Shown piece by piece: positions 1-64,000 of a stretch of DNA of 64,000 bases. Origin of the DNA: Methanobacteriota archaeon (GTDB taxonomy: Archaea; Halobacteriota; Methanomicrobia; Methanomicrobiales; Methanospirillaceae). The DNA lies in assembly GCA_029547605.1 (NCBI GenBank), contig JAKPPB010000033.1, positions 1 to 64,000 of the forward strand. Reading direction: 5' to 3'. Each line of letters opens with the position of its first letter. Position 1 is the stretch's first letter. A model generated the notes under the pieces. The model made no database searches and was not told the DNA's origin. It was given only the letters and a program-made list of their open reading frames with translations. Made by a program: the position numbers and the translations under genes.

Positions 1-79
1 CGAGCACCGCAATCAGGGCGAGGATCAGGATGAACCCGATGACCTCGGAGAGGGCGTCCTCGCGGCGTCTGGACGGCAT
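1..79 (-). CDS. Archaeal type IV pilin-like protein, N-terminus only (cut by window edge)
   Basis: The visible 26 residues start MPSRRREDALSEVIG and continue into a hydrophobic stretch (FILILALIAVL). A short basic leader, an acidic residue and then a S/E-V-I-G segment running straight into the membrane helix is the class III signal of archaeal type IV pilin-like proteins processed by an EppA/PibD-type peptidase. The product would be a membrane-inserted or surface-filament subunit. The rest lies outside the window, so the specific pilin family cannot be judged. Confidence 0.6.
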   Translation of the reverse strand, partial: MPSRRREDALSEVIGFILILALIAVL

Positions 80-104
80 GGAGATTATTGAGTATGTGTG
101 GCGG

Positions 105-120
105 GTCATTATATAAAAGT
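105..120 (-). promoter_or_regulatory. TATA box for the pilin-like gene
   Basis: On the minus strand CTTTTATATAATG lies about 26-40 nt upstream of the pilin-like start codon. This is the expected archaeal box A sequence and position for a short-leader transcript. Confidence 0.5.
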
Positions 121-255
121 ATCAAAAGATCCACGGGGAAATGGGGAGATACGGCGTGAAATCTGCATTTTTCGTCTGGATTCAGATGAAATGCAGCTAG
201 CGTGAGCGCTGCCTTTCGCGGGATTTATTCGGGGGAGAAATCCGCGGTCTTTCCT

Positions 256-1650
256 TCAGTTCCCGGCGTGAGATCTCCTGCTCCGCTCGATCCGCATCAT
301 GGGAGAGGTCTTCTGGAGGAACCCCGAGATGAACGTGGCAAACTCCTCCTGGTAGCACTCGATGCCGCGAAAGACCTGAAGCGAGCGTTCCATCGACTGC
401 TTCACGTGCTTTCCGAGCGCGACCTGCAGCACCTGATCGGAACGGAGGAGATCGATTGCACGGGTGTATGGGCGCCGGATCTCGACGACATAGGTCCCCT
501 CATCAATAAAAGGCCCAGAAAAGAACCCCCGCTCGTCGGCATCCAGGTACTTGGAAGTAAACTTCCCGGCATTGACCCGGTTCCAGACCGGCGGGCCGTT
601 ATGCCGCCTGACCGCGGGGAGCTCGTCGACAAGGAGCTCGAAGAGGAGCATCGACTGCTCCTCGTGCATCTCGCAGTCGGCACGGTTCACCAGGAAGCCG
701 TGCCGGTCAAGGAGGGCCTGGAGTGCATCAAGGCTCTTTCGTAACTGCGGGACGACAATATCCTCGATGTAGGGCGGTGTCTGGAGAGTGATGGCGTAGA
801 GGAACGTCTCCCTCCGTGCCAGGTTGTCCGCCGCCTCGTCAAGGGAGAGCACCGGGAGGGGAGGGGGGAAGAAAAACTCCCGCGAGGGGTGCTCAAGGTA
901 TCCCCGGGCGAGCTCGATGAACTCGCACATTCTTGTGAGGGATACCGATGCCGAGACATTCCTCCCGGGGTCTACCGGGTCCACCACCACCAGGGGCTCG
1001 GAGAAGTCACGCGATCGGTGTCCTTCCGGATCGATGAGGACTCCCGGTCTCCATTGGGACGCGGCTTCGAGCAGCGGGAGAAATCCCCCGTAATGGAGGA
1101 CCAGGAGCTCGCAGAGGTAGCCCGCGAACCCTTCAGTCATCTGGTCGGACCCATAGATCCCTCCTGCCTTTGCGAACTGCTTGAGGAGCAGCACATCGTC
1201 GACAAATGGCGGAATCCTCTCCATGATGTACCGCGTGTGGAAGGGGGTGCGGTCGACCGCGCTCTGGATGCATGCTGCCGATTCTACCTGGTAGCAGGGG
1301 ACCAGGTCAACGTCAAGGCCGTCGATGCTCGCGTTTATGTACGGGTGCTCCGCGTACTTCTCCCGGAACCTCCCGGACTCGGCATGTGCAATTTCCCTGG
1401 CCAAGGAGAGTCCCTGAGACTCGAGTTCCTCCCTCGGAAGAGATGGGTCAAAGAGGAGAAAGATATCGAGGTCCCGGTCGCCGTGAATCCAGGTGCCCCG
1501 TGCAACTGACCCCACCATCATGGCGGTCGCCGTACCGGAACACTCCACGCGCGAGAGGATCCTCCGTGCCACTTCGTGGATGTGCCGGGTCTCGTCGGCG
1601 GTAGGCCGAATCGCGGCGAGCACCTCTTCCTCGAGTGCGGTGCGGGTCAA
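256..1650 (-). CDS. cca: CCA-adding enzyme (archaeal class I tRNA nucleotidyltransferase)
   Basis: Adds or repairs the 3'-CCA end of tRNA using CTP and ATP without a nucleic acid template. The 464-residue length is normal for the archaeal class I enzyme. Around residues 47-66 the nucleotidyltransferase signature is visible: GSVARGTW followed by DRDLDIF, giving the G-S motif and the metal-binding DxD pair. A third acidic position follows in the GLDVDLVPCY segment. The remainder matches the archaeal tRNA-binding body and tail. It starts inside the stop region of the upstream thpR gene with a 4-nt overlap, so the two are translationally coupled tRNA-end enzymes. Confidence 0.95.
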   Translation of the reverse strand: MTRTALEEEVLAAIRPTADETRHIHEVARRILSRVECSGTATAMMVGSVARGTWIHGDRDLDIFLLFDPSLPREELESQGLSLAREIAHAESGRFREKYAEHPYINASIDGLDVDLVPCYQVESAACIQSAVDRTPFHTRYIMERIPPFVDDVLLLKQFAKAGGIYGSDQMTEGFAGYLCELLVLHYGGFLPLLEAASQWRPGVLIDPEGHRSRDFSEPLVVVDPVDPGRNVSASVSLTRMCEFIELARGYLEHPSREFFFPPPLPVLSLDEAADNLARRETFLYAITLQTPPYIEDIVVPQLRKSLDALQALLDRHGFLVNRADCEMHEEQSMLLFELLVDELPAVRRHNGPPVWNRVNAGKFTSKYLDADERGFFSGPFIDEGTYVVEIRRPYTRAIDLLRSDQVLQVALGKHVKQSMERSLQVFRGIECYQEEFATFISGFLQKTSPMMRIERSRRSHAGN

Positions 1651-2186
1651 AAGCGCACTTCCTTTACGTCCTGGTAGATTGGGCCCCGCGGGGTCAGAGT
1701 ACTCTTTTTCAGGGTAAACCCCTGTACCGTCCCGGTCCCAAAGTCCCTGTCCCGGAAAGGCCTCATGCGTTCCAGGAGATCAGGGTGAAACTCCCGCACC
1801 CTCGCCACCGTCGCATGGGGGCGGAATGCGCGGTCTTCCCTTTTTACCCCCAGCGGTGCGAGCAGGTCCTCAATCTGTGCATGGAGGAGGCCACATTTCC
1901 CCCCCTCGTCAATGCGTGCCCATATCACTCGGGGCTGGCGCGGGTTGTTCCCCCCGATGCCACGCACGTGAAGCGGGAACGGGTCAGCCTTCACCCGGCT
2001 GAGCACTTCTCCAATTTTCGAAGTGTGGGTCTCAGGTACGTCCCCAATGAACTTGAGGGTGATATGGATGATGTCCGGGTCCACCAGCGTGAGCCGTGCA
2101 TGACTCTCCTTCAGAGCGTCCTGTACGGAGGAAAGTGCCTCTCTCACAACACCCGGGAGTTCCACCGCTACAAAGAGCCTGTCCAT
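1647..2186 (-). CDS. thpR: RNA 2',3'-cyclic phosphodiesterase (LigT/ThpR family)
   Basis: A 2H-phosphoesterase that opens 2',3'-cyclic phosphate RNA ends and can ligate tRNA halves with 2'-5' linkage in vitro. Both catalytic H-x-T/S-x motifs are present: HITLKFIG near residue 45 and HATVARV near residue 125. I start at MDRLFVAVELP because it is the usual family N-terminus; an upstream in-frame ATG would add 20 residues with no homology. The 179-residue length is typical. It overlaps cca by 4 nt, an arrangement shared by many archaea. Confidence 0.9.
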   Translation of the reverse strand: MDRLFVAVELPGVVREALSSVQDALKESHARLTLVDPDIIHITLKFIGDVPETHTSKIGEVLSRVKADPFPLHVRGIGGNNPRQPRVIWARIDEGGKCGLLHAQIEDLLAPLGVKREDRAFRPHATVARVREFHPDLLERMRPFRDRDFGTGTVQGFTLKKSTLTPRGPIYQDVKEVRF

Positions 2187-2368
2187 CAGCCGGGCTCCCG
2201 CGCAGGCACTCTGTCGCGGACCATCGTGTGGTTCATCATCTGTCACGCGTGAAATCTGCTTTTTTTTGCAAAAATTCTCAATTCTGAAGGTACAATTACT
2301 ATCAGATCAACAAATATTTTTTCACAGAAGATCTATCATTGATTCAGATTCATTCCGGGGGGACATCT

Positions 2369-2638
2369 TTGAGCAGACCCAACGACCTGATTGTATATAC
2401 ACTGGAATTCTGTCCGAATTGCAATACCCTGAAGCACTTCCTGAGGGAGAAGGCGGTGCCATTCCAGGAGCGGGATCTTTCTACCGCCGAATCGCTCACC
2501 GAACTTCGCATTAACGGTATCTTTGTCTCCGAGGCCCCGGTCCTCCAGAAGGATACCCGGTTCCTCACGTCAACCGAGATATTCTCCCAGGGGGCAATAA
2601 GAGCGGAGCAGGTCATCCCCTTCATCGAGGGTGGATGA
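2369..2638 (+). CDS. NrdH/glutaredoxin-like redoxin paired with the ribonucleotide reductase
   Basis: A small thioredoxin-fold protein with the redox pair CPNC (VYTLEFCPNCNTLK) near its N-terminus and a cis-Pro region (SEAPVL). It should act as dithiol donor for the reductase encoded directly downstream, with which it overlaps by 4 nt (ATGA). A redoxin supplying electrons to a class III reductase is known for the Methanosarcina barkeri system. I chose the TTG at 2369 because GGGGGGA sits 6 nt upstream; another TTG at 2339 would add ten unlikely residues. Confidence 0.75.
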   Translation: MSRPNDLIVYTLEFCPNCNTLKHFLREKAVPFQERDLSTAESLTELRINGIFVSEAPVLQKDTRFLTSTEIFSQGAIRAEQVIPFIEGG

Positions 2639-4821
2639 TGTCAACCCGGGATACGCGCCAGTCCACGCTCGATGGGGTCTTCATTCCCAGCATGCCCCCG
2701 GTCAGGACTACGGACGGGCATATCCTGGAGTGGGACCGGCAGCGGATCGTGCGCCAGATCCTCGAGGAGACAACTCTCGTAGAGACGTTCTACGGCTACG
2801 AGAGCGCATCGGAAGAGACGGCCCAGGAGATTGCCCGGCTCGTCGAGCAGCGCATCAAGTCCATGAACCTTCGGACGCTGAGCGGGCCGCTCATCCGGGA
2901 GATCATGAACATCACCCTCCTTGAGAAAGGGATGGTCCAGTACCGCAACGTCTGCACCAGGGTCGGGACGCCGGTATTCGACGCGCACCTGATCGACGTT
3001 GGCCGCGGGTTTGAGGCCAAGGATAACGCAAACCTCCAGGAGAATGCGGAGACCTCGCACAAGAAGAAGGCCGACAAGATCAGCAAGGAGCAGTACCTCC
3101 TGCAGCTTCCGCCCCACCTTGCGGACCACCACCTGTCTGGCGACATCCATATCCACGATTTGGAATACTTCGGGACAAGACCGTTTTGTCAGGATTGGGA
3201 CCTCCGCTACTTCTTTTACTACGGCCTGATGCCGGACGGGAACGGGACCAAGGCGTCGGTTGCAGGGCCTGCGAAGCGTGCGGAGGTGGCAGTCCTGCAT
3301 GCAGTCAAGGCGCTCGGGAGCGCCCAGACCAACTTCGCGGGCGGACAAGGGTACTACAACTTCCTCACGTTCCTTGCCCCCTACTTTGAAGGGATGGGAT
3401 ACGACGAGATCAAGCAGCTGATGCAGATGTTTGTCTACGAGATGACGCAGATGATGGTCGCAAGAGGCGGGCAGCTCGTCTTCTCATCGGTCCAGCTCAG
3501 CCCGGGCGTTCCCTCGCTATGGAAGGACAAACCGGTCGTATTCAGGGGCAGGGTCTGGGACGGCAGCAGCGGCCCCCGCAGGACATACGGCCAGTTCGAG
3601 CGGGAAGTCCGTCTCCTCTTCAAGGCACTGATGGAGGTCATGCTGGAGGGGGATGCGTGGGGCAAACCCTTCAGCTTCCCAAAACCCGAGATCAGCATCG
3701 AACCTGAGTTCATGGAGGAAGACAAGGCCTACAACGATGCCCACCCTGATCTGCCCACATACCAGGACCTCTACCTCCTCACGTTCGAACTTGCGTCGAA
3801 GTTTGGGACCCCCTATTACGACAACCAGATCCCGCCCTACCGCGGTGCCGGCAAGGGGATCTCCTGTTACCAGTGCTGCGCATACCAGTTCTCGGCGGTC
3901 GCGGACCAGGACTCGGAGTTCGAGGAGAAGCTGTACTTCAGGGAAGGCAAGCACTTCTCCATGGGTTCCTGGCAGGTGGTGTCACTCAACTGCCCTCGGG
4001 CAGCATACCGTGCGGGAGGAGACAACGAACGCCTCTTTGCCGAGCTTCGGGCACTCATGGACGTCTGCGTTGAGGTCTTCCGAATCAAGCGGAGATGGCT
4101 TGAGACGATCCGGTCACAGGGAAGGATGCCGTTTGCGATGCAGCGCCCAAGGGACCCGGTCACCGGGGAGAGAGGATCAGTTGCCGTTGACCTTGACGGC
4201 CTCGTCTACACGATCGGGGTCGTCGGTGTGAACGAGATGGTCCAGCACCACACAGGGTCACAACTGCACGAGTCAAGGGATGCGTTCCGCCTCGCCATCC
4301 TTGCGATGACCCACATGGAGCAGTACGCCCGCGAGCTCTCGAGGCGGCACAACATGACTATCGCGCTTGCCCGGACCCCTGCCGAAACGACCGGGCAGCG
4401 GTTCGCCGTCGCAGACCTCCTCAACAAGGAATACCGTGAATGGGCCGCGAAGGTGATCAAGGGAGATCTCCAAAAGGCTCTTTTGCGCCTTGGCTCGACG
4501 AGGGACCTTCCAATCTATTACACCAACGGGACCCATGTGGCGCCCGGGGCAAATGTGACGATGGCGGAACGGATGTCGATCGAGCATGTCTTCTTCCCCA
4601 TCGTCGACGGCGGAAACATCTTTCACATCTGGCTTGGCGAGTCACGTCCTGATCCCCGCGGACTGATGGAGATGGCGATGAACCTCTGCAAAACGACCCA
4701 GATCGGGTACTTTGCATTCACCAGAGATCTCACCGTCTCGCTCCACCAGTTCCGCGAGTTCCGAAGCGACAGGAACAGGATATCAGAGTGGGTGTCTGCC
4801 GGCGGAAGGATCCAGGCCTGA
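2635..4821 (+). CDS. nrdD: Anaerobic (class III) ribonucleoside-triphosphate reductase, C-terminus apparently lacking the glycyl-radical end
   Basis: Reduces NTPs to dNTPs anaerobically. An ATP-cone occupies about residues 12-105 (TTDGHILEWDRQRIVRQI), followed by the ten-stranded barrel with the Cys-bearing RPFCQDWDLR and GISCYQCCAYQF segments. Homology runs to GYFAFTRDLTV near residue 701. There the family normally continues with two CxxC zinc pairs and the R-V-x-G-Y glycyl-radical pentapeptide. Here only 27 residues follow, with no Cys and NRISEW in place of the pentapeptide. I checked all three forward frames downstream and found no missing end. No nrdG activase lies nearby. It is either a diverged, truncated or mis-assembled 3' end. 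Confidence 0.85.
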   Translation: MMSTRDTRQSTLDGVFIPSMPPVRTTDGHILEWDRQRIVRQILEETTLVETFYGYESASEETAQEIARLVEQRIKSMNLRTLSGPLIREIMNITLLEKGMVQYRNVCTRVGTPVFDAHLIDVGRGFEAKDNANLQENAETSHKKKADKISKEQYLLQLPPHLADHHLSGDIHIHDLEYFGTRPFCQDWDLRYFFYYGLMPDGNGTKASVAGPAKRAEVAVLHAVKALGSAQTNFAGGQGYYNFLTFLAPYFEGMGYDEIKQLMQMFVYEMTQMMVARGGQLVFSSVQLSPGVPSLWKDKPVVFRGRVWDGSSGPRRTYGQFEREVRLLFKALMEVMLEGDAWGKPFSFPKPEISIEPEFMEEDKAYNDAHPDLPTYQDLYLLTFELASKFGTPYYDNQIPPYRGAGKGISCYQCCAYQFSAVADQDSEFEEKLYFREGKHFSMGSWQVVSLNCPRAAYRAGGDNERLFAELRALMDVCVEVFRIKRRWLETIRSQGRMPFAMQRPRDPVTGERGSVAVDLDGLVYTIGVVGVNEMVQHHTGSQLHESRDAFRLAILAMTHMEQYARELSRRHNMTIALARTPAETTGQRFAVADLLNKEYREWAAKVIKGDLQKALLRLGSTRDLPIYYTNGTHVAPGANVTMAERMSIEHVFFPIVDGGNIFHIWLGESRPDPRGLMEMAMNLCKTTQIGYFAFTRDLTVSLHQFREFRSDRNRISEWVSAGGRIQA

Positions 4822-5026
4822 CGTATATTCCGGATCTCCCCACACTTTTCTCTCTCTCGTAAGGGGGATCGTATTTCATGCATACTCTTCATCAGGTGTC
4901 GTATGCAGGCTGACCGGCCACCTGGATGACCATCGCCTTTTGGTATGTGTATCGCGTGGAGGAATGGATCGTCCCCTGTACCGCGGCGGGACGAGTATAA
5001 AAAATTGAGTATAAGCCACCAGTCTC

Positions 5027-5470
5027 TTATCTGTGCTCGATGCTGTTGCTGGGAGTTGCACCCGTTTTCTTCTTCAGGGTGATGTCGATCACACCATGGC
5101 GGACATGGTAGAAGCTGTGGATCACGTCCACCCTGCAGGGAAGCTCCACTCTTGTCCTCTTTTCGTTCACGACGATATGCAGGGAGTCGGGAGTGATATC
5201 TGCGTAGGGTGCCGAGTGCAGGACCGGGGGAAGATTGGCGGTAACAAAGATCCTGTCAGGCCCCTCTACCAGCTCAAACCTGGTCTCCTCGTCATGCCGG
5301 TCAGTGTTGAAATGGATGTGGGGTTTATTCTGTCCGTTCCCGGTGATGATGGTGCAGCCAATGATATGAGTCGCATCCTGGTCTGGCATCTTCCTCAGGA
5401 GTTCCTCCACCATCTTCGCAATATTCCTGATGAACTCGTCATACGGGTTCTCATTACTGGGCATGTGCAT
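5027..5470 (-). CDS. Hsp20-like (alpha-crystallin/CS fold) protein cotranscribed with an ArsR-type regulator
   Basis: About 147 residues. The C-terminal half resembles an alpha-crystallin/CS beta-sandwich: an FELVEGPDRIFVTANLP strand, a SLHIVVNEKRTRVELP segment and a final VRHGVIDITLKKK, the usual end of an Hsp20 core. The N-terminal half is family-specific and includes a short acidic/basic helix. It overlaps the 3' end of the regulator gene upstream by 17 nt, so they form an operon. Possible starts are a TTG at 5503 and ATGs at 5470 and 5464; GGGGAG lies 16 nt before the ATG used, so the start is uncertain. A role in protein quality control is inferred. Confidence 0.65.
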   Translation of the reverse strand: MHMPSNENPYDEFIRNIAKMVEELLRKMPDQDATHIIGCTIITGNGQNKPHIHFNTDRHDEETRFELVEGPDRIFVTANLPPVLHSAPYADITPDSLHIVVNEKRTRVELPCRVDVIHSFYHVRHGVIDITLKKKTGATPSNSIEHR

Positions 5471-6071
5471 CACAGAGACGGTAAGTCTCCCCTTCCCGCT
5501 CAACTATGTGTTTCTTGCGCAACCATTCAAGACTATCGGATACGGCATCGCGAGGGGCCTCGACGAGCTCAGAGAGCTCCTGGAGGGTGAGATTGCAATG
5601 GGCAAGGCTGATAAGAAGATCTATCTGGGTCTCGTTTGCAAGGATCTCCTGCCCAAAGGAGATGATCTCCTTTATCTGCTGGTCAATGTCCCTCTCAAGG
5701 TTCTTCAGGCTCTCTGCCATCTCCTCCCTTGTCTCCACCATCTTCTGGAGCCTGGCGAGCGAGGTGCGTAGGCGATGGGAGTTGTCCTTCGTCACAACGC
5801 TGATCTGGTCCTGCCGGAGCAGCCTGACCATCACATCGATGTCATTTGCAAGGAAGTAGTATTTCCTCCTGCGCTCATCAAGCCGGAACGAGAGGATCTC
5901 CTCACGCTCCATCAGCTGCAGGTGTTCAATCACGGCTTTTGGAGAGAGCATCAGGCGGTCGGAGATCTCAGTGACGAAGCAGGGCTTTTGTCTCAACAGT
6001 TCGATTATCCGGCGCCGGTTCCGGTTTCCAAGGATGTCGAGGAGTCGTGCGACTTCTACCTGATCCAGCAT
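5454..6071 (-). CDS. ArsR-family winged-helix transcriptional regulator, probable heat-shock repressor
   Basis: Residues 1-75 form a winged helix-turn-helix (VARLLDILGNRNRRRIIEL, then a recognition helix LSPKAVIEHLQLME and a wing FRLDERRRKYYF). The next 100 residues are predicted coiled coil (LQKMVETREEMAESLKNLE), and the C-terminus resembles a second small helical domain. The 205-residue length and pairing with an Hsp20-like gene resemble the archaeal heat-shock regulator Phr, which is also an ArsR-type protein. The same 15-nt motif is found at its own promoter and at the hsp20 promoter near 15.56 kb, which supports autoregulation and control of hsp20. The effector is unknown. Confidence 0.75.
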   Translation of the reverse strand: MLDQVEVARLLDILGNRNRRRIIELLRQKPCFVTEISDRLMLSPKAVIEHLQLMEREEILSFRLDERRRKYYFLANDIDVMVRLLRQDQISVVTKDNSHRLRTSLARLQKMVETREEMAESLKNLERDIDQQIKEIISFGQEILANETQIDLLISLAHCNLTLQELSELVEAPRDAVSDSLEWLRKKHIVEREGETYRLCDAHAQ

Positions 6072-6074
6072 TGG

Positions 6075-6103
6075 TTACTTTATGTTAGTCTTCTCATTAT
6101 ATA
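6075..6103 (-). promoter_or_regulatory. Promoter and candidate operator of the ArsR-Hsp20 operon
   Basis: On the minus strand TATATAAT (6103-6096) is followed after 6 nt by ACTAACATAAAGTAA (6089-6075), ending just upstream of the start codon at 6071. The motif covers the expected transcription start, a position where binding would block RNA polymerase recruitment. The same layout recurs at 15547-15575. Confidence 0.6.
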
Positions 6104-6175
6104 TACTTTGGTAGGTTGGCATCAGGAAAAATTACAGGAGAGAGGGATTTTTGCAATCGAAAAGAGGAGAAGTGT

Positions 6176-7642
6176 TCAATCCGAGATCCGGTAATTGGGA
6201 GCCTCGTCGGTGATCATAATGTTGTGAGGGTGGCTCTCGGTATGGCCGGCCGTGGTGATCCTGACAAACCGCGTCTTCTCGTGCATCTCGGGAATGGTCC
6301 GGGAACCCGTGTACCCCATGGCGGATTTCAGGCCACCGACGAGCTGATACACGACATCGGAGACGGTGCCGACGTAAGGAGTCACCCCCTCAACCCCTTC
6401 GGGAACAAACTTGGTCTTCCCGATCTCCTTCTTCTGGAAATAGCGGTCGCTCGAGACCCCGCCGCTCATCACACCAAGCGACCCCATTCCCCGATACTGC
6501 TTGTAACGGCGGCCTTTCATCGTGATCACCCTGCCCGGCGACTCATCGGTACCGGCAAAGAGGCTCCCGATCATCACGCAGTCGGCACCGGCAGCGATCG
6601 CTTTTGCCACGTCCCCGCTGAACCGTATCCCGCCATCCGCGATGACCGGGATTCCTGTCCCTCTTGTCACGTCAGCAACGCTTGCGATGGCAGTGACTTG
6701 GGGGACGCCGACCCCGGCCACGATCCTGGTCGTGCAGATGGAACCTGGCCCGATGCCGACTTTCAATCCGTCGACAGTATCGATGAGGTCCTCGGCCGCC
6801 TCGCGGGTGGCGATATTTCCGGCCACGACATCAGCCTTCACGCTCCCCTTGATGTCCCTTATTGCCTTCACGACATTGAGGTTATGGCCGTGGGCACAAT
6901 CGACCACCAGGGCATCGACTCCACACTCGTCAAGGAGGTGAGCCCGCGAAATGTCGAACGGTCCGACCGCGGCCGCCACCCTGAGCCTCTTCTTTGCGTC
7001 CCTTGTGGCATTCGGGTACTGGCGCTTCTCAAGGATGTCCTGCATGGTGATGATCCCGAGGAGGCGGCCACCTTTGTCGACAACGGGGAGCCGTTCAACC
7101 TTGTTGGTGTACATCGTCTCAAGCGCCTGCTCCATGGAGATGTCCTCGCCGGCAGTGATCGGTTGCCTCGTCATGATGGCCTGCACGCTCTCGGAACCCC
7201 GGCGGGAGGCGATAGCACGGACATCCCGCCGGCTCACAATCCCCACGATCTTCTCGTTCTCAAGGACCGGAACGCCGCCGATGCCGTGCTCAACCATCAG
7301 GCGCTCGACATCCGCCACGCTGGTCGTGGGGCTGACCGAGAGAACATTCCTCTCAATCAACTCCTCTGCCCGCTTGACCCGGTGCACCTCCTCGATCTCC
7401 TGCTCAGGGGACATGTTCCGGTGGATGACCCCGATGCCCCCCTCGCGTGCGAGTGCCATCGCCATCGCAGATTCTGTTACCGTGTCCATCGCAGCACCGA
7501 CAAGCGGGATGTTGAGGGGGATATTCCGGGAGAAGCGGGTATGGATGTCGGCTTCGTTTGGCTCCACGAGTGAGGGTGCAGGGATGAGGAGTACGTCGTC
7601 AAAGGTCAGGGCGAGCGGTGCCTCGAGTTTTTCGCTGAACAT
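6176..7642 (-). CDS. guaB: IMP dehydrogenase
   Basis: Oxidises IMP to XMP with NAD+, the first committed step of GMP synthesis. The 488-residue length is standard. The N-terminal barrel starts EAPLALTFDDVLLIP, a tandem CBS (Bateman) module lies at about residues 95-215, and the catalytic loop GPGSICTTRIVAGVG contains the active-site Cys. The mobile flap region (YRGMGSLGVMSGGVSSDRYF) is also intact. It follows mfnB by 2 nt and is probably cotranscribed with it. Confidence 0.97.
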   Translation of the reverse strand: MFSEKLEAPLALTFDDVLLIPAPSLVEPNEADIHTRFSRNIPLNIPLVGAAMDTVTESAMAMALAREGGIGVIHRNMSPEQEIEEVHRVKRAEELIERNVLSVSPTTSVADVERLMVEHGIGGVPVLENEKIVGIVSRRDVRAIASRRGSESVQAIMTRQPITAGEDISMEQALETMYTNKVERLPVVDKGGRLLGIITMQDILEKRQYPNATRDAKKRLRVAAAVGPFDISRAHLLDECGVDALVVDCAHGHNLNVVKAIRDIKGSVKADVVAGNIATREAAEDLIDTVDGLKVGIGPGSICTTRIVAGVGVPQVTAIASVADVTRGTGIPVIADGGIRFSGDVAKAIAAGADCVMIGSLFAGTDESPGRVITMKGRRYKQYRGMGSLGVMSGGVSSDRYFQKKEIGKTKFVPEGVEGVTPYVGTVSDVVYQLVGGLKSAMGYTGSRTIPEMHEKTRFVRITTAGHTESHPHNIMITDEAPNYRISD

Positions 7643-7644
7643 GA

Positions 7645-8331
7645 TCAGTGCACCATCCTGACCAGGCGGTCAACCAGTTCTTCGCGTATACCATCGTTCC
7701 GGTCACCCCCACAGACCATTCCTCTGACCCCGATGATGTCAGGCCCTATGCGCTTCAGGGCAGGGATATCCTCGAATTTGAGTGATCCTGCAAGTGCTGT
7801 GGCCATGCCGCCTTCCCTGTTCAGCGTGCAGAAACGTATCAGAGACTCCTCGTCCATGAATTCAAACGTGCTGCGCCCGTCCTTGATGCCGGTATCGACC
7901 ATCGCGACGTCTGCACCTGCGTCCGCGGCGAGGGGAGAGATCTCGAAAGGTGAGATGCTCTTCAGTCGCCGGTAATCAGAGTATCCTGCAATCACTACTT
8001 TCTTCTCGGGGAACTCTTCCTTGACAGCCCTTACTACGGCCTGGATCAGCTCCCTGGCACGATCGATACCGTCAAACATCAGCCCTACTTTGATATAGTC
8101 TGCCCCGGCGCATGCTGCGCCATATGCAGCCATGGCTGCCCCCCCTGGCCGGAAATCGAAATCGCCGATTGCGGCACTGACTGGCTTTGGGGAGAGGGCC
8201 TTGATGCTCCGCACCACCCACGGAAAATTTGCACCCAGAGATCCCTCGGACGGTTTCTTCACGTCCACAATATCAGCAGCAAGAGAACGTCTGGCATCCT
8301 CAATGTCCCTCGGGCTGACCAGTAATTGCAT
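7645..8331 (-). CDS. mfnB: (5-formylfuran-3-yl)methyl phosphate synthase, methanofuran biosynthesis
   Basis: Condenses two glyceraldehyde-3-phosphate molecules into the furan precursor of methanofuran, the C1 carrier of the first step of methanogenesis from CO2. The 228-residue TIM-barrel matches the DUF556/MfnB family: a start MQLLVSPRDIEDA, the lysine-bearing IVDVKKPSEGSLGANFPWV, YIKVGLMF and a C-terminal GVRGMVCGG. Lysines in the DVKKP and YIKVG segments fit the Schiff-base and active-site positions. It sits just upstream of guaB and divergent from a HisA-like gene. Confidence 0.93.
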   Translation of the reverse strand: MQLLVSPRDIEDARRSLAADIVDVKKPSEGSLGANFPWVVRSIKALSPKPVSAAIGDFDFRPGGAAMAAYGAACAGADYIKVGLMFDGIDRARELIQAVVRAVKEEFPEKKVVIAGYSDYRRLKSISPFEISPLAADAGADVAMVDTGIKDGRSTFEFMDEESLIRFCTLNREGGMATALAGSLKFEDIPALKRIGPDIIGVRGMVCGGDRNDGIREELVDRLVRMVH

Positions 8332-8375
8332 AGGATTTAATGATCCTGCTGGCTAATAGTGATTGCGCTGACAGC

Positions 8376-9047
8376 ATGGAATTGATTTTAGCCATGGATT
8401 TGAAGGCCGGAGAGGTGGTCCACGGGGCATCCGGAAACCGGGATTCCTACCTGCCGCTCACATGGGGTCTCTCATCCACAGCAGATCCAGTCGGCTACCT
8501 GGTGCAGCTCTCTCCAAGGCATCTCTATGTCGCCGATCTTGACCGCATTATGGGGAAGGGTGACCACAGGAACCAGGTCATGGCCTGCAGTTCGTTCGTC
8601 GAGACCCTCTACCTGGACAGGGGCTGCAGGGGACCGGAGGATTACCTCCGCCAGCCACGAATCACCGACGTTGCGGCGACCGAGACATCGGATGCGGATC
8701 TCTCGACATACCCGGATGGTTTCCTGAGCGTGGATGTGCAGAGCGGCAGGGTCATGCCATCCGGTGAAGATCCCCGCCTCCTCCTCAGGAAGGCGGGTGA
8801 GTGGCATTTCGAGGGGGCCATCATCCTGAACGTGGGAGCGGTGGGGACCGGAGGAGGAATCGTTCCCCGTTCCCTGGGAGAGTTGAGGGGCGCATATGAC
8901 AAAACGCTCCTCTACGGCGGAGGTGTGGCGTCTCCCGCTGACCTGGATACGCTGGAGGCACTCGGGTTCGACGGCGCCATCATCGCCACTGCGATACACA
9001 GGGGGACAATCCCGCTCGAGGACCTGAGGAGGGGCAGATGGTCCTGA
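8376..9047 (+). CDS. HisA/HisF-related TIM-barrel protein (COG1411-like)
   Basis: A 223-residue barrel related to the ProFAR isomerase HisA. Asp8 (LILAMDLKAG) and Asp120 (FLSVDVQSGRV) correspond in position to the two catalytic Asp residues of HisA, and a phosphate-binding region LLYGGGVAS is present. The substrate loops differ from HisA: there is a GNRDSYLPL segment not typical of the histidine enzyme. This is the archaeal HisA/HisF-related group of unknown substrate. It is divergent from mfnB and overlaps tmk by 10 nt. A link to cofactor metabolism is a guess from context. Confidence 0.75.
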   Translation: MELILAMDLKAGEVVHGASGNRDSYLPLTWGLSSTADPVGYLVQLSPRHLYVADLDRIMGKGDHRNQVMACSSFVETLYLDRGCRGPEDYLRQPRITDVAATETSDADLSTYPDGFLSVDVQSGRVMPSGEDPRLLLRKAGEWHFEGAIILNVGAVGTGGGIVPRSLGELRGAYDKTLLYGGGVASPADLDTLEALGFDGAIIATAIHRGTIPLEDLRRGRWS

Positions 9048-9658
9048 TCACCCTGGAGGGGATCGATGGCAGCGGCAAGAGCACCCTCTTTGCCTCACTT
9101 CAATGTGCTCTTTCGGACCTCTCCCCAGTCTTTACCCGGGAGCCCGGCGCCACCTGGATTGGTGATCAGGTGCGACGGGCCATTGCAGAGGAGGTCGACC
9201 CCGTTGCCGAAGCCCTTCTCTTTGCTGCCGACCATGCCGCCCACCTTGATACAGTCATCAGGCCGGCGCTCGCCCAGGGGAGAATGGTGATATCAGACAG
9301 GTACACCGACAGCAGGTATGCATACCAGTGGGCCACCCTTGAAGGGGTGCTGCCTGACCCCCTCACCTGGCTCCGGCAGGTGCATGACGGGTGGACGATC
9401 TCTCCCGATCACACACTCCTCCTCGTCCTGCCGGTGGAGGTGGCGCTCTCGCGAAAGAAGGAGGGGGGGAAGAGGGAACACTTTGAGGAAGCGGCACTCC
9501 TTGCACGGGTCCAGGAAAATTACCTCCGCCTGGCAGGGGAAGAACCCTCCCGGTTCGTGGTGGTGGACGCAGAAATGAAGGAGGGAGAACTCGCCTCCTT
9601 TGCAGAAGGGGTGATCAGGGGATGGTATGGATCGTCACGATCACACCGCCGACGCTGA
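9038..9658 (+). CDS. tmk: Thymidylate kinase
   Basis: Phosphorylates dTMP to dTDP with ATP. The P-loop GIDGSGKST is at residues 8-16, the DR-Y dTMP-binding motif appears in [15 protein letters not shown] near residue 87, and a LID-like region with basic residues ([12 protein letters not shown]) follows. The 206-residue length is normal. It overlaps the HisA-like gene at its start and runs 44 nt into the 3' end of the convergent valS gene. Confidence 0.93.
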
Positions 9659-12209
9659 TCACGTCTACCTGCTCTCCGGCCTCGAGGTAACGGTATTCGA
9701 GTGAGAATGCCCCTTCCGGGACGGCAATCGTCCGGCCATCGATATCGAGTGTTTCAGGAGGGTTCTCCTGGAGATCGCGGGGCAGTGCCCGTGCTGCCTT
9801 CATGAATGCACCCGCGTCCTTGCGGAGTTTCGGCCCGATGACTGCCATGTTGAACTTCAGGTCTCCAGGGACCTTCTCGAGTTTCGGCGGCTCCTCGTGC
9901 CATTCAAAGGCAGCATTCAGCGCCCTGCCCGCGTCTCCACCGTCGTCGGTGATGGGAGAAGAGAATACTGCCACCCTCCCCATCGGGGCATTCAGAGCGA
10001 GCCCTTTCTCATGCTTGTACCGCCGGAGTTCGGCAACGATTCGCACGAGGAGATCGCCATATGCCAGCCCATCGGGGTCTTGCTGGCCGGGTTCGGGCCA
10101 TGTGCAGGCATGCACGCTCCCCTTGCCAAGGTGCGAGTAACACTCCTCTGCAAAATACGGGGTAAAAGGCGCCATCAGGCGGCAGAGAGTATCAAGGGTC
10201 GCGTGCAGCGCACGGCAGGCGCCGTCCCGTTCTTTTTCGTCGGAGTAGAGCCGGCCCTTGACAAGCTCAATGTAATTGTCGGCGAGCACATCCCATGCAA
10301 ACTCCCGCAGAGACTTGAGTGCCCGGTCGAACTGGCATGCTTCCATCGCGTCAGTCACCTCTCGCACCGTACCTGAGAGGCGGGCCATAAGCCAGCGGTC
10401 GGCAGGGGCCTCGATCGGCGCATCGCGGGAATATGGCCTGCGTCCGAGCTGAAGGAGGACAAAACGGGCAATGTTCCAGATCTTGGTCTGGAAACGGGAA
10501 GCGGCAATGACATCATTCCAGTTGAACATGATATCGGATCCGGTGGCTGCCCCTGCGGCCGCCCACTGCCGGAGGGCATCGGCCCCATACTTCTCGATGA
10601 TGTCCTCAGGGGAGATGATATTGCCGCGGCTCTTACTCATCTTGAAACCGTCCTCTCCGAGCACCATCCCGTTGATGAGGATCTGGTCCCAGGGCCTCGA
10701 CCCGGTGAGGGCCACAGAACGAAGGATGGAGTAGAATGCCCACGTCCTGATGATATCGTGCCCCTGCGGTCTGAGTTCTGCGGGGAAGAGGTGTGGCATC
10801 GACGTCCCGTCCCACCCGGTTACATTCAGGACGGAGATTGAGGAGTCCATCCAGGTGTCGAGGACATCCTCTTCACCAACAAATTCAGTCGAACCGCACT
10901 TGGGACAGGGATGGGAGGGGCCCGACGTGGTGGGATCGATGGGGAGATCCTCTTCGGCCGGTACTATCATCTCGTTGCAGCGGCTGCAGAACCAGACCGG
11001 GATGGGAGTTGCAAAGATGCGCTGGCGGGATATGCACCAGTCCCATTCCATCTGTGAGACCCAGTTCTCCATCCGCAGGAACATGTGCTCCGGGTTCCAG
11101 GTGATCTCGCGTGCAGCCTTCATGATCGCATCGGGATCGATCTTCACGAACCACTGGCGCTCGCTCATGATCTCGATCGGGGTCTTGCACCTCCAGCAGG
11201 TACCGACCCTCTGCTCAAGGACTTCCTGGCGGGTGAGTATCTGTGCCCTTTTCATGTCATCGAGGATGGCCTTCCGGCACTCGGAGGACTTCATGCCTGC
11301 ATAGTCCCCTGCGATTCCGGTCATCCGCCCCTGACGGTCGATAGCCTTTCTCAAATCGAGGTTGTGCTGCTTCCACCAGTGAACATCCTGCTTGTCGCCG
11401 AAAGTGCAGATCATCACGGCTCCAGACCCGAATGCGGGGTCAACGGCGGGATCTGTGATCAGGGGGACCTTGTGGCCAAAGAGAGGCACCGAGAGCATTC
11501 TCCCTGCCATGCCGAAATATCGTTCATCTTCCGGGTGGACTGCTACCGCCACGCATGCCGCGAGCAGTTCGGGCCGTGTGGTGGCAATCTCGAGTCCATC
11601 GAAATCAAAGTAATTGAGGGTGGTCTCGCGCGGCTCGTATGCCACCTCGGCAAAGGCAATGGCGGTCTCGCACCGCGTGCAGAAATTGACAGGGTGCTCG
11701 CTCTGGTAGATGTACCCGCCAGCAAGCATCCGCAGAAATGAGAGTTGCGTCTTCCCGTAGTAGGCAGGGAGCATCGTGATATATTCATGGCTCCAGTCGA
11801 CGGAGAAGGCCATCCTTCTCAGGGTACCGCGCATCTTCTCGATATTGGAGAGGGTCAGTTCCCGGCACATCTTCCGGAACTCCTCCCTGGGAACATCGTT
11901 CTTGGTGATGCCGTGGATCTCCTCCACCTTCACCTCAGTGGGCAGGCCATGGCAATCCCATCCCTGGGGAAACATCACGTTAAACTGCCTCATCCTCCGG
12001 TACCTGGCGATGAAATCGATGTAGCACCAGTTGAAGGCATTTCCAATGTGGAAGGTGCCGGTGGGGTAAGGGGGAGGGGTATCGATGATATACTTTGGCT
12101 TCGTGGATGCCGGGTCAAAATAATTGTCTTCCTCGCGCCAGGTGTCCTGCCAGCGCCGTTCCACCTCCGAAAATTCGTAATTCTTGGGGAGATCCATAGA
12201 CGGCGACAT
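9615..12209 (-). CDS. valS: Valyl-tRNA synthetase
   Basis: Charges tRNA-Val. About 864 residues. The class I signatures are present: [13 protein letters not shown] (HIGH) near residue 50 and [10 protein letters not shown] (KMSKS) near residue 530. An editing domain lies between them and an anticodon-binding helical domain at the C-terminus. A zinc-like CPKCGS site sits in the insertion, with a second set of Cys in [10 protein letters not shown] start at [15 protein letters not shown] (12209); the ATG at 12197 is an alternative, and the longer reading upstream is not protein-like. No clear Shine-Dalgarno is visible. Confidence 0.96.
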
Positions 12210-12372
12210 TTTCTTAATATGGGTCTTTACAGGAGATATACCTAATCGAATCCAAATACTGCAGGACTGGGCGGCATCTGCGGAAACGGGCAGATTGGCT
12301 CGGATTGGTACGTCTCCAGTACCTGCGGACCCAGACAAAAGCTCATAACTTGTCCGGGCCAACAGGAGAAGA

Positions 12373-13572
12373 ATGATGAATCGAATGGGGGAGCGCCTCG
12401 CCGCTGTCCTCGTACTCTCTTTCATCCTCATCGCACCTGTGGTACAGCCGCCGTGGATCCTGGCAGTCATGGTGGTGCTCTTCTCGATGGTGCTCTTTCT
12501 AATCAGGAAGACCCGGTTCCTTGCGATGGCCCTCATCCCCATTTCCATTCTCTATGGCATCTCGATCCTTCCCCTGGTAGTCTTCTGCTGCACCCTCACC
12601 ATTATGGTGATGGGCGAGCTTGCCTTCCGGGGGACGGATGAGCGCCTCCATTCCTATATAGGGTATATTGCCGCGGCACTGGTGGGGTGTGTCCTTGTAA
12701 TGGCCTACCTCAACACCTGGGTGCTCCTTGTCGTGCTCTTCGGGGTCATCGTCGCAGTGCTCCTCAGGGCGATTCTCAGGGAACGGGAGGACGCATTGAT
12801 GATCGAGGCACTCGGCATTGCCATGACGATGTTCCTCATTTACGAACTGAATTACCATGCAGACATGGCGCTCATCGGGATTGCCGTCTCAATCGCCTTC
12901 TCTTTTGCGTACTTCTCCTACCGGGCGGGGACCGCGGATGTGAGCGGGCTCTTCTCGGCTGCGCTGATAGGGATCATCCTGATAATCTTTGCCGATATCC
13001 GCTGGTTCCTTGTCGTGCTCGCATTTTTCATCATGGGTTCGGCAAGTACAAAATACCGGTACGACTATAAACTCCGGATAGGGGTCGAGCAGGTCCACGG
13101 GGGTGCAAGGGGATACCTGAATGTCTTTGCGAACGGGAGCGTCTCTGCGGCTGCGGCTGTTCTCTGGGGTGTGACGGGCTCGCCGGTGTTCCTTGCCCTC
13201 TTCGTGGGAAGCATAGCCACAGCCGCAGCCGATACCATGGCAAGCGAGATTGGGGTGACGGGTGGCAGCCCGTTTCTGATCACCACGTTCGAGCGGGTCC
13301 CGCCGGGGACGAATGGCGGCGTGACGCTCACGGGTGAAGGCGTGGCTATTGCAGGAGCCATCATCATCTCCGCGCTCGCCTTTCTCCTCGGTATCATTGA
13401 CCTTCCGACTGCGGCAGCCTGCATGGTTGCCGGATTCATCGGCACCAATATCGACAGCGTGGTGGGAGCGCTGATGGAGAACCCCGGGTTTGTCGGGAAC
13501 GCAGGCACGAACTTCCTTGCGACACTCGGCGGGGGAGTTTGCGCAATCGCCCTCTCCTCACTCTGGTGGTAG
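12373..13572 (+). CDS. DUF92 integral membrane protein (VTE6-like polyprenyl/phytyl-phosphate kinase family)
   Basis: A 399-residue polytopic membrane protein with about ten hydrophobic helices. The C-terminal two thirds match the DUF92 family: [56 protein letters not shown] and VGALMENPG. Plant VTE6 of this family phosphorylates phytyl phosphate with CTP, so a lipid-phosphate kinase role is plausible but unproven in archaea. AGGAG lies a few nt upstream of tandem ATG codons at 12373 and 12376. Confidence 0.8.
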
Positions 13573-13587
13573 AGAGAAATCCCAGAT

Positions 13588-13604
13588 TCGCAAATTTATA
13601 CAGG
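13588..13604 (+). promoter_or_regulatory. Possible TATA box upstream of the zinc-finger gene
   Basis: CGCAAATTTATACAGG matches an archaeal box A and lies about 160 nt before the next start codon. If used it would give an mRNA leader of about 130 nt whose content I cannot interpret. Confidence 0.35.
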
Positions 13605-13761
13605 TCGGGGAGCGGGGTCAGGCATAGGACACGTGACGGACAAGGATGTCGCGGTTGTGGCGGGAAGTCACAGACAGGAAGAAGGAGGAGCTTTTTTTGG
13701 CAGGTACGAGAGTCTATATTGGAGAGAGGATGGAATGGTATACCAGGAATGGTGAAGGGTG

Positions 13762-14343
13762 ATGGAGAGAAACGAGGAGTGCTTCTGCCCTGCCTGCGGT
13801 GAAGTGACGGAACATGAAGCGATTGCCAGGGGAAGAAACCCCCTTGCACGGTGCCTTGAATGCGGGACTGTGCATCCCTTTGAGGCGGCGAAAGAAAAAA
13901 AAGCCCTCCGGGTGAAAGCCATCGTGAGCGTTGAGGGCATATCCCGTGTCTGCAGTGTTGAGATGGAGGAAGGGGAAACTTGCCGCATCGGCGACCGTTT
14001 CGTGGCCGAGTGCGGCGACGAATACATCGGGGTGGAAGTGACCGCTATAGAGCGGGGGGAATCGCGGCCGCGCAAGGCTCTCAGCGATGATATCACCGCA
14101 ATCTGGACGAGGAAGGTCGAGGAGGTGGCAGTGAGGATCTCACTCCATTTGGGCCGGACCACGACATCCCTCCAGATTGTCGTCCCCGGTGATGAACCCT
14201 TTGTGGTCGGGGAGACATATAAGGCCGGCCAGAGGAGGATACGGGTTTCCAGGATCAAGATACGACAGGGAATAATGCTCCGAAGAGAGGGTGCAAAAGC
14301 GCAGGCCCGCGAGATCCGGAGGATCTTTGCCTATCCCTTATAG
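13762..14343 (+). CDS. HVO_0476-family zinc-finger protein
   Basis: A 193-residue conserved euryarchaeal protein. Its N-terminus holds a treble-clef or ribbon-like metal site, CPACGE then CLECGTVH (residues 7-41), followed by a beta-rich region with repeated basic patches (RRIRVSRIKIRQGIML). It may bind nucleic acid, but no function is established. GGTGAAG precedes the ATG at 13762; an in-frame GTG three nt earlier is the alternative start. Its stop overlaps the end of the convergent thioredoxin gene. Confidence 0.75.
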   Translation: MERNEECFCPACGEVTEHEAIARGRNPLARCLECGTVHPFEAAKEKKALRVKAIVSVEGISRVCSVEMEEGETCRIGDRFVAECGDEYIGVEVTAIERGESRPRKALSDDITAIWTRKVEEVAVRISLHLGRTTTSLQIVVPGDEPFVVGETYKAGQRRIRVSRIKIRQGIMLRREGAKAQAREIRRIFAYPL

Positions 14344-14604
14344 ATGACGGCGGATGGCCTCGTCCATCTGTTCCCGGTATACCAGGCCCTCGAAGCGTTC
14401 CACCTCAACCCCATCACGGATCAGGATGATGGTGGGGGTCACGCTCAGGCGATGCTCACGGATAAGTTCCCGGCTCTCCCTCGGTTTGATACTGATCCTC
14501 TCAACCTTCACGTTGCAGTCCTTTTCCACCTCGGGGATAATCGGCTCCTGTTCGTCGCAGGCCATGCACCCGTCCTGTGAGAAATAGAGTATCCGTAGTG
14601 CCAT
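14338..14604 (-). CDS. Small thioredoxin-family protein
   Basis: An 88-residue thioredoxin-fold protein with the active pair in DGCMACDEQEPII and the cis-Pro loop SVTPTIILI. The fold is complete although short, like many archaeal Trx/Grx-like redoxins. It is a disulfide reductant of unknown partner. It is convergent with the zinc-finger gene (6 nt overlap) and lies downstream of, and on the same strand as, the FKBP-like gene. Confidence 0.85.
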   Translation of the reverse strand: MALRILYFSQDGCMACDEQEPIIPEVEKDCNVKVERISIKPRESRELIREHRLSVTPTIILIRDGVEVERFEGLVYREQMDEAIRRHL

Positions 14605-14644
14605 GGAGAAAAATGGGGGATTATGGTAAAAAAACTCTGGTATT

Positions 14645-15349
14645 TCAGGCCTTGGTGAGCTGGAGCAGGGATATCTGTGCCGAGGGGAGGGAGTAGTTCA
14701 CCCGTATGCCTGCGTCAGTCTTTTCAGTCACATACCCTGTGCGGATCACGTAGCTTGGCGTCACATTCTCTTCAAGCGATACCTCTGGATTCTCGGCAAA
14801 CCCGAGCACTATCTGGTCACCGGTGGTCACAGTGGTAAAGTTACCCCCTATCCCGTTGAACTCTTCGGGACTCATCTCCCTCTCGAAACCTTCGGGTGTC
14901 GGGAAAGTGATCCTTCGCGAGTCACCCTGCCGCATTCCTTCCAGTTCGGCAGCAATCGCATCCCATTCAGGGGCGAAGAGGGCATACTTTGCCTCGCCGT
15001 AATAATAGTTGTATACCGGTATGGGGATTATCTCTTTCTGGCTCGTTGCCTTGACCCTTGTAGAAAACTGCCCGCAGAACCAGACCATATTCCCGGCTTC
15101 GGTCGTAGTGTTGAAAGTACGGATATTGGAGGTGAGCGCCGGGCGGCCCATACCGTCAAACAGGGTGACGTCCACGACTGCCCCGTCACCGGCGGCTGCC
15201 GGATGCATGGTGATGAGCCAACCCATCCCGAGAGAGCTGACCACCATGATCACTGCAAACCCGACGCCGATGACGATGACCCCTATCTTTTTTGCGGTCC
15301 ATTTGGAGGCAGGTTTCTTCTTTTTCTTTCCCTTCTCTTGATCCTTCAT
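14645..15349 (-). CDS. Membrane-anchored FKBP-type peptidyl-prolyl isomerase-like protein
   Basis: 234 residues. A lysine-rich cytoplasmic tip (KGKKKKKPASKW) precedes one transmembrane helix (about residues 20-45), then an extracytoplasmic domain. That domain shows FKBP-like features: GDGAVVDVTLFDGMG at its start, WDAIAAELEGMRQGDSRRITFP, and a GDQIVLG strand. It would act outside the membrane on exported proteins. I start at MKDQEKG; an upstream ATG at 15382 would add eleven residues. Catalytic activity is inferred from the fold only. Confidence 0.7.
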   Translation of the reverse strand: MKDQEKGKKKKKPASKWTAKKIGVIVIGVGFAVIMVVSSLGMGWLITMHPAAAGDGAVVDVTLFDGMGRPALTSNIRTFNTTTEAGNMVWFCGQFSTRVKATSQKEIIPIPVYNYYYGEAKYALFAPEWDAIAAELEGMRQGDSRRITFPTPEGFEREMSPEEFNGIGGNFTTVTTGDQIVLGFAENPEVSLEENVTPSYVIRTGYVTEKTDAGIRVNYSLPSAQISLLQLTKA

Positions 15350-15540
15350 CCTTATACGATTGGCCCATGGGAAAATAAACATACCAGATGGTGTGCGGTG
15401 AGGAAAGCGGGACTGTAAATGTTTGGTTTTTTACCTGCCCCACAGATAATCGAAAGGTGGGGCCGAAGTGAATATCCCGCTATTCTCCCTTTTTCCTCGC
15501 GTATGAGAGAAGTGCGGAGGATTTAAGTGAACATTTACGA

Positions 15541-15576
15541 TAATATTATATAATATTAATACTAACAAAAAGTTAG
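15541..15576 (+). promoter_or_regulatory. hsp20 promoter with palindromic AT box and candidate operator
   Basis: TAATATTATATAATATTA (15541-15558) is a perfect 18-bp palindrome containing TATATAAT. Six nt later comes ACTAACAAAAAGTTA (15561-15575), itself an inverted repeat CTAAC-N5-GTTAG. The spacing and 13 of 15 positions match the ArsR-Hsp20 promoter at 6075-6103. A short hairpin CCAGC-N9-GCTGG (15578-15596) follows before the ribosome binding site. Confidence 0.6.
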
Positions 15577-15619
15577 GCCAGCAACCATACTGCTGGAGGA
15601 CCACAAGGAGGTTATCACA

Positions 15620-16090
15620 ATGGTATACAGAAGGAGATACCCTTTCGGGTGGATGTTACGCGACTTTGAGGACATGATGGCGGAGCTTGAAAACCGGTTC
15701 TGGGGAGGAGGGGGGCGGCTTCTCCCGCCCGGTGGGGTCGCGGACAGGATGCTTCCGGCGATCCGCGGAGAGTTCCGGGTGGATGTGAGAGAGCATGAAG
15801 ATGAGGTCATGATCGTCGCTGATCTCCCTGGCGTCGACAAGGAGGATGTCTCCATCTCCCTTCTCAGCCCAAACACCCTCGAGATCTCCTGCGAGAGGAA
15901 GATGGATAAGGAGGAGAAGGACGAGGGATACTACGTCAGGGAGAGGATGTACGGGTCCATGGCACGGATTGTCGCACTCCCCCACGATGTCACGGAAAAA
16001 GGGGCTTCCGCCAGCTTCAAGAACGGTGTCCTTGAGATACGCATGAAGAAATCAAAGGAAGAGCGGGGAAGCCGGATAAAAATCGATTAA
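15620..16090 (+). CDS. hsp20: Small heat-shock protein Hsp20
   Basis: An ATP-independent chaperone that holds unfolding proteins. The 156 residues divide into an aromatic N-terminal arm with a GGGGR stretch, an alpha-crystallin core from FRVDVREHEDEVMIVADLPG to FKNGVLEIRMKK, and a C-terminal I-x-I motif in RIKID. AAGGAGGT at 15605-15612 is a near-perfect Shine-Dalgarno 7 nt before the ATG. Few genes here have such a strong one. Expression is probably controlled by the operator just upstream. Confidence 0.93.
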   Translation: MVYRRRYPFGWMLRDFEDMMAELENRFWGGGGRLLPPGGVADRMLPAIRGEFRVDVREHEDEVMIVADLPGVDKEDVSISLLSPNTLEISCERKMDKEEKDEGYYVRERMYGSMARIVALPHDVTEKGASASFKNGVLEIRMKKSKEERGSRIKID

Positions 16091-16100
16091 TCTTTTTTTC
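16091..16100 (+). terminator. Oligo-T terminator after hsp20
   Basis: Seven consecutive T residues (16093-16099) begin 3 nt after the hsp20 stop codon, matching the oligo-T signals used for archaeal termination. The CBS-ParB gene starts 40 nt later, so read-through is possible. Confidence 0.4.
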
Positions 16101-16138
16101 CGATGGTTTTTAGTCTCTTGACCCAAAAATGAGATACG

Positions 16139-16924
16139 ATGGATAAGAAGAAGGTCAGGGACTACATGACCTACGACGTCGTCACTGTGGACTCACAGGG
16201 GACCGTACGGGAGGTCATGGAGAAGATCCAGAAGACCGGGCATGACGGCTTTCCTGTCGTCACAGGAAACGAAGTGGTGGGATACGTCGCAGCCCGGGAC
16301 CTCCTCTTCCAGCCCGTGTCCACCCCTGTCCGGAAGGTGATGTCCGAGCACCTGATCGTCGCCGACCCTGACATGAGCATCAACGATGCGGCAAGGGTCA
16401 TCTTCCGATCAGGGATCCAGAAACTCCCTGTGGTAGACGAACAGAACAGGCTGCTTGGCATCATATCCAATACCGATGTTATCCGCTCACAGATCGAGCA
16501 TGTCTCCCCGGAGAAAGTATTCAACTTTATTACAACGCTAAAGACGCTCCATGGGATTGCCCCTGAACTGAAGAGGGAGGCGGTCCCGATAGACCAGCTC
16601 CTTCCCACCCAGTCGCGAATATACGAAGACGAGCTCGAGGGCCGGATCTACGAGATAAAAAAAGGGCTTGCCGAACCCCTCATCGTTGTGAGAAGGCCAG
16701 GAAAGCTCATCCTTGTCGATGGTCACCACCGGGCAATTGCTGCAAAAAAGATGGGGATAAAGACTCTTGATGCCTATGTCATTGAGGTGAACGAAGACAT
16801 TGAACTCGGGATGGAACGGACCGCGCGTGCGATGAACCTGCGCTCCCTGGACGATATCCAGGTCCTCGATTATGCCCGCCACCCGCTGGTCGCCATCACG
16901 CACAGGCTGGTACGCAGGGGTTAA
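16139..16924 (+). CDS. CBS-pair protein fused to a ParB-like domain
   Basis: 261 residues. Two CBS motifs (about 5-60 and 65-120; VRDYMTYDVVTVD, VRKVMSEHLIVADPD) make a Bateman module that usually senses adenosyl ligands. A ParB/sulfiredoxin-like domain follows at about 148-220, including PIDQLLPTQ, LAEPLIVVRRPG and the signature VDGHHRAIAAKK. Such fusions occur in methanogens. The ParB-like part may be a nuclease or a CTP/ATP-dependent enzyme, and I cannot tell which. It follows hsp20 on the same strand. Confidence 0.8.
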   Translation: MDKKKVRDYMTYDVVTVDSQGTVREVMEKIQKTGHDGFPVVTGNEVVGYVAARDLLFQPVSTPVRKVMSEHLIVADPDMSINDAARVIFRSGIQKLPVVDEQNRLLGIISNTDVIRSQIEHVSPEKVFNFITTLKTLHGIAPELKREAVPIDQLLPTQSRIYEDELEGRIYEIKKGLAEPLIVVRRPGKLILVDGHHRAIAAKKMGIKTLDAYVIEVNEDIELGMERTARAMNLRSLDDIQVLDYARHPLVAITHRLVRRG

Positions 16925-18099
16925 GAACCCTCATATTTGACGGCATACTCCTCGTTGAGGAGGTGCTCCTTTACGACTGTCCTGTCAGGCACGACCACTT
17001 CCGGCCAGATCCTTGTCCTGGAGTGGACAACCACCCCGTTCCTGAAGACCACCCGCGGCCCGATGACCGTGTCGTTCTCGAGGCTGCAGTCGTCTCCGAC
17101 CACTGTGTCGTTGTCGATGATGCTGCCCGACACGGTACTGTTCCTCCCGACCACGACCCGGTTGTAGAGCGAGGAGGAGAATATCTTGGCATTGCTCTTC
17201 ACCAGGCAGTTCTCGCCGATGCTCGTGTATGGCCCAATGAGCACGTGGTCGCCGATGGCAGTCCCTGCCCCGATCGCAACCGGCCCGATGATCCGCGAGT
17301 TCTCCCCCATTGAGAAGGAAGTCCCGAGCTGTACCGGCCCCTGGATCTGTCCGGCCCGGATCGTCAGGTCACCGCGTATGCTCGTGTAAGGGATCTCCTG
17401 CAGCTTCCAGCGTTCCGCCTGGCGAAGGGAAGCGGGGTTCCCCACATCGGTCCAGTTCCCCCGGGCGAGCCAGGCACGGAGGACATGGCCGCTCTCCATG
17501 AGGCTCGGGAAGAGATCCCTTGCAAAGTCATACTTCCTTTTTTCAGGTATGTCATCGAAGATCTCCGGTGCGCAGACGTATATCCCCGTGCTGGCAAGGT
17601 TCGAGAAGATCTCACCGGGAGCCGGCTTCTCTTTGAACCTCTTGATCTGGAAGTCCGCGTCTATCTCCGCAATCCCGTATTCGCATGGCTCATCGATGCT
17701 GATCAGCCCAATGGATACGGGTGCCGGGTGTTTGATATGCTCCCGGTAGAAATCGAGAAGGTTGAGATCGGTGACATGATCCCCTCCGACCACCAGGAAG
17801 TCGCCCTCTTCGAGGTATTTCTGGGCGTTTTTCACGCTTCCGGCGGTTCCAAGCTTGACTTTTTCATGCACGTAGGTAATATCGGCCCCAAAGAGCGAGC
17901 CGTCGCCCAGCGCCTCTTCGATTGATTCTCCCATATACCCGAGGGTGATCACGACGTCACGGAACCCGAGGTTCGAGAGATGAGAGACCAGGTGCTGGAT
18001 GGAGGGGCGGTTCACGATGGGGATGCAGGGCTTGGGGCGCTCGAAGGTGAGCGGGCGAAGCCGTGTCCCCTCCCCCCCGCACATGATGCACACCTTCAT
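16921..18099 (-). CDS. Bifunctional-type sugar-1-phosphate nucleotidylyltransferase with left-handed beta-helix
   Basis: 392 residues. The N-terminal domain begins MKVCIMCGGEGTRLRPLT, the nucleotidyltransferase G-x-G-T-R signature with a downstream ERPKP Lys. The C-terminal 150 residues carry hexapeptide repeats (IGPVAIGAGTAIGDHVLIG) forming a left-handed helix, as in GlmU-type enzymes. It makes an NDP-sugar for glycolipid, S-layer or exopolysaccharide synthesis. The exact sugar (GlcNAc, glucose or mannose) cannot be assigned. A GTG at 18114 is the alternative start. Confidence 0.88.
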   Translation of the reverse strand: MKVCIMCGGEGTRLRPLTFERPKPCIPIVNRPSIQHLVSHLSNLGFRDVVITLGYMGESIEEALGDGSLFGADITYVHEKVKLGTAGSVKNAQKYLEEGDFLVVGGDHVTDLNLLDFYREHIKHPAPVSIGLISIDEPCEYGIAEIDADFQIKRFKEKPAPGEIFSNLASTGIYVCAPEIFDDIPEKRKYDFARDLFPSLMESGHVLRAWLARGNWTDVGNPASLRQAERWKLQEIPYTSIRGDLTIRAGQIQGPVQLGTSFSMGENSRIIGPVAIGAGTAIGDHVLIGPYTSIGENCLVKSNAKIFSSSLYNRVVVGRNSTVSGSIIDNDTVVGDDCSLENDTVIGPRVVFRNGVVVHSRTRIWPEVVVPDRTVVKEHLLNEEYAVKYEGS

Positions 18100-18287
18100 A
18101 CCCAATGGTTCCACTCAAAGATGTTTAAAACATCCGGGAGACGTTTCTGCCCATGCTATCCGGTCTGCATGGGGGAACGACGGCGATGCGTATTGAAATC
18201 TTTTTCTGGTGGTGTCCCCACATTCTCAATGGTATCTTGCCAACCACTACGCACAGGAACCCTGACTTTCAAAGAAAGAAGAGAGAG

Positions 18288-19097
18288 ATGCAGCTCACCC
18301 TGGCCGTCCCGATATGTGCATTCGGGGGGCTCGGCCTCGCCATCCTGCTCCAGGATACAGGCATTATCGCAGATGCGGCGGACTTCTACTGGGGGAGCGT
18401 GGCGGCGTCCGTGATCCTTGCTTACCTCGCTTACCTGAAGCCAAGGAGGGACATCGTCTCCCTCTTCGCTCCATTCTACGCGCTCCTCATCTTCATCATC
18501 CCCCTCGAGACGAAGGCATCCCTTCTCCTTCAGGCTCTCTATGCCTTGAGCATCACTCTCCTCCTTGTCAGGCTTCATTACCGGTTCAGCACCCCAAAAA
18601 CCATTCCCAAAGAGGAAGATCACATGGAAAAGTACCTGTATGACTATATTCACCGCATGACCCCTTTTCTGCGGGTTATTGATCCCGCGACTGCCCACGA
18701 GATTGCATCTGCAGTCCTCTCCTTCAAATTCGGCCTGTATGCAAAGACCGTGAATGATGCGGGAAAGGCTGCCTCCCGCCTCCCGAAAGACAGGACAGGA
18801 GAAGTGATTGGAAAAGCCCTCAAAATCGTCGGGGATCGTGCAAGGGCCCTCGAAGAAGCCAAAGTCGGGGAGTTCTCGCAAGTGAAGTTTGATAACGAAG
18901 ATCTCCCTTACCTGGCAGTTGTCCTCAGGGATGACCAGGTCCATGATAAGGACACCCTGGCACTCGACAATGCCCTTCTGCTCCTCTATACTGCAGCATA
19001 CCTCCAATCACCTGACGACGGTCAATCCCTCGATGAGCACCAGAATTTCGTCATCCAGATACTGGAGAGCTACCGCGAGCCGCTGAACCTCAAATAA
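18288..19097 (+). CDS. Conserved hypothetical membrane protein with soluble C-terminal domain
   Basis: 269 residues from the ATG at 18288, which is preceded by GAGAGAG. Four hydrophobic segments occupy residues 1-100 (LTLAVPICAFGGLGLAIL and following). The remaining 165 residues are soluble and mixed in charge, containing VIDPATAHEIASAVLSFKFG and DALDN-like acidic stretches. I do not recognise the family. Its position, divergent from the sugar nucleotidyltransferase, gives no functional clue. The longer reading upstream is unlikely because it lacks coding character. Confidence 0.65.
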   Translation: MQLTLAVPICAFGGLGLAILLQDTGIIADAADFYWGSVAASVILAYLAYLKPRRDIVSLFAPFYALLIFIIPLETKASLLLQALYALSITLLLVRLHYRFSTPKTIPKEEDHMEKYLYDYIHRMTPFLRVIDPATAHEIASAVLSFKFGLYAKTVNDAGKAASRLPKDRTGEVIGKALKIVGDRARALEEAKVGEFSQVKFDNEDLPYLAVVLRDDQVHDKDTLALDNALLLLYTAAYLQSPDDGQSLDEHQNFVIQILESYREPLNLK

Positions 19098-19394
19098 CGA
19101 CAATATCGAGATCCTTTTTTTTCAATAATGCCCTGCGTGTTGGCGGACCATGCAGGGTGCGGGAGATCAACCCGTTTTTTCGTCCAGCACACAGGTCTTG
19201 GGTTTTTCTCGTTGACGTCTTCAGCGGATTTCTTCCCGGGAAAACCAGGATCCAGGATGAGGGGGAGTGTCCTTCGCTCCAGGTTCAAGTCCAGCTCATT
19301 CCCCGGCCATCATGTGCCGTGATTCAACGACGATTGGGAAAAGGGAAATATTTAGATGATAAATTACGCCCAAAAAAGAGTGGAGGGTGTGCGC
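19098..19394. other. Intergenic region, no gene seen
   Basis: About 300 nt between two convergent genes. Eight T residues (19116-19123) sit shortly after the stop of the membrane-protein gene and probably terminate it. The rest has no convincing reading frame, tRNA or promoter; a GGTTCAAGTCC at 19281-19291 resembles a T-loop but has no pairing stem. Confidence 0.5.
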
Positions 19395-19715
19395 CTACAG
19401 GGAGTCCATGCTGATGCCTTCGAACTCCTGCCTGATCTCCCCGATCTCCTTTACCCCAAATGCAGTCCTCACTGCGGCAATCTCGAGCTGGGCTGCAACA
19501 TCACACATGTAGTCCAGGATATCCACTGAGAGTTCCTTGTGCTGCTTGCTCTTTCGCAACTGCTCGATAAGGAAGGAGAACTTCTCCGGGGGCTCCATCC
19601 GGATCTTTGCCATGCTCACGACGCACATGTAAATACGGGTGAGGTTCCGGTCGGTACCCGTGATGGTATCAAAGAAATTCCGCAATATCTGGGCCTGGTA
19701 GACTTCGCCACCCAT
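19395..19715 (-). CDS. Conserved hypothetical protein, 106 residues
   Basis: A small, mainly helical soluble protein beginning MGGEVYQAQILRNFFD, with internal AKIRMEPPEKFSFLIEQLRK. I do not recognise it. GGAG lies 9 nt before the ATG at 19715, which decides this start over an ATG nine residues upstream. It is downstream of ychF's 3' end by about 80 nt and reads in the same direction. Confidence 0.6.
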   Translation of the reverse strand: MGGEVYQAQILRNFFDTITGTDRNLTRIYMCVVSMAKIRMEPPEKFSFLIEQLRKSKQHKELSVDILDYMCDVAAQLEIAAVRTAFGVKEIGEIRQEFEGISMDSL

Positions 19716-19799
19716 GCTAATACTCCGGTTGGCAATTGCCAATATATAAACCTATTGCACGAATACGCGTTATCTCCCTTCATTTCAGTAAAAAAAGGG

Positions 19800-20969
19800 T
19801 CATTTCGCGGCACTTACTATCCGGATGATGTCGCCGTTTTTGAGTTCATGGGTGTCCTTGACCCGCATCTTGGTCCGTGCATCGACAGCGTAAAGGAAGC
19901 CCTTCCCGATATCGGTATGCACCTGGAATGCAAGGTCTCGGGGAGTTGAGCCTCTCTTCATGAGGAATGCATCGGGGAGCACCCGCCCCTGGGAATCCGA
20001 GAACTTGTGCTCGTCTTCGACGGGATAGACAACGATCATATCGAGAAGCGTGTATACTGCCCTGTCGACTGCCTGTTGCACCCCGGTCCCCCCGTTGGCA
20101 TTCATGACCGACGCAATTTTCTGCAATCCAGACCTCTGGGCAGGGGAGAGGGCCTCTTCCTTGATGATGGAGAATGCAGGATCGCCAGGGTGGTAGGAGA
20201 TAAGACCTGCAGAGACTGCATTCCGTAGTGCAAGTTCTCCCGCTGCAGTTGCAAAGGTGAGCCCCGTCGAGCGGAGGTTCTCGACGAGAGCAGGTGGCGC
20301 CATGTCGACGCGGTTGCCGACCGGAAGCATGGGCTTGCTGATAGCCACGATCTCTGCGCAGAACCTGACCATGCCGTCTTGATCCACCCGGGAAAGGTCG
20401 ATGGAAGCCTTCCGCTCTGCGTCCTGGACATCCTCAGGGGTTATTCCAAGGCCAGTGAAGACCTCGGAGATGCCCCGGTGAAGTGAGTAGGTACGGGACT
20501 GGGCCTGGCGTTGGAGTTTGGCCCAGTGCTTATCAAGGATTCCATACACCCACATCGTCATCTCAAAGGTGAGGAAAGCGATATCCTCGCGCGGGTCGTG
20601 GCTGCCGGCTTCCACGGGGTTGCCCTCGCTGTCAGTCGAGCCGCTCGCGTCGACAATATGGATGATGGCATCTGCCTGACGCAGGTGGTCAAGGAACTGG
20701 TTCCCGAGCCCCTTGCCCTTGTGTGCATCGGGGACGAGCCCTGCCACATCGATGAGGTTCACCGGCACGTACCGGATTCCGTCAGCGCAGTTTCCGCACC
20801 TGAGCCCAAGGCCCCTGCATGGGCATTCGGTGCGGACATAGGCCACCCCGAAGTTTGCATCGATTGTCGTGAAAGGATAATTGGCAATCTCGGCGTGCGC
20901 CATCGTCGCCGCCCGGAAAAAGGTTGACTTGCCGCAGTTCGGTTTCCCGGCGAGTGCGAGCGTGATCAT
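19800..20969 (-). CDS. ychF: YchF/OLA1-type Obg-family ATPase/GTPase with TGS domain
   Basis: A 389-residue P-loop translation-associated NTPase. The G1 motif is GKPNCGKST at residues 8-16, the G3 is LIDVAG, and a VGNRVDM replaces the usual NKxD, as in the ATP-preferring YchF branch. The C-terminal 80 residues form a TGS domain ([15 protein letters not shown] through GDIIRIV). A cysteine cluster [13 protein letters not shown] near residue 50 is characteristic of the archaeal group and may bind metal. It likely acts at the ribosome. Confidence 0.9.
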
Positions 20970-21012
20970 AGCAATTCCCTTTACCTGGTACCACCTTAAC
21001 CTTAGGGTGCCT

Positions 21013-21603
21013 ATGTCGTTTGTCGAGAGAAGCTGCTATTATTTCGATGCACCTGGTCCTGCCAATACCGTTGACTGCGCCAGGTTTGCACTCGAGAGGG
21101 CGCGTGAACTGTCAATAGAGAGGGTGGTGGTGGCCAGCACGTCGGGTGATACCGCACTTGCCTTTTACCGCATGCTTCGGGGTTCCGGCATCAAGCTTGT
21201 GGTCGTCACCCACGTCGTGGGGTTCTCCCGGCCGGGTGAATGGGAGTTCTCGGCCGAGGCAGCTAAAACCCTGAAGCAGGAGAAGATCCCGGTCGTGACG
21301 GGGACGCATGTCCTCTCGGGGATGGAGCGTGCCTTCTCCCGTTCTTCCAAGGTAGGAGGAGGATCCCGTACCGAGGCTGTTGCAGAGGCCCTTCGCCGGG
21401 TTGTGGCGGTCGGCCTGAAAGTGGCGGTCGAGTGCACCCTGATCGCCGCCGACCAGGGCGCCATCCCGGTCGACCAGGAGGTCATCGCGGTCGGCGGGAC
21501 CGCAAGTGGGGCGGATACGGTGTGCGTGATACGCCCGGCACATACTTCCTCCTTCTTCGACCTGCAGGTGCGTGAGATCGTGGCAATGCCCAGGAACCGG
21601 TGA
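21013..21603 (+). CDS. Pyruvate kinase C-terminal domain-like protein
   Basis: A 196-residue stand-alone domain resembling the alpha/beta C-terminal domain of pyruvate kinase: ALERARELSIERVVVASTSGDTALAFYR, VVTHVVGFSRPGEWEFS and VAVGGTASGADTVCVIRPAH. No catalytic barrel is attached, so it is not a kinase by itself; it may bind a nucleotide or effector. Such proteins are widespread in archaea with no known role. The start MSFVERS follows a run that is antisense to ychF. Confidence 0.7.
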   Translation: MSFVERSCYYFDAPGPANTVDCARFALERARELSIERVVVASTSGDTALAFYRMLRGSGIKLVVVTHVVGFSRPGEWEFSAEAAKTLKQEKIPVVTGTHVLSGMERAFSRSSKVGGGSRTEAVAEALRRVVAVGLKVAVECTLIAADQGAIPVDQEVIAVGGTASGADTVCVIRPAHTSSFFDLQVREIVAMPRNR

Positions 21604-21607
21604 AGGG

Positions 21608-22447
21608 ATGGTCCTGGACTCGCTGAAGCGTGCGGTTGCCCTCCTGCTGCAGAACCCCCTCCTCTGGCTCCCCGGGCTCGCCGCAGGGGCGCTCGGCGCG
21701 GCAGACATCCTGCTCCAGTATTATCTGGGCACATTCCTCGCAACGAGGCTCTGGTTCATCGAGGCACTCCTCGTACCGTTCCTCCTTGCAGGAGCGTACG
21801 TCCAGATACGATCAGGCGAGAGGGGCGCAGTTGCCTTCTTCGCGGGGGGGACGGCCTATTATTTCAGGATACTCCTCCCCTCGCTCGTGATCGTCTTTGC
21901 AGTCCTTGCAACTATCTTCCTCGTGGCACTACCCCTTGCGCTCATAAGTGCCGTCGGGGCGGTCCTCCCATTTATCGTCATGGGGTGCACAATCCCAATC
22001 CTATTCTTCACGTTCTTCTTTGACACGGCGGCAGTATTCGAGGACCGGAGGGTGTTTGACAGTATCCGCCGGAGCGTGGAAGTGGTCATGAACCGGCCTG
22101 GAAAGGTGATATACTTCTACCTGGTATCGATAGTGATTGTGCTTGTCGTGGCGATTCCCCTTGCGGTCATATGGACCGCTCTTCTCTACGACCAGCTCCT
22201 TCCGCTTGCCAGCATGGACCCTGCCCATATCCAGGCGTTCTCGATCTCCATGTTCAACGAGATGCTCGGGCCGGGGGGAGTCCTCGTCACCGCGGCATTC
22301 TACCTTGCAGGAGTAACAATTGCGGGAAATATTATCTATGCATTCAAGGCGGTCTTCTACCGCGATACCTGCGGGGAGACACCCGCTGGCGCACCCGTGG
22401 TGCTGCAGGGAGAGTACGACGAAAAGGGGCGATGGTACAAGTATTGA
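21608..22447 (+). CDS. Polytopic membrane protein (DUF4013/DUF7847-like)
   Basis: 279 residues with about six hydrophobic helices (FLLAGAYVQIRSGERGAVAFF, LLPSLVIVFAVLATIFLV, YFYLVSIVIVLVVAIPLAV). It resembles the archaeal membrane family that carries a conserved FEDRRVFDSIRRSVE-type amphipathic segment between helices, also found in glycerophosphoryl diester phosphodiesterase membrane domains. Function unknown. The ATG at 21608 follows GAAGGG; it starts 4 nt after the preceding stop, so the two genes are coupled. Confidence 0.7.
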   Translation: MVLDSLKRAVALLLQNPLLWLPGLAAGALGAADILLQYYLGTFLATRLWFIEALLVPFLLAGAYVQIRSGERGAVAFFAGGTAYYFRILLPSLVIVFAVLATIFLVALPLALISAVGAVLPFIVMGCTIPILFFTFFFDTAAVFEDRRVFDSIRRSVEVVMNRPGKVIYFYLVSIVIVLVVAIPLAVIWTALLYDQLLPLASMDPAHIQAFSISMFNEMLGPGGVLVTAAFYLAGVTIAGNIIYAFKAVFYRDTCGETPAGAPVVLQGEYDEKGRWYKY

Positions 22448-22779
22448 ACAATTTTTCGCTTTTTTCCTGTATGGTCCGGGCAGGCCTGACAAAGCATGCA
22501 CATTTTGCGAGGGTATTCCGCCCCCCTTCCTCCTGTATGTAATGCACGCCCCCGTCCCCAAGGGGATACCCCGGCAGCGGTTCGATGAGAAAATAGGTAT
22601 GCAGAGAATTCCCTTAATTCAGTCCTCCATACAAGACAGCGAGGGAGGCTTTTTTTCAGGGGATCGACTTTGAGAGGAACCAGTCCAGCCAGTCTCCCGC
22701 GCCAGGCATGAGTAGACGAATAATCCGGTCGCCTTGATGCGTCATCTCTTTACTCTCCTGAATACCACCATATCCAGGA
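22448..22779. other. Intergenic region, no gene recognised
   Basis: About 330 nt between the membrane-protein gene and the DUF371 gene. Two T-runs stand out: one just after the upstream stop (22448-22466) and one at 22650-22656, both possible terminators. The AT-poor middle has no convincing coding frame or structured RNA that I can recognise. Confidence 0.45.
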
Positions 22780-23214
22780 ATGACAAGGGAGGTATCCGTG
22801 ACGGTCCGTTGCAGGGGACATCCGCTGGTGAGAGCAGCACACCCCTCCACATTCGAGATCACGCGGGAGCCTGGCCTGACACTCAAGGGGGACTGCATTC
22901 TCGGGGTGGCCGCAGATCACGGTGCATGCGATCTGCCGGAGGAGTTCGGGGAACTCCTCTGCAGGGACGACGCATCTCTTCTCACTGTCCTCTCCTGTGA
23001 AGGGATGAGCGTGGAGATCCGGGGGAGGGGGTCCTCTTCAATGACACTGGACCACCCGTCCGACCTGGTATGGAGAAAAAGCCGCTATGTCTGCGGGCGG
23101 ACTGTCGCAATCGAAGCGGACACCGTTGCCCGGACCATCCCCCGGGAGTTCATTGGAGCGCTGAGAAGAGGAAGTGATATGTTCGCGGTCCTCACTGTGA
23201 CCGTCCCCGAGTAA
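22780..23214 (+). CDS. DUF371 family protein
   Basis: 144 residues matching the small archaeal DUF371 family: TVRCRGHPLVRAAHPSTFEIT, LKGDCILGVAADHG and FIGALRRGSDMFAVLTV. The fold is predicted beta-rich. Its function is unknown in any organism I can name. An ATG at 22780 opens the frame with no obvious Shine-Dalgarno. It ends 7 nt before the convergent xseB. Confidence 0.8.
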   Translation: MTREVSVTVRCRGHPLVRAAHPSTFEITREPGLTLKGDCILGVAADHGACDLPEEFGELLCRDDASLLTVLSCEGMSVEIRGRGSSSMTLDHPSDLVWRKSRYVCGRTVAIEADTVARTIPREFIGALRRGSDMFAVLTVTVPE

Positions 23215-23221
23215 TCGGGAT

Positions 23222-23404
23222 TTAGTCCCTGCCGAGCATCGTGATCTTCATCTCTGCGGAAGCAAGGAGTTCCTCTGCCTGCCGCACAAGTACAGCACCC
23301 CTCTCGTAGAGGGCGATAGCCTCGTCAAGTCCTGTCTGGTTGTCCTCGATCTTTGAGAGGATCTCTTTTAATTCCTTCATGATATCTTCAAATTTCTGTG
23401 TCAA
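23222..23404 (-). CDS. xseB: Exonuclease VII small subunit
   Basis: 60 residues in the usual three-helix XseB pattern: KFEDIMKELKEILSKIE, a LDEAIALYERGAVLVRQAEELL helix and a short third helix. Together with XseA it degrades single-stranded DNA to oligonucleotides. The start is a TTG at 23404: AGGAGGTG lies 4 nt upstream and the first eight residues are needed to complete the helix conserved in the family. It overlaps the end of xseA by 17 nt. Confidence 0.85.
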   Translation of the reverse strand: MTQKFEDIMKELKEILSKIEDNQTGLDEAIALYERGAVLVRQAEELLASAEMKITMLGRD

Positions 23405-24593
23405 GATGCACCTCCTCGACCCGTGTCCCGAGCCGCCCGTCCACCATGCGGATGGTGAGGCTGTCCCCTTTCTCGATCTCGCCTGCGGACCTGATCACCC
23501 GCCGATCCTTCTGCAGGATACAGTACCCCTTTCCGAGGAGATGAGCAGGGTTCCGCGCGGCGAGCACCGCAGCAGCCGCCGAGAGCCGCTCCCGCTCCCG
23601 CCCAACCCGCGAGAGGATGCCCCTCTCTATCCTCCCGGAGATGACTGAGAGATCCTCCCGCCGGGAAGTCACCCGCTGCGATACTCTGCGGGGCGCAAGC
23701 CTCTCCCTCACATCCGAGAGATCTGAACCAGCCCGGTCAAGCCGATCCAGAAGCCGGTTCCCAATCGCTTTCCTGTAGCCTGCCAGGGACTCCATGACAG
23801 ATATCCTGTCGGGAACAACCAGCTCGGCTGCCGCTGATGGGGTTGGCGCCCGGATATCCGCCGCGAAGTCTGCGAGGGTGACATCAATTTCGTGCCCGAT
23901 TGCACTCACCACAGGGACAAGGGAGGAGGAGATCGCCCTGACGACATCAGGGTGGTTGAAGGGGAAGAGGTCCTCAAAACTTCCTCCCCCTCTTGCAAGG
24001 ATGATCACATCGACCTGCTGCTCCACGCGCCGGAGTGCGCGGGTGATCTCCTCGTGTGCCCCCTCACCCTGCACCGCAGTGGGGGAGATGACCAGCTCAA
24101 GGGGGTAGCGCCGTGAAATCACGTTACGGATGTCCTGGAGGACGGCTCCGGTTTCAGATGTTACGACACCTACCCGTTCCGGGTATGGGGGGAGAGACCG
24201 TTTCTTCCCCGGGTCAAAGCACCCTTCGGCTTCAAGCTGCTGCTTCCATCTCTCCACCATCAGGTGCTTCTCACCGAGGCCTGCAGGCCTCACCTCCTTG
24301 ACGTAGAGCTGGTAGCGCCCCTGGGGTGCGTAGTGCCCGATGGACCCAAAGACCAGGACGTCCATACCGTCATGGAGATCGTAGTCTATTCTCCTGGCAT
24401 CGTTGCGCCACATCACACAGGAGAGCACAGCGGAGTGCTCGTTGCGCTTTTCCCCGAGGGAAAAGTACCGATGGCCTGAGCCGTGGACCTTGAGGTTCGT
24501 GATCTCTCCCCGGATCCAGATCTCCTGCAGCCTCGGGTCATCCAGAAGAGCCTCCACGAGAGAGGAGACCTCCGAGACGCTGAGCACTTCCAT
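23388..24593 (-). CDS. xseA: Exonuclease VII large subunit
   Basis: A 401-residue protein. The N-terminal OB-fold domain begins SVSEVSSLVEALL and contains IWIRGEITNLKVHGSGHRYFSL. The catalytic domain has RVGVVTSETGAVLQDIRNV, IILARGGGSFEDLFPFN and SAIGHEIDVTLADFAAD, all family hallmarks. The long C-terminal helical region ends in the LGKGYCILQKDRRVI domain. ExoVII is mainly bacterial, so acquisition by an ancestor of this lineage is likely. The start MEVLSVSE was chosen over an upstream reading lacking homology. Confidence 0.93.
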   Translation of the reverse strand: MEVLSVSEVSSLVEALLDDPRLQEIWIRGEITNLKVHGSGHRYFSLGEKRNEHSAVLSCVMWRNDARRIDYDLHDGMDVLVFGSIGHYAPQGRYQLYVKEVRPAGLGEKHLMVERWKQQLEAEGCFDPGKKRSLPPYPERVGVVTSETGAVLQDIRNVISRRYPLELVISPTAVQGEGAHEEITRALRRVEQQVDVIILARGGGSFEDLFPFNHPDVVRAISSSLVPVVSAIGHEIDVTLADFAADIRAPTPSAAAELVVPDRISVMESLAGYRKAIGNRLLDRLDRAGSDLSDVRERLAPRRVSQRVTSRREDLSVISGRIERGILSRVGRERERLSAAAAVLAARNPAHLLGKGYCILQKDRRVIRSAGEIEKGDSLTIRMVDGRLGTRVEEVHLDTEI

Positions 24594-24679
24594 GGCATGC
24601 CCGCCCCGTTCGTGGGAGAGTCCCTGTTGGTACCAGGTCATCAACAATTATTATGGCCCTCGGTTTATGAATTACGATC

Positions 24680-25501
24680 ATGGTGCACCTCGCCGTATCC
24701 AGCATGTTTTTCCACGAATATCCCCTGGAGGAGATATTTTCCTTCGTCGTGGAGGCTGGCTGCGACTCGGTTGAATTCTGGGTGGAGACTCCCTCGTACT
24801 GGATGGCAGGACAACCGGAGAATGAACTCGTGCAGACCATGCAAAAGTTCCCGGAACTGGCCTCCCCCACCCTGCATGCGCCGATTCTCGACCTGAACCC
24901 GACGTCGATCAACCCGGCGGTCGCGGAGGTATCGGTGCAGTGCACAATCGACGCAATCAGGCTTGCTGCACGGACCGGTATAGAGGTGGTAACGGTTCAT
25001 CCGGGCAGGAGAACTGCAAAGAGGCCTCCCGGTGCCCCTGATTATATGCGATTCGCACGGTATATCCGGGCCCTCGAAGAGGCAGCATCGGAATCTGGCG
25101 TCAGGGTAGCAATGGAGAACATGGAGAGGAAGGTCAACTCGCTCCTCTGCACCCCGGATGATATGCGCGAGCTCCTTGACAGGGAGCACTGGCTTTGGTT
25201 CACCCTGGATATCTCGCATGCCCTTCGAGCCGGCCCCGATGAAGTCCGCCGCTTCATCGACCTGTGCGGAGAACGGCTGGCAAACGTCCATGTGGGGGGA
25301 TCTGCAAATGGGAGAATGCACCTCCCTATCGATGGAGACGACGGAATGGCCGGGATACTCCGTTACCTCCTGCAATCCGGTTACGATGGAAACCTGACTC
25401 TTGAGCTCGAGGACCGCAACTTCACCCACGACCTTACTGCAGAGGAGAAGATCCTCGTACTCTCCAGGGAATTGGCATTCATGCGAGATTGCTTCGTATA
25501 A
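24680..25501 (+). CDS. Sugar phosphate isomerase/epimerase (AP endonuclease 2-type TIM barrel)
   Basis: A 273-residue TIM barrel resembling xylose isomerase-like proteins and endonuclease IV. Signature pieces are LHAPILDLNP, VTVHPGR, VRVAMENME, LWFTLDISHAL and LANVHVGGS. These His and Glu/Asp residues fit a metal-binding site. Substrate unknown; such proteins can be hydrolases or epimerases. It is divergent from xseA and shares an approximately 85-nt intergenic region. Confidence 0.8.
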   Translation: MVHLAVSSMFFHEYPLEEIFSFVVEAGCDSVEFWVETPSYWMAGQPENELVQTMQKFPELASPTLHAPILDLNPTSINPAVAEVSVQCTIDAIRLAARTGIEVVTVHPGRRTAKRPPGAPDYMRFARYIRALEEAASESGVRVAMENMERKVNSLLCTPDDMRELLDREHWLWFTLDISHALRAGPDEVRRFIDLCGERLANVHVGGSANGRMHLPIDGDDGMAGILRYLLQSGYDGNLTLELEDRNFTHDLTAEEKILVLSRELAFMRDCFV

Positions 25502-25592
25502 TCGACGGCTTTATAAAATGTCAGCACGATACATGTAGTGTCCCAGGACATATGAACAACGTTGAAATAGCCGTCCAGGCGGCGTGTATTGA

Positions 25593-26873
25593 ATGATCGA
25601 GGACTTTTTACTCCTTTTGCTGTTCATCCTCTGCCTGGTACTCTCCGGATTTTTTTCGGCATCCGAGGTTGCCCTCGTCTCCATCACCAGGGCAAAAGTC
25701 CGCACCCTTGCAAACGAGCAGAAACCAGGGTCACAGGCCCTGACCCTCCTCAAGGAACATCCAAACCGTTTTCTTATCACCATACTGATAGGCAACAACA
25801 TCGTGAACGTTGCTGCAGCGGCGATTGCAACTTCAGTAACCATCAATATCTTCGGCGATATCGGGGTGGGAATCGCGACTGGGGTCGTCGTGATCCTCCT
25901 GCTTTTCTTCGGCGAGATCGGGCCTAAGATGTACGCCACCAGGAACACGGAACGCTTCGCCCTCTCCGTTGCAAGGCCGATCTTTTATCTTGCAGTCGTC
26001 TTCTCCCCCCTCATCTGGGCAATCGAGAAAGTGACGGAAAGGAGGGCGAAAGAGAGCGGGCTTGCCGAGCCTTCGGTGACCGAGGAGGAGATACGTGAGT
26101 GGATCGAGGTAGGGAAGGAAGAGGGGGCAATCGAGCAGGAAGAGCGGGAGATGCTCTATTCCGTGCTTGAATTCGGCGATACCACTGCCCGCGAGATCAT
26201 GACACCCAGGGTGGACGTGGTGCTGATCGACGACGAAAGCACGCTCGAGGCCGCGCTTCATATCTTCAATGAGACCGGGTTCTCGCGTATCCCCGTCTAC
26301 CACGAGCACATGGACAATATCATCGGTGTACTGAACGTCAAGGACGTCTTTTCAAGCCAGATTGCGGGGAAGAAGAACATCCACATCAGGGACCTGATGT
26401 ATGACCCCTTCTTTGTCCCTGAAAGCAAGAAGATCGATGACCTCTTGAAAGAGCTCCAGCTCCGCAAAGTGCAGATCGCGATCGTCCTCGATGAGTACAG
26501 CAGTTTTGTCGGCATCGTCACCGTCGAAGACATTCTCGAGGAGCTCGTGGGGGACATCCTTGATGAGTTTGACCGCGAGGAGCCGGAGATACAGAAGATT
26601 GGGGAGGGGGTATACCTCGTGGATGCAAAGGTGTGGGTGGAGGAGATAAATGACGAGCTTGACATCACCCTCCCTGTATCAGAATCCTACGAGAGCATCG
26701 GGGGGCTCATCATTGATCGCCTCGGCCATATCCCCCATCCGGGCGAGAGTGTCTATATCCAGGAGAGCCACATATCGCTCGTCGTCACCCAGATGCTCTC
26801 GCGACGCATCGTGAAGGTGAAGCTCATCCAGCACCACGTGGGAGAGGATGGAACGGAGGACCAGCGGCGATGA
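25593..26873 (+). CDS. CNNM/CorC (HlyC)-type transporter with DUF21 and CBS domains
   Basis: 426 residues. A DUF21 membrane domain of three or four helices covers about residues 1-145 (SGFFSASEVALVSITRAKVRTL, GEIGPKMYATRNTERFALSVA). A CBS pair follows (REIMTPRVDVVLID and IRDLMYDPFFVPE) at about 200-320, and a CorC_HlyC domain closes the protein from about 335. The family exports divalent cations such as Mg2+ or Co2+. It overlaps purN by 4 nt (ATGA), though the functions appear unrelated. Confidence 0.9.
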   Translation: MIEDFLLLLLFILCLVLSGFFSASEVALVSITRAKVRTLANEQKPGSQALTLLKEHPNRFLITILIGNNIVNVAAAAIATSVTINIFGDIGVGIATGVVVILLLFFGEIGPKMYATRNTERFALSVARPIFYLAVVFSPLIWAIEKVTERRAKESGLAEPSVTEEEIREWIEVGKEEGAIEQEEREMLYSVLEFGDTTAREIMTPRVDVVLIDDESTLEAALHIFNETGFSRIPVYHEHMDNIIGVLNVKDVFSSQIAGKKNIHIRDLMYDPFFVPESKKIDDLLKELQLRKVQIAIVLDEYSSFVGIVTVEDILEELVGDILDEFDREEPEIQKIGEGVYLVDAKVWVEEINDELDITLPVSESYESIGGLIIDRLGHIPHPGESVYIQESHISLVVTQMLSRRIVKVKLIQHHVGEDGTEDQRR

Positions 26874-27490
26874 AGCGCATCGCAGTGCTTGCATCAGGCC
26901 GGGGCTCGAACTTCCAGGCGCTGATCGATGCAATACGGGAAGGGCAGATACCCGCAGTGTGCGTGGGACTCGTCACCGATAACCCCGGTGCATATGCCAT
27001 AACCCGCGCAAGGGACGCGGGGATACCTGTCCAGGTCGTCGATTACACCCGCTTCCCCGATAAGGGAGCCTACGAGTCGGCACTCCTCGCAGCGATGAAA
27101 TCCCTCAATGCCGATCTCTTTGTGCTGGCCGGCTATATGCGCATCCTTGGGCCGGGAATCGTCCGGGAGTTTTCGGGGAGGATGATCAACATACACCCCG
27201 CGCTCCTCCCGAGTTTCGCCGGGCTCCACGCACAGCGGCACGCACTCGAGTACGGGGTGAAGGTCTCGGGATGCACGGTCCACTTCGTGGACGAGGGGAT
27301 GGATACCGGGCCCATCATCGTCCAGGCGTGTGTGCCAGTCCTTGACAGCGACGACGAGGAGCGGCTCGCGGATCGTATCCTTGCCGAGGAGCACCGTTGC
27401 CTGCCTCTGGCAGTAAGGCTGTATTGCGAGGGCCGCCTGGCCGTTGTCGGCCGCCGGGTCCTCCTGGATCAGGCAGGCCCTGTCACCTGA
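26870..27490 (+). CDS. purN: Phosphoribosylglycinamide formyltransferase
   Basis: Transfers a formyl group to GAR in purine synthesis. The 206 residues contain VLASGRGSNFQALIDAI at the N-terminus, the catalytic MINIHPALLPSF (Asn and His) near residue 106 and VDEGMDTGPII with the catalytic Asp. In methanogens the formyl donor is probably tetrahydrofolate-like or formate-derived; the sequence does not say. Other pur genes lie at 52.6-56.5 kb. Confidence 0.95.
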   Translation: MKRIAVLASGRGSNFQALIDAIREGQIPAVCVGLVTDNPGAYAITRARDAGIPVQVVDYTRFPDKGAYESALLAAMKSLNADLFVLAGYMRILGPGIVREFSGRMINIHPALLPSFAGLHAQRHALEYGVKVSGCTVHFVDEGMDTGPIIVQACVPVLDSDDEERLADRILAEEHRCLPLAVRLYCEGRLAVVGRRVLLDQAGPVT

Positions 27491-27548
27491 TTGGCAACAG
27501 CATGGTTCATAGCTCCGCATCAGCTGGGACTCCCTTCCGGTGAGATCC

Positions 27549-27863
27549 ATGTCAAGAAAGATACCACGCGCCGATACGAAGAGGATTGCCCGCGAACGGA
27601 TCACTATCCTCTTTCAGCGGGCACGCGAGTGCTTTCTCCTTGAACCTGCACGAAGCGACAGGTACGTCGACCTTGCACGAAAGATCTCCATGAAACACCG
27701 GGTACGCCTTGACAGGAGGTTGAGGAGGCAGTTCTGCCACCATTGCGGCCGTCTCCTTGTTCCCGGGGTAAACATGAGAGTCAGGATACGGCGTGGGATG
27801 GTGGTAATCACCTGCCTCTCCTGCAACCAGCAGACGAGGTTTTTAGCACGGAGAGGGAGATGA
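27549..27863 (+). CDS. rnp4: RNase P protein subunit Rpp21/Rpr2 (Rnp4)
   Basis: 104 residues. A protein cofactor of archaeal RNase P that helps the RNA process tRNA 5' ends. Two helices rich in Arg precede a zinc ribbon formed by CHHCGRLL and CLSCNQQT. The ATG at 27549 follows GGTGAG; an in-frame GTG at 27540 is possible. The last bases overlap the following gene by ATGA, linking two RNA-binding proteins. Confidence 0.9.
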   Translation: MSRKIPRADTKRIARERITILFQRARECFLLEPARSDRYVDLARKISMKHRVRLDRRLRRQFCHHCGRLLVPGVNMRVRIRRGMVVITCLSCNQQTRFLARRGR

Positions 27864-28105
27864 GAGAGGACCGCCGGGGTTCCGGCATGCAGGAGATGAA
27901 GGCTACAGTATGGATAGGAAAACAGGGGCTCACACCTACAGTTGTCGACGAGCTGGTCCGGCAGCTGAAGAAGCGTCACCATGTAAAGGTGAAGTGGCTG
28001 CGAAACACCCAAGTTGACCCACGGGAGCTCGCCAGGAGCGCAGGAGCGGTCCTCCTGGAGGTCAGGGGCAGGACAGCGGTTTTCACGGAACGAAAATCCC
28101 TGTAA
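27860..28105 (+). CDS. YhbY/CRM-domain RNA-binding protein
   Basis: 81 residues spanning one CRM domain: VWIGKQGLTPTVVDELVRQLKKRHHVKVKWL followed by GAVLLEVRGRTAVFTE. The GxxG-like loop of the fold appears in WIGKQGLT. Bacterial YhbY associates with pre-50S particles, so a ribosome assembly role is likely. The ATG at 27860 shares ATGA with rnp4's stop; an ATG at 27887 is an alternative. Confidence 0.85.
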   Translation: MREDRRGSGMQEMKATVWIGKQGLTPTVVDELVRQLKKRHHVKVKWLRNTQVDPRELARSAGAVLLEVRGRTAVFTERKSL

Positions 28106-28151
28106 TCTGCAGGATATCTCCTGCGCCGCCACGAATACGCCTCCACGCTCG

Positions 28152-28164
28152 AAATATATAAAAG
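28152..28164 (+). promoter_or_regulatory. TATA box of the ribosomal/protein-targeting cluster
   Basis: AAATATATAAAAG is a strong archaeal box A about 63-75 nt before rps19e. A second AT element (AACATATAAG, near 28171) lies closer. This is the only strong promoter I see before the 10-kb run of genes from 28227 to 38124. Confidence 0.55.
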
Positions 28165-28226
28165 TGCAGGCAACATATAAGTAAAGACTGTTATATCCAA
28201 TCGGTGACAGTGAGGTTCCAGTACAT

Positions 28227-28664
28227 ATGACAACCGTCTATGATGTTCCGGCCGACAGGTTCATCCGCACCCTGGCCGAGGAACTGAAGAAGAAGCCGGA
28301 GATCACACCTCCGGCATGGGCTGCATTCGCCAAGACGGGAGTGCACAAGGAGATGCCCCCCCAGGACCCCGAGTGGTGGTTCGTCCGGGTGGCATCGATC
28401 CTCCGGAGGGTCTACATCGAGGGCCCTATCGGCGTCCAGCGGATGCGTTCCATTTATGGAGGAAAGAAGGACAGGGGCTCCCGCCCGTCACAGTTCAGGA
28501 AGGGAAGCGGGTCCATTCTGAGAAAATCGCTCCAGCAGCTCGAGACTGCAGGGCTCGTCCTCCACGACAAGACCGGGCGAAGAGTCAGTCCTGCGGGGAT
28601 CTCTTACATGGACGGCCTGGCTGACAGGATCGCAAAGGAAAGCGCGGCAAAGGCACCACAGTAA
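28227..28664 (+). CDS. rps19e: 30S ribosomal protein S19e
   Basis: 145 residues, a small-subunit protein found only in archaea and eukaryotes. It begins TTVYDVPADRFIRTLAEEL, contains PPQDPEWWFVRVASILRRVY and ends with SPAGISYMDGLADRI. It starts the large + strand cluster and is followed after 10 nt by the PDCD5-like gene, an order widely conserved in archaea. Confidence 0.95.
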   Translation: MTTVYDVPADRFIRTLAEELKKKPEITPPAWAAFAKTGVHKEMPPQDPEWWFVRVASILRRVYIEGPIGVQRMRSIYGGKKDRGSRPSQFRKGSGSILRKSLQQLETAGLVLHDKTGRRVSPAGISYMDGLADRIAKESAAKAPQ

Positions 28665-28674
28665 GGTGAGATTG

Positions 28675-29016
28675 ATGGGAGACGACGAACTCGCGGAACT
28701 CAGGCGCAGGAGAATGGCGCAGTTGCAGCAGCAGTCCATCGACCAGCAGTTGATGCAGGAGGAGATGGAGCGCCAGAAACAGATGGATGCGCAGATCCAT
28801 GCCGTGCTCATGCAGATTCTCGAGCCTGAAGCGAGGGAGCGGCTTAATACCATCAAGTTGACCAAGCCCGAATTCGCAAAAGCTGTCGAGCAGCAGCTGG
28901 TGATGCTGGCCCAGAGCGGGCGTCTCAAGCAGAAGATCACGGATGCACAGCTGAAATCCCTGCTGCAGCAGTTACAGCCGGCAAAAAAGGATTTCAGGAT
29001 CACCAGGAAAGGATGA
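28675..29016 (+). CDS. PDCD5-family DNA-binding protein
   Basis: 113 residues, homologue of human PDCD5/TFAR19 and archaeal MTH1615. The N-terminal helix ELAELRRRRMAQLQQQ is highly charged, and the middle includes ILEPEARERLNTIKLTKPE, typical of the three-helix core. Nucleic acid or prefoldin-related binding has been suggested. GGTGAG precedes the ATG at 28675. It overlaps the next gene by 4 nt. Confidence 0.9.
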   Translation: MGDDELAELRRRRMAQLQQQSIDQQLMQEEMERQKQMDAQIHAVLMQILEPEARERLNTIKLTKPEFAKAVEQQLVMLAQSGRLKQKITDAQLKSLLQQLQPAKKDFRITRKG

Positions 29017-29621
29017 AGGCCGGAGTCCTCTTCAGCGGGGGCAAGGACAGCTCGCTTGCAGCAGTCCTTCTCTCAAGAGATTACGCGGTGGAACTGAACA
29101 CCTTCGCGTTCAGCCACGAAAGGAGCCTGCGTGCCGTCGAGAGAGCGGCCCGCGCAATAGGCCTCCCCTGGTTCCGGCGAACATTCGGGGAGGGACTTTT
29201 GGACCGTGCCGTGGAAATGGTCCTCACGAGCGGGTATCCCAATGACGCCATCCAGATGGTGCACAGGGAAGCCCTCCGCGCTCTCGCCGCTGAGTACAGG
29301 GTTATCGCAGACGGCACCCGGTTCGACGATCGGATTCCCATGCTCTCGCGGGACGAGGTGCAGTCCCTCCAGGACACTACCGGGTGCAGTTACCTGCGCC
29401 CGCTGCTCGGGTTTCCCCGCAGGGAAGTGGACCGCCTGGCGGCACGTCATCTGCAGATCGCACACGGTGAGACGGGCAGCATCGAGAACGGGGATTATGA
29501 AACGGAGATCCGTGAAGGGGTGCGGGCCAGGGGCAAGGATGCGGCAGGATTTTTCCCCCGAGGACATCCACAGTCCCTGGTCACTGGTATAATTGACGAC
29601 ATGAGGGTGAGATACACATGA
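29013..29621 (+). CDS. PP-loop ATPase of unknown substrate
   Basis: 202 residues with an N-terminal PP-loop [13 protein letters not shown] (residues 8-20), as in ThiI, ExsB and tRNA-modifying adenylating enzymes. Further pieces are [11 protein letters not shown], a likely substrate Asp/Arg loop, and [13 protein letters not shown]. It lacks the cysteines or THUMP domain of sulfurtransferases. Its place between PDCD5 and rpl39e, with ATGA overlaps on both sides, suggests an RNA or ribosome-linked activity, but this is inference. Confidence 0.8.
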
Positions 29622-29770
29622 GCAGATCAACCAAAGGATACAAGGTGCGCCTGGCAAAGGCGTGTGAGCAGAACCGCAGGGTTCCTGCGTGGGTGATGAT
29701 GCGGACCAAACGGAAGGTCTCGACTCATCCCCGCAGGCGTAACTGGAGAAGGAGTACGCTGAAGGTGTGA
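29618..29770 (+). CDS. rpl39e: 50S ribosomal protein L39e
   Basis: A 50-residue, very basic protein, [19 protein letters not shown] at the start and [12 protein letters not shown] at the end. The length and the R-N-W-R-R end are diagnostic. It lines the exit tunnel of the large subunit. The ATG overlaps the previous stop (ATGA) and the next gene begins 5 nt after the stop. Confidence 0.95.
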
Positions 29771-29775
29771 GGGTT

Positions 29776-30039
29776 ATGGCAGACAAGATGCAGGAGCAGA
29801 TTTACATCATCCCGTTGCGGGATGCGAAGAGGGCTCCCAGCTGGAAGAGGAGCAATACCGCAATAAAGGATATCAGGAAGTTCCTGGCCAAGCACATGAA
29901 GAGCCAGGACGTCAAACTGGACAGAACTATCAACGAGCGGGTCTGGGACCGCGGCGCAAAGAAGCCTCCGTCGCGCATTCGTGTCCGGGCCATGAAGTTC
30001 GATGACGGGCAGGTCCAGGCGGAACTTGCTGAGGAGTGA
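29776..30039 (+). CDS. rpl31e: 50S ribosomal protein L31e
   Basis: 87 residues. Characteristic segments are [28 protein letters not shown]-type N-terminus and [23 protein letters not shown]. It lies beside the exit tunnel. The ATG at 29776 has GAGGG close upstream; a GTG at 29767 overlapping the rpl39e stop is the alternative. Confidence 0.95.
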
Positions 30040-30040
30040 G

Positions 30041-30703
30041 ATGGACAGGACGATCTCCATAGCCGGGGACTCCAATATCGGCGTGTTCTCCAGGGTGTTC
30101 AACGATCTTGCGGTAGTCCCCCCAAGTGCACCTGAGGAGTTCTGCCAGGCCCTGGTGGAGCTGCTTCACGTGGAGATCATTCCTACCACCATACAGGGAA
30201 GCGAGATCATTGGGTCGCTCCTTGTCGGAAACAGGCGCGGTTTCGTTACGAGCGGCCTTGCGTATGACCGCGAGATTGCCCTACTCGAGGAGTATGGCCA
30301 GGTATTTCTCCTCGAGCACACCATGAATGCCGCAGGCAATGTGATCATGGCGAACGACTCCTTTGCCGCTGTCCACCCTGACATGCCAAAGCAGATGGCA
30401 CGGGAGGTGGGCGATTTCCTGGGAGTTACGACTATCCCTCTCACCCTCGGCGGCATCAGGACAGTCGGGATGGCGGGAGTTGCCACAAACAGGGGGATAT
30501 TGGTTCACCCGCGCAGCACCAGGGCCGAGATCCAGGTGCTGGAGGAGGCTGCGGGTGTGCCCATAGGGACCGGGTCAATCAACAGGGGCACCGGTCTTGT
30601 GGGGACGGGCCTCCTCGTAAACGAGCATGGATATGTTGCCGGGCTCGAGACCACCGGCTTTGAACTTGGAAGAGTAGAGGATGTATTTGGATTTCTGGAG
30701 TGA
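30041..30703 (+). CDS. eif6: Translation initiation factor aIF6
   Basis: 220 residues, five quasi-identical alpha/beta units forming a pentein: [46 protein letters not shown] and [13 protein letters not shown] mark the repeats. It binds the large subunit and prevents premature joining of subunits. It starts 1 nt after the rpl31e stop and ends before rpl18a. This order (L39e-L31e-IF6-L18a) is a hallmark archaeal cluster. Confidence 0.96.
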
Positions 30704-30711
30704 TTGAGAGA

Positions 30712-30903
30712 ATGGCGGAACAAAAGTTTGAGGTAAAAGGCGATTTCAGGATGGGGGACGAGTGGCGCCCCTACACAAAAGTGGTGGAGGCCCCGAATGA
30801 AGCCCAGGCAAAAGAGCGGATATATACCCTTATCGGGAGCAAACACAGGCTGAAAAGAAGCTATATCACCGTGAAGTCCGTAACTCTGTTCAGTGGTGAG
30901 TAA
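30712..30903 (+). CDS. rpl18a: 50S ribosomal protein L18a/LX
   Basis: 63 residues: FEVKGDFRMGDEWRPYTKVV and KERIYTLIGSKHRLKRSYI are diagnostic for LX. The ATG at 30712 with GAGAG upstream is preferred to the GTG at 30700 that would overlap eif6. The stop overlaps or closely abuts the pfdA start region. Confidence 0.92.
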   Translation: MAEQKFEVKGDFRMGDEWRPYTKVVEAPNEAQAKERIYTLIGSKHRLKRSYITVKSVTLFSGE

Positions 30904-30904
30904 G

Positions 30905-31363
30905 GTGGAAGGGATTGACCCGAGGGAGCTGCAGTCGCTTCAGCTCTACCTGAACGAGTACCGGCAGCAGTCCGAGATATTCTCGCAGCAGCTGGCCCTT
31001 CTCGAAGAGGGGAGGGTGGAAGCGCTCGCCGCAATCGATGCAATACATGGCATCAAGGAATCATCGGGGGACACCGTGCTGCTCCAGATCGGAGGGGGGG
31101 TCAGTCTCCGGGCACGCATCGAGGAGCCTGAGCGGGTCCTCCTGAACATCGGGGCCGAGGTCGTGGTCGAACGGTCAAGCGAAGAAGCGGTGGAATACTT
31201 AAAGGACCGTCTTACCGAGATGGAAGCCTCTTCAAAGAAGGTCATCGAGACCCTCGAACAGCTCAAGTACCAGATGAACGAGATCGCCCGCCGCCTGGAA
31301 GCAGGGTACCAGCAGTACCAGATGCAGCAGGCCCGGCCGATCCCGGACGAACAATCGGGATAA
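30905..31363 (+). CDS. pfdA: Prefoldin alpha subunit
   Basis: About 152 residues. Two long coiled-coil helices (LQSLQLYLNEYRQQSEIFSQQ and LTEMEASSKKVIETLEQLKYQ) flank a beta region (TVLLQIGGGVSLRARI). It forms the hetero-hexameric chaperone that hands unfolded chains to the thermosome. GTG codons at 30893, 30896 and 30905 are candidate starts; I favour 30905 because GGTGAG lies 4 nt upstream and residues match family beginnings. Confidence 0.88.
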   Translation: MEGIDPRELQSLQLYLNEYRQQSEIFSQQLALLEEGRVEALAAIDAIHGIKESSGDTVLLQIGGGVSLRARIEEPERVLLNIGAEVVVERSSEEAVEYLKDRLTEMEASSKKVIETLEQLKYQMNEIARRLEAGYQQYQMQQARPIPDEQSG

Positions 31364-31385
31364 TGCTTCGGGCGGGGGGTGCGTG

Positions 31386-32411
31386 ATGTTCGAGGGGCTC
31401 AGGGCCAGGCTCCAGAAGATCCAGGGAAAACTGGAGGAGAATATCGCAAAGACTGTACCTCCTGCAGATAGTACGCCGGAAAACCGGGCAGTCTCCGGGA
31501 CAGGACCAGAAGAGAAAGACCCATCCCTCCTCTCACGGGTAAAAGTCCTCATCACCGACCGCGAATTTTTTATTGCCGAAAAAGATATCGAGGAACCCCT
31601 TTTTGAACTGGAGATGATCCTCCTTGAGAATGATGTCGCCCTCCCTGTCACCGAAGAGATCATACAGAGGGTCAGGGCAGATCTCACCGGAAGGCGGAGA
31701 AAAATTGGGGAGTCCGTGGATGGGATTGTGGTCTCTGCGCTGAGGGGTGCCATCCTTGGCGTGCTCGGGCAGGGGTTTGACCTGCTCTCTTATGTCCGGG
31801 ACCATGAAAAGCCGGTGAAGATCCTCTTCACCGGGGTGAACGGCACAGGGAAGACCACGACGGTCGCCAAGGTGGCCTCGTACCTGAAAAAGAATGGCTG
31901 TACGGTTGTCATAGGAGCAGGGGACACCTTCCGTGCGGGTGCACTTGAGCAGATCGAGGTGCATGCAGGGCGGCTTGGGATCAAGGTCATCCAGCACCAG
32001 GCGGGCGCCGATCCGTCGGCAGTCCTCTTTGACACGGTCCAGCATGCAGAAGCGAACCGCATCGACGCCGTCCTCGCCGATACTGCAGGAAGGTTCCATA
32101 ACAGGGCGAACCTGATGAACCAGCTCGACAAGATAAGGAGAGTGATGAAGCCTGATCTCATCGTGTACGTTGACGAGGCCGTTGCAGGCAACGATGCCGT
32201 AGTGAGAGCGCACGAGTTCGAGAAGACGGTCGGGGCGGATGCGGTCGTCCTCACCAAGGCTGACATGGACCCGAAAGGCGGAGCGGCGATCTCGATTGCG
32301 CATACTATAGGAAAACCGGTGATGTTCCTCGGAGTGGGGCAGGGATATGACGATATCATCCCCTTCTCTCCGGATCGGGTGGTCGACGAACTGCTGGGGG
32401 TCTCGGCCTGA
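31386..32411 (+). CDS. ftsY: SRP receptor FtsY
   Basis: 341 residues. After an acidic N-terminus and a helical N domain, the G domain carries [41 protein letters not shown] and a GVGQGYDDI end. It receives ribosome-SRP complexes at the membrane. Its last base is the first base of srp54, so the pair is translationally linked. Starts at ATG 31386; a GTG three nt earlier is possible. Confidence 0.94.
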
Positions 32412-33730
32412 TGCTCGACAGGCTCGGGACATCTCTCAAGGATGCTCTCAAGAAGCTCGCGGGAAAGACGGTTGTCGACCGTGCTGCAGTCGAAGAACTC
32501 GTAAAAGACCTCCAGCGGGCACTCATCCAGGCTGACGTGAACGTGAAACTGGTGATGCAGCTCTCCCAGGCAATAAAGACACGTTCCCTCGAGGAGCAGC
32601 CTCCGAAGGGCATGACGGTCAGGGAGCACGTCCTCCGCATCGTGTACCAGGAGCTCGTGAAACTTGTGGGCAGTGCGGGTGAGGTGAAGCTTGAACCGCA
32701 GGTCATCCTCATGGCCGGACTCCAGGGAAGTGGCAAGACCACCACCACCGCAAAGCTTGCCAGGTTCTTCCAGAGAAAAGGCCTGAGGGTGGGGGTGATC
32801 TGTGCCGATACGTTCCGTCCTGGCGCGTTCGAGCAGTTACACACCCTCTGTTCCCGGATACACATCTCCTGCTTCGGTGACCCGAAGGAGAAAGATGCGC
32901 TCAGGATTGTCCGCGATGGGCTTCCTGCAATGTCCGGAAACGAGGTGGTGATCATCGACACCCAGGGAAGACATGCCCTCGAGGCAGATCTGATCCAGGA
33001 GATCATCGACATCCAGAAGATCGCCTCGGCAAAGCACCGCTGGCTCGTGATCGACGCGGCCCTTGGCCAGCAGGCGGCAGAACAGGCCCGCCGTTTTCAC
33101 GAGGCGATCACCATAGACGGGGTCATCATCACCAAGATGGACGGGACTGCAAAGGGCGGCGGGGCACTCTCTGCAGTGGCAGAGACGAAAGCCGGGATCG
33201 TGTTCATCGGCAGCGGAGAGACGAGCGAAGACCTTGAACGCTTCGAGCCCGACGGATTCATCTCGAGGCTCCTCGGCATGGGGGATCTGAAAGCGCTCGT
33301 CGAGAGGGCTGAAGAGACCATGGCAGGCCGCGACGTCGATGTGAACGCCATGCTCAGGGGCAAGTTCTCGCTGCGTGACATGTACCAGCAGCTGGAGGCG
33401 GTGAACCGGATGGGGCCGCTCAAGCAGATCATGAGCATGCTCCCGCTCGGGAATCTGGAGATTCCCCAGGACGCATACGACATCACCAGCACCAAGATGC
33501 AGCGCTACCGCATCATCATGGACTCCATGACAAGCACGGAACTCGACGATCCCTCCGTTATGGGAAGTTCCCGCATTCACCGCATTGCGATCGGGGCGGG
33601 TGCAAGCCCCGAAGAGGTGCGGGAACTCCTGCGCTACTACAAAATGATGAAGAAAGCGCTGAAAGGGGTCCGTGGCGGCCAGGGGAAGTTCAACATGCAG
33701 CGCATGATGAAGAAGTTCGGCGGGATGTGA
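32411..33730 (+). CDS. srp54: Signal recognition particle protein SRP54
   Basis: 439 residues. NG domain: [18 protein letters not shown] (P-loop), DTQGRHAL and [13 protein letters not shown]. The M domain from about residue 300 is methionine-rich: [45 protein letters not shown], ending with [13 protein letters not shown]. It binds signal peptides and 7S RNA. Encoded next to its receptor FtsY. Note DTQGRHAL has Q where bacterial Ffh has DTAGR, a variant seen in archaeal SRP54. Confidence 0.96.
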
Positions 33731-33739
33731 AAGAGCGCG

Positions 33740-34315
33740 ATGCGACGGGTTGCCGTGGTTGGGCACCTGGCCCGCACATCCGGAGACTTCAATCTCTCGG
33801 ATATGCCGGGAAGTGCCGGCCGGATGGACGTCCTGTGCCGCTGTGTCAATGCAGCATTCTTCCTCTCTCACGAGTTCCGGAGGGATGTCGAATGCTTCCT
33901 CGTTCTTCTCGGTGAACCTGACCCTCCAAAGATTATCCGCTTCTCTGGCGGAAGCCTCCGCTATTTGAGCCCTGATGAGAGGAGTGCCGGGTCACTGATC
34001 AAAAAGGCGCTGGCAGTCCCTGCCGGAACCGGGTTTCGCGAGTCAACCCCCGGCGTCGAGGTAAAGAAAGGCGGGCTCTCTGATCTCATGTGCGAATATA
34101 CTTTTGCCGTTCTCGATGAGAACGGGACTGATGCCCGGGGTATGGAAACACTCCCTGACGCATTCCTGCTGAGCGATCACCTGGATTTCACGGAAGAGGA
34201 GAACCATTCCCTGGAAGGGCTGGAACGAATATCTCTTGGTCCCCGCTCGCTGCATGCCGACCATGCCATCACCGTCCTCTGGAACGAGATTGACCGGAGG
34301 GAAGCGGGATGGTGA
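33740..34315 (+). CDS. trmY: tRNA pseudouridine(54) N1-methyltransferase TrmY
   Basis: 191 residues of the SPOUT-class DUF358 family: RRVAVVGHLARTSGDFNLSDMPGSAGRMDVLC at the N-terminus, then FLVLLGEPDPPKIIRFSG and LSDHLDFTEEE. It methylates pseudouridine 54 in the archaeal tRNA T-loop to m1Psi54. It overlaps pus10, which makes that pseudouridine, by 7 nt. Confidence 0.92.
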   Translation: MRRVAVVGHLARTSGDFNLSDMPGSAGRMDVLCRCVNAAFFLSHEFRRDVECFLVLLGEPDPPKIIRFSGGSLRYLSPDERSAGSLIKKALAVPAGTGFRESTPGVEVKKGGLSDLMCEYTFAVLDENGTDARGMETLPDAFLLSDHLDFTEEENHSLEGLERISLGPRSLHADHAITVLWNEIDRREAGW

Positions 34316-35538
34316 TCCTTGAAGACGCTGAAAAGATCCTCTCGTACGGTGAGACCTGCGACCATTGCCTTGGCCGTTTCTTTGGGAAACTGTCGTTTGG
34401 CCTCACCAACGAGGAGCGGGGGAGGGCTCTTCGTATCTCCCTGTACCTGCGTGACCACCTTCCGTACAGGGCTCCCGGCCAGTGCTGGATATGCGGGGAC
34501 CTCTTCTCGCGGGTCGACGAGTGGGCAGACCGTGTAGTTGACGCAACCCGGGGTATTGAGTTCGAGCGGTTTGTCATCGGCACCCGGGTCCCTCCCCTCA
34601 TGGCGGAGAGCGAGGAGATAGTCTGGAGCGACCTATCCCTTGCCCACGCCGAGCCCCTAAAGTCCGAGATGAACCGCGAGGTGGGAAAGGCGGTCGCAAA
34701 AAAGACCCGGAAAACTGCCGACCCGAAGCAGCCTGAGGTGGTTGCCATCCTCAACCTCGCGGAGGAGGTCGTTGAAGTGCAGGTCAACCCCCTCTTCTTC
34801 TACGGGAGGTACCAGAAGCTTGAGCGAGGCATCCCCCAGACCCACTGGCATTGCCGAGCCTGCCAGGGGAGGGGGTGCGAGGCCTGCAATTTCACCGGCA
34901 AACAGTACCAGGACTCTGTCGAGGAACTGATAGGAAGACCGGTCACGAGGCTCTTTTCGGCAGAGAACGCCATCCTTCACGGATCAGGCCGTGAGGATAT
35001 CGACGCGCTGATGGTCGGGACGGGTCGGCCATTTGTGATGGAGGTGGTGGCCCCCCGCGTGCGTATGCACAACCTCGCGCATGTCGAGGAGGCGGTCAAC
35101 CGGGAAGCCGAAGGCCGGGTATCAGTCACCCTCGAGCGGTGGAGCAGCCGCGAAGAGGTGGAAATTATTAAAACGACGAAGGGGTATAAAAAATACAGGA
35201 TCCTGGTCGAGATTGACGGACCATACTCGCAAGAAGAGCTCCAATCCGCAATCCGAGCCCTGAAAGGGGTAAAAGTAAACCAGCGCACCCCAATCCGGGT
35301 TGCACACCGCCGGGCAGACCGTGTCCGTGAACGCCAGGTCCTGGATATCAGTATCGCGGGAGAGGAGAACTCAATGGTGATCCTGGAGGTCACCGGCGAA
35401 GCGGGCCTCTACATCAAGGAGCTGATATCCGGTGACCAGGGCAGGACCGAACCGAGCCTCTCCGGCCTCCTGGGGAGATCCGCCCGGGTGTGCAGCCTTG
35501 ATGTGGTGCAGGTACAAGGACACAATGAGGGAGAGTAA
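34309..35538 (+). CDS. pus10: tRNA pseudouridine(54/55) synthase Pus10
   Basis: 409 residues. An N-terminal THUMP-like domain with the Cys-pairs CDHCLGRFFGK and CWICGDLF, and in the middle CRACQGRGCEACNFTG, gives the zinc-binding core. The catalytic Asp lies in the GSGREDIDALMVGTGRPFVMEV segment. It pseudouridylates U54 and U55 in tRNA, providing the substrate for TrmY directly upstream. Starts at ATG 34309 within trmY's last codons. Confidence 0.93.
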   Translation: MVILEDAEKILSYGETCDHCLGRFFGKLSFGLTNEERGRALRISLYLRDHLPYRAPGQCWICGDLFSRVDEWADRVVDATRGIEFERFVIGTRVPPLMAESEEIVWSDLSLAHAEPLKSEMNREVGKAVAKKTRKTADPKQPEVVAILNLAEEVVEVQVNPLFFYGRYQKLERGIPQTHWHCRACQGRGCEACNFTGKQYQDSVEELIGRPVTRLFSAENAILHGSGREDIDALMVGTGRPFVMEVVAPRVRMHNLAHVEEAVNREAEGRVSVTLERWSSREEVEIIKTTKGYKKYRILVEIDGPYSQEELQSAIRALKGVKVNQRTPIRVAHRRADRVRERQVLDISIAGEENSMVILEVTGEAGLYIKELISGDQGRTEPSLSGLLGRSARVCSLDVVQVQGHNEGE

Positions 35539-35543
35539 TCAAC

Positions 35544-35834
35544 ATGGCGCATCATAATGGTCCACGCAAGAAGACACGGTACAAGTTCAAGAAGGATCTC
35601 CGCAAGCGCGGGGTGGTCCCGGTGACCTCGCTCATCCAGAAGTTTGACCTCGGGCAGAAGGTGCACGTGGTCTGTGAGCCCAGCATCCAGAAGGGAATGC
35701 CGCACAGGCGTTTCCACGGGATGACCGGGACGGTCGTGGGGCAGCGGGGAAGGGCCTGGCTCCTATCCATCAGAGACGGGGGAAGCGAGAAGATCGTGAT
35801 CGCGAGACCGCAACATCTAAAAGCACAAAAGTAA
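35544..35834 (+). CDS. rpl21e: 50S ribosomal protein L21e
   Basis: 96 residues with the diagnostic MPHRRFHGMTGTVVGQRG segment and a basic start HHNGPRKKTRYKFKKDLR. Follows pus10 by 5 nt. Rpl21e-rpoF-DUF655-rsmA-HemK is another conserved archaeal order. Confidence 0.95.
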   Translation: MAHHNGPRKKTRYKFKKDLRKRGVVPVTSLIQKFDLGQKVHVVCEPSIQKGMPHRRFHGMTGTVVGQRGRAWLLSIRDGGSEKIVIARPQHLKAQK

Positions 35835-35868
35835 ACACTCAACAAACGCGAACATTTTGGTGATTGGC

Positions 35869-36219
35869 ATGAAAGTGAAGGGAATTATTCGTGAGGAAAG
35901 GATTACCCTTCCCGAGCTCCGCGAGGTACTCCACCAGGTGGAGACTGAACGGATCGATGCAGGGAAGGAGATGTCATACGAGCTCCGCAAGAGCATCGAG
36001 CATGCCAATCAGCTCTCCAAGGCATCGTCCGAGAAGTCGCGCCTTCTTGTGGGCGAACTGCTGAAGATGGAGAAGATGAAGCCTGACATTGCATTCCGCA
36101 TCGCCAATGTCATGCCCCGGACACGGGATGAACTCCGCGCCATTTACGCCAAGGAGAAGTTCACCCTCCAGACCGATGAACTCGATACCATCATCGAGGT
36201 CGTCAGAACGCACTCCTGA
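35869..36219 (+). CDS. rpoF: RNA polymerase subunit F (Rpb4)
   Basis: 116 residues, mostly helical, with LPELREVLHQVETERIDAGKEMSYELRKSI and a HRDC-like end PDIAFRIANVMPRTRDELRAIYAKE. It forms the stalk of RNA polymerase with subunit E. An in-frame GTG at 35857 is rejected because GGTGATT precedes the ATG at 35869. Confidence 0.92.
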   Translation: MKVKGIIREERITLPELREVLHQVETERIDAGKEMSYELRKSIEHANQLSKASSEKSRLLVGELLKMEKMKPDIAFRIANVMPRTRDELRAIYAKEKFTLQTDELDTIIEVVRTHS

Positions 36220-36227
36220 GTGGTCAC

Positions 36228-36788
36228 ATGAAGACGGAGAAGAAGGAGATCAATGCAATAGTCCTGGATGTCCTCCAGAAAGGGCATCCTGATGATCCCC
36301 GCCCGGTGTTCAAGCGTGAACCACTGGTCCAGGGTATCGGGCTGGACCAGTTCAAGCTCCTTGAGATGGTCCCAAAAACTCTCGAGATCCAGATTCACGA
36401 GAGGGTGTACATCGGTGACGGCGAACGCGAGAAGATCGAGCGGGTGAAGCGCCGGATCAGCTACGAGGACCTGACTCAGACGGCACGCCTTGAGCTTCCC
36501 TTTGCGGTTGAGCATATCGTGAAGGAGAAGGAGCCAGAGTTCGTACAGTTCTTCAATAAGTCCATATCCATCAGCCCAAAGCTCCACATGCTTCACCTCC
36601 TGCCCGGGATCGGGAAGAAGCTGATGTGGGAGATCCTCCAGGAGCGCGAGAAGAAGCCCTTCGAGACCTATGCCGAGATCAGCCAGCGCATAAAGTCTAT
36701 TCCGCACCCAGAGAAGATGATCATCGCACGGGTGCTCGAGGAGTTGCAGGACCCTACGGTAAAATATCACCTCTTCACGTCCCGATGA
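36228..36788 (+). CDS. DUF655 RNA-binding protein
   Basis: 186 residues of the archaeal DUF655 family: AIVLDVLQKGHPDD, QIHERVYIGDGEREKIERVKRRI and a helix-hairpin-helix-like LHLLPGIGKKLMWEILQERE. The N-terminal part is OB-like and the HhH suggests nucleic acid binding. No direct function is established; linkage to rpoF and rsmA argues for a role in RNA metabolism. It overlaps rsmA by 4 nt. Confidence 0.85.
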   Translation: MKTEKKEINAIVLDVLQKGHPDDPRPVFKREPLVQGIGLDQFKLLEMVPKTLEIQIHERVYIGDGEREKIERVKRRISYEDLTQTARLELPFAVEHIVKEKEPEFVQFFNKSISISPKLHMLHLLPGIGKKLMWEILQEREKKPFETYAEISQRIKSIPHPEKMIIARVLEELQDPTVKYHLFTSR

Positions 36789-37555
36789 GTGCTCGGAACG
36801 ATCAACACTTCCTTGTGGACCGGCATGCGGTCGGGCGCATCGCAGGCGCAATCGAAGTTGCGGGGCGGCTAGTGCTTGAGATCGGACCGGGAAGGGGCAT
36901 TCTGACACGTGCACTTCTAGACCGCGGCGCCAAGGTCAACGCGGTGGAGATCGATCCTTTTCTTGCGGAATGCCTGGCCCTCGACTTCGACGATGAGATC
37001 CGTGCCGGACAGCTGACCATCACAAGGGGGGATGCAATCCGCTGCCCGTTGCCGCCGTTTGAGGTCGTGGTCTCGAACCTCCCCTATTCGGCATCTTCGA
37101 AGATCACCTTCCGCCTCCTTGATGCAGGATTTTCCGAGGCCGTGCTCATGTACCAGAGCGAGTTTGCGGACAGGATGCTTGCGTTCCCGGGAACCCCGGG
37201 TTGCGGGCGGCTTTCGATCATGGTCCAGACATACTGTGCAGCCGGGAGGCTCTTTGACCTCCCGCCCCAGGCATTCTCCCCCCAGCCCCGCGTAAGGTCG
37301 ACAGTAGTCCACCTTATCCCCCGTGACCCCCTCTTTCCCATTCATGACCGACGCCTCTATGCAGACGTCGTGAGAGCGCTCTTCTCCCACCGCCGGAAGA
37401 CGGTGCGGAACTGCCTGAAGAGTGCCGGCGGGATGCTCTCTCCGACGCATGTGGAACGGATGCTCTCCGGCCTTCCCGAAGAGATCCTTGCATCCCGCCC
37501 GGAAGCTCTCTTTCTTGAGGACTTTGCCACCATCGCGAACATGGGAACCGCATGA
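36785..37555 (+). CDS. rsmA: 16S rRNA dimethyladenosine transferase
   Basis: 256 residues. SAM-binding motif [26 protein letters not shown] and the catalytic NLPYSASSKITF (motif IV) are clear, and the C-terminal helical domain has FSHRRKTVRNCL. It dimethylates two adjacent adenines near the 16S 3' end. The ATG at 36785 overlaps the DUF655 stop. Confidence 0.95.
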   Translation: MSARNDQHFLVDRHAVGRIAGAIEVAGRLVLEIGPGRGILTRALLDRGAKVNAVEIDPFLAECLALDFDDEIRAGQLTITRGDAIRCPLPPFEVVVSNLPYSASSKITFRLLDAGFSEAVLMYQSEFADRMLAFPGTPGCGRLSIMVQTYCAAGRLFDLPPQAFSPQPRVRSTVVHLIPRDPLFPIHDRRLYADVVRALFSHRRKTVRNCLKSAGGMLSPTHVERMLSGLPEEILASRPEALFLEDFATIANMGTA

Positions 37556-38124
37556 CGCACCCCCAGGTCTACCCGCCCCGCGAGGACACGTATGCCCTCC
37601 TCCACGCTGCACGAAAGGGAGTAAGGGCAGGGGACCGGGTGCTCGAAGTGGGGTGCGGGAGCGGCTACATCGCCAGCGCACTCGCCGCAAAAGGACCGGT
37701 AATTGCGACCGACATTAACCCATACGCCGTCCGCGAGGCCCGGCTGCATGGCCTTGATGTGATACGTGCTGACCTCCTGGGGGGCATACGCGGACCCTTT
37801 GACCTGGTCATCTTCAACCCGCCGTACCTTCCCACGCAACCTGGAGAGCGGATCGATGACTGGCTTGAACTCGCCCTTGACGGAGGGCGGGACGGAACGG
37901 ACGTGATCGACCGATTCGCCGGCCAGGTGGGAAGGGTTCTTGCACCAGGGGGACGTGTCCTCCTCCTGGTGTCTTCACTCACCGGCCCTGACAGGGTGAG
38001 AGGTATTTTTTCCGCATTCGGATTCGACTCTGAGATTCTGGAATGTGAAGAAGTCGAGGGGGAAACCCTCTATATAATCCAGTGCACTCCCGCAAGGAAT
38101 GGGAATCGGGAGAACACGAACTAG
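37552..38124 (+). CDS. HemK2/Mtq2-like protein methyltransferase
   Basis: 190 residues. SAM motif VLEVGCGSGYIASALA, then DINPYAV and the N6/glutamine-type catalytic VIFNPPYLP. It is short, lacking the N-terminal helical domain of bacterial PrmC, and matches the eukaryotic/archaeal HEMK2 type that methylates the glutamine of release factor aRF1. A Trm112-like partner is expected elsewhere. Overlaps rsmA by 4 nt and ends the cluster. Confidence 0.88.
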   Translation: MTHPQVYPPREDTYALLHAARKGVRAGDRVLEVGCGSGYIASALAAKGPVIATDINPYAVREARLHGLDVIRADLLGGIRGPFDLVIFNPPYLPTQPGERIDDWLELALDGGRDGTDVIDRFAGQVGRVLAPGGRVLLLVSSLTGPDRVRGIFSAFGFDSEILECEEVEGETLYIIQCTPARNGNRENTN

Positions 38125-38162
38125 GATCAGGCAGGTGTTGCAGCACCAGTGAAAAAAAATAA

Positions 38163-38513
38163 TCAGGTGAATGGATTGCAGGGAGAATACCCGCCGTACG
38201 GGAAGTCACCAAATGGGTTGGAAGGACTGTACCCGCCGAATGGGAGGTCTCCGAAGGGATTAAAAGGCGAATATCCTCCATAAGAGAAACCCTCAAATGG
38301 GTTGGAAGGACTATACCCGCCGTATGGGAAGTCACCAAAGGGATTAACCGGTGGATTTCCCCCATATGAAACACTGCCAAAAGGACTGGGAGGCGCATAT
38401 ATCCCGATAGTCACTTCCCCAAAGGGACTTACCGTGGGATATGCCATACAGGGCAATGTAAAAAGTGCAAAAACGAGCGTGATAATGGCGATCAAGAGGA
38501 ATATCTTTCTCAT
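38163..38513 (-). CDS. Secreted protein with 14-residue Pro/Gly/Phe/Tyr repeats
   Basis: 116 residues. A signal peptide (MRKIFLLIAIITLVFALFT through PCMA) precedes repeats of the form N-P-F-G-D-F-P-Y-G-G-Y-S-P with 14-residue period, about six copies between residues 27 and 116. I know no family with this repeat. Aromatic and glycine-rich repeats suggest an adhesive or fibrous surface role. AAGGAG precedes the ATG at 38513, and a TATATAAAG box lies about 24 nt upstream. The protein ends in a partial repeat. Confidence 0.7.
   Translation of the reverse strand: MRKIFLLIAIITLVFALFTLPCMAYPTVSPFGEVTIGIYAPPSPFGSVSYGGNPPVNPFGDFPYGGYSPSNPFEGFSYGGYSPFNPFGDLPFGGYSPSNPFGDFPYGGYSPCNPFT
38166..38435 (-). 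repeat. 42-bp tandem coding repeats (about six, degenerate)
   Basis: The repeated protein units correspond to 42-bp DNA repeats. Copies around 38200-38240 and 38290-38340 share the near-identical phrase GGGTTGGAAGGACT then TACCCGCCG on the plus strand; others are more diverged. Confidence 0.7.
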
Positions 38514-39177
38514 ATTATGTTGATCTCCTTGTGATCCTATATAAAGATGCAAGAGGATCTTCCAGACGCACTCTCCTGGGGGAGGCGATGCGAATTGGGG
38601 ACTACTGACATTGATAGTGATAAGGGCGGTCCTCGCTTCACGTTTCATTCGATAAACTTGAAGGGTTTTGATGCGAGTGGGAAAAATTCCTGCCCGCTCT
38701 TTTCTGTGGGTGGGCTGGAATTGACGTTGATATCTGCATACCTCTTCACTCATCGAACTACTGTCGGAACACCACATCGGGAGTGGCGGTAACGTATTGC
38801 ATAGAGTAGGGTGAAAAGGTAAAAAGCCCTCGCTAAATCCAGGCAGTCATTCAATCCTCTTTGAGCCATAGAGAAAAAAGCCAAAAAACAAGGAATCCGA
38901 GGATTTTTCACATGGTGATATGAGCCTCGGAAAAAAGCCTCCTCGCTGTTTTGTCTGGGGAGACTGAATCTAGGTTTTTATCTGCATATTAATTCAGTCA
39001 CTGAACCGCCGCCGGGGCGTCTTTCGGGGGTGGAGGCGTGCATCGCAAGTGGGGGTGTGGGGGCTGGTAGCCCCCACAATATGTGTCCGGTTCACCAATC
39101 CTCCCCACACCAGATAGCGAAGAGTCAAAAAAATTCATCTTTCCTGATCTCTCACTGTTCAGGAATCCTTCAGGTCG
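38514..39177. other. Long AT-richer spacer with a degenerate duplication; no gene seen
   Basis: About 660 nt between two exported-protein genes. Apart from the promoter of the repeat gene (near 38540) I see no convincing frame. Two segments near 38705-38765 and 38950-39010 look related (GGAATTGACGTTGATATCTG against GAATCTAGGTTTTTATCTG, followed by a similar TCATCGAAC/TCACTGAAC end), suggesting decayed duplication. Confidence 0.45.
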
Positions 39178-40158
39178 TCACCCAGTCCCGGACAGGAAAT
39201 GCATTTCCTTTGCAAACAGCGCAATTGACCCCCTTGCAGTTGTAGATTCGGAGTAGGTGTCGTCTGCAGATTGGACCGGGACAAACCCTCTCGGGGTATC
39301 CGGCAGTGCATCCGGGTTAAACGGGGTGATTTCCGCCATCCGGCCTTCCTGGAGATGCGCACGTATATACGAACTCATCGAGCCGGTCATGGAATTGCCC
39401 CTCTCGGATGAAAAAATTCCTCCTCCCGCAATTGAATAATCCATCGTCACTGGGGACGCACTCGATTCTGAGACGAATCGTGCACCTGCAGATGTTGTGA
39501 CATATCCCTGCGAAAGATCGATGCTGCTGCCCATCTGAACCACGTTGCAGAACGGGGGGATGAAGAGGCCCTCAACAATCGTGAACGGGCAGAGCGCAGA
39601 ACTCTCTGCTGTTGTATGTGTCCCAGCGGCGTCGATAAGGAGATCTTCATCTGATATCACTTGTCCGAACGGATTTTCTGCAACGAATGCAAGGTGGGTG
39701 TTGATATCGATATTGTCATCATTTCCAGCCTTATTTGCCATATCAACATCAACCATCCTTGTAAGATGGGTGCTTCCCTGTGCTGAAAGTGTAATCGCTG
39801 AGTACCCCGCGGTATACCTGACCTCTCCCGTAGGTATCGTCTCCTCCAGCAACTCTGCGAGCATCGGATCGGCAGTCCAGCCATACACCGGGTTACCGAA
39901 CTGGTCAAACCAGACTGTAAAGAAACCACCTGGGATGAGTGGCGGTTCATGGAGAGATGTGCCCGACTGCTGCCAGGCAATGGTGTTTGATTGTGTAATT
40001 GTTCCCTCGCAATCGAAACTGGTCATGCTGGAAATACTCATTGTTTCCAGCGATGCGTTGACCGGGACATCCGCATCCGCCATACTGATGAGCAGTACAC
40101 ATACCATCAGTCCTGTCAGCCATGAAACACCCCCCTCGAATCTCATTCTCCACCACAT
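39178..40158 (-). CDS. Secreted hypothetical protein
   Basis: 326 residues with a signal peptide (hydrophobic VSWLTGLMVCVLLISMADA) and a beta-rich mature part containing many Ser, Thr and Ala residues. I do not recognise a family. Segments such as VEGLFIPPFCNVVQMGSSID and TTSAGARFVSESSASPVTMDYS suggest a solenoid or sheet-rich extracellular fold. ATGs at 40158 and 40146 are possible starts. It follows the PKD/propeller gene after 42 nt on the same strand and may be coexported. Confidence 0.6.
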   Translation of the reverse strand: MWWRMRFEGGVSWLTGLMVCVLLISMADADVPVNASLETMSISSMTSFDCEGTITQSNTIAWQQSGTSLHEPPLIPGGFFTVWFDQFGNPVYGWTADPMLAELLEETIPTGEVRYTAGYSAITLSAQGSTHLTRMVDVDMANKAGNDDNIDINTHLAFVAENPFGQVISDEDLLIDAAGTHTTAESSALCPFTIVEGLFIPPFCNVVQMGSSIDLSQGYVTTSAGARFVSESSASPVTMDYSIAGGGIFSSERGNSMTGSMSSYIRAHLQEGRMAEITPFNPDALPDTPRGFVPVQSADDTYSESTTARGSIALFAKEMHFLSGTG

Positions 40159-40200
40159 CCCGCAGGGTATGCTGTTGCTTCTTTCATCGGATGACTCCTT

Positions 40201-42243
40201 TCAGGAAATCGTAATCGCATTTGCGCGTGTGCATGTTCCGCCATCGGGATTATTTATCACTATACTCCACTTGCCCCTTGCCGATGCCGGGATTGCGGCC
40301 GAGCCTGCGATCTTCGATGGTGGTATCAGCGATTTTATCTTCACAGGGATGGTCACAGCCCCCTGGACCAGTGCTGCGGTCGCACCTTTCTGGAAATAGT
40401 TGCCGATTATTGCCACGTTCACGGTCTTCCCGTGGACCATTCTCGCAGGGGAGAATGAGGTGATTGCGGGGGGACGGGCCGCAATGACCGTGATATACCC
40501 TGTTCTTGTAAGCGAATCGGTCCCACCCTCATTCTGGACAGTCAGTGCCACGGTGTAGGTTCCCGCCGTGGAATACGTATGGGTCGGGTCTCTCGTGTCG
40601 CTGGTTCCCCCGTCCCCGAATGTCCATCGCCAGCTGGTGGGAAAACCAGTCGAGGTGTCAGTGAAGGAGACCTTATGGGGTGTCTTCCCGGACACAGGTG
40701 AACCGACAAACGAGGCAGTAGGGGGTCCCTCTGTGATGCGGAACCCCTTCTCAAGAACTCCTGTTTTTTGATCGGGATTTTCAACCACCACGTCACAGGT
40801 GCCGGCGGGCTGTCCCGCCAGGTCAAACGTGCAGGTGATCTGTGAGGACGAATGAGCAGTGATGTCATCATCTGGAATATCTGGATGACCTGTCCGGTTC
40901 AGCCTTATCGAAGGGGGATTAAGGGTATCGAAATTCGCCCCGGAGAGGTTCGTGATGGTGACTTTCCCGGTATTCTGACCTTCTCCCGGCATGATTCCTA
41001 CCAATTCCGGTGCGGGGAGTTCAGGGCTTACTATGATACATGATTCCCATTTTGTGGAGTCGGAGCCCGCATCATTGTATACCTGGAGCGTCACGTTATA
41101 GGTGCCTGCTGTCTCGTAGACATGTTGGGGATTCTTCTCTCCATTCGCAGTCGGAAACCGCCATACGTCGTTCCTGATGCCACCTGGAGTCTGACCGCCC
41201 ATCAACACAATGCTGCCGTCAGGGAGTAAAACAGTGCGGTGATGATACCTGCCCTCTTCTCCGGGCAGGCGATAGTTCCGGGCAGACCAGGAAAATCCCT
41301 GCTCCCGGAAATGCAGAAATTCATTCAAATACCCCGAACACTCGCCACCGATGATCAGAAAACTTCCATCCGGAAGCGCAATACCACTGTGATAGCGCCG
41401 TGTCGTTGGCACACTTCCGAATGTATAGTTCTGCATTTTCCATGTCAATCCCGTGTCAGAAGATATCCAGAGGTCTCTTGAATACTTCTCGCCATTATTG
41501 TAATACATCCCTCCCATGAGGGCAATCCGGTTGCCTGGCAACACGAAACTGGCCATTCCGTAACGGCCGGACCAGTTCGCAGAAGCAGTGATGCAGGTCC
41601 AGGTCACGCCCTGGTCATCGGACCGCCAGACATCGTTCAGGTATGCACCGTTGAACCCACCCATGAGGAGTATGCTCCCGTCAGCGAGTCCGACACTTGC
41701 ATGCTTCGCGCGTGCAGGCCAGGGAGCTGCAGCAGTCTGCCTCGTCCATGTGATCCCCTGATCAGCAGATCTCCAGACATCTCTCAAATAGGCGCTATTA
41801 TAGCCGCCCATCAGCACGATGCTCTTATCCGGAAGCACGACACAGGTGTGGAATTCGCGCCCAGGCCATCCTGCAGAGGTGTTCTGTGCGGTCCAGGTGA
41901 CCCCCTGGTCCACGGAACGCCACACGTCGTTTCTGTATCCTCCCCCTCCGCCCATGAGAACGATACTCCCGTCCGGCAGAGCAGCTGTTGCGTGGCCGAA
42001 CCTGCCATACCAGGCAGATCCGTTCTGCTCAACCCATTCAGTGTGGCGGTATTCCTCGTCACCGAAATACCATGCCCACCCGGAAGGGTCACCCGTTGAA
42101 GTGTCGGCAAAAGAGACTGCAAGGGGTGCGTGGCCGCACACAGGACTGCCTGAGAACGATGCAACGAGTTCGCCTGCGACAGGAGTGGAAGAGAACACGC
42201 CGCAGCAGATCAGGGCAATGAGCAGGGGATTGAATAATGACAT
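40201..42243 (-). CDS. Secreted PKD protein with an Asp-box/Kelch-like propeller inserted in the first PKD domain
   Basis: 680 residues. After a signal peptide (1-23) a PKD domain begins (ASFSGSPVCGHAPLAVSF, WAWYFGDE at 57-63). It is interrupted by a six-unit propeller (about 70-363), each unit having LPDGSIVLMGG, a D-V-W-R-S and an S-x-D-x-G-x-T-W Asp box. PKD then resumes (NPQHVYETAGTYNVTL, 371-406). Two IPT-like beta domains flank a second complete PKD (FGDGGTSDTRDPTHTYSTAG). It has no membrane anchor, so it is secreted or bound noncovalently. AAGGTGA precedes the ATG at 42243. Confidence 0.8.
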   Translation of the reverse strand: MSLFNPLLIALICCGVFSSTPVAGELVASFSGSPVCGHAPLAVSFADTSTGDPSGWAWYFGDEEYRHTEWVEQNGSAWYGRFGHATAALPDGSIVLMGGGGGYRNDVWRSVDQGVTWTAQNTSAGWPGREFHTCVVLPDKSIVLMGGYNSAYLRDVWRSADQGITWTRQTAAAPWPARAKHASVGLADGSILLMGGFNGAYLNDVWRSDDQGVTWTCITASANWSGRYGMASFVLPGNRIALMGGMYYNNGEKYSRDLWISSDTGLTWKMQNYTFGSVPTTRRYHSGIALPDGSFLIIGGECSGYLNEFLHFREQGFSWSARNYRLPGEEGRYHHRTVLLPDGSIVLMGGQTPGGIRNDVWRFPTANGEKNPQHVYETAGTYNVTLQVYNDAGSDSTKWESCIIVSPELPAPELVGIMPGEGQNTGKVTITNLSGANFDTLNPPSIRLNRTGHPDIPDDDITAHSSSQITCTFDLAGQPAGTCDVVVENPDQKTGVLEKGFRITEGPPTASFVGSPVSGKTPHKVSFTDTSTGFPTSWRWTFGDGGTSDTRDPTHTYSTAGTYTVALTVQNEGGTDSLTRTGYITVIAARPPAITSFSPARMVHGKTVNVAIIGNYFQKGATAALVQGAVTIPVKIKSLIPPSKIAGSAAIPASARGKWSIVINNPDGGTCTRANAITIS

Positions 42244-42786
42244 CCATTCACCTTCAAAGGTCAATCGGCATGAGTATGGGGAGCATTTCAGACCCGGTAT
42301 TCGTTGTGGGATATCCAGGCGAACCACTGTCCAGGCCGACTTATCCTCTTCCCATCCATATGACTGCAGGGGAGAGCCTGCAGACGGAAAGGCACGACAA
42401 CGACAGGAAACCTGTGGGAGTTTTCACGTTGTGAGAGTCCCACAGGACTGGCCTTCCGTGGAGAGGTGCTGAAATTAACGCCATCCTGGCTTGAATATAC
42501 CCATATTGTGCCATCTGGCTGTTTCTTTGCGATTTCAGAAGAAGATTTCGATCTGATCCGAACGGGTGGAGGAACGAGTGCACACTGTTGCGTTGAGGGG
42601 ATAGTCATCCAGAGGGTTTGTGGCAATGTCTCACACCTGGCAGATCGAAGAATGAGTCGCCGCACGCACTCCCTTGGGCTGAAATATCCGGGGAGAGTGA
42701 AAATGTATTTTCCTTAAGTGACAGGCAAACCCCTTTTTATTCAAAGAAACGAGAGAGAAAGAGAAAGAAAGGGGAGATCCCGGTTG
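42244..42786. other. Spacer without a recognised gene
   Basis: About 540 nt between two exported-protein genes. Short frames exist on both strands but have no homology I can see and no good start signals. A repeated AG-rich stretch (AGAGAGAAAGAGAAAGAAAGG, near 42748) lies beside the small secreted gene. Confidence 0.4.
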
Positions 42787-43119
42787 TTACCATAACCAGC
42801 CGCCGGACCTCCATTCCGAGATCCATGTGCCGCCGGGCTTGAACCTGTCTTCACCCCAGTTGTATGAATATTTTCCGTCGTATGAATCCATGGACATCCT
42901 GGGTTCAGGCGGGGGCGTCAGGTTCAATCCCTGCACTTTCGTGATAAAGGGTTGCATCGTGGCGGGGTCCCTGGGATTGAACCCGGACAGGAGAGAATTC
43001 GGTGATGAGATCTGTGGGAAACCAGAATACGCGGAAGTTAACGCGGCAGCTGCAGACGTCCCGGCAAGAAGAACCACACATACCAAAATGGTAACGAGAA
43101 AGTGGGCGACGCGTTTCAT
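42787..43119 (-). CDS. Small secreted hypothetical protein
   Basis: 110 residues. A signal peptide (MKRVAHFLVTILVCVVLLAG through SAAAA) is followed by about 80 residues rich in Pro, Ser, Trp and Tyr (DSYDGKYSYNWGEDRFKPGG, WISEWRSGGWLW). Unknown family. An AT box TTTATGC about 25-30 nt before the ATG suggests a leaderless transcript. Its aromatic C-terminus resembles the tail of other small surface proteins in this island only loosely. Confidence 0.55.
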   Translation of the reverse strand: MKRVAHFLVTILVCVVLLAGTSAAAALTSAYSGFPQISSPNSLLSGFNPRDPATMQPFITKVQGLNLTPPPEPRMSMDSYDGKYSYNWGEDRFKPGGTWISEWRSGGWLW

Positions 43120-43343
43120 TAATACACAATTACAATATTTCTGCATAAATAGTTGGTGGAACCTCTCTGGCCGACGTCATTTTGGCCGGAAGGTCCTCGA
43201 GGGGCACCGATCCGCGTCACGGTCAGGTGGAGCCGGTCCGTTGATCCTGCACTCCCCTTCTTTTCCACCCTTCCCAGGAGTATAGAGGAAGCAGTCGTTG
43301 CAGGTTGGCATGTGAGAGAGATCCCGCCATCACGATAAAAATC

Positions 43344-44141
43344 TTATGCCTGTACCAGGGAATACCCAAAGAACGGGAGGATAGTGCCGGCAAGGAATGC
43401 AACGAGGATGACCGCAAGGATGACGATGACAGCACGGTCCAGGAGATTCATCCGCTCCTCCCGCAAGGGCGTCCGGGCCCTGGTCCGGTAGCCCCTCATG
43501 TCGATAGTGAGGCCGAGGACTGTCGCCCTCGAGAGAGCGTTTGAGACCAGCGGGACCATGACGGGAGCGACACTCCTGATCCTGCCGATAAAGCCGGTTC
43601 CTGGAGCATAGCCCCGTGCAAGCTGGGCTTCATGGATCCTTCTCGCCTCGATCTGGAGCGTCGGGATGAACCGAAGGGCGATCAGGAACATCAGGTTGTA
43701 GTCGATGGGAACCCCTGCCTTCTCGAGCGTATTTACAAGGTCACGGGGCTGGGTCGTGATCACGAAGACCTGGAAGGAGATGATCAGGATCGCAAACCGG
43801 AGTGTGAGGAGAATGCCCGCATACAATGCCCCTGTCGTAACCGGGAGGAAACCCCCGGGGATGAGATACCCGAGAACCTCGCCTTCGGGCATGGTGATCA
43901 GTGTGATAAGGATGAATATCACGCTCATCGCCAGGATAAGTGCCATCTGCTGGAGCACCTCGCGCAGCACTTTTCCTGCCAGTGCAAGGAGGAGGACTGC
44001 AAGGAGAATCAGGCAGAGCAGGAGAATGTCAAGGGTAAGGATGGTCACAATGCCGATGACCAGGATCAGGAATATCTTGGTGCCGGGGTGCATCCGGTGG
44101 AAGAGCCCGTCCTTGTGGATGTACTGGAGGATCTCGGACAC
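43344..44141 (-). CDS. ecfT: ECF transporter transmembrane subunit EcfT
   Basis: 265 residues, five or six transmembrane helices (ILVIGIVTILTLDILLLCLIL, FAILIISFQVFVITTQPRDL). The two coupling motifs expected for EcfT appear as HEAQLARGYAPG and TIDMRGYRTRARTP. It couples ATP hydrolysis to the S-component. It begins 4 nt after the ATPase gene. Confidence 0.9.
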   Translation of the reverse strand: MSEILQYIHKDGLFHRMHPGTKIFLILVIGIVTILTLDILLLCLILLAVLLLALAGKVLREVLQQMALILAMSVIFILITLITMPEGEVLGYLIPGGFLPVTTGALYAGILLTLRFAILIISFQVFVITTQPRDLVNTLEKAGVPIDYNLMFLIALRFIPTLQIEARRIHEAQLARGYAPGTGFIGRIRSVAPVMVPLVSNALSRATVLGLTIDMRGYRTRARTPLREERMNLLDRAVIVILAVILVAFLAGTILPFFGYSLVQA

Positions 44142-44145
44142 CTGC

Positions 44146-45582
44146 TCACTCCCTCCTTGAAATATCAGACACGATCTTCCCGCCTTCCATCGTGATGATC
44201 CGATCGGTGCATTCCTCGGCTATCTGGCGGCTGTGGGTGACCATTATGATCGCCCTGCCGTCCCGCTGGAGCTGCTTGAGGATCTCCATGATCTCGCGGG
44301 ACTCGCGGCCGTCGAGCCCGGTCGTAGGCTCATCGAGAACGATCACCTTCGGCTGCATTGCGAGCACGCAGGCAATGGCAAGCCGCTGACGCTCCCCCCG
44401 GGAGAGCCAGCGGGGATAGAGATCCCGCGCGTGGGAGAGGCCGGTCTTTTCCATCACACCCTCAAGCACATTCTCCGGCTCAAGGATCCCGAGGTTTGCA
44501 ATGCCGAACCCAATCTCCTCGGCAACAGTGTTGGCAAAGAACATGTGGTCAGGGTTCTGGAAGACGAGGCCGACAGTGTGGGCAAGTTCCGAGACCTGTG
44601 CGGTTGCGGCATTCTTACCGTCAACAGTCACGGTCCCCCGTGTGGGTCGGAGCAGGCCGATAAAGTGCTTGATCAGCGTGGTCTTCCCCGAACCGTTCTC
44701 TCCGACAATGGCGATGAACTCGCCGGGCGAGATCTCGAGGTCTACGCCCCGAAGGGCCGGAACCTCACCATAGTAGTGCTCGAGCCCCTTCACCGATATC
44801 ACCGGAGTGCTGCCCTTCTGCGGTGGCGGGACAGAAAAGTCCCTGATTCCAGAAAAATCGGGAACGATGATCCTTCTCACGGACTCTTCCCCTGCGATCT
44901 GATCAGGGGGACCAGATGCCCGTATCCTCCCTCCTTCCATCACTACGAGGCGGTCGGCGAGGTCCCTGAAGCGGGAGAACTTGTGCTCGGTGAGGATGAT
45001 GGTCTTTCCCTGTGCTTTCAAGTCTTTTAAAACCAAGACGATGCTCTCTGTTCCGTGCTCATCGAGCTCGGCGGTTGGCTCGTCGAGGATGAGGATGTCG
45101 GTCCCGAGTGCAAGGGTGGTGGCAAGCACCACCCTTTGCTTCTGGCCGCCCGAGAGCGCGTGGGGAGCTCGGTCTTTCAGTGCCGAAAGGTTGGTGATCT
45201 CCATGATGGAGGCAAGCCTCTCTTCGATATCGGCTGGCGAGAGCCCCCTCCGTTCGAGCGCGGAGAGGATCTCCTCTTCGACAGTAGTGAAGATCAGCTG
45301 GGCCTCGGGGTCGTCAAAGACCATGCCCACCAGGCCGGAGATGTCAGAAAGGCTGGGGTACTCCTTTGCATCCTTCCCATTGATGGTGACCCGCCCCCCC
45401 TTCTTTCCGCCATATTCATGCGCGAGGATGCCAGCTGCCGCCATGCAGAGGGTTGTCTTTCCCGCACCGGATGGACCGGTGATGAAAATACACTCCCCCG
45501 GCCCGACCGAGAGTGAGACGCCCGAGAGCGCCTCCTTTCCCCCCTGCGGGTAGCAGTAGCTGACCTCCTCGAGCCCGATCAT
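44146..45582 (-). CDS. ecfA: ECF transporter ATPase, two ABC domains fused (EcfA1-EcfA2 type)
   Basis: 478 residues with two complete nucleotide-binding domains. Domain 1: GPSGAGKTTLC, LSGGQKQRVVLA and ILILDEPTAELD. Domain 2: VGENGSGKTTLIKHF, LSRGERQRLAIA and VIVLDEPTTGLD. Bacterial systems often have two separate subunits; here they are one chain. It lies between the S-component (1 nt away) and EcfT (4 nt away), forming a complete dedicated ECF operon. Confidence 0.93.
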   Translation of the reverse strand: MIGLEEVSYCYPQGGKEALSGVSLSVGPGECIFITGPSGAGKTTLCMAAAGILAHEYGGKKGGRVTINGKDAKEYPSLSDISGLVGMVFDDPEAQLIFTTVEEEILSALERRGLSPADIEERLASIMEITNLSALKDRAPHALSGGQKQRVVLATTLALGTDILILDEPTAELDEHGTESIVLVLKDLKAQGKTIILTEHKFSRFRDLADRLVVMEGGRIRASGPPDQIAGEESVRRIIVPDFSGIRDFSVPPPQKGSTPVISVKGLEHYYGEVPALRGVDLEISPGEFIAIVGENGSGKTTLIKHFIGLLRPTRGTVTVDGKNAATAQVSELAHTVGLVFQNPDHMFFANTVAEEIGFGIANLGILEPENVLEGVMEKTGLSHARDLYPRWLSRGERQRLAIACVLAMQPKVIVLDEPTTGLDGRESREIMEILKQLQRDGRAIIMVTHSRQIAEECTDRIITMEGGKIVSDISRRE

Positions 45583-46101
45583 CTATGACCCCCGGTTCAG
45601 CACTCTGTTCGCAGGGTAATAGAGGATCTGGACGATGATGGCATTGAACACCGCCGTGATCACGACAATTGGCACAAAGACCAGGACGAACCCAAAGACC
45701 GTCGAATACTTGTCAAGGATCTTCGGGGCGACTGCGAGCAGTGCAATCGCCGCAAACGAAAAGCCGCTTGCCAGAGTGGTCGTGAACGTGGCAACTGCAG
45801 GCCCGCCGATGCGGTCTTTCAGGACGGCGTACAGCCCGAAGCAGACCAGCGCCCCGATCGGCTCGCTGATGAGGTTTGCCGGGGGGAAGATGGAGCTCGA
45901 GATAAGCATCGAGAGGATCCCTGCGACGATTCCGATGCCGAGGGCCTCCAGTACCTTTGGCCTGATAAGGATGATCGCCAGGCAGTAGAAGGCGATGATC
46001 ATGTTCGGGGTCAGCGGGGTATGCAGCATGGCCAGGAAATAGCGCAGGATCGCGCCGATGGCCAGCAATATGCCAACAATGGCAATATCTTTTGATTTCA
46101 T
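45583..46101 (-). CDS. ECF transporter substrate-binding S-component, TrpP-like
   Basis: 172 residues with five or six hydrophobic helices. The start KSKDIAIVGILLAIGAILR and the TPNMIIAFYCLAIILIRPK, LISEPIGALVCFGLY blocks recall TrpP-type tryptophan transporters of Firmicutes. The substrate is not proven. I start at ATG 46101; the reading upstream has no homology. It opens the ECF operon and has a leader of up to about 175 nt. Confidence 0.75.
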   Translation of the reverse strand: MKSKDIAIVGILLAIGAILRYFLAMLHTPLTPNMIIAFYCLAIILIRPKVLEALGIGIVAGILSMLISSSIFPPANLISEPIGALVCFGLYAVLKDRIGGPAVATFTTTLASGFSFAAIALLAVAPKILDKYSTVFGFVLVFVPIVVITAVFNAIIVQILYYPANRVLNRGS

Positions 46102-46290
46102 GTGTGTATCACGTCTGGTAGGTAATGGGTATTCAGGAGGCTGATCAAATGGCTCAAACGAGCAGTAGGGGGTGCGGTCAGAAGAGGAGACGCCAGGGAG
46201 CCAGCACCGGGAAGTAGACAGAAGATTTCCGCATCTTCCGCGGCGTCGCATAGGCAGGAGCACTGCAGGTCATAATGGTCTCTACACCTG

Positions 46291-46326
46291 TGTACTTTGA
46301 TGTATAAAATTATACATCCATGTATA
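46291..46326. promoter_or_regulatory. Array of four TGTA-type hexamers at 10-bp spacing, candidate operator
   Basis: TGTACT (46291), TGTATA (46301), TATACA (46311, its complement) and TGTATA (46321) occur exactly 10 bp apart, one helical turn each. GATGTATA-AAAT-TATACATC (46299-46318) is an inverted repeat with perfect 8-bp arms. The TATA-like elements here could serve promoters in both directions. The hexamers resemble the TGTACA TRP boxes bound by TrpY in Methanothermobacter. Confidence 0.5.
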
Positions 46327-46393
46327 AAAAAATGTTGAAAAATAGCGGTCAGGAGGGGAGAACCATTATCCATCCTGTCACAGAGGATAGTGC

Positions 46394-47194
46394 ATGCGCA
46401 CACTTGGAGTCAGGTTCCCTGTCCTTCTTGCCATTGCACTCTTCTTATTCTGTGGCATTGCGATCGCACACTCACCTTCGGACTTGCGCCTCGACTACGA
46501 CCAGGGCACGAGCACTCTCCGGGTGACCGTGACCCACCAGGTAGATGATTCATCCTCCCACTACGTCAGGGAGGTAGTCATTCAGAAGAACGGGGTGACG
46601 GTTGATACTGTCACCTACGCAAGCCAGCCGTCGAGAGAGAGCTTCACGTACTCTTATCCGTTGACGCTCGACCCCGGGGATCTCGCACGCGTCACGGCCA
46701 GGTGCAATATCGGTGGATTTCTCACCCGGGAATATACGAGACCTTCCGCCCAGGGCCAGCCGTCAACGGCGATTCCCACCACTCCCTCGATGGCCCCTTC
46801 GCCGTGGGTCGTGCACGCGGCCTTGCTGCTCGCTGCAATCTTCCTTTTCCTTGGTGTTTCAGTCCTTCCAACCTATGGAAAAGGGATCACGGGCTGGTAT
46901 CGTTATCACACAGTCCTTGCCATGATCGGGGGTATCCTTGCAATTTTGGCGATTGCGATGGTCTTTGTGGGGATCCCTTCAGGAAGCCTCCGGAATGCAT
47001 GGGATGCCCACGTGGCACTGGGGCTCATCGTCCTTGCCATCCTCCTCTTCACCCTCGGTGCAGGGATATACCGGAAATGGGCAGGCGGGCATAAGGGAGA
47101 GGTCAGGACAGTCCATCTCTGGCTCGGAAGGGTTCTGGTAGTGCTGGTTCTTGTGAATGTTGTCCTTGGGCTGAGTGCGGTGGGGATTTTTTAG
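46394..47194 (+). CDS. Degenerate superoxide-reductase-like domain fused to a b561-like membrane domain
   Basis: 266 residues. A signal peptide (1-25) is followed by an extracytoplasmic beta domain with THQVDDSSSHYVREV (His48, His56) and ARCNIGG (Cys104), recalling the desulfoferrodoxin/neelaredoxin fold. The canonical C-N-x-H-G has lost its His, and other iron-site His are absent. A Pro/Thr linker leads to four helices, with His141, His172, His206 and His241 spaced as in cytochrome b561 bis-heme proteins. It probably moves electrons across the membrane. Fold calls are from motif reading. Confidence 0.6.
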   Translation: MRTLGVRFPVLLAIALFLFCGIAIAHSPSDLRLDYDQGTSTLRVTVTHQVDDSSSHYVREVVIQKNGVTVDTVTYASQPSRESFTYSYPLTLDPGDLARVTARCNIGGFLTREYTRPSAQGQPSTAIPTTPSMAPSPWVVHAALLLAAIFLFLGVSVLPTYGKGITGWYRYHTVLAMIGGILAILAIAMVFVGIPSGSLRNAWDAHVALGLIVLAILLFTLGAGIYRKWAGGHKGEVRTVHLWLGRVLVVLVLVNVVLGLSAVGIF

Positions 47195-47261
47195 GGGGAT
47201 CCCTGATGTACTGGAAGGCTCTGGATATGCATACGGCACACCCATTCGGGAGTTGTGATCT

Positions 47262-47876
47262 ATGAGAGTCCTCATCCTCTTCTACTCCCTCTACGGTCAC
47301 GTCTATCGCATGGCTGAAGCTGTCGCTGAAGGAGTTCGCGAGGTGCCGGGAGCAGAGGCGATCCTCCGACAAGTGCCCGAGACTCTCCCGCCCGAGGTCA
47401 TCCGGAAGATGGGGGCGGCAGAATACCAGGCGGCCTTTGCCCACGTGCCGGTCTGCAGTCTCGATGAGTTAGGGGAAGCAGATGCCATCCTCTTTGGGAC
47501 ACCGACCCGCTTTGGGAACATGGCAGGACAGATGCGGCAGTTCCTGGACGCGACTGGCAAGCTATGGGTGTCAGGCGCACTCGTAGGGAAGGTGGGAAGC
47601 GTCTTTACGAGTTCCGCGACCCAGCACGGCGGCCAGGAGTCTACGATACTCTCCTTCCACATCACGCTCCTTCACCATGGAATGGTCGTCGTTGGACTGC
47701 CGTATGTGTTCGACGGGCAGAGCCGGCTGGACGAGATCACGGGGTGCTCTCCGTACGGGGCATCCACCATTGCGGGAAACGGTCCTGCGAGCAGGCTGCC
47801 GAGTGAAAACGAACGTGCGGGGGCAAGGTTCCAGGGCCGCTACGTGGCAACCATCGCACGCCGGCTTTCAATGTGA
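47262..47876 (+). CDS. wrbA: NAD(P)H:quinone oxidoreductase, WrbA family
   Basis: 204-residue flavodoxin-like protein. FMN-binding pieces are [16 protein letters not shown] at the N-terminus, [21 protein letters not shown] and the [15 protein letters not shown] stretch, and the WrbA-type SPYGASTI near the C-terminus. Length is normal for WrbA. It reduces quinones by two electrons and is linked to oxidative stress tolerance. It follows the b561-like gene by 67 nt. Confidence 0.92.
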
Positions 47877-48023
47877 GCCGCAGCACCCGGGTTCACCCTC
47901 CCTTTTTGCTATTCCCGCGGGGAGAAGGTTACCGGAGATATGGTGGCTTGCAGGCCCAAATTCCTATTGCTGTTTTCCTGGCACCGCGAAACCGTTAATC
48001 TCCCAGGAATCCCTGCGTATTGT

Positions 48024-48857
48024 ATGAAGAACCCCCCCCTTCTCACCCTCACCCTCCTCTCTTTCCTGCTGCTTGCAACGGGGTGCGTATCGGCACCACC
48101 CGGCCATGCCCCTTCAGCAACCACACCAGTCCCGCCATTGGAAAAGCCGCATTACGTCATCGGAATCGATGCCGATTATCCTCCCTTCACCTACCGGGAT
48201 AGTACCGGTAACCTCACCGGGATAGATATCGAGGCCGCGAGGTGGATTGCGGCCAGGAAAGGGTTCGAGGTCGAGTTCGTTGCTGTTCCATGGAATCAGA
48301 TACTTGATGCACTCGTCGAAAGGCGTATCGATATGGTCTATTCCGGTATGACCATCACTCCCGAACGCCATGAGAAGGTGGCCTTCACCGTCCCATATTT
48401 CACCGTGACAAAGAGCGTAGCCGTCCGATCCGACTCCCACTTCACGATGGACGACCTGAGTGCGGGCCGGCTCAGGGTGGGTGCCCAGGCAGGGTCGACT
48501 GCAGAAGAATGGGTGGAAATGCACCTCGTCCACCCTGGCATCATGCCGGCCGGGCAGGTGTTCCTGTTCCCGGATGTCCCCTCTCTCACGGCTGCGCTCG
48601 TGAACGGGAGCATCGATGCATCGGTCTCCGATACCCCCGTCCAGCAGGAGGCAATTGCAGGGAAACCGCTTGTCATTCTTGGCGAGATTCCCTCCAGTGA
48701 TATGTACGCCATTGCGGTAAGGAAGGCCGATAGCCATCTCCTCACCATGATGGACGGGGGCCTCCGCGAGTTGATGGCAGATCCATACTGGCAGGTGCTC
48801 CTGAAGAGGTACGGCCTCCACCCCCCCTCCAGCGTTCCGTCCAGGAATCTGTCCTAG
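48024..48857 (+). CDS. Lipoprotein solute-binding protein, amino-acid ABC type (SBP_bac_3)
   Basis: 277 residues. The lipobox LLLATGC gives a lipid-anchored Cys21. The mature part matches family 3 solute-binding proteins: YVIGIDADYPPFTYRDSTGNLTGIDIEA, AVPWNQILDALVERRIDMVYSGMTITPER and VGAQAGSTAEEW. It would bind a polar amino acid or similar ligand outside the cell. No permease or ATPase lies next to it, so it is an orphan. It could also feed a sensor; a response-regulator gene lies convergent downstream. Confidence 0.85.
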   Translation: MKNPPLLTLTLLSFLLLATGCVSAPPGHAPSATTPVPPLEKPHYVIGIDADYPPFTYRDSTGNLTGIDIEAARWIAARKGFEVEFVAVPWNQILDALVERRIDMVYSGMTITPERHEKVAFTVPYFTVTKSVAVRSDSHFTMDDLSAGRLRVGAQAGSTAEEWVEMHLVHPGIMPAGQVFLFPDVPSLTAALVNGSIDASVSDTPVQQEAIAGKPLVILGEIPSSDMYAIAVRKADSHLLTMMDGGLRELMADPYWQVLLKRYGLHPPSSVPSRNLS

Positions 48858-48902
48858 TGCGGTTGCAGGGATAAAAACCTGGGGTTACTGAAGGCACGAA
48901 AA

Positions 48903-50237
48903 TTAAATTTCTGTACCACGGAGCACCTGTTCTGTCTCTCTTCTCTGGAGGACAGCAGCACAGTGGAGGACAAAGAGATCGAGAATATCGGTATTATCAG
49001 GCGTTGAACCGGGGGGAAGGAGGATTGCCGTGATACCATGCAAGGTGCCGCCCCACCAGAGCCCTCTCCCGATGACCTTCTCAAAGAAAGGAAGATCCTG
49101 TATTTTTCTGCATAGTTCTCCAGGTAAGAGTCCGAAGGTGAGAGTATCGATACCCCCTTCCAGTTCGATGAACGAATGCGGCAGTGATGGCCCGAGATAC
49201 TCTGCAGGTGGATGAAATGAGAGACCTTCAAGCGGCCTGCCCATTATTCCTGAAATTGCGGCGATATGCTTCCCCTCCCCGCGGATAGCCTCCAGCCTGA
49301 CGACAAAACCCTTCGAAACGGAACTGAGCACCACGATAGATTGCGGCGGTGCAAGGTGGAAGAGCGCATCTGCAATGAAGCCATAAATATCAGCACCATG
49401 AGGTAAATCCATCATGGCAGCAGCAGTCTCAGTGACAAACCGTATATCGCGAATTATCGACTCAAGCTCCCCTTTCGCCTTGTTCTGTCGTGATACATCG
49501 GAGAACGCGGCAACGAACCCCAGGGGATGGCCCGAATCACCCTCGACAACATTGACAGAGACCCGTGCATCGAAGGTGGTACCATCTCTTCGCCGTGCAA
49601 CTGCATGGCCTGACCACGTCTTCTCGGTAAAAAGCCCCGGTATATCTTCCTTCGTAATCTCTGGCGACACGACAAAATCTGCAGCATACCGTCCAATGAC
49701 CTCTCGTTCATCGTTGTAGCCCCAAATAGCGAGCCCTGCGGGGTTCGCATACTGGATCCGCCCCTCCGTATCGCAGAGGGCAATTGGGCAGAGCGAGGAT
49801 CGGAATGCCGCATCCCTGATCCTCAGCAGGGTAGAGATCTGCTTGTGTTGCTCTTCTGCACGACGCCTCTTCACCGTTTCACGTACTGCATGCTCAAGTT
49901 GTATGAACTGAGACTTGACATGGAGTCCTTTTGGCAGGAAGAAGTCTGCGCCACTTGTGAGTGCGGTGATAATGATCTCCTCGTCCTTCTGGTCCGAAAA
50001 GAAGAGAAATGGCGTAACCCGGTCGGTCTGACGGACATACCTGAGAAGATCGATACCAGTGCAACCAGGCATGTGGTAATCCGAGATGATAGCATCGTAG
50101 TTATTCGATTTGAGTAATTCTCCCGCAGCCTCTCCGGAGACGACGCAGTCCACGATAATATCGCCTGTTTTGCCGAGATAATGGCCTGCAAGTTCGAGAA
50201 TGGCCCTGTCATCATCTACATGCAAGAGCCGGATCAC
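48903..50237 (-). CDS. Response regulator with PAS domain, no kinase
   Basis: 444 residues. A receiver domain occupies residues 1-115 with acidic pocket HVDDD, phosphoacceptor Asp in AIISDYHMPG, and a Lys in FLPKG. A PAS domain follows (about 150-260; ALCDTEGRIQYANPAGLAIWGY), and then a region (about 275-435) of unknown fold that might be GAF-like. No H-box or ATPase domain is seen, so it is a receiver-sensor relay. The GTG at 50237 with GGGGGA just upstream is preferred to a TTG at 50261. Confidence 0.8.
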   Translation of the reverse strand: MIRLLHVDDDRAILELAGHYLGKTGDIIVDCVVSGEAAGELLKSNNYDAIISDYHMPGCTGIDLLRYVRQTDRVTPFLFFSDQKDEEIIITALTSGADFFLPKGLHVKSQFIQLEHAVRETVKRRRAEEQHKQISTLLRIRDAAFRSSLCPIALCDTEGRIQYANPAGLAIWGYNDEREVIGRYAADFVVSPEITKEDIPGLFTEKTWSGHAVARRRDGTTFDARVSVNVVEGDSGHPLGFVAAFSDVSRQNKAKGELESIIRDIRFVTETAAAMMDLPHGADIYGFIADALFHLAPPQSIVVLSSVSKGFVVRLEAIRGEGKHIAAISGIMGRPLEGLSFHPPAEYLGPSLPHSFIELEGGIDTLTFGLLPGELCRKIQDLPFFEKVIGRGLWWGGTLHGITAILLPPGSTPDNTDILDLFVLHCAAVLQRRETEQVLRGTEI

Positions 50238-50522
50238 CGTATATCCCCCAGAATGATACAAGAACTCAGGAGCATGGAATTATTTAAAAATATGTGTTCT
50301 AAGGGTCCGGTGTCCTGTCAGCCATGAGGACGCAAGAAGAGGCCAGGTGCACGTTTTTATCTGATTAAACCTGGAGGAACACCCGTCCTCCCTAAAGAGA
50401 TCCCATATATATGTTTCATTGACGAGAAATCAGGCAGTACCGATTCATCCCGTTGGTGGCATGAGAAAAAGTCATGGAGTGATCCACAAACAATAATGCA
50501 CTTACCCGGTCAATAGCTTTCA

Positions 50523-52016
50523 ATGAGGAATATTCACGGGAATGACCCCCACCCCTCCTTTTTCCTGATGATCCTCTCCATCTCCCTTGCCATCTTCATG
50601 TCCTCCCTCGATGGCACTATCGTCAACATCGCGCTCCCCACCATCTCCGAGGCATTCTCCATCTCTTCGAGCACGGTGAGCTGGGTTGCGACTGCCTACC
50701 TGCTCGTGATGGCCGGGTGCGTCCTGGTATTCGGCAAGATCTCGGATGTCATCGGTTTCAAGAAGGTCTTCCTGTCGGGTTTTGTTCTCTTTACCGTCGG
50801 GTCGTTTGCCTGCGGGTCACTCCCTGACCTGTTCAACTCTTTCCCGATACTGGTGGGTTCCAGGATATTCCAGGCCGTGGGGGGTGCGATGATCACCGCG
50901 ATCGCCCCGGCGATGGTGACTGCCTACATCCCGATGGAGAAGAAGGGAAAGGCGATGGGCATCATCATGACGCTTGCTGCACTTGCGACCGCGATCGGTC
51001 CCACGGTTGGAGGGGCACTGACACAGTATGCCTCGTGGCACTGGATCTTCTTCATCAACGTGCCGATCGGGATATTCGCCGTCCTGCTTGGTGCCCGCGT
51101 CATACCGCCATCGAAAGCCCCGGGTATTCTGACCGGGTTCGACCGTTATGGTGCCGTGCTCATCTTCATCGGGCTTGCAACCCTCCTCTTCGCGATGACT
51201 GAGGGCTACTCGCTGGGATGGAGTTCCCCTCTTATCATCGGCATGCTCATCGTTGGAGGAATCGCATTCTCCGCCTTCCTGTGGCACGAACTCCGGGTCG
51301 CGGACCCCATCCTTGAACTCCGGCTCTTTTTGCACCGCAACTTCCTCTTTTCAAACATGATCATGGTCCTTGTTTTCTTGAGTTTCTCCGGCATCAACTA
51401 CCTGCTTCCGTTCTACCTCCAATACGTCAAGGGATACGAGGTATCAACCGCAGGGGTGGTCCTTACCTCCCTCTCGGTTGCAATGATGATAAGCGGCATC
51501 ATCGCAGGGCTTCTTTTTAACCGTGTCGGCACACGGCCCCTCTGCACCGTCTCGGCAGTCATTCTCCTTGCGGGATATTTCATGATCTGGCACCTTCGTG
51601 TCGATACTGGCATGGGTTACATCGTGGCATGCCTGGCCGCAATCGGGTTCGGCATGGGGATGCTGATTACCCCTGTTGCCAACATGATCATGAACTCGGT
51701 TGCGAAGAGCTACCAGGGGATGGTCTCGAGCCTCACGAGCCTGGAGCGGTTCGCGCCGATGACGATCGGGATCGCGCTCTTCAACCTGGTCTTTCTCCAG
51801 GGGGTCCAGGCGATTGGAGGGCGCCGTGGTGTGACAGATGCAGCGCCAGTCTCTCTCAAGCTCGAGGTGCTCGCTGCAGGGTTCGACCTGGCATTCTTCG
51901 GGTCGTTTTTACTCGGCATTGGCATCGTGATCCTTGCTGTCATCGTGCGGCAGGAGATCCACCCGGACTACCTCGAAGGGGATGAAGGGGAGCCACCAAT
52001 GGCAGGAATGATGTAA
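50523..52016 (+). CDS. MFS drug efflux transporter, 14-helix DHA2 (EmrB/QacA) type
   Basis: 497 residues with about 14 membrane helices. The motif LDGTIVNIALPTISEAF near residue 25, WVATAYLLVMAGCVLVFGKISDVIG and GGAMITAIAPAMVTAYIP are characteristic of the DHA2 family (motif C and A regions). It should export hydrophobic or cationic compounds by proton exchange. No linked regulator is visible except the divergent response regulator about 285 nt away. The start is ATG 50523. Confidence 0.92.
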   Translation: MRNIHGNDPHPSFFLMILSISLAIFMSSLDGTIVNIALPTISEAFSISSSTVSWVATAYLLVMAGCVLVFGKISDVIGFKKVFLSGFVLFTVGSFACGSLPDLFNSFPILVGSRIFQAVGGAMITAIAPAMVTAYIPMEKKGKAMGIIMTLAALATAIGPTVGGALTQYASWHWIFFINVPIGIFAVLLGARVIPPSKAPGILTGFDRYGAVLIFIGLATLLFAMTEGYSLGWSSPLIIGMLIVGGIAFSAFLWHELRVADPILELRLFLHRNFLFSNMIMVLVFLSFSGINYLLPFYLQYVKGYEVSTAGVVLTSLSVAMMISGIIAGLLFNRVGTRPLCTVSAVILLAGYFMIWHLRVDTGMGYIVACLAAIGFGMGMLITPVANMIMNSVAKSYQGMVSSLTSLERFAPMTIGIALFNLVFLQGVQAIGGRRGVTDAAPVSLKLEVLAAGFDLAFFGSFLLGIGIVILAVIVRQEIHPDYLEGDEGEPPMAGMM

Positions 52017-52108
52017 CAGCGAAAGGCAGCGCCTCTTTTTTTCCCGGATATCCGGCCGTATTATCCTTCTTTTGCATCCTTTTGTGGTGGTGGGTGCAGG
52101 ATATACAC

Positions 52109-52571
52109 TCACGTCCCTTCCATTATAGTTTCTCCCTTCTCCCTTCCGATGGCGGGGACAAACCAGATCTTGTCGAGTACCCCGATCGATGACTTCAGGT
52201 CAGGATACGTGGTCGCGGCAATCCTCCGGATTCCAGGCCACGAGAAGACCTCTGGTAAGGTGCGGCGAATTGCCCTGGTTGCGTGATCCCGGGTCCTGGA
52301 ACTCTCCAATGACCGTGTATCCGATCATCCCCGTTCTTCGGATGCCGGGCAAGGGCCCTGTTCCGCCGCACACGATGAGTGTTCGCTCTTCTCCCGCACG
52401 ATCTGCCTGCACCCAGTCACATGAGCAGAAATTCCGGTCTGGCCCGTCTCCTATCCTGCGGACGAATTGTGAGATTGTCTCCTTATCATGCAGCGGAGAG
52501 GGCCATGTGGAAGTGACGGGGGCATCGAGGAGCCGGGAGCACTCTCTCCTGTCGCCCCACTCGCACACCAA
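52109..52571 (-). pseudogene. Frameshifted hypothetical gene, unknown family
   Basis: Two overlapping frames read as one protein. The first (52571-52200) carries RNFCSCDWVQADRAGEERT and a CGGTGPLPGIRRTGMIGYTVIGE region before becoming unlike protein. The second (52309-52109) continues in a different frame with LPEVFSWPGIRRIAATTYPDL and DKIWFVPAIGREKGE. A single-base change near 52270-52310 would join them into about 150 residues. The start is a TTG or GTG near 52570. The family is not recognised. A sequencing error is as likely as true decay. Confidence 0.4.
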
Positions 52572-52643
52572 GTATTACGACTGTCCGCGGGATGAGGACG
52601 AGCCGAACTGTCCGGATAGTGGATGCAGGAGGCATTGGACGGT

Positions 52644-53510
52644 TCAAAACCGGAAATAGTCGACGATGTTGGAAAAGAGCTGCATGTTGACCGACTCCTT
52701 GGGGAGCGGCTTTCCCGCCCGGACCAGTTGCTCCTTTCGAAGCGGCCAGTCGTACAGGTTCACGAACTCCATGGCCCGCTCGGGATGCGGCATCATGCCG
52801 AGCACCTTCCCGTCTTCAGACGTGATGCCCGCAATATCTGCGAGTGAGCCGTTCGGGTTATACGGGAACTCTCCATTCGCAGCCCCAAGGTCGTCCCTGC
52901 AGTAGGTGAATGCGACCATCTTTTTTGATTTCAGCTTCTGCAGGGTCTCGTCCGTGCAGGAAAAGTTCCCTTCACCGTGGGATACCGGGCAATAGAGGTG
53001 GGAGATGCCCCGTGTCCAGAGGTTCTCGGCTGCCGGCTTCAGCGTGACGAACCGGCACTCGAGCACGCCCTTCCTGTTTGGCATGAGAGCGATCTCGCGC
53101 GCCGGGGTGCGTCCGAATGCGGGCACGATGCCGAGGTTTGCGAGGATCTGGAACCCGTTGCATATGCCAAGGACGAGGTTGTCCCCGTCAAGGAACTCGC
53201 AGACGTTTTCCCAGAGGTTGTTTCGCACCCGGTTGGCGAACGCGTTGCCTGCACCTGTGTCATCACCATAGGAGAACCCCCCCGGGAATACCAGCAGCCG
53301 GTACTCCGATAGCCGCGTTGCTCCCGCGATGAGGTCGTTGATATGAACGATATCCGACCGCATCCCCGCCCGAAGAAGGGCTTCCTGGGTCTCCATCTCG
53401 GAGTTGATCCCGTATCCGCTCATGATGAGGGCCTTCTCGGGGATTATCTCCTTCTTGCCTGAACTGTCTCCTCCGGACATTGATCCTGGATCTGCGAGAC
53501 TGGATACCAT
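52644..53510 (-). CDS. purQ: FGAM synthase glutamine amidotransferase subunit PurQ
   Basis: 288 residues, class I glutaminase. The nucleophile Cys is in LVLGICNGFQIL; the His/Glu pair appears in MMPHPERAMEF. It supplies ammonia to PurL. It starts 2 nt after the purL stop and has an unusual Ser/Gly-rich N-terminal extension (DPGSMSGGDSSGKKE) before the fold begins, so an internal start at Met11 is possible. Confidence 0.95.
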   Translation of the reverse strand: MVSSLADPGSMSGGDSSGKKEIIPEKALIMSGYGINSEMETQEALLRAGMRSDIVHINDLIAGATRLSEYRLLVFPGGFSYGDDTGAGNAFANRVRNNLWENVCEFLDGDNLVLGICNGFQILANLGIVPAFGRTPAREIALMPNRKGVLECRFVTLKPAAENLWTRGISHLYCPVSHGEGNFSCTDETLQKLKSKKMVAFTYCRDDLGAANGEFPYNPNGSLADIAGITSEDGKVLGMMPHPERAMEFVNLYDWPLRKEQLVRAGKPLPKESVNMQLFSNIVDYFRF

Positions 53511-53512
53511 GA

Positions 53513-56455
53513 TCAGAACCTCCCGAACGGCGCCTTGTAGGCAGCTTCCATCTCTGCAACCCGAAGGTCGACCATCGGTCTCCCTGCAGTCACCCGGAAG
53601 CTTGAGCCCCCCACTCTGCCGAGGAGCATCGCATCGGTGCCAAGCGTCTCCTCGAATTCCTGGCGGTTCCCTGGCGAGACAGTAACCACGATCCGCCCGA
53701 GCGACTCCGAGAAGAGGTAGTAATCAGGGCGTATTGTGACTGGAACAGCGATCTCCATGCCAATCATCCCTGCGATGGAGACTTTTGCCAGTGCGGTGAG
53801 GAGGCCACCGTGGCTGACAGGGAACGCAGAGGCAACGAGTCCCCTCTCTATCGCCTTTGTGAGCCGCCCATACCGCTCTCTCGCTCTGTCCAGGTCGAGG
53901 GCCGGTACGCGGTTCCCTAAACTCCCGAGGTGCATGAAGTACTCGGATCCCCCGAGTTCCTCTTTGGTCTCGCCGAGCACGTAGATGAGGTCCCCGGCAC
54001 ACTTGGCATCCATCGAGACTGCCTTCTTGACGTCAGGGTGGATCCCGATAGAGGAGATGAGGAGCGTCGGGAGGACCGAGACTTTCACGGGGTTGTTCTC
54101 TCCATCGAACCCCGAAAAGTCGTTGAACATGCTGTCCTTGCCGGAGATGAAGGGGGTAGAGAACGCGATGGCGCCGTCGTAGCAACCGAAGGCTGCCCGT
54201 TTCAGCTGCCAGAGCCGTTCCGGGTCGTCGGAAGAGCACCAGCAGAAGTTGTCGAGGAGCGCGATCCCGTCCAGAGGCACGCCGATTGCGATGAGTCCCC
54301 GTATGGCCAGGTCGATGGCTGCGATGGCCATCCGGTAGGGATCGATCTCCGAGTACAGGGGAAAGAGCCCCTGCGAGAGCCCGACACCCTTCTCTGATCC
54401 CGGCACGACCTTCGTGAGCGTGGCGCACCCCTGGGCCCTCCCTGCCCCCTGCACGGGCCCAAGGATGTGTCCTCCCTGGACTGTGTGGTCATACTGGGTG
54501 GAGATGAACTCCTTGGAGCAGAGGTTCTTTCGCCGGAGCATGGCAAGGAGTGTTGAGTCAAGCCGGTCGGGGCAGGGTACCGCAGGCTCGGGGTTTTTTG
54601 CGATGACGGGAGTCGTCTTCAGGTGTTTCTTCGGGAGCCCGTCGTGCAGGAAGTCAAGCCCGACATCCATGACGACAGCGCCCTGGCACTCGACCACGCA
54701 CCTCCCGCTCGACGTGAACCTGCCGATCACCGTGGCCTCTACATCGCGCCTCTCCATCAGGTCCATGAACGCGTCCAGGTGCTCCTCCGGCACAGCAAGT
54801 GTCATCCGCTCCTGCGACTCCGAGATCCATATCTCCCAGGGGGCCATGCCGGGGTATTTCAGCGGCACCCTGTCGAGAAAGACGTGGCAACCGTTCGATT
54901 CCTTTGCCATCTCCGCGACGGCGCAGGAGAGGCCCCCCGCGCCGTTGTCGGTGATGCTCCTGTACAAGCCCAGGTCTCGGGCCTCCTTGACAAGGACGTC
55001 CGAGAACTTCTTCTGAGTGATGGGGTCTCCGATCTGGACCGCGGTCACCGGGCTTGCCGGGTCAAGAGCCTCCGAGGAGAAGGTGGCGCCGTGTATGCCG
55101 TCTTTTCCTACACGGCCGCCGACCATGACAATAAGATCTCCTGGCCTGGCCCGTTTCTCGTAGAGCTTCCTGTCGCCGTGGACACGCGGCATCACACCGA
55201 CGGTCCCCGCGAATACGAGGGGCTTTCCCACGTACCGGTCGTGGAAGTAGCACCACCCCTGCGGAGTCGGGATGCCCGAGCAGTTGCCCCCCACGCCGAC
55301 CCCGTGGACGACACCGTCGAGGATCCTGCGGGGTGAGAGGACTGGCCTCTCCCGGTCTTTTCCCCGGAAGAGCGCGGGCTCGGACTCGGGGTCTCCGACA
55401 CAGTACCCATACACGTTGATGCAGGGTTTTGCCCCGAGGCCGAACCCTATCGTGTCCCGGTTCACCCCCACGATCCCGGTCAGCGCCCCTCCGAACGGGT
55501 CGAGCGCAGACGGGGAGTTGTGTGTCTCGACCTTGTGCGTCACGAGGAAGGTGTCGTCAAATACGATTGCCCCGGAGTTGTCGGTGAATACCGTCACGCA
55601 GATATCCCGGTCTCCTCTCTTTTTCCGGATGGCATTGGTTGCCGCCTGGATACAGGTACGATAGAGCCCGTCCGGGACATCATCGTCCATTGCAGAGGCG
55701 AAGATGGTGTGCTTGCAGTGCTCGCTCCAGGTCTGCGCGAGCGACTCGAGCTCGACGTCAGTCGGCCTGCGCCCGCGATCCCGGAAATAGTCACGTATTG
55801 CATGAAGCTGGGGAAGGTCAAGGGCGAGGGGCCCGCGCCGCTCACCTGTGAGTGGATCACGGATCCCCTCCTTTCCAAGCCGGGCGAGTTCCGAATCGTC
55901 GAGATCGAGGTCGACGGTCTCGGCTGTCGGCAGCTCATGCAGCGAGACGAAGGGTGCGACTGGGTCCATGCCGCGCTCCCCATACTCCTCCCTGGTCTTC
56001 ACATGCACGCGGTTCACGAGGGGGTTTGCAAGCGTGGCCGAGAGTCTCTCCACGGATTCTGGGGAGAGTGCTCCGCAGACAAGAAAGAGCTGCGAGGAGA
56101 AGACGGCTTCGCCCTCTCCGAACCGGTATCCGGAATAGTCCTCGATAGTCTGCCGTGCGGTCGTCCCCACGTTGTCGGTGACGCCGGGCAGGAATCCGAC
56201 CTCGATCGCCAGGTCAAAGGCGGCAGAGGTCGCCCGATCGACGGTGTACTCCTGCACGACGGGGTTGACGAGCTGGGCGCCGATCTCCGAGAGCTCGGAC
56301 TGCGAGAAGTCCCTTGCGCGGGTGGCGATGGTATAGACATCCACCAGGTGCACGGCATCGACCGGAATCCCGAGGGAGCGGATCCGATCAGTCCGGGTCT
56401 TCTGCCGCGGGTCGTCCCGGTAGCGGACTTCTATCCGGTGGATGTGAGAAGCCAT
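53513..56455 (-). CDS. purL: Phosphoribosylformylglycinamidine synthase with fused N-terminal PurS-like region
   Basis: 980 residues. The first 170 contain two PurS-like halves (HIHRIEVRYRDDPRQK then DNVGTTARQTIEDYSG and LANPLVNRVHVKTREEYG), fused to the PurL synthetase core (SLAQTWSEHCKHTIF, VETHNSPSALDPFGGALTG, GKDSMFNDFSG). The usual archaeal arrangement has PurS as a separate protein. It converts FGAR to FGAM with PurQ, encoded next. I start at MASHIHRIE. Confidence 0.94.
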   Translation of the reverse strand: MASHIHRIEVRYRDDPRQKTRTDRIRSLGIPVDAVHLVDVYTIATRARDFSQSELSEIGAQLVNPVVQEYTVDRATSAAFDLAIEVGFLPGVTDNVGTTARQTIEDYSGYRFGEGEAVFSSQLFLVCGALSPESVERLSATLANPLVNRVHVKTREEYGERGMDPVAPFVSLHELPTAETVDLDLDDSELARLGKEGIRDPLTGERRGPLALDLPQLHAIRDYFRDRGRRPTDVELESLAQTWSEHCKHTIFASAMDDDVPDGLYRTCIQAATNAIRKKRGDRDICVTVFTDNSGAIVFDDTFLVTHKVETHNSPSALDPFGGALTGIVGVNRDTIGFGLGAKPCINVYGYCVGDPESEPALFRGKDRERPVLSPRRILDGVVHGVGVGGNCSGIPTPQGWCYFHDRYVGKPLVFAGTVGVMPRVHGDRKLYEKRARPGDLIVMVGGRVGKDGIHGATFSSEALDPASPVTAVQIGDPITQKKFSDVLVKEARDLGLYRSITDNGAGGLSCAVAEMAKESNGCHVFLDRVPLKYPGMAPWEIWISESQERMTLAVPEEHLDAFMDLMERRDVEATVIGRFTSSGRCVVECQGAVVMDVGLDFLHDGLPKKHLKTTPVIAKNPEPAVPCPDRLDSTLLAMLRRKNLCSKEFISTQYDHTVQGGHILGPVQGAGRAQGCATLTKVVPGSEKGVGLSQGLFPLYSEIDPYRMAIAAIDLAIRGLIAIGVPLDGIALLDNFCWCSSDDPERLWQLKRAAFGCYDGAIAFSTPFISGKDSMFNDFSGFDGENNPVKVSVLPTLLISSIGIHPDVKKAVSMDAKCAGDLIYVLGETKEELGGSEYFMHLGSLGNRVPALDLDRARERYGRLTKAIERGLVASAFPVSHGGLLTALAKVSIAGMIGMEIAVPVTIRPDYYLFSESLGRIVVTVSPGNRQEFEETLGTDAMLLGRVGGSSFRVTAGRPMVDLRVAEMEAAYKAPFGRF

Positions 56456-56653
56456 GGATAGTGATGGTGCGTAAACCGACAAAATAGCTACCGAAGCGGC
56501 CAGGTCCCGTGCACCATCTGGCCCTGCCTTTCAGCCCGCTACGCATCCTTCGTTTATCGAGAGAGAAATCGGCCTGCGAATATCCTGCGTCATGCGGATC
56601 ATGCACACAACGAAGTGCCCGGCTTTTTCTCTTCGCACGCCGACGGGAGATGT

Positions 56654-57088
56654 ATGAAACAAATCGTGTATGCACTCATGATCCTCACAATCGCAGTCCT
56701 TGCCTGCGGGTGTACGACCACCACACCTTCATCCCAGGTCGTACGAGCTACGATACCGGACCTCACCGGCAACTGGTCAGGCACGATGAAGGGGTTCATC
56801 GAGGAGAAAGGATACACCGACTACCCGGGCGAGGCAATGACCATGCGGATTACCGAGCAGAGAGGAAGGATCTTCTCGGGGGAGATCGTCTTCTCGAACC
56901 AGACCGCCACGAATAAGGTCAAGGCATTTGCCGGAGCAATCAATCCTGACGGCCAGACCTTCTCCATCGTTGAGCATGGAGGCGGGTCCTCGACCGGGAC
57001 ACTTCTCTCACCCGGCGAACTCGAGCTCGTCTACATCGAGAGGGCAGTCCCGTTCACCATCGCGATCGATACGCTGAAGAAAAGGTGA
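56654..57088 (+). CDS. Small lipoprotein, hypothetical
   Basis: 144 residues. Lipobox LAVLACGC near residue 17-20 predicts lipid attachment. The mature part is beta-rich (DLTGNWSGTMKGFIEEKGY, EQRGRIFSGEIVFSN), with a lipocalin-like pattern of strands common in small archaeal lipoproteins. No family known to me. GGGAGATGT precedes the ATG at 56654, which fixes the start. It is divergent from purL. Confidence 0.6.
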   Translation: MKQIVYALMILTIAVLACGCTTTTPSSQVVRATIPDLTGNWSGTMKGFIEEKGYTDYPGEAMTMRITEQRGRIFSGEIVFSNQTATNKVKAFAGAINPDGQTFSIVEHGGGSSTGTLLSPGELELVYIERAVPFTIAIDTLKKR

Positions 57089-57238
57089 GAGGGACACCAC
57101 GCTCTCACTGGCGCCGGGAATCCAGTCCAGGAGCCTTGGGACCGGCGTGCGGCATGGAGTGGGCACTCCGTTCCATGATATACGCCGCGATCCCCTCATT
57201 ATGCTGCGGCGTCGTCCGGGAGGTCAGATACACCTGGA

Positions 57239-57658
57239 TCAGATCGACTTCTCCCACCCCTGCCCCATGTCTACGAGCGGCCGGACCTCGGTCACTTCGA
57301 ACCTCACCGCGGCGTGGATCATCCCTGCCGCAGCCTCTCCTGCCACCTTTGCGATCTGGCCCCTGAGGCCGTCGAGCATCTCCCCTGAAGTGGCGATATC
57401 CTTTGCCACCAGGTAGACTCTGATACCCTTCCAGTCCATGATGCTCTTTCCCGGCTCCATTATCAGGTAGGCCGCGTGCGGGTTCTCCATGAGGTTGGAG
57501 AACGAGCGGTTCTTCCCAAGGCCCATGATGACGGTCTTCTCATCGGTCATGTGCGGCGAGCCGAAGACGGCAACGTCAACTTTTCCATCCTTCCCGGAGG
57601 TGCTGAGTGTCCCGATCCTCGGCTGCCTGTTGAAGTACTCCATCAGTCTCGATGGCAT
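57239..57658 (-). CDS. Pyridoxamine 5'-phosphate oxidase-like flavin/F420-binding protein
   Basis: 139 residues in the split beta-barrel fold: MEYFNRQPRIGTLSTSGKDGKVDVAVFGSP, KNRSFSNLMENPHAAYLIM. This family binds FMN or F420 and reduces or oxidises small substrates. In methanogens F420-dependent forms are common, but the cofactor cannot be decided. GGGGG lies 7 nt before the ATG at 57658. Confidence 0.8.
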   Translation of the reverse strand: MPSRLMEYFNRQPRIGTLSTSGKDGKVDVAVFGSPHMTDEKTVIMGLGKNRSFSNLMENPHAAYLIMEPGKSIMDWKGIRVYLVAKDIATSGEMLDGLRGQIAKVAGEAAAGMIHAAVRFEVTEVRPLVDMGQGWEKSI

Positions 57659-57793
57659 ATGCATTCCCCCGACACAACTGGCTTGCAGGGCACACTGCTT
57701 AAACGTTGTGGAGATATCCGTTCCTGGAGAGGAGACTCCACTGCACTATGGAGTAGAGGGAGAAACCATGCCCCGGGGATGCGGGCCCCCTCC

Positions 57794-57964
57794 CTAGTCC
57801 GTCTCCCACCGGTCCTGTGAGATGAAGTACGGGGGGGCCGTCCGGTGGAGGACACCCCCGCACTCGGGGCAGAAATGGGGGCCCTGGGGTGGGGGTGCAC
57901 AGCAGGAACATCCTGAATTGAGGTAGAATTCCCTGCTGCAACTGGCACACTTCAAGCGTTCCAT
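57794..57964 (-). CDS. Small zinc-ribbon protein
   Basis: 56 residues with two Cys pairs, MERLKCASCSREFYL and HFCPECGGVL, plus an extra Cys cluster CSCCAP in the loop. It is a metal-binding zinc-ribbon with no recognised partner. The predicted protein is short, so confidence is limited. An upstream ATG at 57976 would add four residues. Confidence 0.5.
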   Translation of the reverse strand: MERLKCASCSREFYLNSGCSCCAPPPQGPHFCPECGGVLHRTAPPYFISQDRWETD

Positions 57965-58190
57965 GCAGGTGTACAATGGCGGGATAACGGTTCAATCCTT
58001 TGGTATAGTGTGGGGGGGGAGATCCTGCAGGACAGGAATGTCCGTTTAAGAAAAAACGGAAAATATCATGCGAATTTCGAAAAAAGCATGATAAACCCGG
58101 ATATCTTCTCCTGGATAAACGTGCCGGGACCACTTTCACCCCGCGTGCTCTCCCACCCTTAAGGATGGGTGAGGTGCCAGTCTCACAGGC

Positions 58191-58721
58191 ATGGAGTTCG
58201 ATCTGCACCCCACGGTCACGCTCCGGAGCGGGACCTTCTCGGCCGTCGTGGCGCCCGGGGATGTGGTGCTGGAGGGGTTAAACGACAGCCCGGTGCTCAG
58301 GCGGTTCCTGTTCCTCTTCGTGAGCGGTAACTACTCACGGCTCCTCTCGGGGATCAACCGCAGGTCGGTCAGTATCGAAGTGAGGCGGGCGTTCACCGCC
58401 TTCCAGCTCATGCAGATCATCCGCGAGTCCTACCACACCATCGTCTTCGTCGAGCACGATTCCTCTCTCTACGAAGGTGTGGGGGAGGAGATGGCCCCTC
58501 AGGTGGGAGAGGCCCTCCGGCAGCTCGGGCAGGGGGCGCTCGTCGTCCTGTACACCGAGTGTGCGGATCCCTCGTTCGATGCGATGGCAAGGTTTGCGGA
58601 CCGGGTCTTCTACCTGGCAAGTCCCGCGGCACGGCCGCCGGCACCCAGGGCAAGGGGTCGGGGGAGGGAGCGTTACCCGGGGGGGCTTCCCCGCGGCCAG
58701 CAGACCCTCGGGGGGCTGTGA
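58191..58721 (+). CDS. RecA/RadA-fold protein lacking the Walker A loop (putative PolB2 partner)
   Basis: 176 residues. Hydrophobic strands with acidic ends (YHTIVFVEHD, residues 81-90; QGALVVLYTE, 114-123; ADRVFYLAS, 136-144) follow the order of a RecA-like core from Walker B onward. No G-x-x-G-K-T loop is seen, so it probably does not hydrolyse ATP. The C-terminus is Arg/Gly/Pro-rich. It sits 1 nt before the next small gene and upstream of a divergent polymerase, resembling the imuA-like position in translesion operons. Function inferred from context. Confidence 0.5.
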   Translation: MEFDLHPTVTLRSGTFSAVVAPGDVVLEGLNDSPVLRRFLFLFVSGNYSRLLSGINRRSVSIEVRRAFTAFQLMQIIRESYHTIVFVEHDSSLYEGVGEEMAPQVGEALRQLGQGALVVLYTECADPSFDAMARFADRVFYLASPAARPPAPRARGRGRERYPGGLPRGQQTLGGL

Positions 58722-58722
58722 G

Positions 58723-58965
58723 ATGGGGAGGAGTTTTGCCAGCGTGCGAATGGGAGTCAGGGAGATCCTCTCCCGCTGGGAGCGGGCCGCCCGCGCCCTT
58801 CCCGGCAAGGAACGGGAGCATGCCCTCCGGGTGATCGCGATGGCACGGGTGCACGCGAGCGAGTGCTTTTACGCATTCGACGACCCGCTCGAGGCCGTGC
58901 TCTTCTCGGTCCTCCTGGAGGTCGCAAAGGAGCGCGAGGAGGGGAGGGGGCGTGTGGATCCTTGA
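58723..58965 (+). CDS. Small helical protein of the PolB2-like cluster
   Basis: 80 residues, predicted all helical: VRMGVREILSRWERAARAL, REHALRVIAMARVHASECF and LEAVLFSVLLEVAKERE. I do not recognise it as a named family. Its stop is 13 nt inside the polymerase gene, so both are translationally coupled. Small helical proteins accompany archaeal PolB2 in some lineages, to my memory. Confidence 0.55.
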   Translation: MGRSFASVRMGVREILSRWERAARALPGKEREHALRVIAMARVHASECFYAFDDPLEAVLFSVLLEVAKEREEGRGRVDP

Positions 58966-60937
58966 CACCTGCTCCCGGAACGGGCAGGTGGAGATATGGG
59001 AGCGGGGCCGCGGCGGCCGGCACCTGGTCGTCCCTGCTCCCCCCTCATTCCTCCTTCACCTGCCGGACCCGCATGCCCACGGGGATCTCCTTGAGGGCCT
59101 TGAGTGTCGCTTCCCCGTGGAGGAGTGCAGCATCCGGACCGTGTACGGAACTCTCGACGGCTACCGGGTAGAGGCCGGCAGGGAGGTCGCAGCACTCGTC
59201 GAGAAACAGACGCGGTACGAGGCCCGGATCTTCAATGCCGATCTCCGGCCTGACCAGTGCGTCCTTGCATCGTGCGGCATTGTCCCCTGCAGCGACGAAG
59301 GGGAGTCGCGGTTCTCCACCGATCTCTCCTTTGATCTCCCTGCAATGGAGATCGCGGTCGAGGACAACCCCTTCGCCGCAGGCACTTTCACCTCGCTCTC
59401 GCTCTCTGTCGACGGGAGGCAGGTGCGGCTCGGGGGGGACGAGATGGCCATCCTCTCTGACATGGAAGGCCTCATCTGCTCCGCTGACCCGGACGTGATC
59501 CTCTTCCCCCAGGCCGACATCTGGGTGCCCCGGCTGGCAGCAAGAGCCCGCGCTCACGGGCTCGATACCGGTATCTCCCGGACGGGGAGGTTCCGGCGTC
59601 TCCAGGCAAAGTCATACTGGAGCTACGGGAAGACGGAGTTCCGGGTGGGGGCCCTGATCCCCGACGGCAGGCTGCTGGTGGACACCCGCCAGAGCTTCCA
59701 CTACAGGGAGAGCGGGCTCTCCGGAATCCTTCTCGGGGCACGTATCTCGGGGCTCTCCCCGAACCTCGCCGCCCGGTTCACCTCCGGGACCCTCATCTCG
59801 TCCTACGAGGTCTACGAGGCGCTCCGCAGGGGGATCGCGGTCCCCTGGCGGAAGGATGACCCTGAGGTGGTGCGGCGGTTCCCGGAACTGAAGGCGGCGG
59901 ACAGGGGAGGGATGATGTTCCAGCCGGTTCCCGGCCTGTATACATCGGTGCACGAGATTGACTTTACCTCCCTCTACCCGTCACTCATCGTCAGGGACAA
60001 CCTCTCTCCCGAGACCCTCGCAGACCCCGGGAAAGAAGGCTTCCTCCCCCAAGTCCTGGCCCCCCTCATCGCCATGCGGATGGAGACCAAGCAGAAGAAG
60101 GCGCTCGATCCCCGGTATGCGGGTCTTGATGCGATCCTCAAGTGGATGCTCGTGACATGCTTCGGGTACACCGGGTACCGCAACGCGAAGTTCGGGAGGA
60201 TCGAGGTGCATGAGGCAATCACCGCCAGTGCCCGCGAAGTCCTGATCCAGACAAGGGACATCGCCGAGGAGATGGGCTTTTCCGTCCTGCACGGGATCGT
60301 GGACTGCCTCTGGGTGCAGGGCGGCCCGGTTGCCGCGTTCAGGGAACGGGTGGAGCGGGAGACCCGCCTGCATACGGTGGTGGACGCCTACGACTGGCTT
60401 GTCTTCCTCCCGATGGCCGACGGGACCGGGGCCTACACCCGCTACTATGGCAGGCTCTCGGACGGGAGTCTCAAGGTGCGGGGGATCGCGGCGCGCCGTG
60501 GAGACACTCCTCCCTTCATCAGGGACGTGCAGGAGGAGATGCTGGCGTGTATGCAGCAGGCCCGTACACCGGAAGAGATCGCGGCACTCCGTGAGCCGCT
60601 CCGGCAACGCTACCGCAGGGCAGTCGAGGAGCTCCCTTCTGCCCGGCCGGGAGAGATGGCGGTCAGCAGGAGGATCAGCACCCTCCGCCACCGGCACGCG
60701 TGCCCCGAGGCATCGGCGGTGAAGGCCTGCGCGGCGGAGGGGGTCGTCCTCTCCCCTGGGATGGAGGTGAGCTACGTTGTCACCGACTCACGCACCTGGG
60801 CTGTAGACCTTGACTGGAAGGCCGCCCGTTTCGATGTGGGCTACTACCGCACGCTGCTCGGGAAGGCCTGGGAAGAAGTAATTTTTGCTGCAGAGGAGGC
60901 AGCGATGCAGGAAGAGCGCAGGCAGCAGGTGACCTGA
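58952..60937 (+). CDS. Divergent family B DNA polymerase (PolB2-like), predicted exonuclease-negative
   Basis: 661 residues from a GTG start with AGGAGGGG upstream. Polymerase motif A is intact ([10 protein letters not shown], catalytic Asp337), and motif B has Lys397 ([16 protein letters not shown]). In motif C the family's G-D-T-D becomes G-I-V-D, keeping the second, metal-binding Asp451. Exonuclease motifs are absent: FDLPAMEI (Asp128) replaces the usual D-I-E and ILFPQADIW replaces the NxxxFD. An error-prone or lesion-bypass polymerase without proofreading is expected. It ends the three-gene cluster. Confidence 0.75.
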
Positions 60938-61125
60938 TGCCATCTGGGGATGAACGGGACCGGCCGATCTTCACCGGAGATCCGGAGGGGCGAAGCGGCT
61001 GCAGGTATGCCGGCAGCAGGACTGCAGACTCCCCCCGGGGGCTGGGGCGGTCTTCGCGGGAAGGCCATAGGCTTGTCGCGCAGCTCGCGCGAAATGCTCA
61101 ATTTCGTCTCCATCTGAAAAAATGC

Positions 61126-62049
61126 TCACTGGCCCCACCGGTAGACCGCTATTAGTTTCCCGTCAGGGTCCCTGAGCGTGACGGCATCGGCATCGTTTCC
61201 GAGCAGCGGGGCGGAGAGGTTCCAGTAGAGCGTGGTGCCGGTTGGGGTGCCTGAACCGATGTGGAGGGTCACGCGGTCGCCAGGGTGTATGAACACGTTG
61301 CCGAACCTGTAGATTGTCCCACTGTTATCGGCGATCGTCCATCCCGAGAGGTTCAGCGGTTCATCGGAGGCAAGTACGATATACTCGCCGTTAGGGTTCT
61401 CCCTGTCGTCGCCGGGGGCATCGTACTGGACAAAAACGATCGATACGGGGCTTTTTTGCGAACTTTCATGGGTCTTTGCCGCACTCCAGAGCCCGGCCCC
61501 CGCACTCTGTGCCTCGGACTGGAGCAGGAGGTACTGCTGCTTCTTCCCAAACGATTCTTCTGTATAGACCCTTGCGTACCCTCCCTCGAGTAGGAGCGAC
61601 CCTAAGTCAGATCCGTCGACTCCGACATATGCAAGGAGCCTGCCGTACCGGTCCCGCTCACCGGTCATGCAATCTGTCATGAGCGTTACGCCCTTCCCCT
61701 TCACCAGGTTCTCTGTCTGGTCACTGGCCAGGTATCCCCACGAAGTCAGGTATACAGGGCTGCTGATCCCCTCGTATTCATTGCCCCAGTTCCCGTGCTC
61801 TTCGGTCTCAGGAGTGTCGATACCGAGTATGCGCACGGTCTCCTCCCTTCCTCCGGCTGTCTTCACTGCGATGGTGTCCCCGTCGATGACCCTTGTGACA
61901 CGCGCATCGACCGGTATCCCACACGTATATGCCGGGTTTCCCGACGGATCCAGCGTGACTTTCACTGGCATAATACATCCTGCGATGGCGAGCAGACAGG
62001 CGAGTGCGATGGCGAGGGGTATGAAGCGAAAGAGGGAACTCCCTGACAT
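61126..62049 (-). CDS. Secreted lipoprotein thermonuclease (SNase) with C-terminal lamin-tail domain
   Basis: 307 residues. Lipobox AIAGC follows a hydrophobic stretch. The SNase core has ARVTRVIDGDTIAV (metal Asp), VRILGIDTPETEE and DRYGRLLAYV, which are catalytic elements of staphylococcal-type nucleases. The last 110 residues form a lamin-tail (LTD) beta sandwich (YIVLASDEPLNLSGWTIADNSG, FIHPGDRVTLHI). It would degrade extracellular DNA or RNA. Starts at ATG 62049 or 62055; no clear Shine-Dalgarno. Confidence 0.85.
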   Translation of the reverse strand: MSGSSLFRFIPLAIALACLLAIAGCIMPVKVTLDPSGNPAYTCGIPVDARVTRVIDGDTIAVKTAGGREETVRILGIDTPETEEHGNWGNEYEGISSPVYLTSWGYLASDQTENLVKGKGVTLMTDCMTGERDRYGRLLAYVGVDGSDLGSLLLEGGYARVYTEESFGKKQQYLLLQSEAQSAGAGLWSAAKTHESSQKSPVSIVFVQYDAPGDDRENPNGEYIVLASDEPLNLSGWTIADNSGTIYRFGNVFIHPGDRVTLHIGSGTPTGTTLYWNLSAPLLGNDADAVTLRDPDGKLIAVYRWGQ

Positions 62050-62166
62050 AGCCATTCTGGTCGTCGTGCACCCGGATAAGTGTTGGCAGGCCGCCCGGGT
62101 CCGAATGGGCCATGAGGATGGAGGGGAGAGCCGGGTTTTATGTGATAAGGCGACCTTGGTGGAATC

Positions 62167-63381
62167 ATGGACCAGGAAGAGGACCGCGATGCGATCTACC
62201 GCGAGGCGCTGGCGCTCCATGAAAAACACCATGGCAAACTGGAGATACGATCAAAGGTGCCGCTTGAGAGCCGCCATGACCTGTCACGTGCCTACACCCC
62301 CGGGGTGGCCGAGGTCTGCCGTGCGATCCATAAGGACAGGAACCTTGCGTATCGCTACACCCTCAAGCGGAACACGATAGCGATCGTCACTGACGGGACT
62401 GCCGTGCTCGGCCTCGGAAACATCGGCGGGTATGCGGCCATCCCGGTGATGGAAGGAAAGGCCATCCTCTTCAAGAAATTCGCGGGTATCGATGCCTTCC
62501 CCATCTGTTTCGACGGTCCCCAGTCTGACTTCGTGGAGCAGGTCAGAAACATCGCCCCGGTCTTTGGCGGGATCAACCTCGAGGATATCGCCGCCCCCCG
62601 CTGCTTCGAGGTGGAGGAGGGCCTCCAGGACCTCGGCATCCCGGTGATGCACGACGACCAGCACGGCACCGCGATCACTGTCCTCGCGGCCCTCCTCAAC
62701 GCCTGCCGGGCCACGAAGAAGCAGTTCGAGGACCTCCATATCGTGGTCTGCGGGGCCGGTGCCGCAGGGTACGCCATCACGAGGCTCCTCCGCTGCATCG
62801 GGTACAGCCCGGACGTCTGCCGCAGCGTTCGGGAGATCGTGGTCTGTGATACTCAGGGGATCATCCACCGCGCCCGAAAAGGCCTCTACCGCAACAAGTA
62901 CAAGTTCATCCTTGCCGAAGAGACCAACCGCACCGGGCGGACGGGATCGCTCTCTGATGCGATGGAGGGAGCAGACGTCTTCATAGGCGTCTCCGGACCC
63001 GGCGTACTCAACGAAGAGATGATCCGGAGGATGAATGACCACCCAATTGTCTTTGCGATGGCCAACCCCGTCCCCGAGATCATGCCTGACGCCGCCCGGC
63101 GTGGCGGTGCCGCGGTGGTAGGGACGGGGCGAAGCGACTTCCCGAACCAGATCAACAATGCGCTGGCCTTCCCAGGGGTATTCCGGGGTGCGCTCGATGC
63201 CTTTGCCACGTGCATTGGTGACGAGATGAAAGTGGCGGCGGCACACGCGATTGCAGACTGCGTCCCGCATCCCAACCGGGAGCACATCCTTCCCACAATC
63301 CTCGATCGCGACGTGACGCGGGCGATTGCGGGTGCGGTCAGGGAGGCCGCGATACAGTCGGGATATGCAAGGGACCTGTGA
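62167..63381 (+). CDS. NAD(P)-dependent malic enzyme
   Basis: 404 residues. Decarboxylates malate to pyruvate. Segments: LSRAYTPGVAEVCRAI, DGTAVLGLGNIGGYAA with a Rossmann-type Gly loop, EDIAAPRCFEVE, the metal-site VMHDDQHGTAITVLAALLNA and VCGAGAAGYAITRLL. Length matches the short archaeal/bacterial form. Cofactor preference is unknown. It is divergent from the nuclease gene. Confidence 0.93.
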   Translation: MDQEEDRDAIYREALALHEKHHGKLEIRSKVPLESRHDLSRAYTPGVAEVCRAIHKDRNLAYRYTLKRNTIAIVTDGTAVLGLGNIGGYAAIPVMEGKAILFKKFAGIDAFPICFDGPQSDFVEQVRNIAPVFGGINLEDIAAPRCFEVEEGLQDLGIPVMHDDQHGTAITVLAALLNACRATKKQFEDLHIVVCGAGAAGYAITRLLRCIGYSPDVCRSVREIVVCDTQGIIHRARKGLYRNKYKFILAEETNRTGRTGSLSDAMEGADVFIGVSGPGVLNEEMIRRMNDHPIVFAMANPVPEIMPDAARRGGAAVVGTGRSDFPNQINNALAFPGVFRGALDAFATCIGDEMKVAAAHAIADCVPHPNREHILPTILDRDVTRAIAGAVREAAIQSGYARDL

Positions 63382-63564
63382 ATGGCCAGGGCCAGAGATA
63401 CCGCCACGCTACTCGGAGGTGACGAGGGGAGGGTTATCCCGAACACGGGCGAATGCGGCATCCTGTGCTGTGGAGCATCCCATCGAGCCCCCCAGCGGGG
63501 AGGGGTTCCGGCTCCGGCCCGGATCAGACGTGTTTATCCGGCGGGTTTTCACATAGGTAATGGT

Positions 63565-63756
63565 ATGCCGGTTGTCACCATTACCATGGCGAAGGGACGG
63601 TCAGTTGCACAGAAGAAGCAGATGGCAGAGGAGATCGCGGGGACGATCACCCGTGTGCTCGATGTTCCCATCGAGCGTGTCACTATCCTGATCCACGAGC
63701 TCGAGAAGGAGAACATCGCGCTTTCCGGTATCCTCATTTCCGAAGAGCAGAAGTAG
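63565..63756 (+). CDS. 4-oxalocrotonate tautomerase-like protein
   Basis: 63 residues with the defining Pro directly after Met (MPVVTITMAKGRSVAQKKQMAEEI), the catalytic Pro1 after Met removal. The pattern ends RVTILIHELEKENIALSGI, with the 62-residue length of the DmpI/4-OT family. Substrate unknown. AGGTAA lies close before the ATG. Last complete gene of the window. Confidence 0.85.
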   Translation: MPVVTITMAKGRSVAQKKQMAEEIAGTITRVLDVPIERVTILIHELEKENIALSGILISEEQK

Positions 63757-64000
63757 AAGTCCTCCATTTTCCGGTGCAAAGAGAGAGGGATGACAAGTGG
63801 AGGAAAAACTGTGAACCCGGTGGGGAGGTGCGGTTTGCCACGTGTCCGGAACGCGGGAAGACCAGAGAGTGCCATGGGGGAAGTACCGTGAGTGAACACC
63901 CCCCGAAGCCCTCCCTTCCGGGCCGGGGTCACCGAACCCTCACACACATGATCAGCGGCATCATCCGGTCAATCAAGGCGTTTCTTCTCCCTCGTTCCCG
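63757..64000. other. Terminal non-coding stretch
   Basis: No convincing gene in the last 240 nt. An ATG at 63949 opens a frame (MISGIIRSIKAFLLPRS) running off the window, but without a Shine-Dalgarno or promoter I cannot call it. Confidence 0.4.

Follow-up and report, generated by a model that had tools for sequence, protein, structure and literature searches.

An operon encoding the family B DNA polymerase PolB2, an inactivated RadA (iRadA) and a small protein of arCOG07300 was reported in 2014 to be scattered through the Euryarchaeota (Makarova 2014; PMC4104785), and the three proteins were modelled in 2025 as a PolB2–iRadA–PPB2 heteropentamer (Timinskas 2025; PMC11791011). The Sulfolobales counterpart of the polymerase, Dpo2, is a damage-inducible extender polymerase (PMC8764526, PMC7390963) for which mismatch extension has been demonstrated in Sulfolobus (PMC8764526), where damage co-induces dpo2 and herA-mre11-rad50-nurA (PMC10470591). 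The UV response of Sulfolobus involves a promoter hexamer, A(N)TTTC, located at −44 to −39 and bound by Orc1-2, which reads ACTTTC in upsE (PMC5817253, PMC9738581). In the haloarchaea, promoters that UV-B induces in Halobacterium NRC-1 were found to contain TTTCACTTTCA, a motif also noted upstream of radA in other haloarchaea and in Methanospirillum hungatei (Boubriak 2008; PMC2556686). This was the only relevant paper on the 11-mer found within a limited literature search, and the paper on the Sulfolobus hexamer makes no mention of haloarchaea (PMC5817253).

We analysed a window of 64,000 nucleotides, positions 1 to 64,000 of contig JAKPPB010000033.1, which we assign by the nearest named records to Methanolinea (family Methanoregulaceae, order Methanomicrobiales); those nearest to its PolB2 are Methanolinea proteins, 91–92% identical. 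The gene cluster at 58191–60937 is very likely an iRadA–PPB2–PolB2 mutasome operon. It is a new instance of a known system and not a new system, given the operon report of 2014, the known Dpo2 extender and the heteropentamer model of 2025, and it adds one well-conserved PolB2 mutasome to a family in which nearly all members carry one. Of greater importance than the operon itself is the promoter element in front of it.

The iRadA–PPB2–PolB2 operon and its conservation

The operon consists of three ORFs on the forward strand, abutting or overlapping: iRadA (58191–58721, 176 aa), PPB2 of the arCOG07300 type (58723–58965, 80 aa) and the catalytic subunit PolB2 (58952–60937, 661 aa, with a GTG start). 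The 1-nt gap followed by a 14-nt overlap, already described in the first-pass annotation, agrees with the ORF coordinates; both recur across the genus, and the 14-nt overlap is found in most of the family. Rfam RNAs were not detected between 57500 and 61200. A convergent gene at 61126–62232 (reverse strand) encodes a staphylococcal-nuclease domain together with a lamin-tail domain.

PolB2 was identified by the NCBIfam equivalog NF004416 (880 bits against a cut-off of 516) and also matches Pfam DNA_pol_B. A Pfam domain search found no exonuclease domain in the 661-aa protein, which compares with about 825 aa for the PolB3 of the same genome, and the exonuclease appears to have been inactivated or lost; the earlier claim that all exonuclease motifs are gone holds at the level of the domain, at which it was assessed. 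The residues D337 (motif A), K397 (motif B) and D451 (motif C), which the annotation had listed as retained, are invariant in 26 homologues. It had also noted the loss of the first aspartate of motif C, and indeed this motif reads I449-V-D451 in the window, the first position being hydrophobic in every PolB2 examined, whereas the PolB3 proteins of the same genomes have DTD; in S. islandicus PolB2 the motif is I-I-D (PMC11791011). D317-R318 corresponds to the D(K/R) motif, through which, in published models, the polymerase touches the PPB2 arm (PMC11791011). In a tree of 24 PolB2 and 12 PolB3-type sequences, the PolB2 clade is fully apart from PolB3 with 100/100 support for the split.

The AlphaFold model of iRadA (mean pLDDT 85) matches the folds of FlaH, RecA, KaiC and RadA in Foldseek, with E-values from 1e-4 and a probability of 1.0, and no Walker A motif is present in the 176-aa sequence, which bears out the description of this protein as RecA-like and P-loop-less. 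It is predicted to comprise the RecA/RadA core fold with neither the N-terminal domain nor an ATPase site. Homology to RadA at the sequence level was considered and rejected: iRadA had zero matches to RecA families in Pfam or to PDB chains, and the hhalign probability against RadA, profile against profile, was 0.2%. The link to RadA is one of predicted fold only, and a fold that many RecA-type ATPases match too. While this differs from the published mutasome, one group of inactive RadA proteins (arCOG07763) is so deteriorated that HHpred alone recognised it (PMC4104785), and sequence similarity to RadA is not a defining feature for all iRadA. Past a variable linker modelled at low confidence, the C-terminus ends in the clamp-binding-like peptide GQQTLGGL, of which the family keeps Q..TL (Q170 invariant, L173 at least 90%) in variants such as QQTLGGL (window), QTTLEGF and QKTLEV. 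The conserved form, QxTLExx, differs from that of the published mutasome in having no FF/WF end; the C-terminus of the genome's own PolB3 reads RTTLAQWGIG. Clamp motifs are commoner in iRadA than in PolB2 (PMC11791011).

PPB2, which had been read as an 80-residue helical protein, is modelled as three helices (pLDDT 86), with zero significant matches among PDB folds; the best, non-significant match was a sigma factor, echoing PMC11791011. Its N-terminal arm, MGRSFASVR, shows no variation at G2, R3, S7 and R9 across 21 homologues and by its sequence corresponds, with MGRS, R3 and R9, to the published PPB2 arm (MGRT with R3 and R9; PMC11791011).

Of the 108 genomes of the family, 94 have a PolB2 scoring above the curated cut-off. 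Relaxing the threshold to E ≤ 0.001 raises this to 104 but takes in weak cross-hits of PolB3, which makes 94 the more reliable figure; PolB2 is nearly universal in the Methanoregulaceae. The gene order iRadA–PPB2–PolB2, adjacent and on the same strand, is kept in most loci examined, although PPB2 was missing from a few genera in a simple search. Since the arrangement is kept across genera of the family, a chance association of the three genes can, on this comparison of gene orders, be excluded. The first-pass reading of the cluster as a PolB2 mutasome-like module was essentially right, for a system that had previously been described: the 176-residue protein has the RecA fold, the polymerase groups away from replicative PolB3 and relatives keep the three genes side by side. 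Its expectation that such a module in a methanogen would be notable is weakened by the euryarchaeal operon known since 2014, and given the near-universal presence of PolB2 and the conserved gene order in the family, the methanogen copy is not notable in itself.

A promoter element upstream of iRadA and other repair genes

The sequence CACTTTCAC(CCCGC), which contains ACTTTC, is located at 58131–58144 on the forward strand and was recognised by its conservation in family iRadA promoters. It is followed by a putative TATA-like box, CCCTTAAG (58156–58163, forward strand), at a distance of 27 nt from the first base of ACTTTC and some 30 nt upstream of the ATG. An alignment of 16 iRadA promoters, unselected for the motif, has ACTTTC-C-C invariant, and the consensus YACTTTCRC occurs 53–60 nt before the start in 54 of the 57 family iRadA loci with enough upstream sequence; of the other three, one has a single-base mismatch and two are arranged differently. 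The TATA-like box likewise keeps its position in the family, at 24–29 nt from the first base of ACTTTC; in relatives it reads CCTTATG or CTTTAT. The window holds one non-coding copy of YACTTTCRC; the other copy, at 59383, lies inside polB2. A survey of the window and 40 family loci, 847 ORFs in total, found the consensus at −110 to −30 of 19 iRadA ORFs and of one further ORF, an overlapping frame that shares the site, but before none of about 830 unrelated ORFs. It also precedes the PolB2 operon in Methanothrix, Methanocrinis and other Methanomicrobiales families and is absent from the haloarchaeal PolB2 operons sampled (L257–L260). An inverted repeat upstream of the operon at 58064–58093, TATCATGC-N14-GCATGATA, was also considered as an operator, and rejected for its lack of conservation within the genus.

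The element is found before radA in all 42 Methanomicrobiales genomes checked: 31 in the family (30 genomes tested plus the window's own; six of the 30 needed a corrected start or a look further upstream) and, in five further families of the order, all 11 that were tested, one of these without PolB2. It is further present before radA in four of four Methanotrichaceae and in most haloarchaeal radA promoters, there often as TTTCACTTTCAC, and was not found at radA of the sampled members of three further families (f9, f14 and f8). At mre11, which heads mre11-rad50-nurA-herA, A(N)TTTCRC occurs in 12 of 20 family loci and in the window's own genome, with several others off by one base. In that genome both targets carry YACTTTCRC with a TATA element (radA at G000:C60:58884, reverse strand, locus L090; mre11-rad50-nurA-herA at G000:C51:2786, forward strand, loci L088 and L417). 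Judging from these promoters, co-regulation of the operon with radA is well supported.

Pattern-based scans of ten genomes, hence with incomplete coverage of each, recurrently returned iRadA, radA, a PF13482 exonuclease and two small families of unknown function; a PPB2 paralogue was matched once, as was an OB-fold RPA-like protein. The exonuclease (YprB-like, DEDD, about 360 aa) follows the element in four genomes (L170, L171, L184, L236) and is a candidate repair nuclease of the regulon. The lone PPB2 paralogue of the window's own genome (about 80 aa, without the MGR arm; G000:C7:2245, forward strand, L077 at 1501–1850) starts 56–68 nt past CACTTTCAC, with a less clear TATA box; a similar lone copy was seen in G032 (L193). 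The element together with a TATA box precedes rlmH and three small genes of unknown function in the same genome. For rlmH, not an obvious repair gene, the distance is 82 nt (L110, G000:C7:91062), and the motif has the same context in another Methanolinea (L234). One of the small families, of about 150 aa and with no Pfam match (AGYLxRxGxxVLDxxGxPxEILEL...NWMxYLGG), has the element upstream in seven genomes (L115:1014–1469, reverse strand; L182, L173, L178, L190, L242, L251). Another, of about 135 aa (FEHIGAAR...RIDIKTMQAVI; L111 and L112 in the window's own genome, L230, L233, L237), likewise follows the element and is possibly located in mobile regions, judged by its surroundings. Because rlmH and mobile-element genes also carry it, the element may not be specific to repair; its raw genome counts are only modestly above those of a reversed-pattern control.

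Function of the operon and alternative explanations

The best explanation, to which we give a probability of about 0.82, is that the operon encodes a lesion-bypass extender polymerase that is co-induced with recombination repair. PolB2, as a proofreading-deficient family B enzyme, would carry synthesis past lesions by extending primer ends that are distorted or mismatched. iRadA, unable to bind ATP, would hold PolB2 by mimicking the RadA–RadA interface, and its C-terminal QxTLxxx peptide would anchor the complex on PCNA; PPB2 is envisaged as a trimer whose MGR(S/T) arm reaches in close to the active site. Polymerase activity, complex formation and clamp binding are here extrapolated from homologues, by analogy with which a role as lesion-bypass extender is likely. 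Transcription would start from the promoter with YACTTTCRC upstream of a weak TATA box, and the element shared with radA and mre11-rad50-nurA-herA suggests that the mutasome and recombination-repair genes are switched on together upon DNA damage. We infer damage induction of the operon from the promoter motif, and consider it plausible.

Other explanations were weighed against this. A second replicative PolB, namely a PolB3 paralogue chancing to sit beside two small genes, shares with the window's polymerase the membership in family B; it is refuted by the tree and the residues, with a separate, fully supported clade and IVD against DTD in motif C, and a PolB3-type enzyme of the genome's own is encoded on a different contig, so that we give this virtually no credence. 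The loss of the exonuclease and of the first aspartate in motif C, along with a P-loop-less RadA partner, would also agree with the proposal of 2014 that the PolB2 complex is catalytically inactive and instead plays a structural or regulatory role at origins or at forks that have stalled (PMC4104785). We regard this as very unlikely, considering that Dpo2 of S. islandicus and of S. solfataricus shows robust polymerase activity with the same substitution in motif C (PMC8764526), and that D337, K397 and D451 are invariant in the homologues.

A less improbable but still unlikely alternative concerns the promoter: in these methanogens the element could be a feature of strong promoters in general, or one associated with BRE/TATA, and not a damage signal. 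Its closeness to the core promoter, its occurrence before rlmH and genes of unknown function and the modest excess over the reversed-pattern control are what such a feature would produce; the lack of the element among some 830 unrelated ORFs of the family loci is not, nor is the recurrence of radA, mre11-rad50-nurA-herA, the PolB2 operon, PPB2 paralogues, the DEDD exonuclease and the OB-fold RPA-like protein as targets. A near-identical motif moreover marks UV-B-induced genes in Halobacterium (PMC2556686).

Relation to known damage responses

The operon resembles that of S. islandicus Dpo2 in its gene order, IxD in motif C, dead exonuclease and D(K/R) motif, and the two mutasomes share the MGR(S/T) arm, the P-loop-less RecA fold and, putatively, a clamp-type peptide at the iRadA C-terminus. 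A further difference is the YACTTTCRC promoter element, documented here for methanogens. The first-pass annotation had drawn a comparison with ImuA–ImuB–DnaE2, which stands only as a functional analogy: like UmuD'2C–RecA (Pol V), this system joins a RecA-like protein to an error-tolerant polymerase. However, the polymerases of both are of the C or Y family and work without PPB2 and through different interaction surfaces, whereas that of the window belongs to family B; Pol V and Pol zeta are the closer published parallels (PMC11791011).

By sequence, YACTTTCRC matches the UV-associated radA motif of haloarchaea and Methanospirillum. Compared with TTTCACTTTCA, the element outside the haloarchaea mostly lacks the upstream half TTTC, and in methanogens it also precedes the PolB2 operon and mre11-rad50-nurA-herA. 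The element extends the radA motif of 2008 to a defined set of methanogen repair operons, and it is to our knowledge the first evidence tying PolB2 outside the Sulfolobales to a damage-type regulon. The Sulfolobales element is alike in that ACTTTC, exactly the upsE box, lies upstream of BRE/TATA and that the targets overlap (PolB2 operon, herA-mre11-rad50-nurA). It differs in its distance to TATA, 24–29 nt here against about 16 nt in Sulfolobus (estimated from PMC5817253), placing the methanogen element some 8–10 bp, or about one helical turn, further away, and in that radA is a main target in methanogens. It is conceivable, though on balance doubtful, that these are parts of an ancient SOS-like regulon common to archaea, with ACTTTC upstream of TATA perhaps read by related Orc1/Cdc6-type regulators, which would comprise the PolB2 mutasome, RadA and Mre11–Rad50–NurA–HerA in the Methanomicrobiales, radA in haloarchaea and the Orc1-2 regulon of the Sulfolobales; six bases are too few to prove a common origin. 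The 9-bp element is a concrete target in the search for the euryarchaeal damage regulator. The obvious candidates, the two Orc1/Cdc6 genes of the window's own genome, both lack the element upstream, and an autoregulated Orc1/Cdc6 was rejected on these grounds. An Orc1/Cdc6 gene beside the cluster was also rejected, the two AAA candidates in the window being an SRP54-like GTPase and an ABC transporter ATPase.

Some loci deviate from the common pattern. Fragmented or interrupted PolB2 genes were seen in seven genomes of the family (G003, G034, G036, G043, G047, G067 and G089), some beside an intact copy, which suggests gene decay or duplication. Two loci (L304 and L342), in records labelled as Micrarchaeota and Thermoplasmata, contain PolB2 operons 51–55% identical to that of the window, and the promoters of L304 are near-identical to those of Methanothrix and Methanocrinis; these labels likely reflect binning errors or recent transfer. 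Genome G083 (L176, L196 and L247) encodes several extra iRadA-like ORFs, at least two of them directly downstream of the element.
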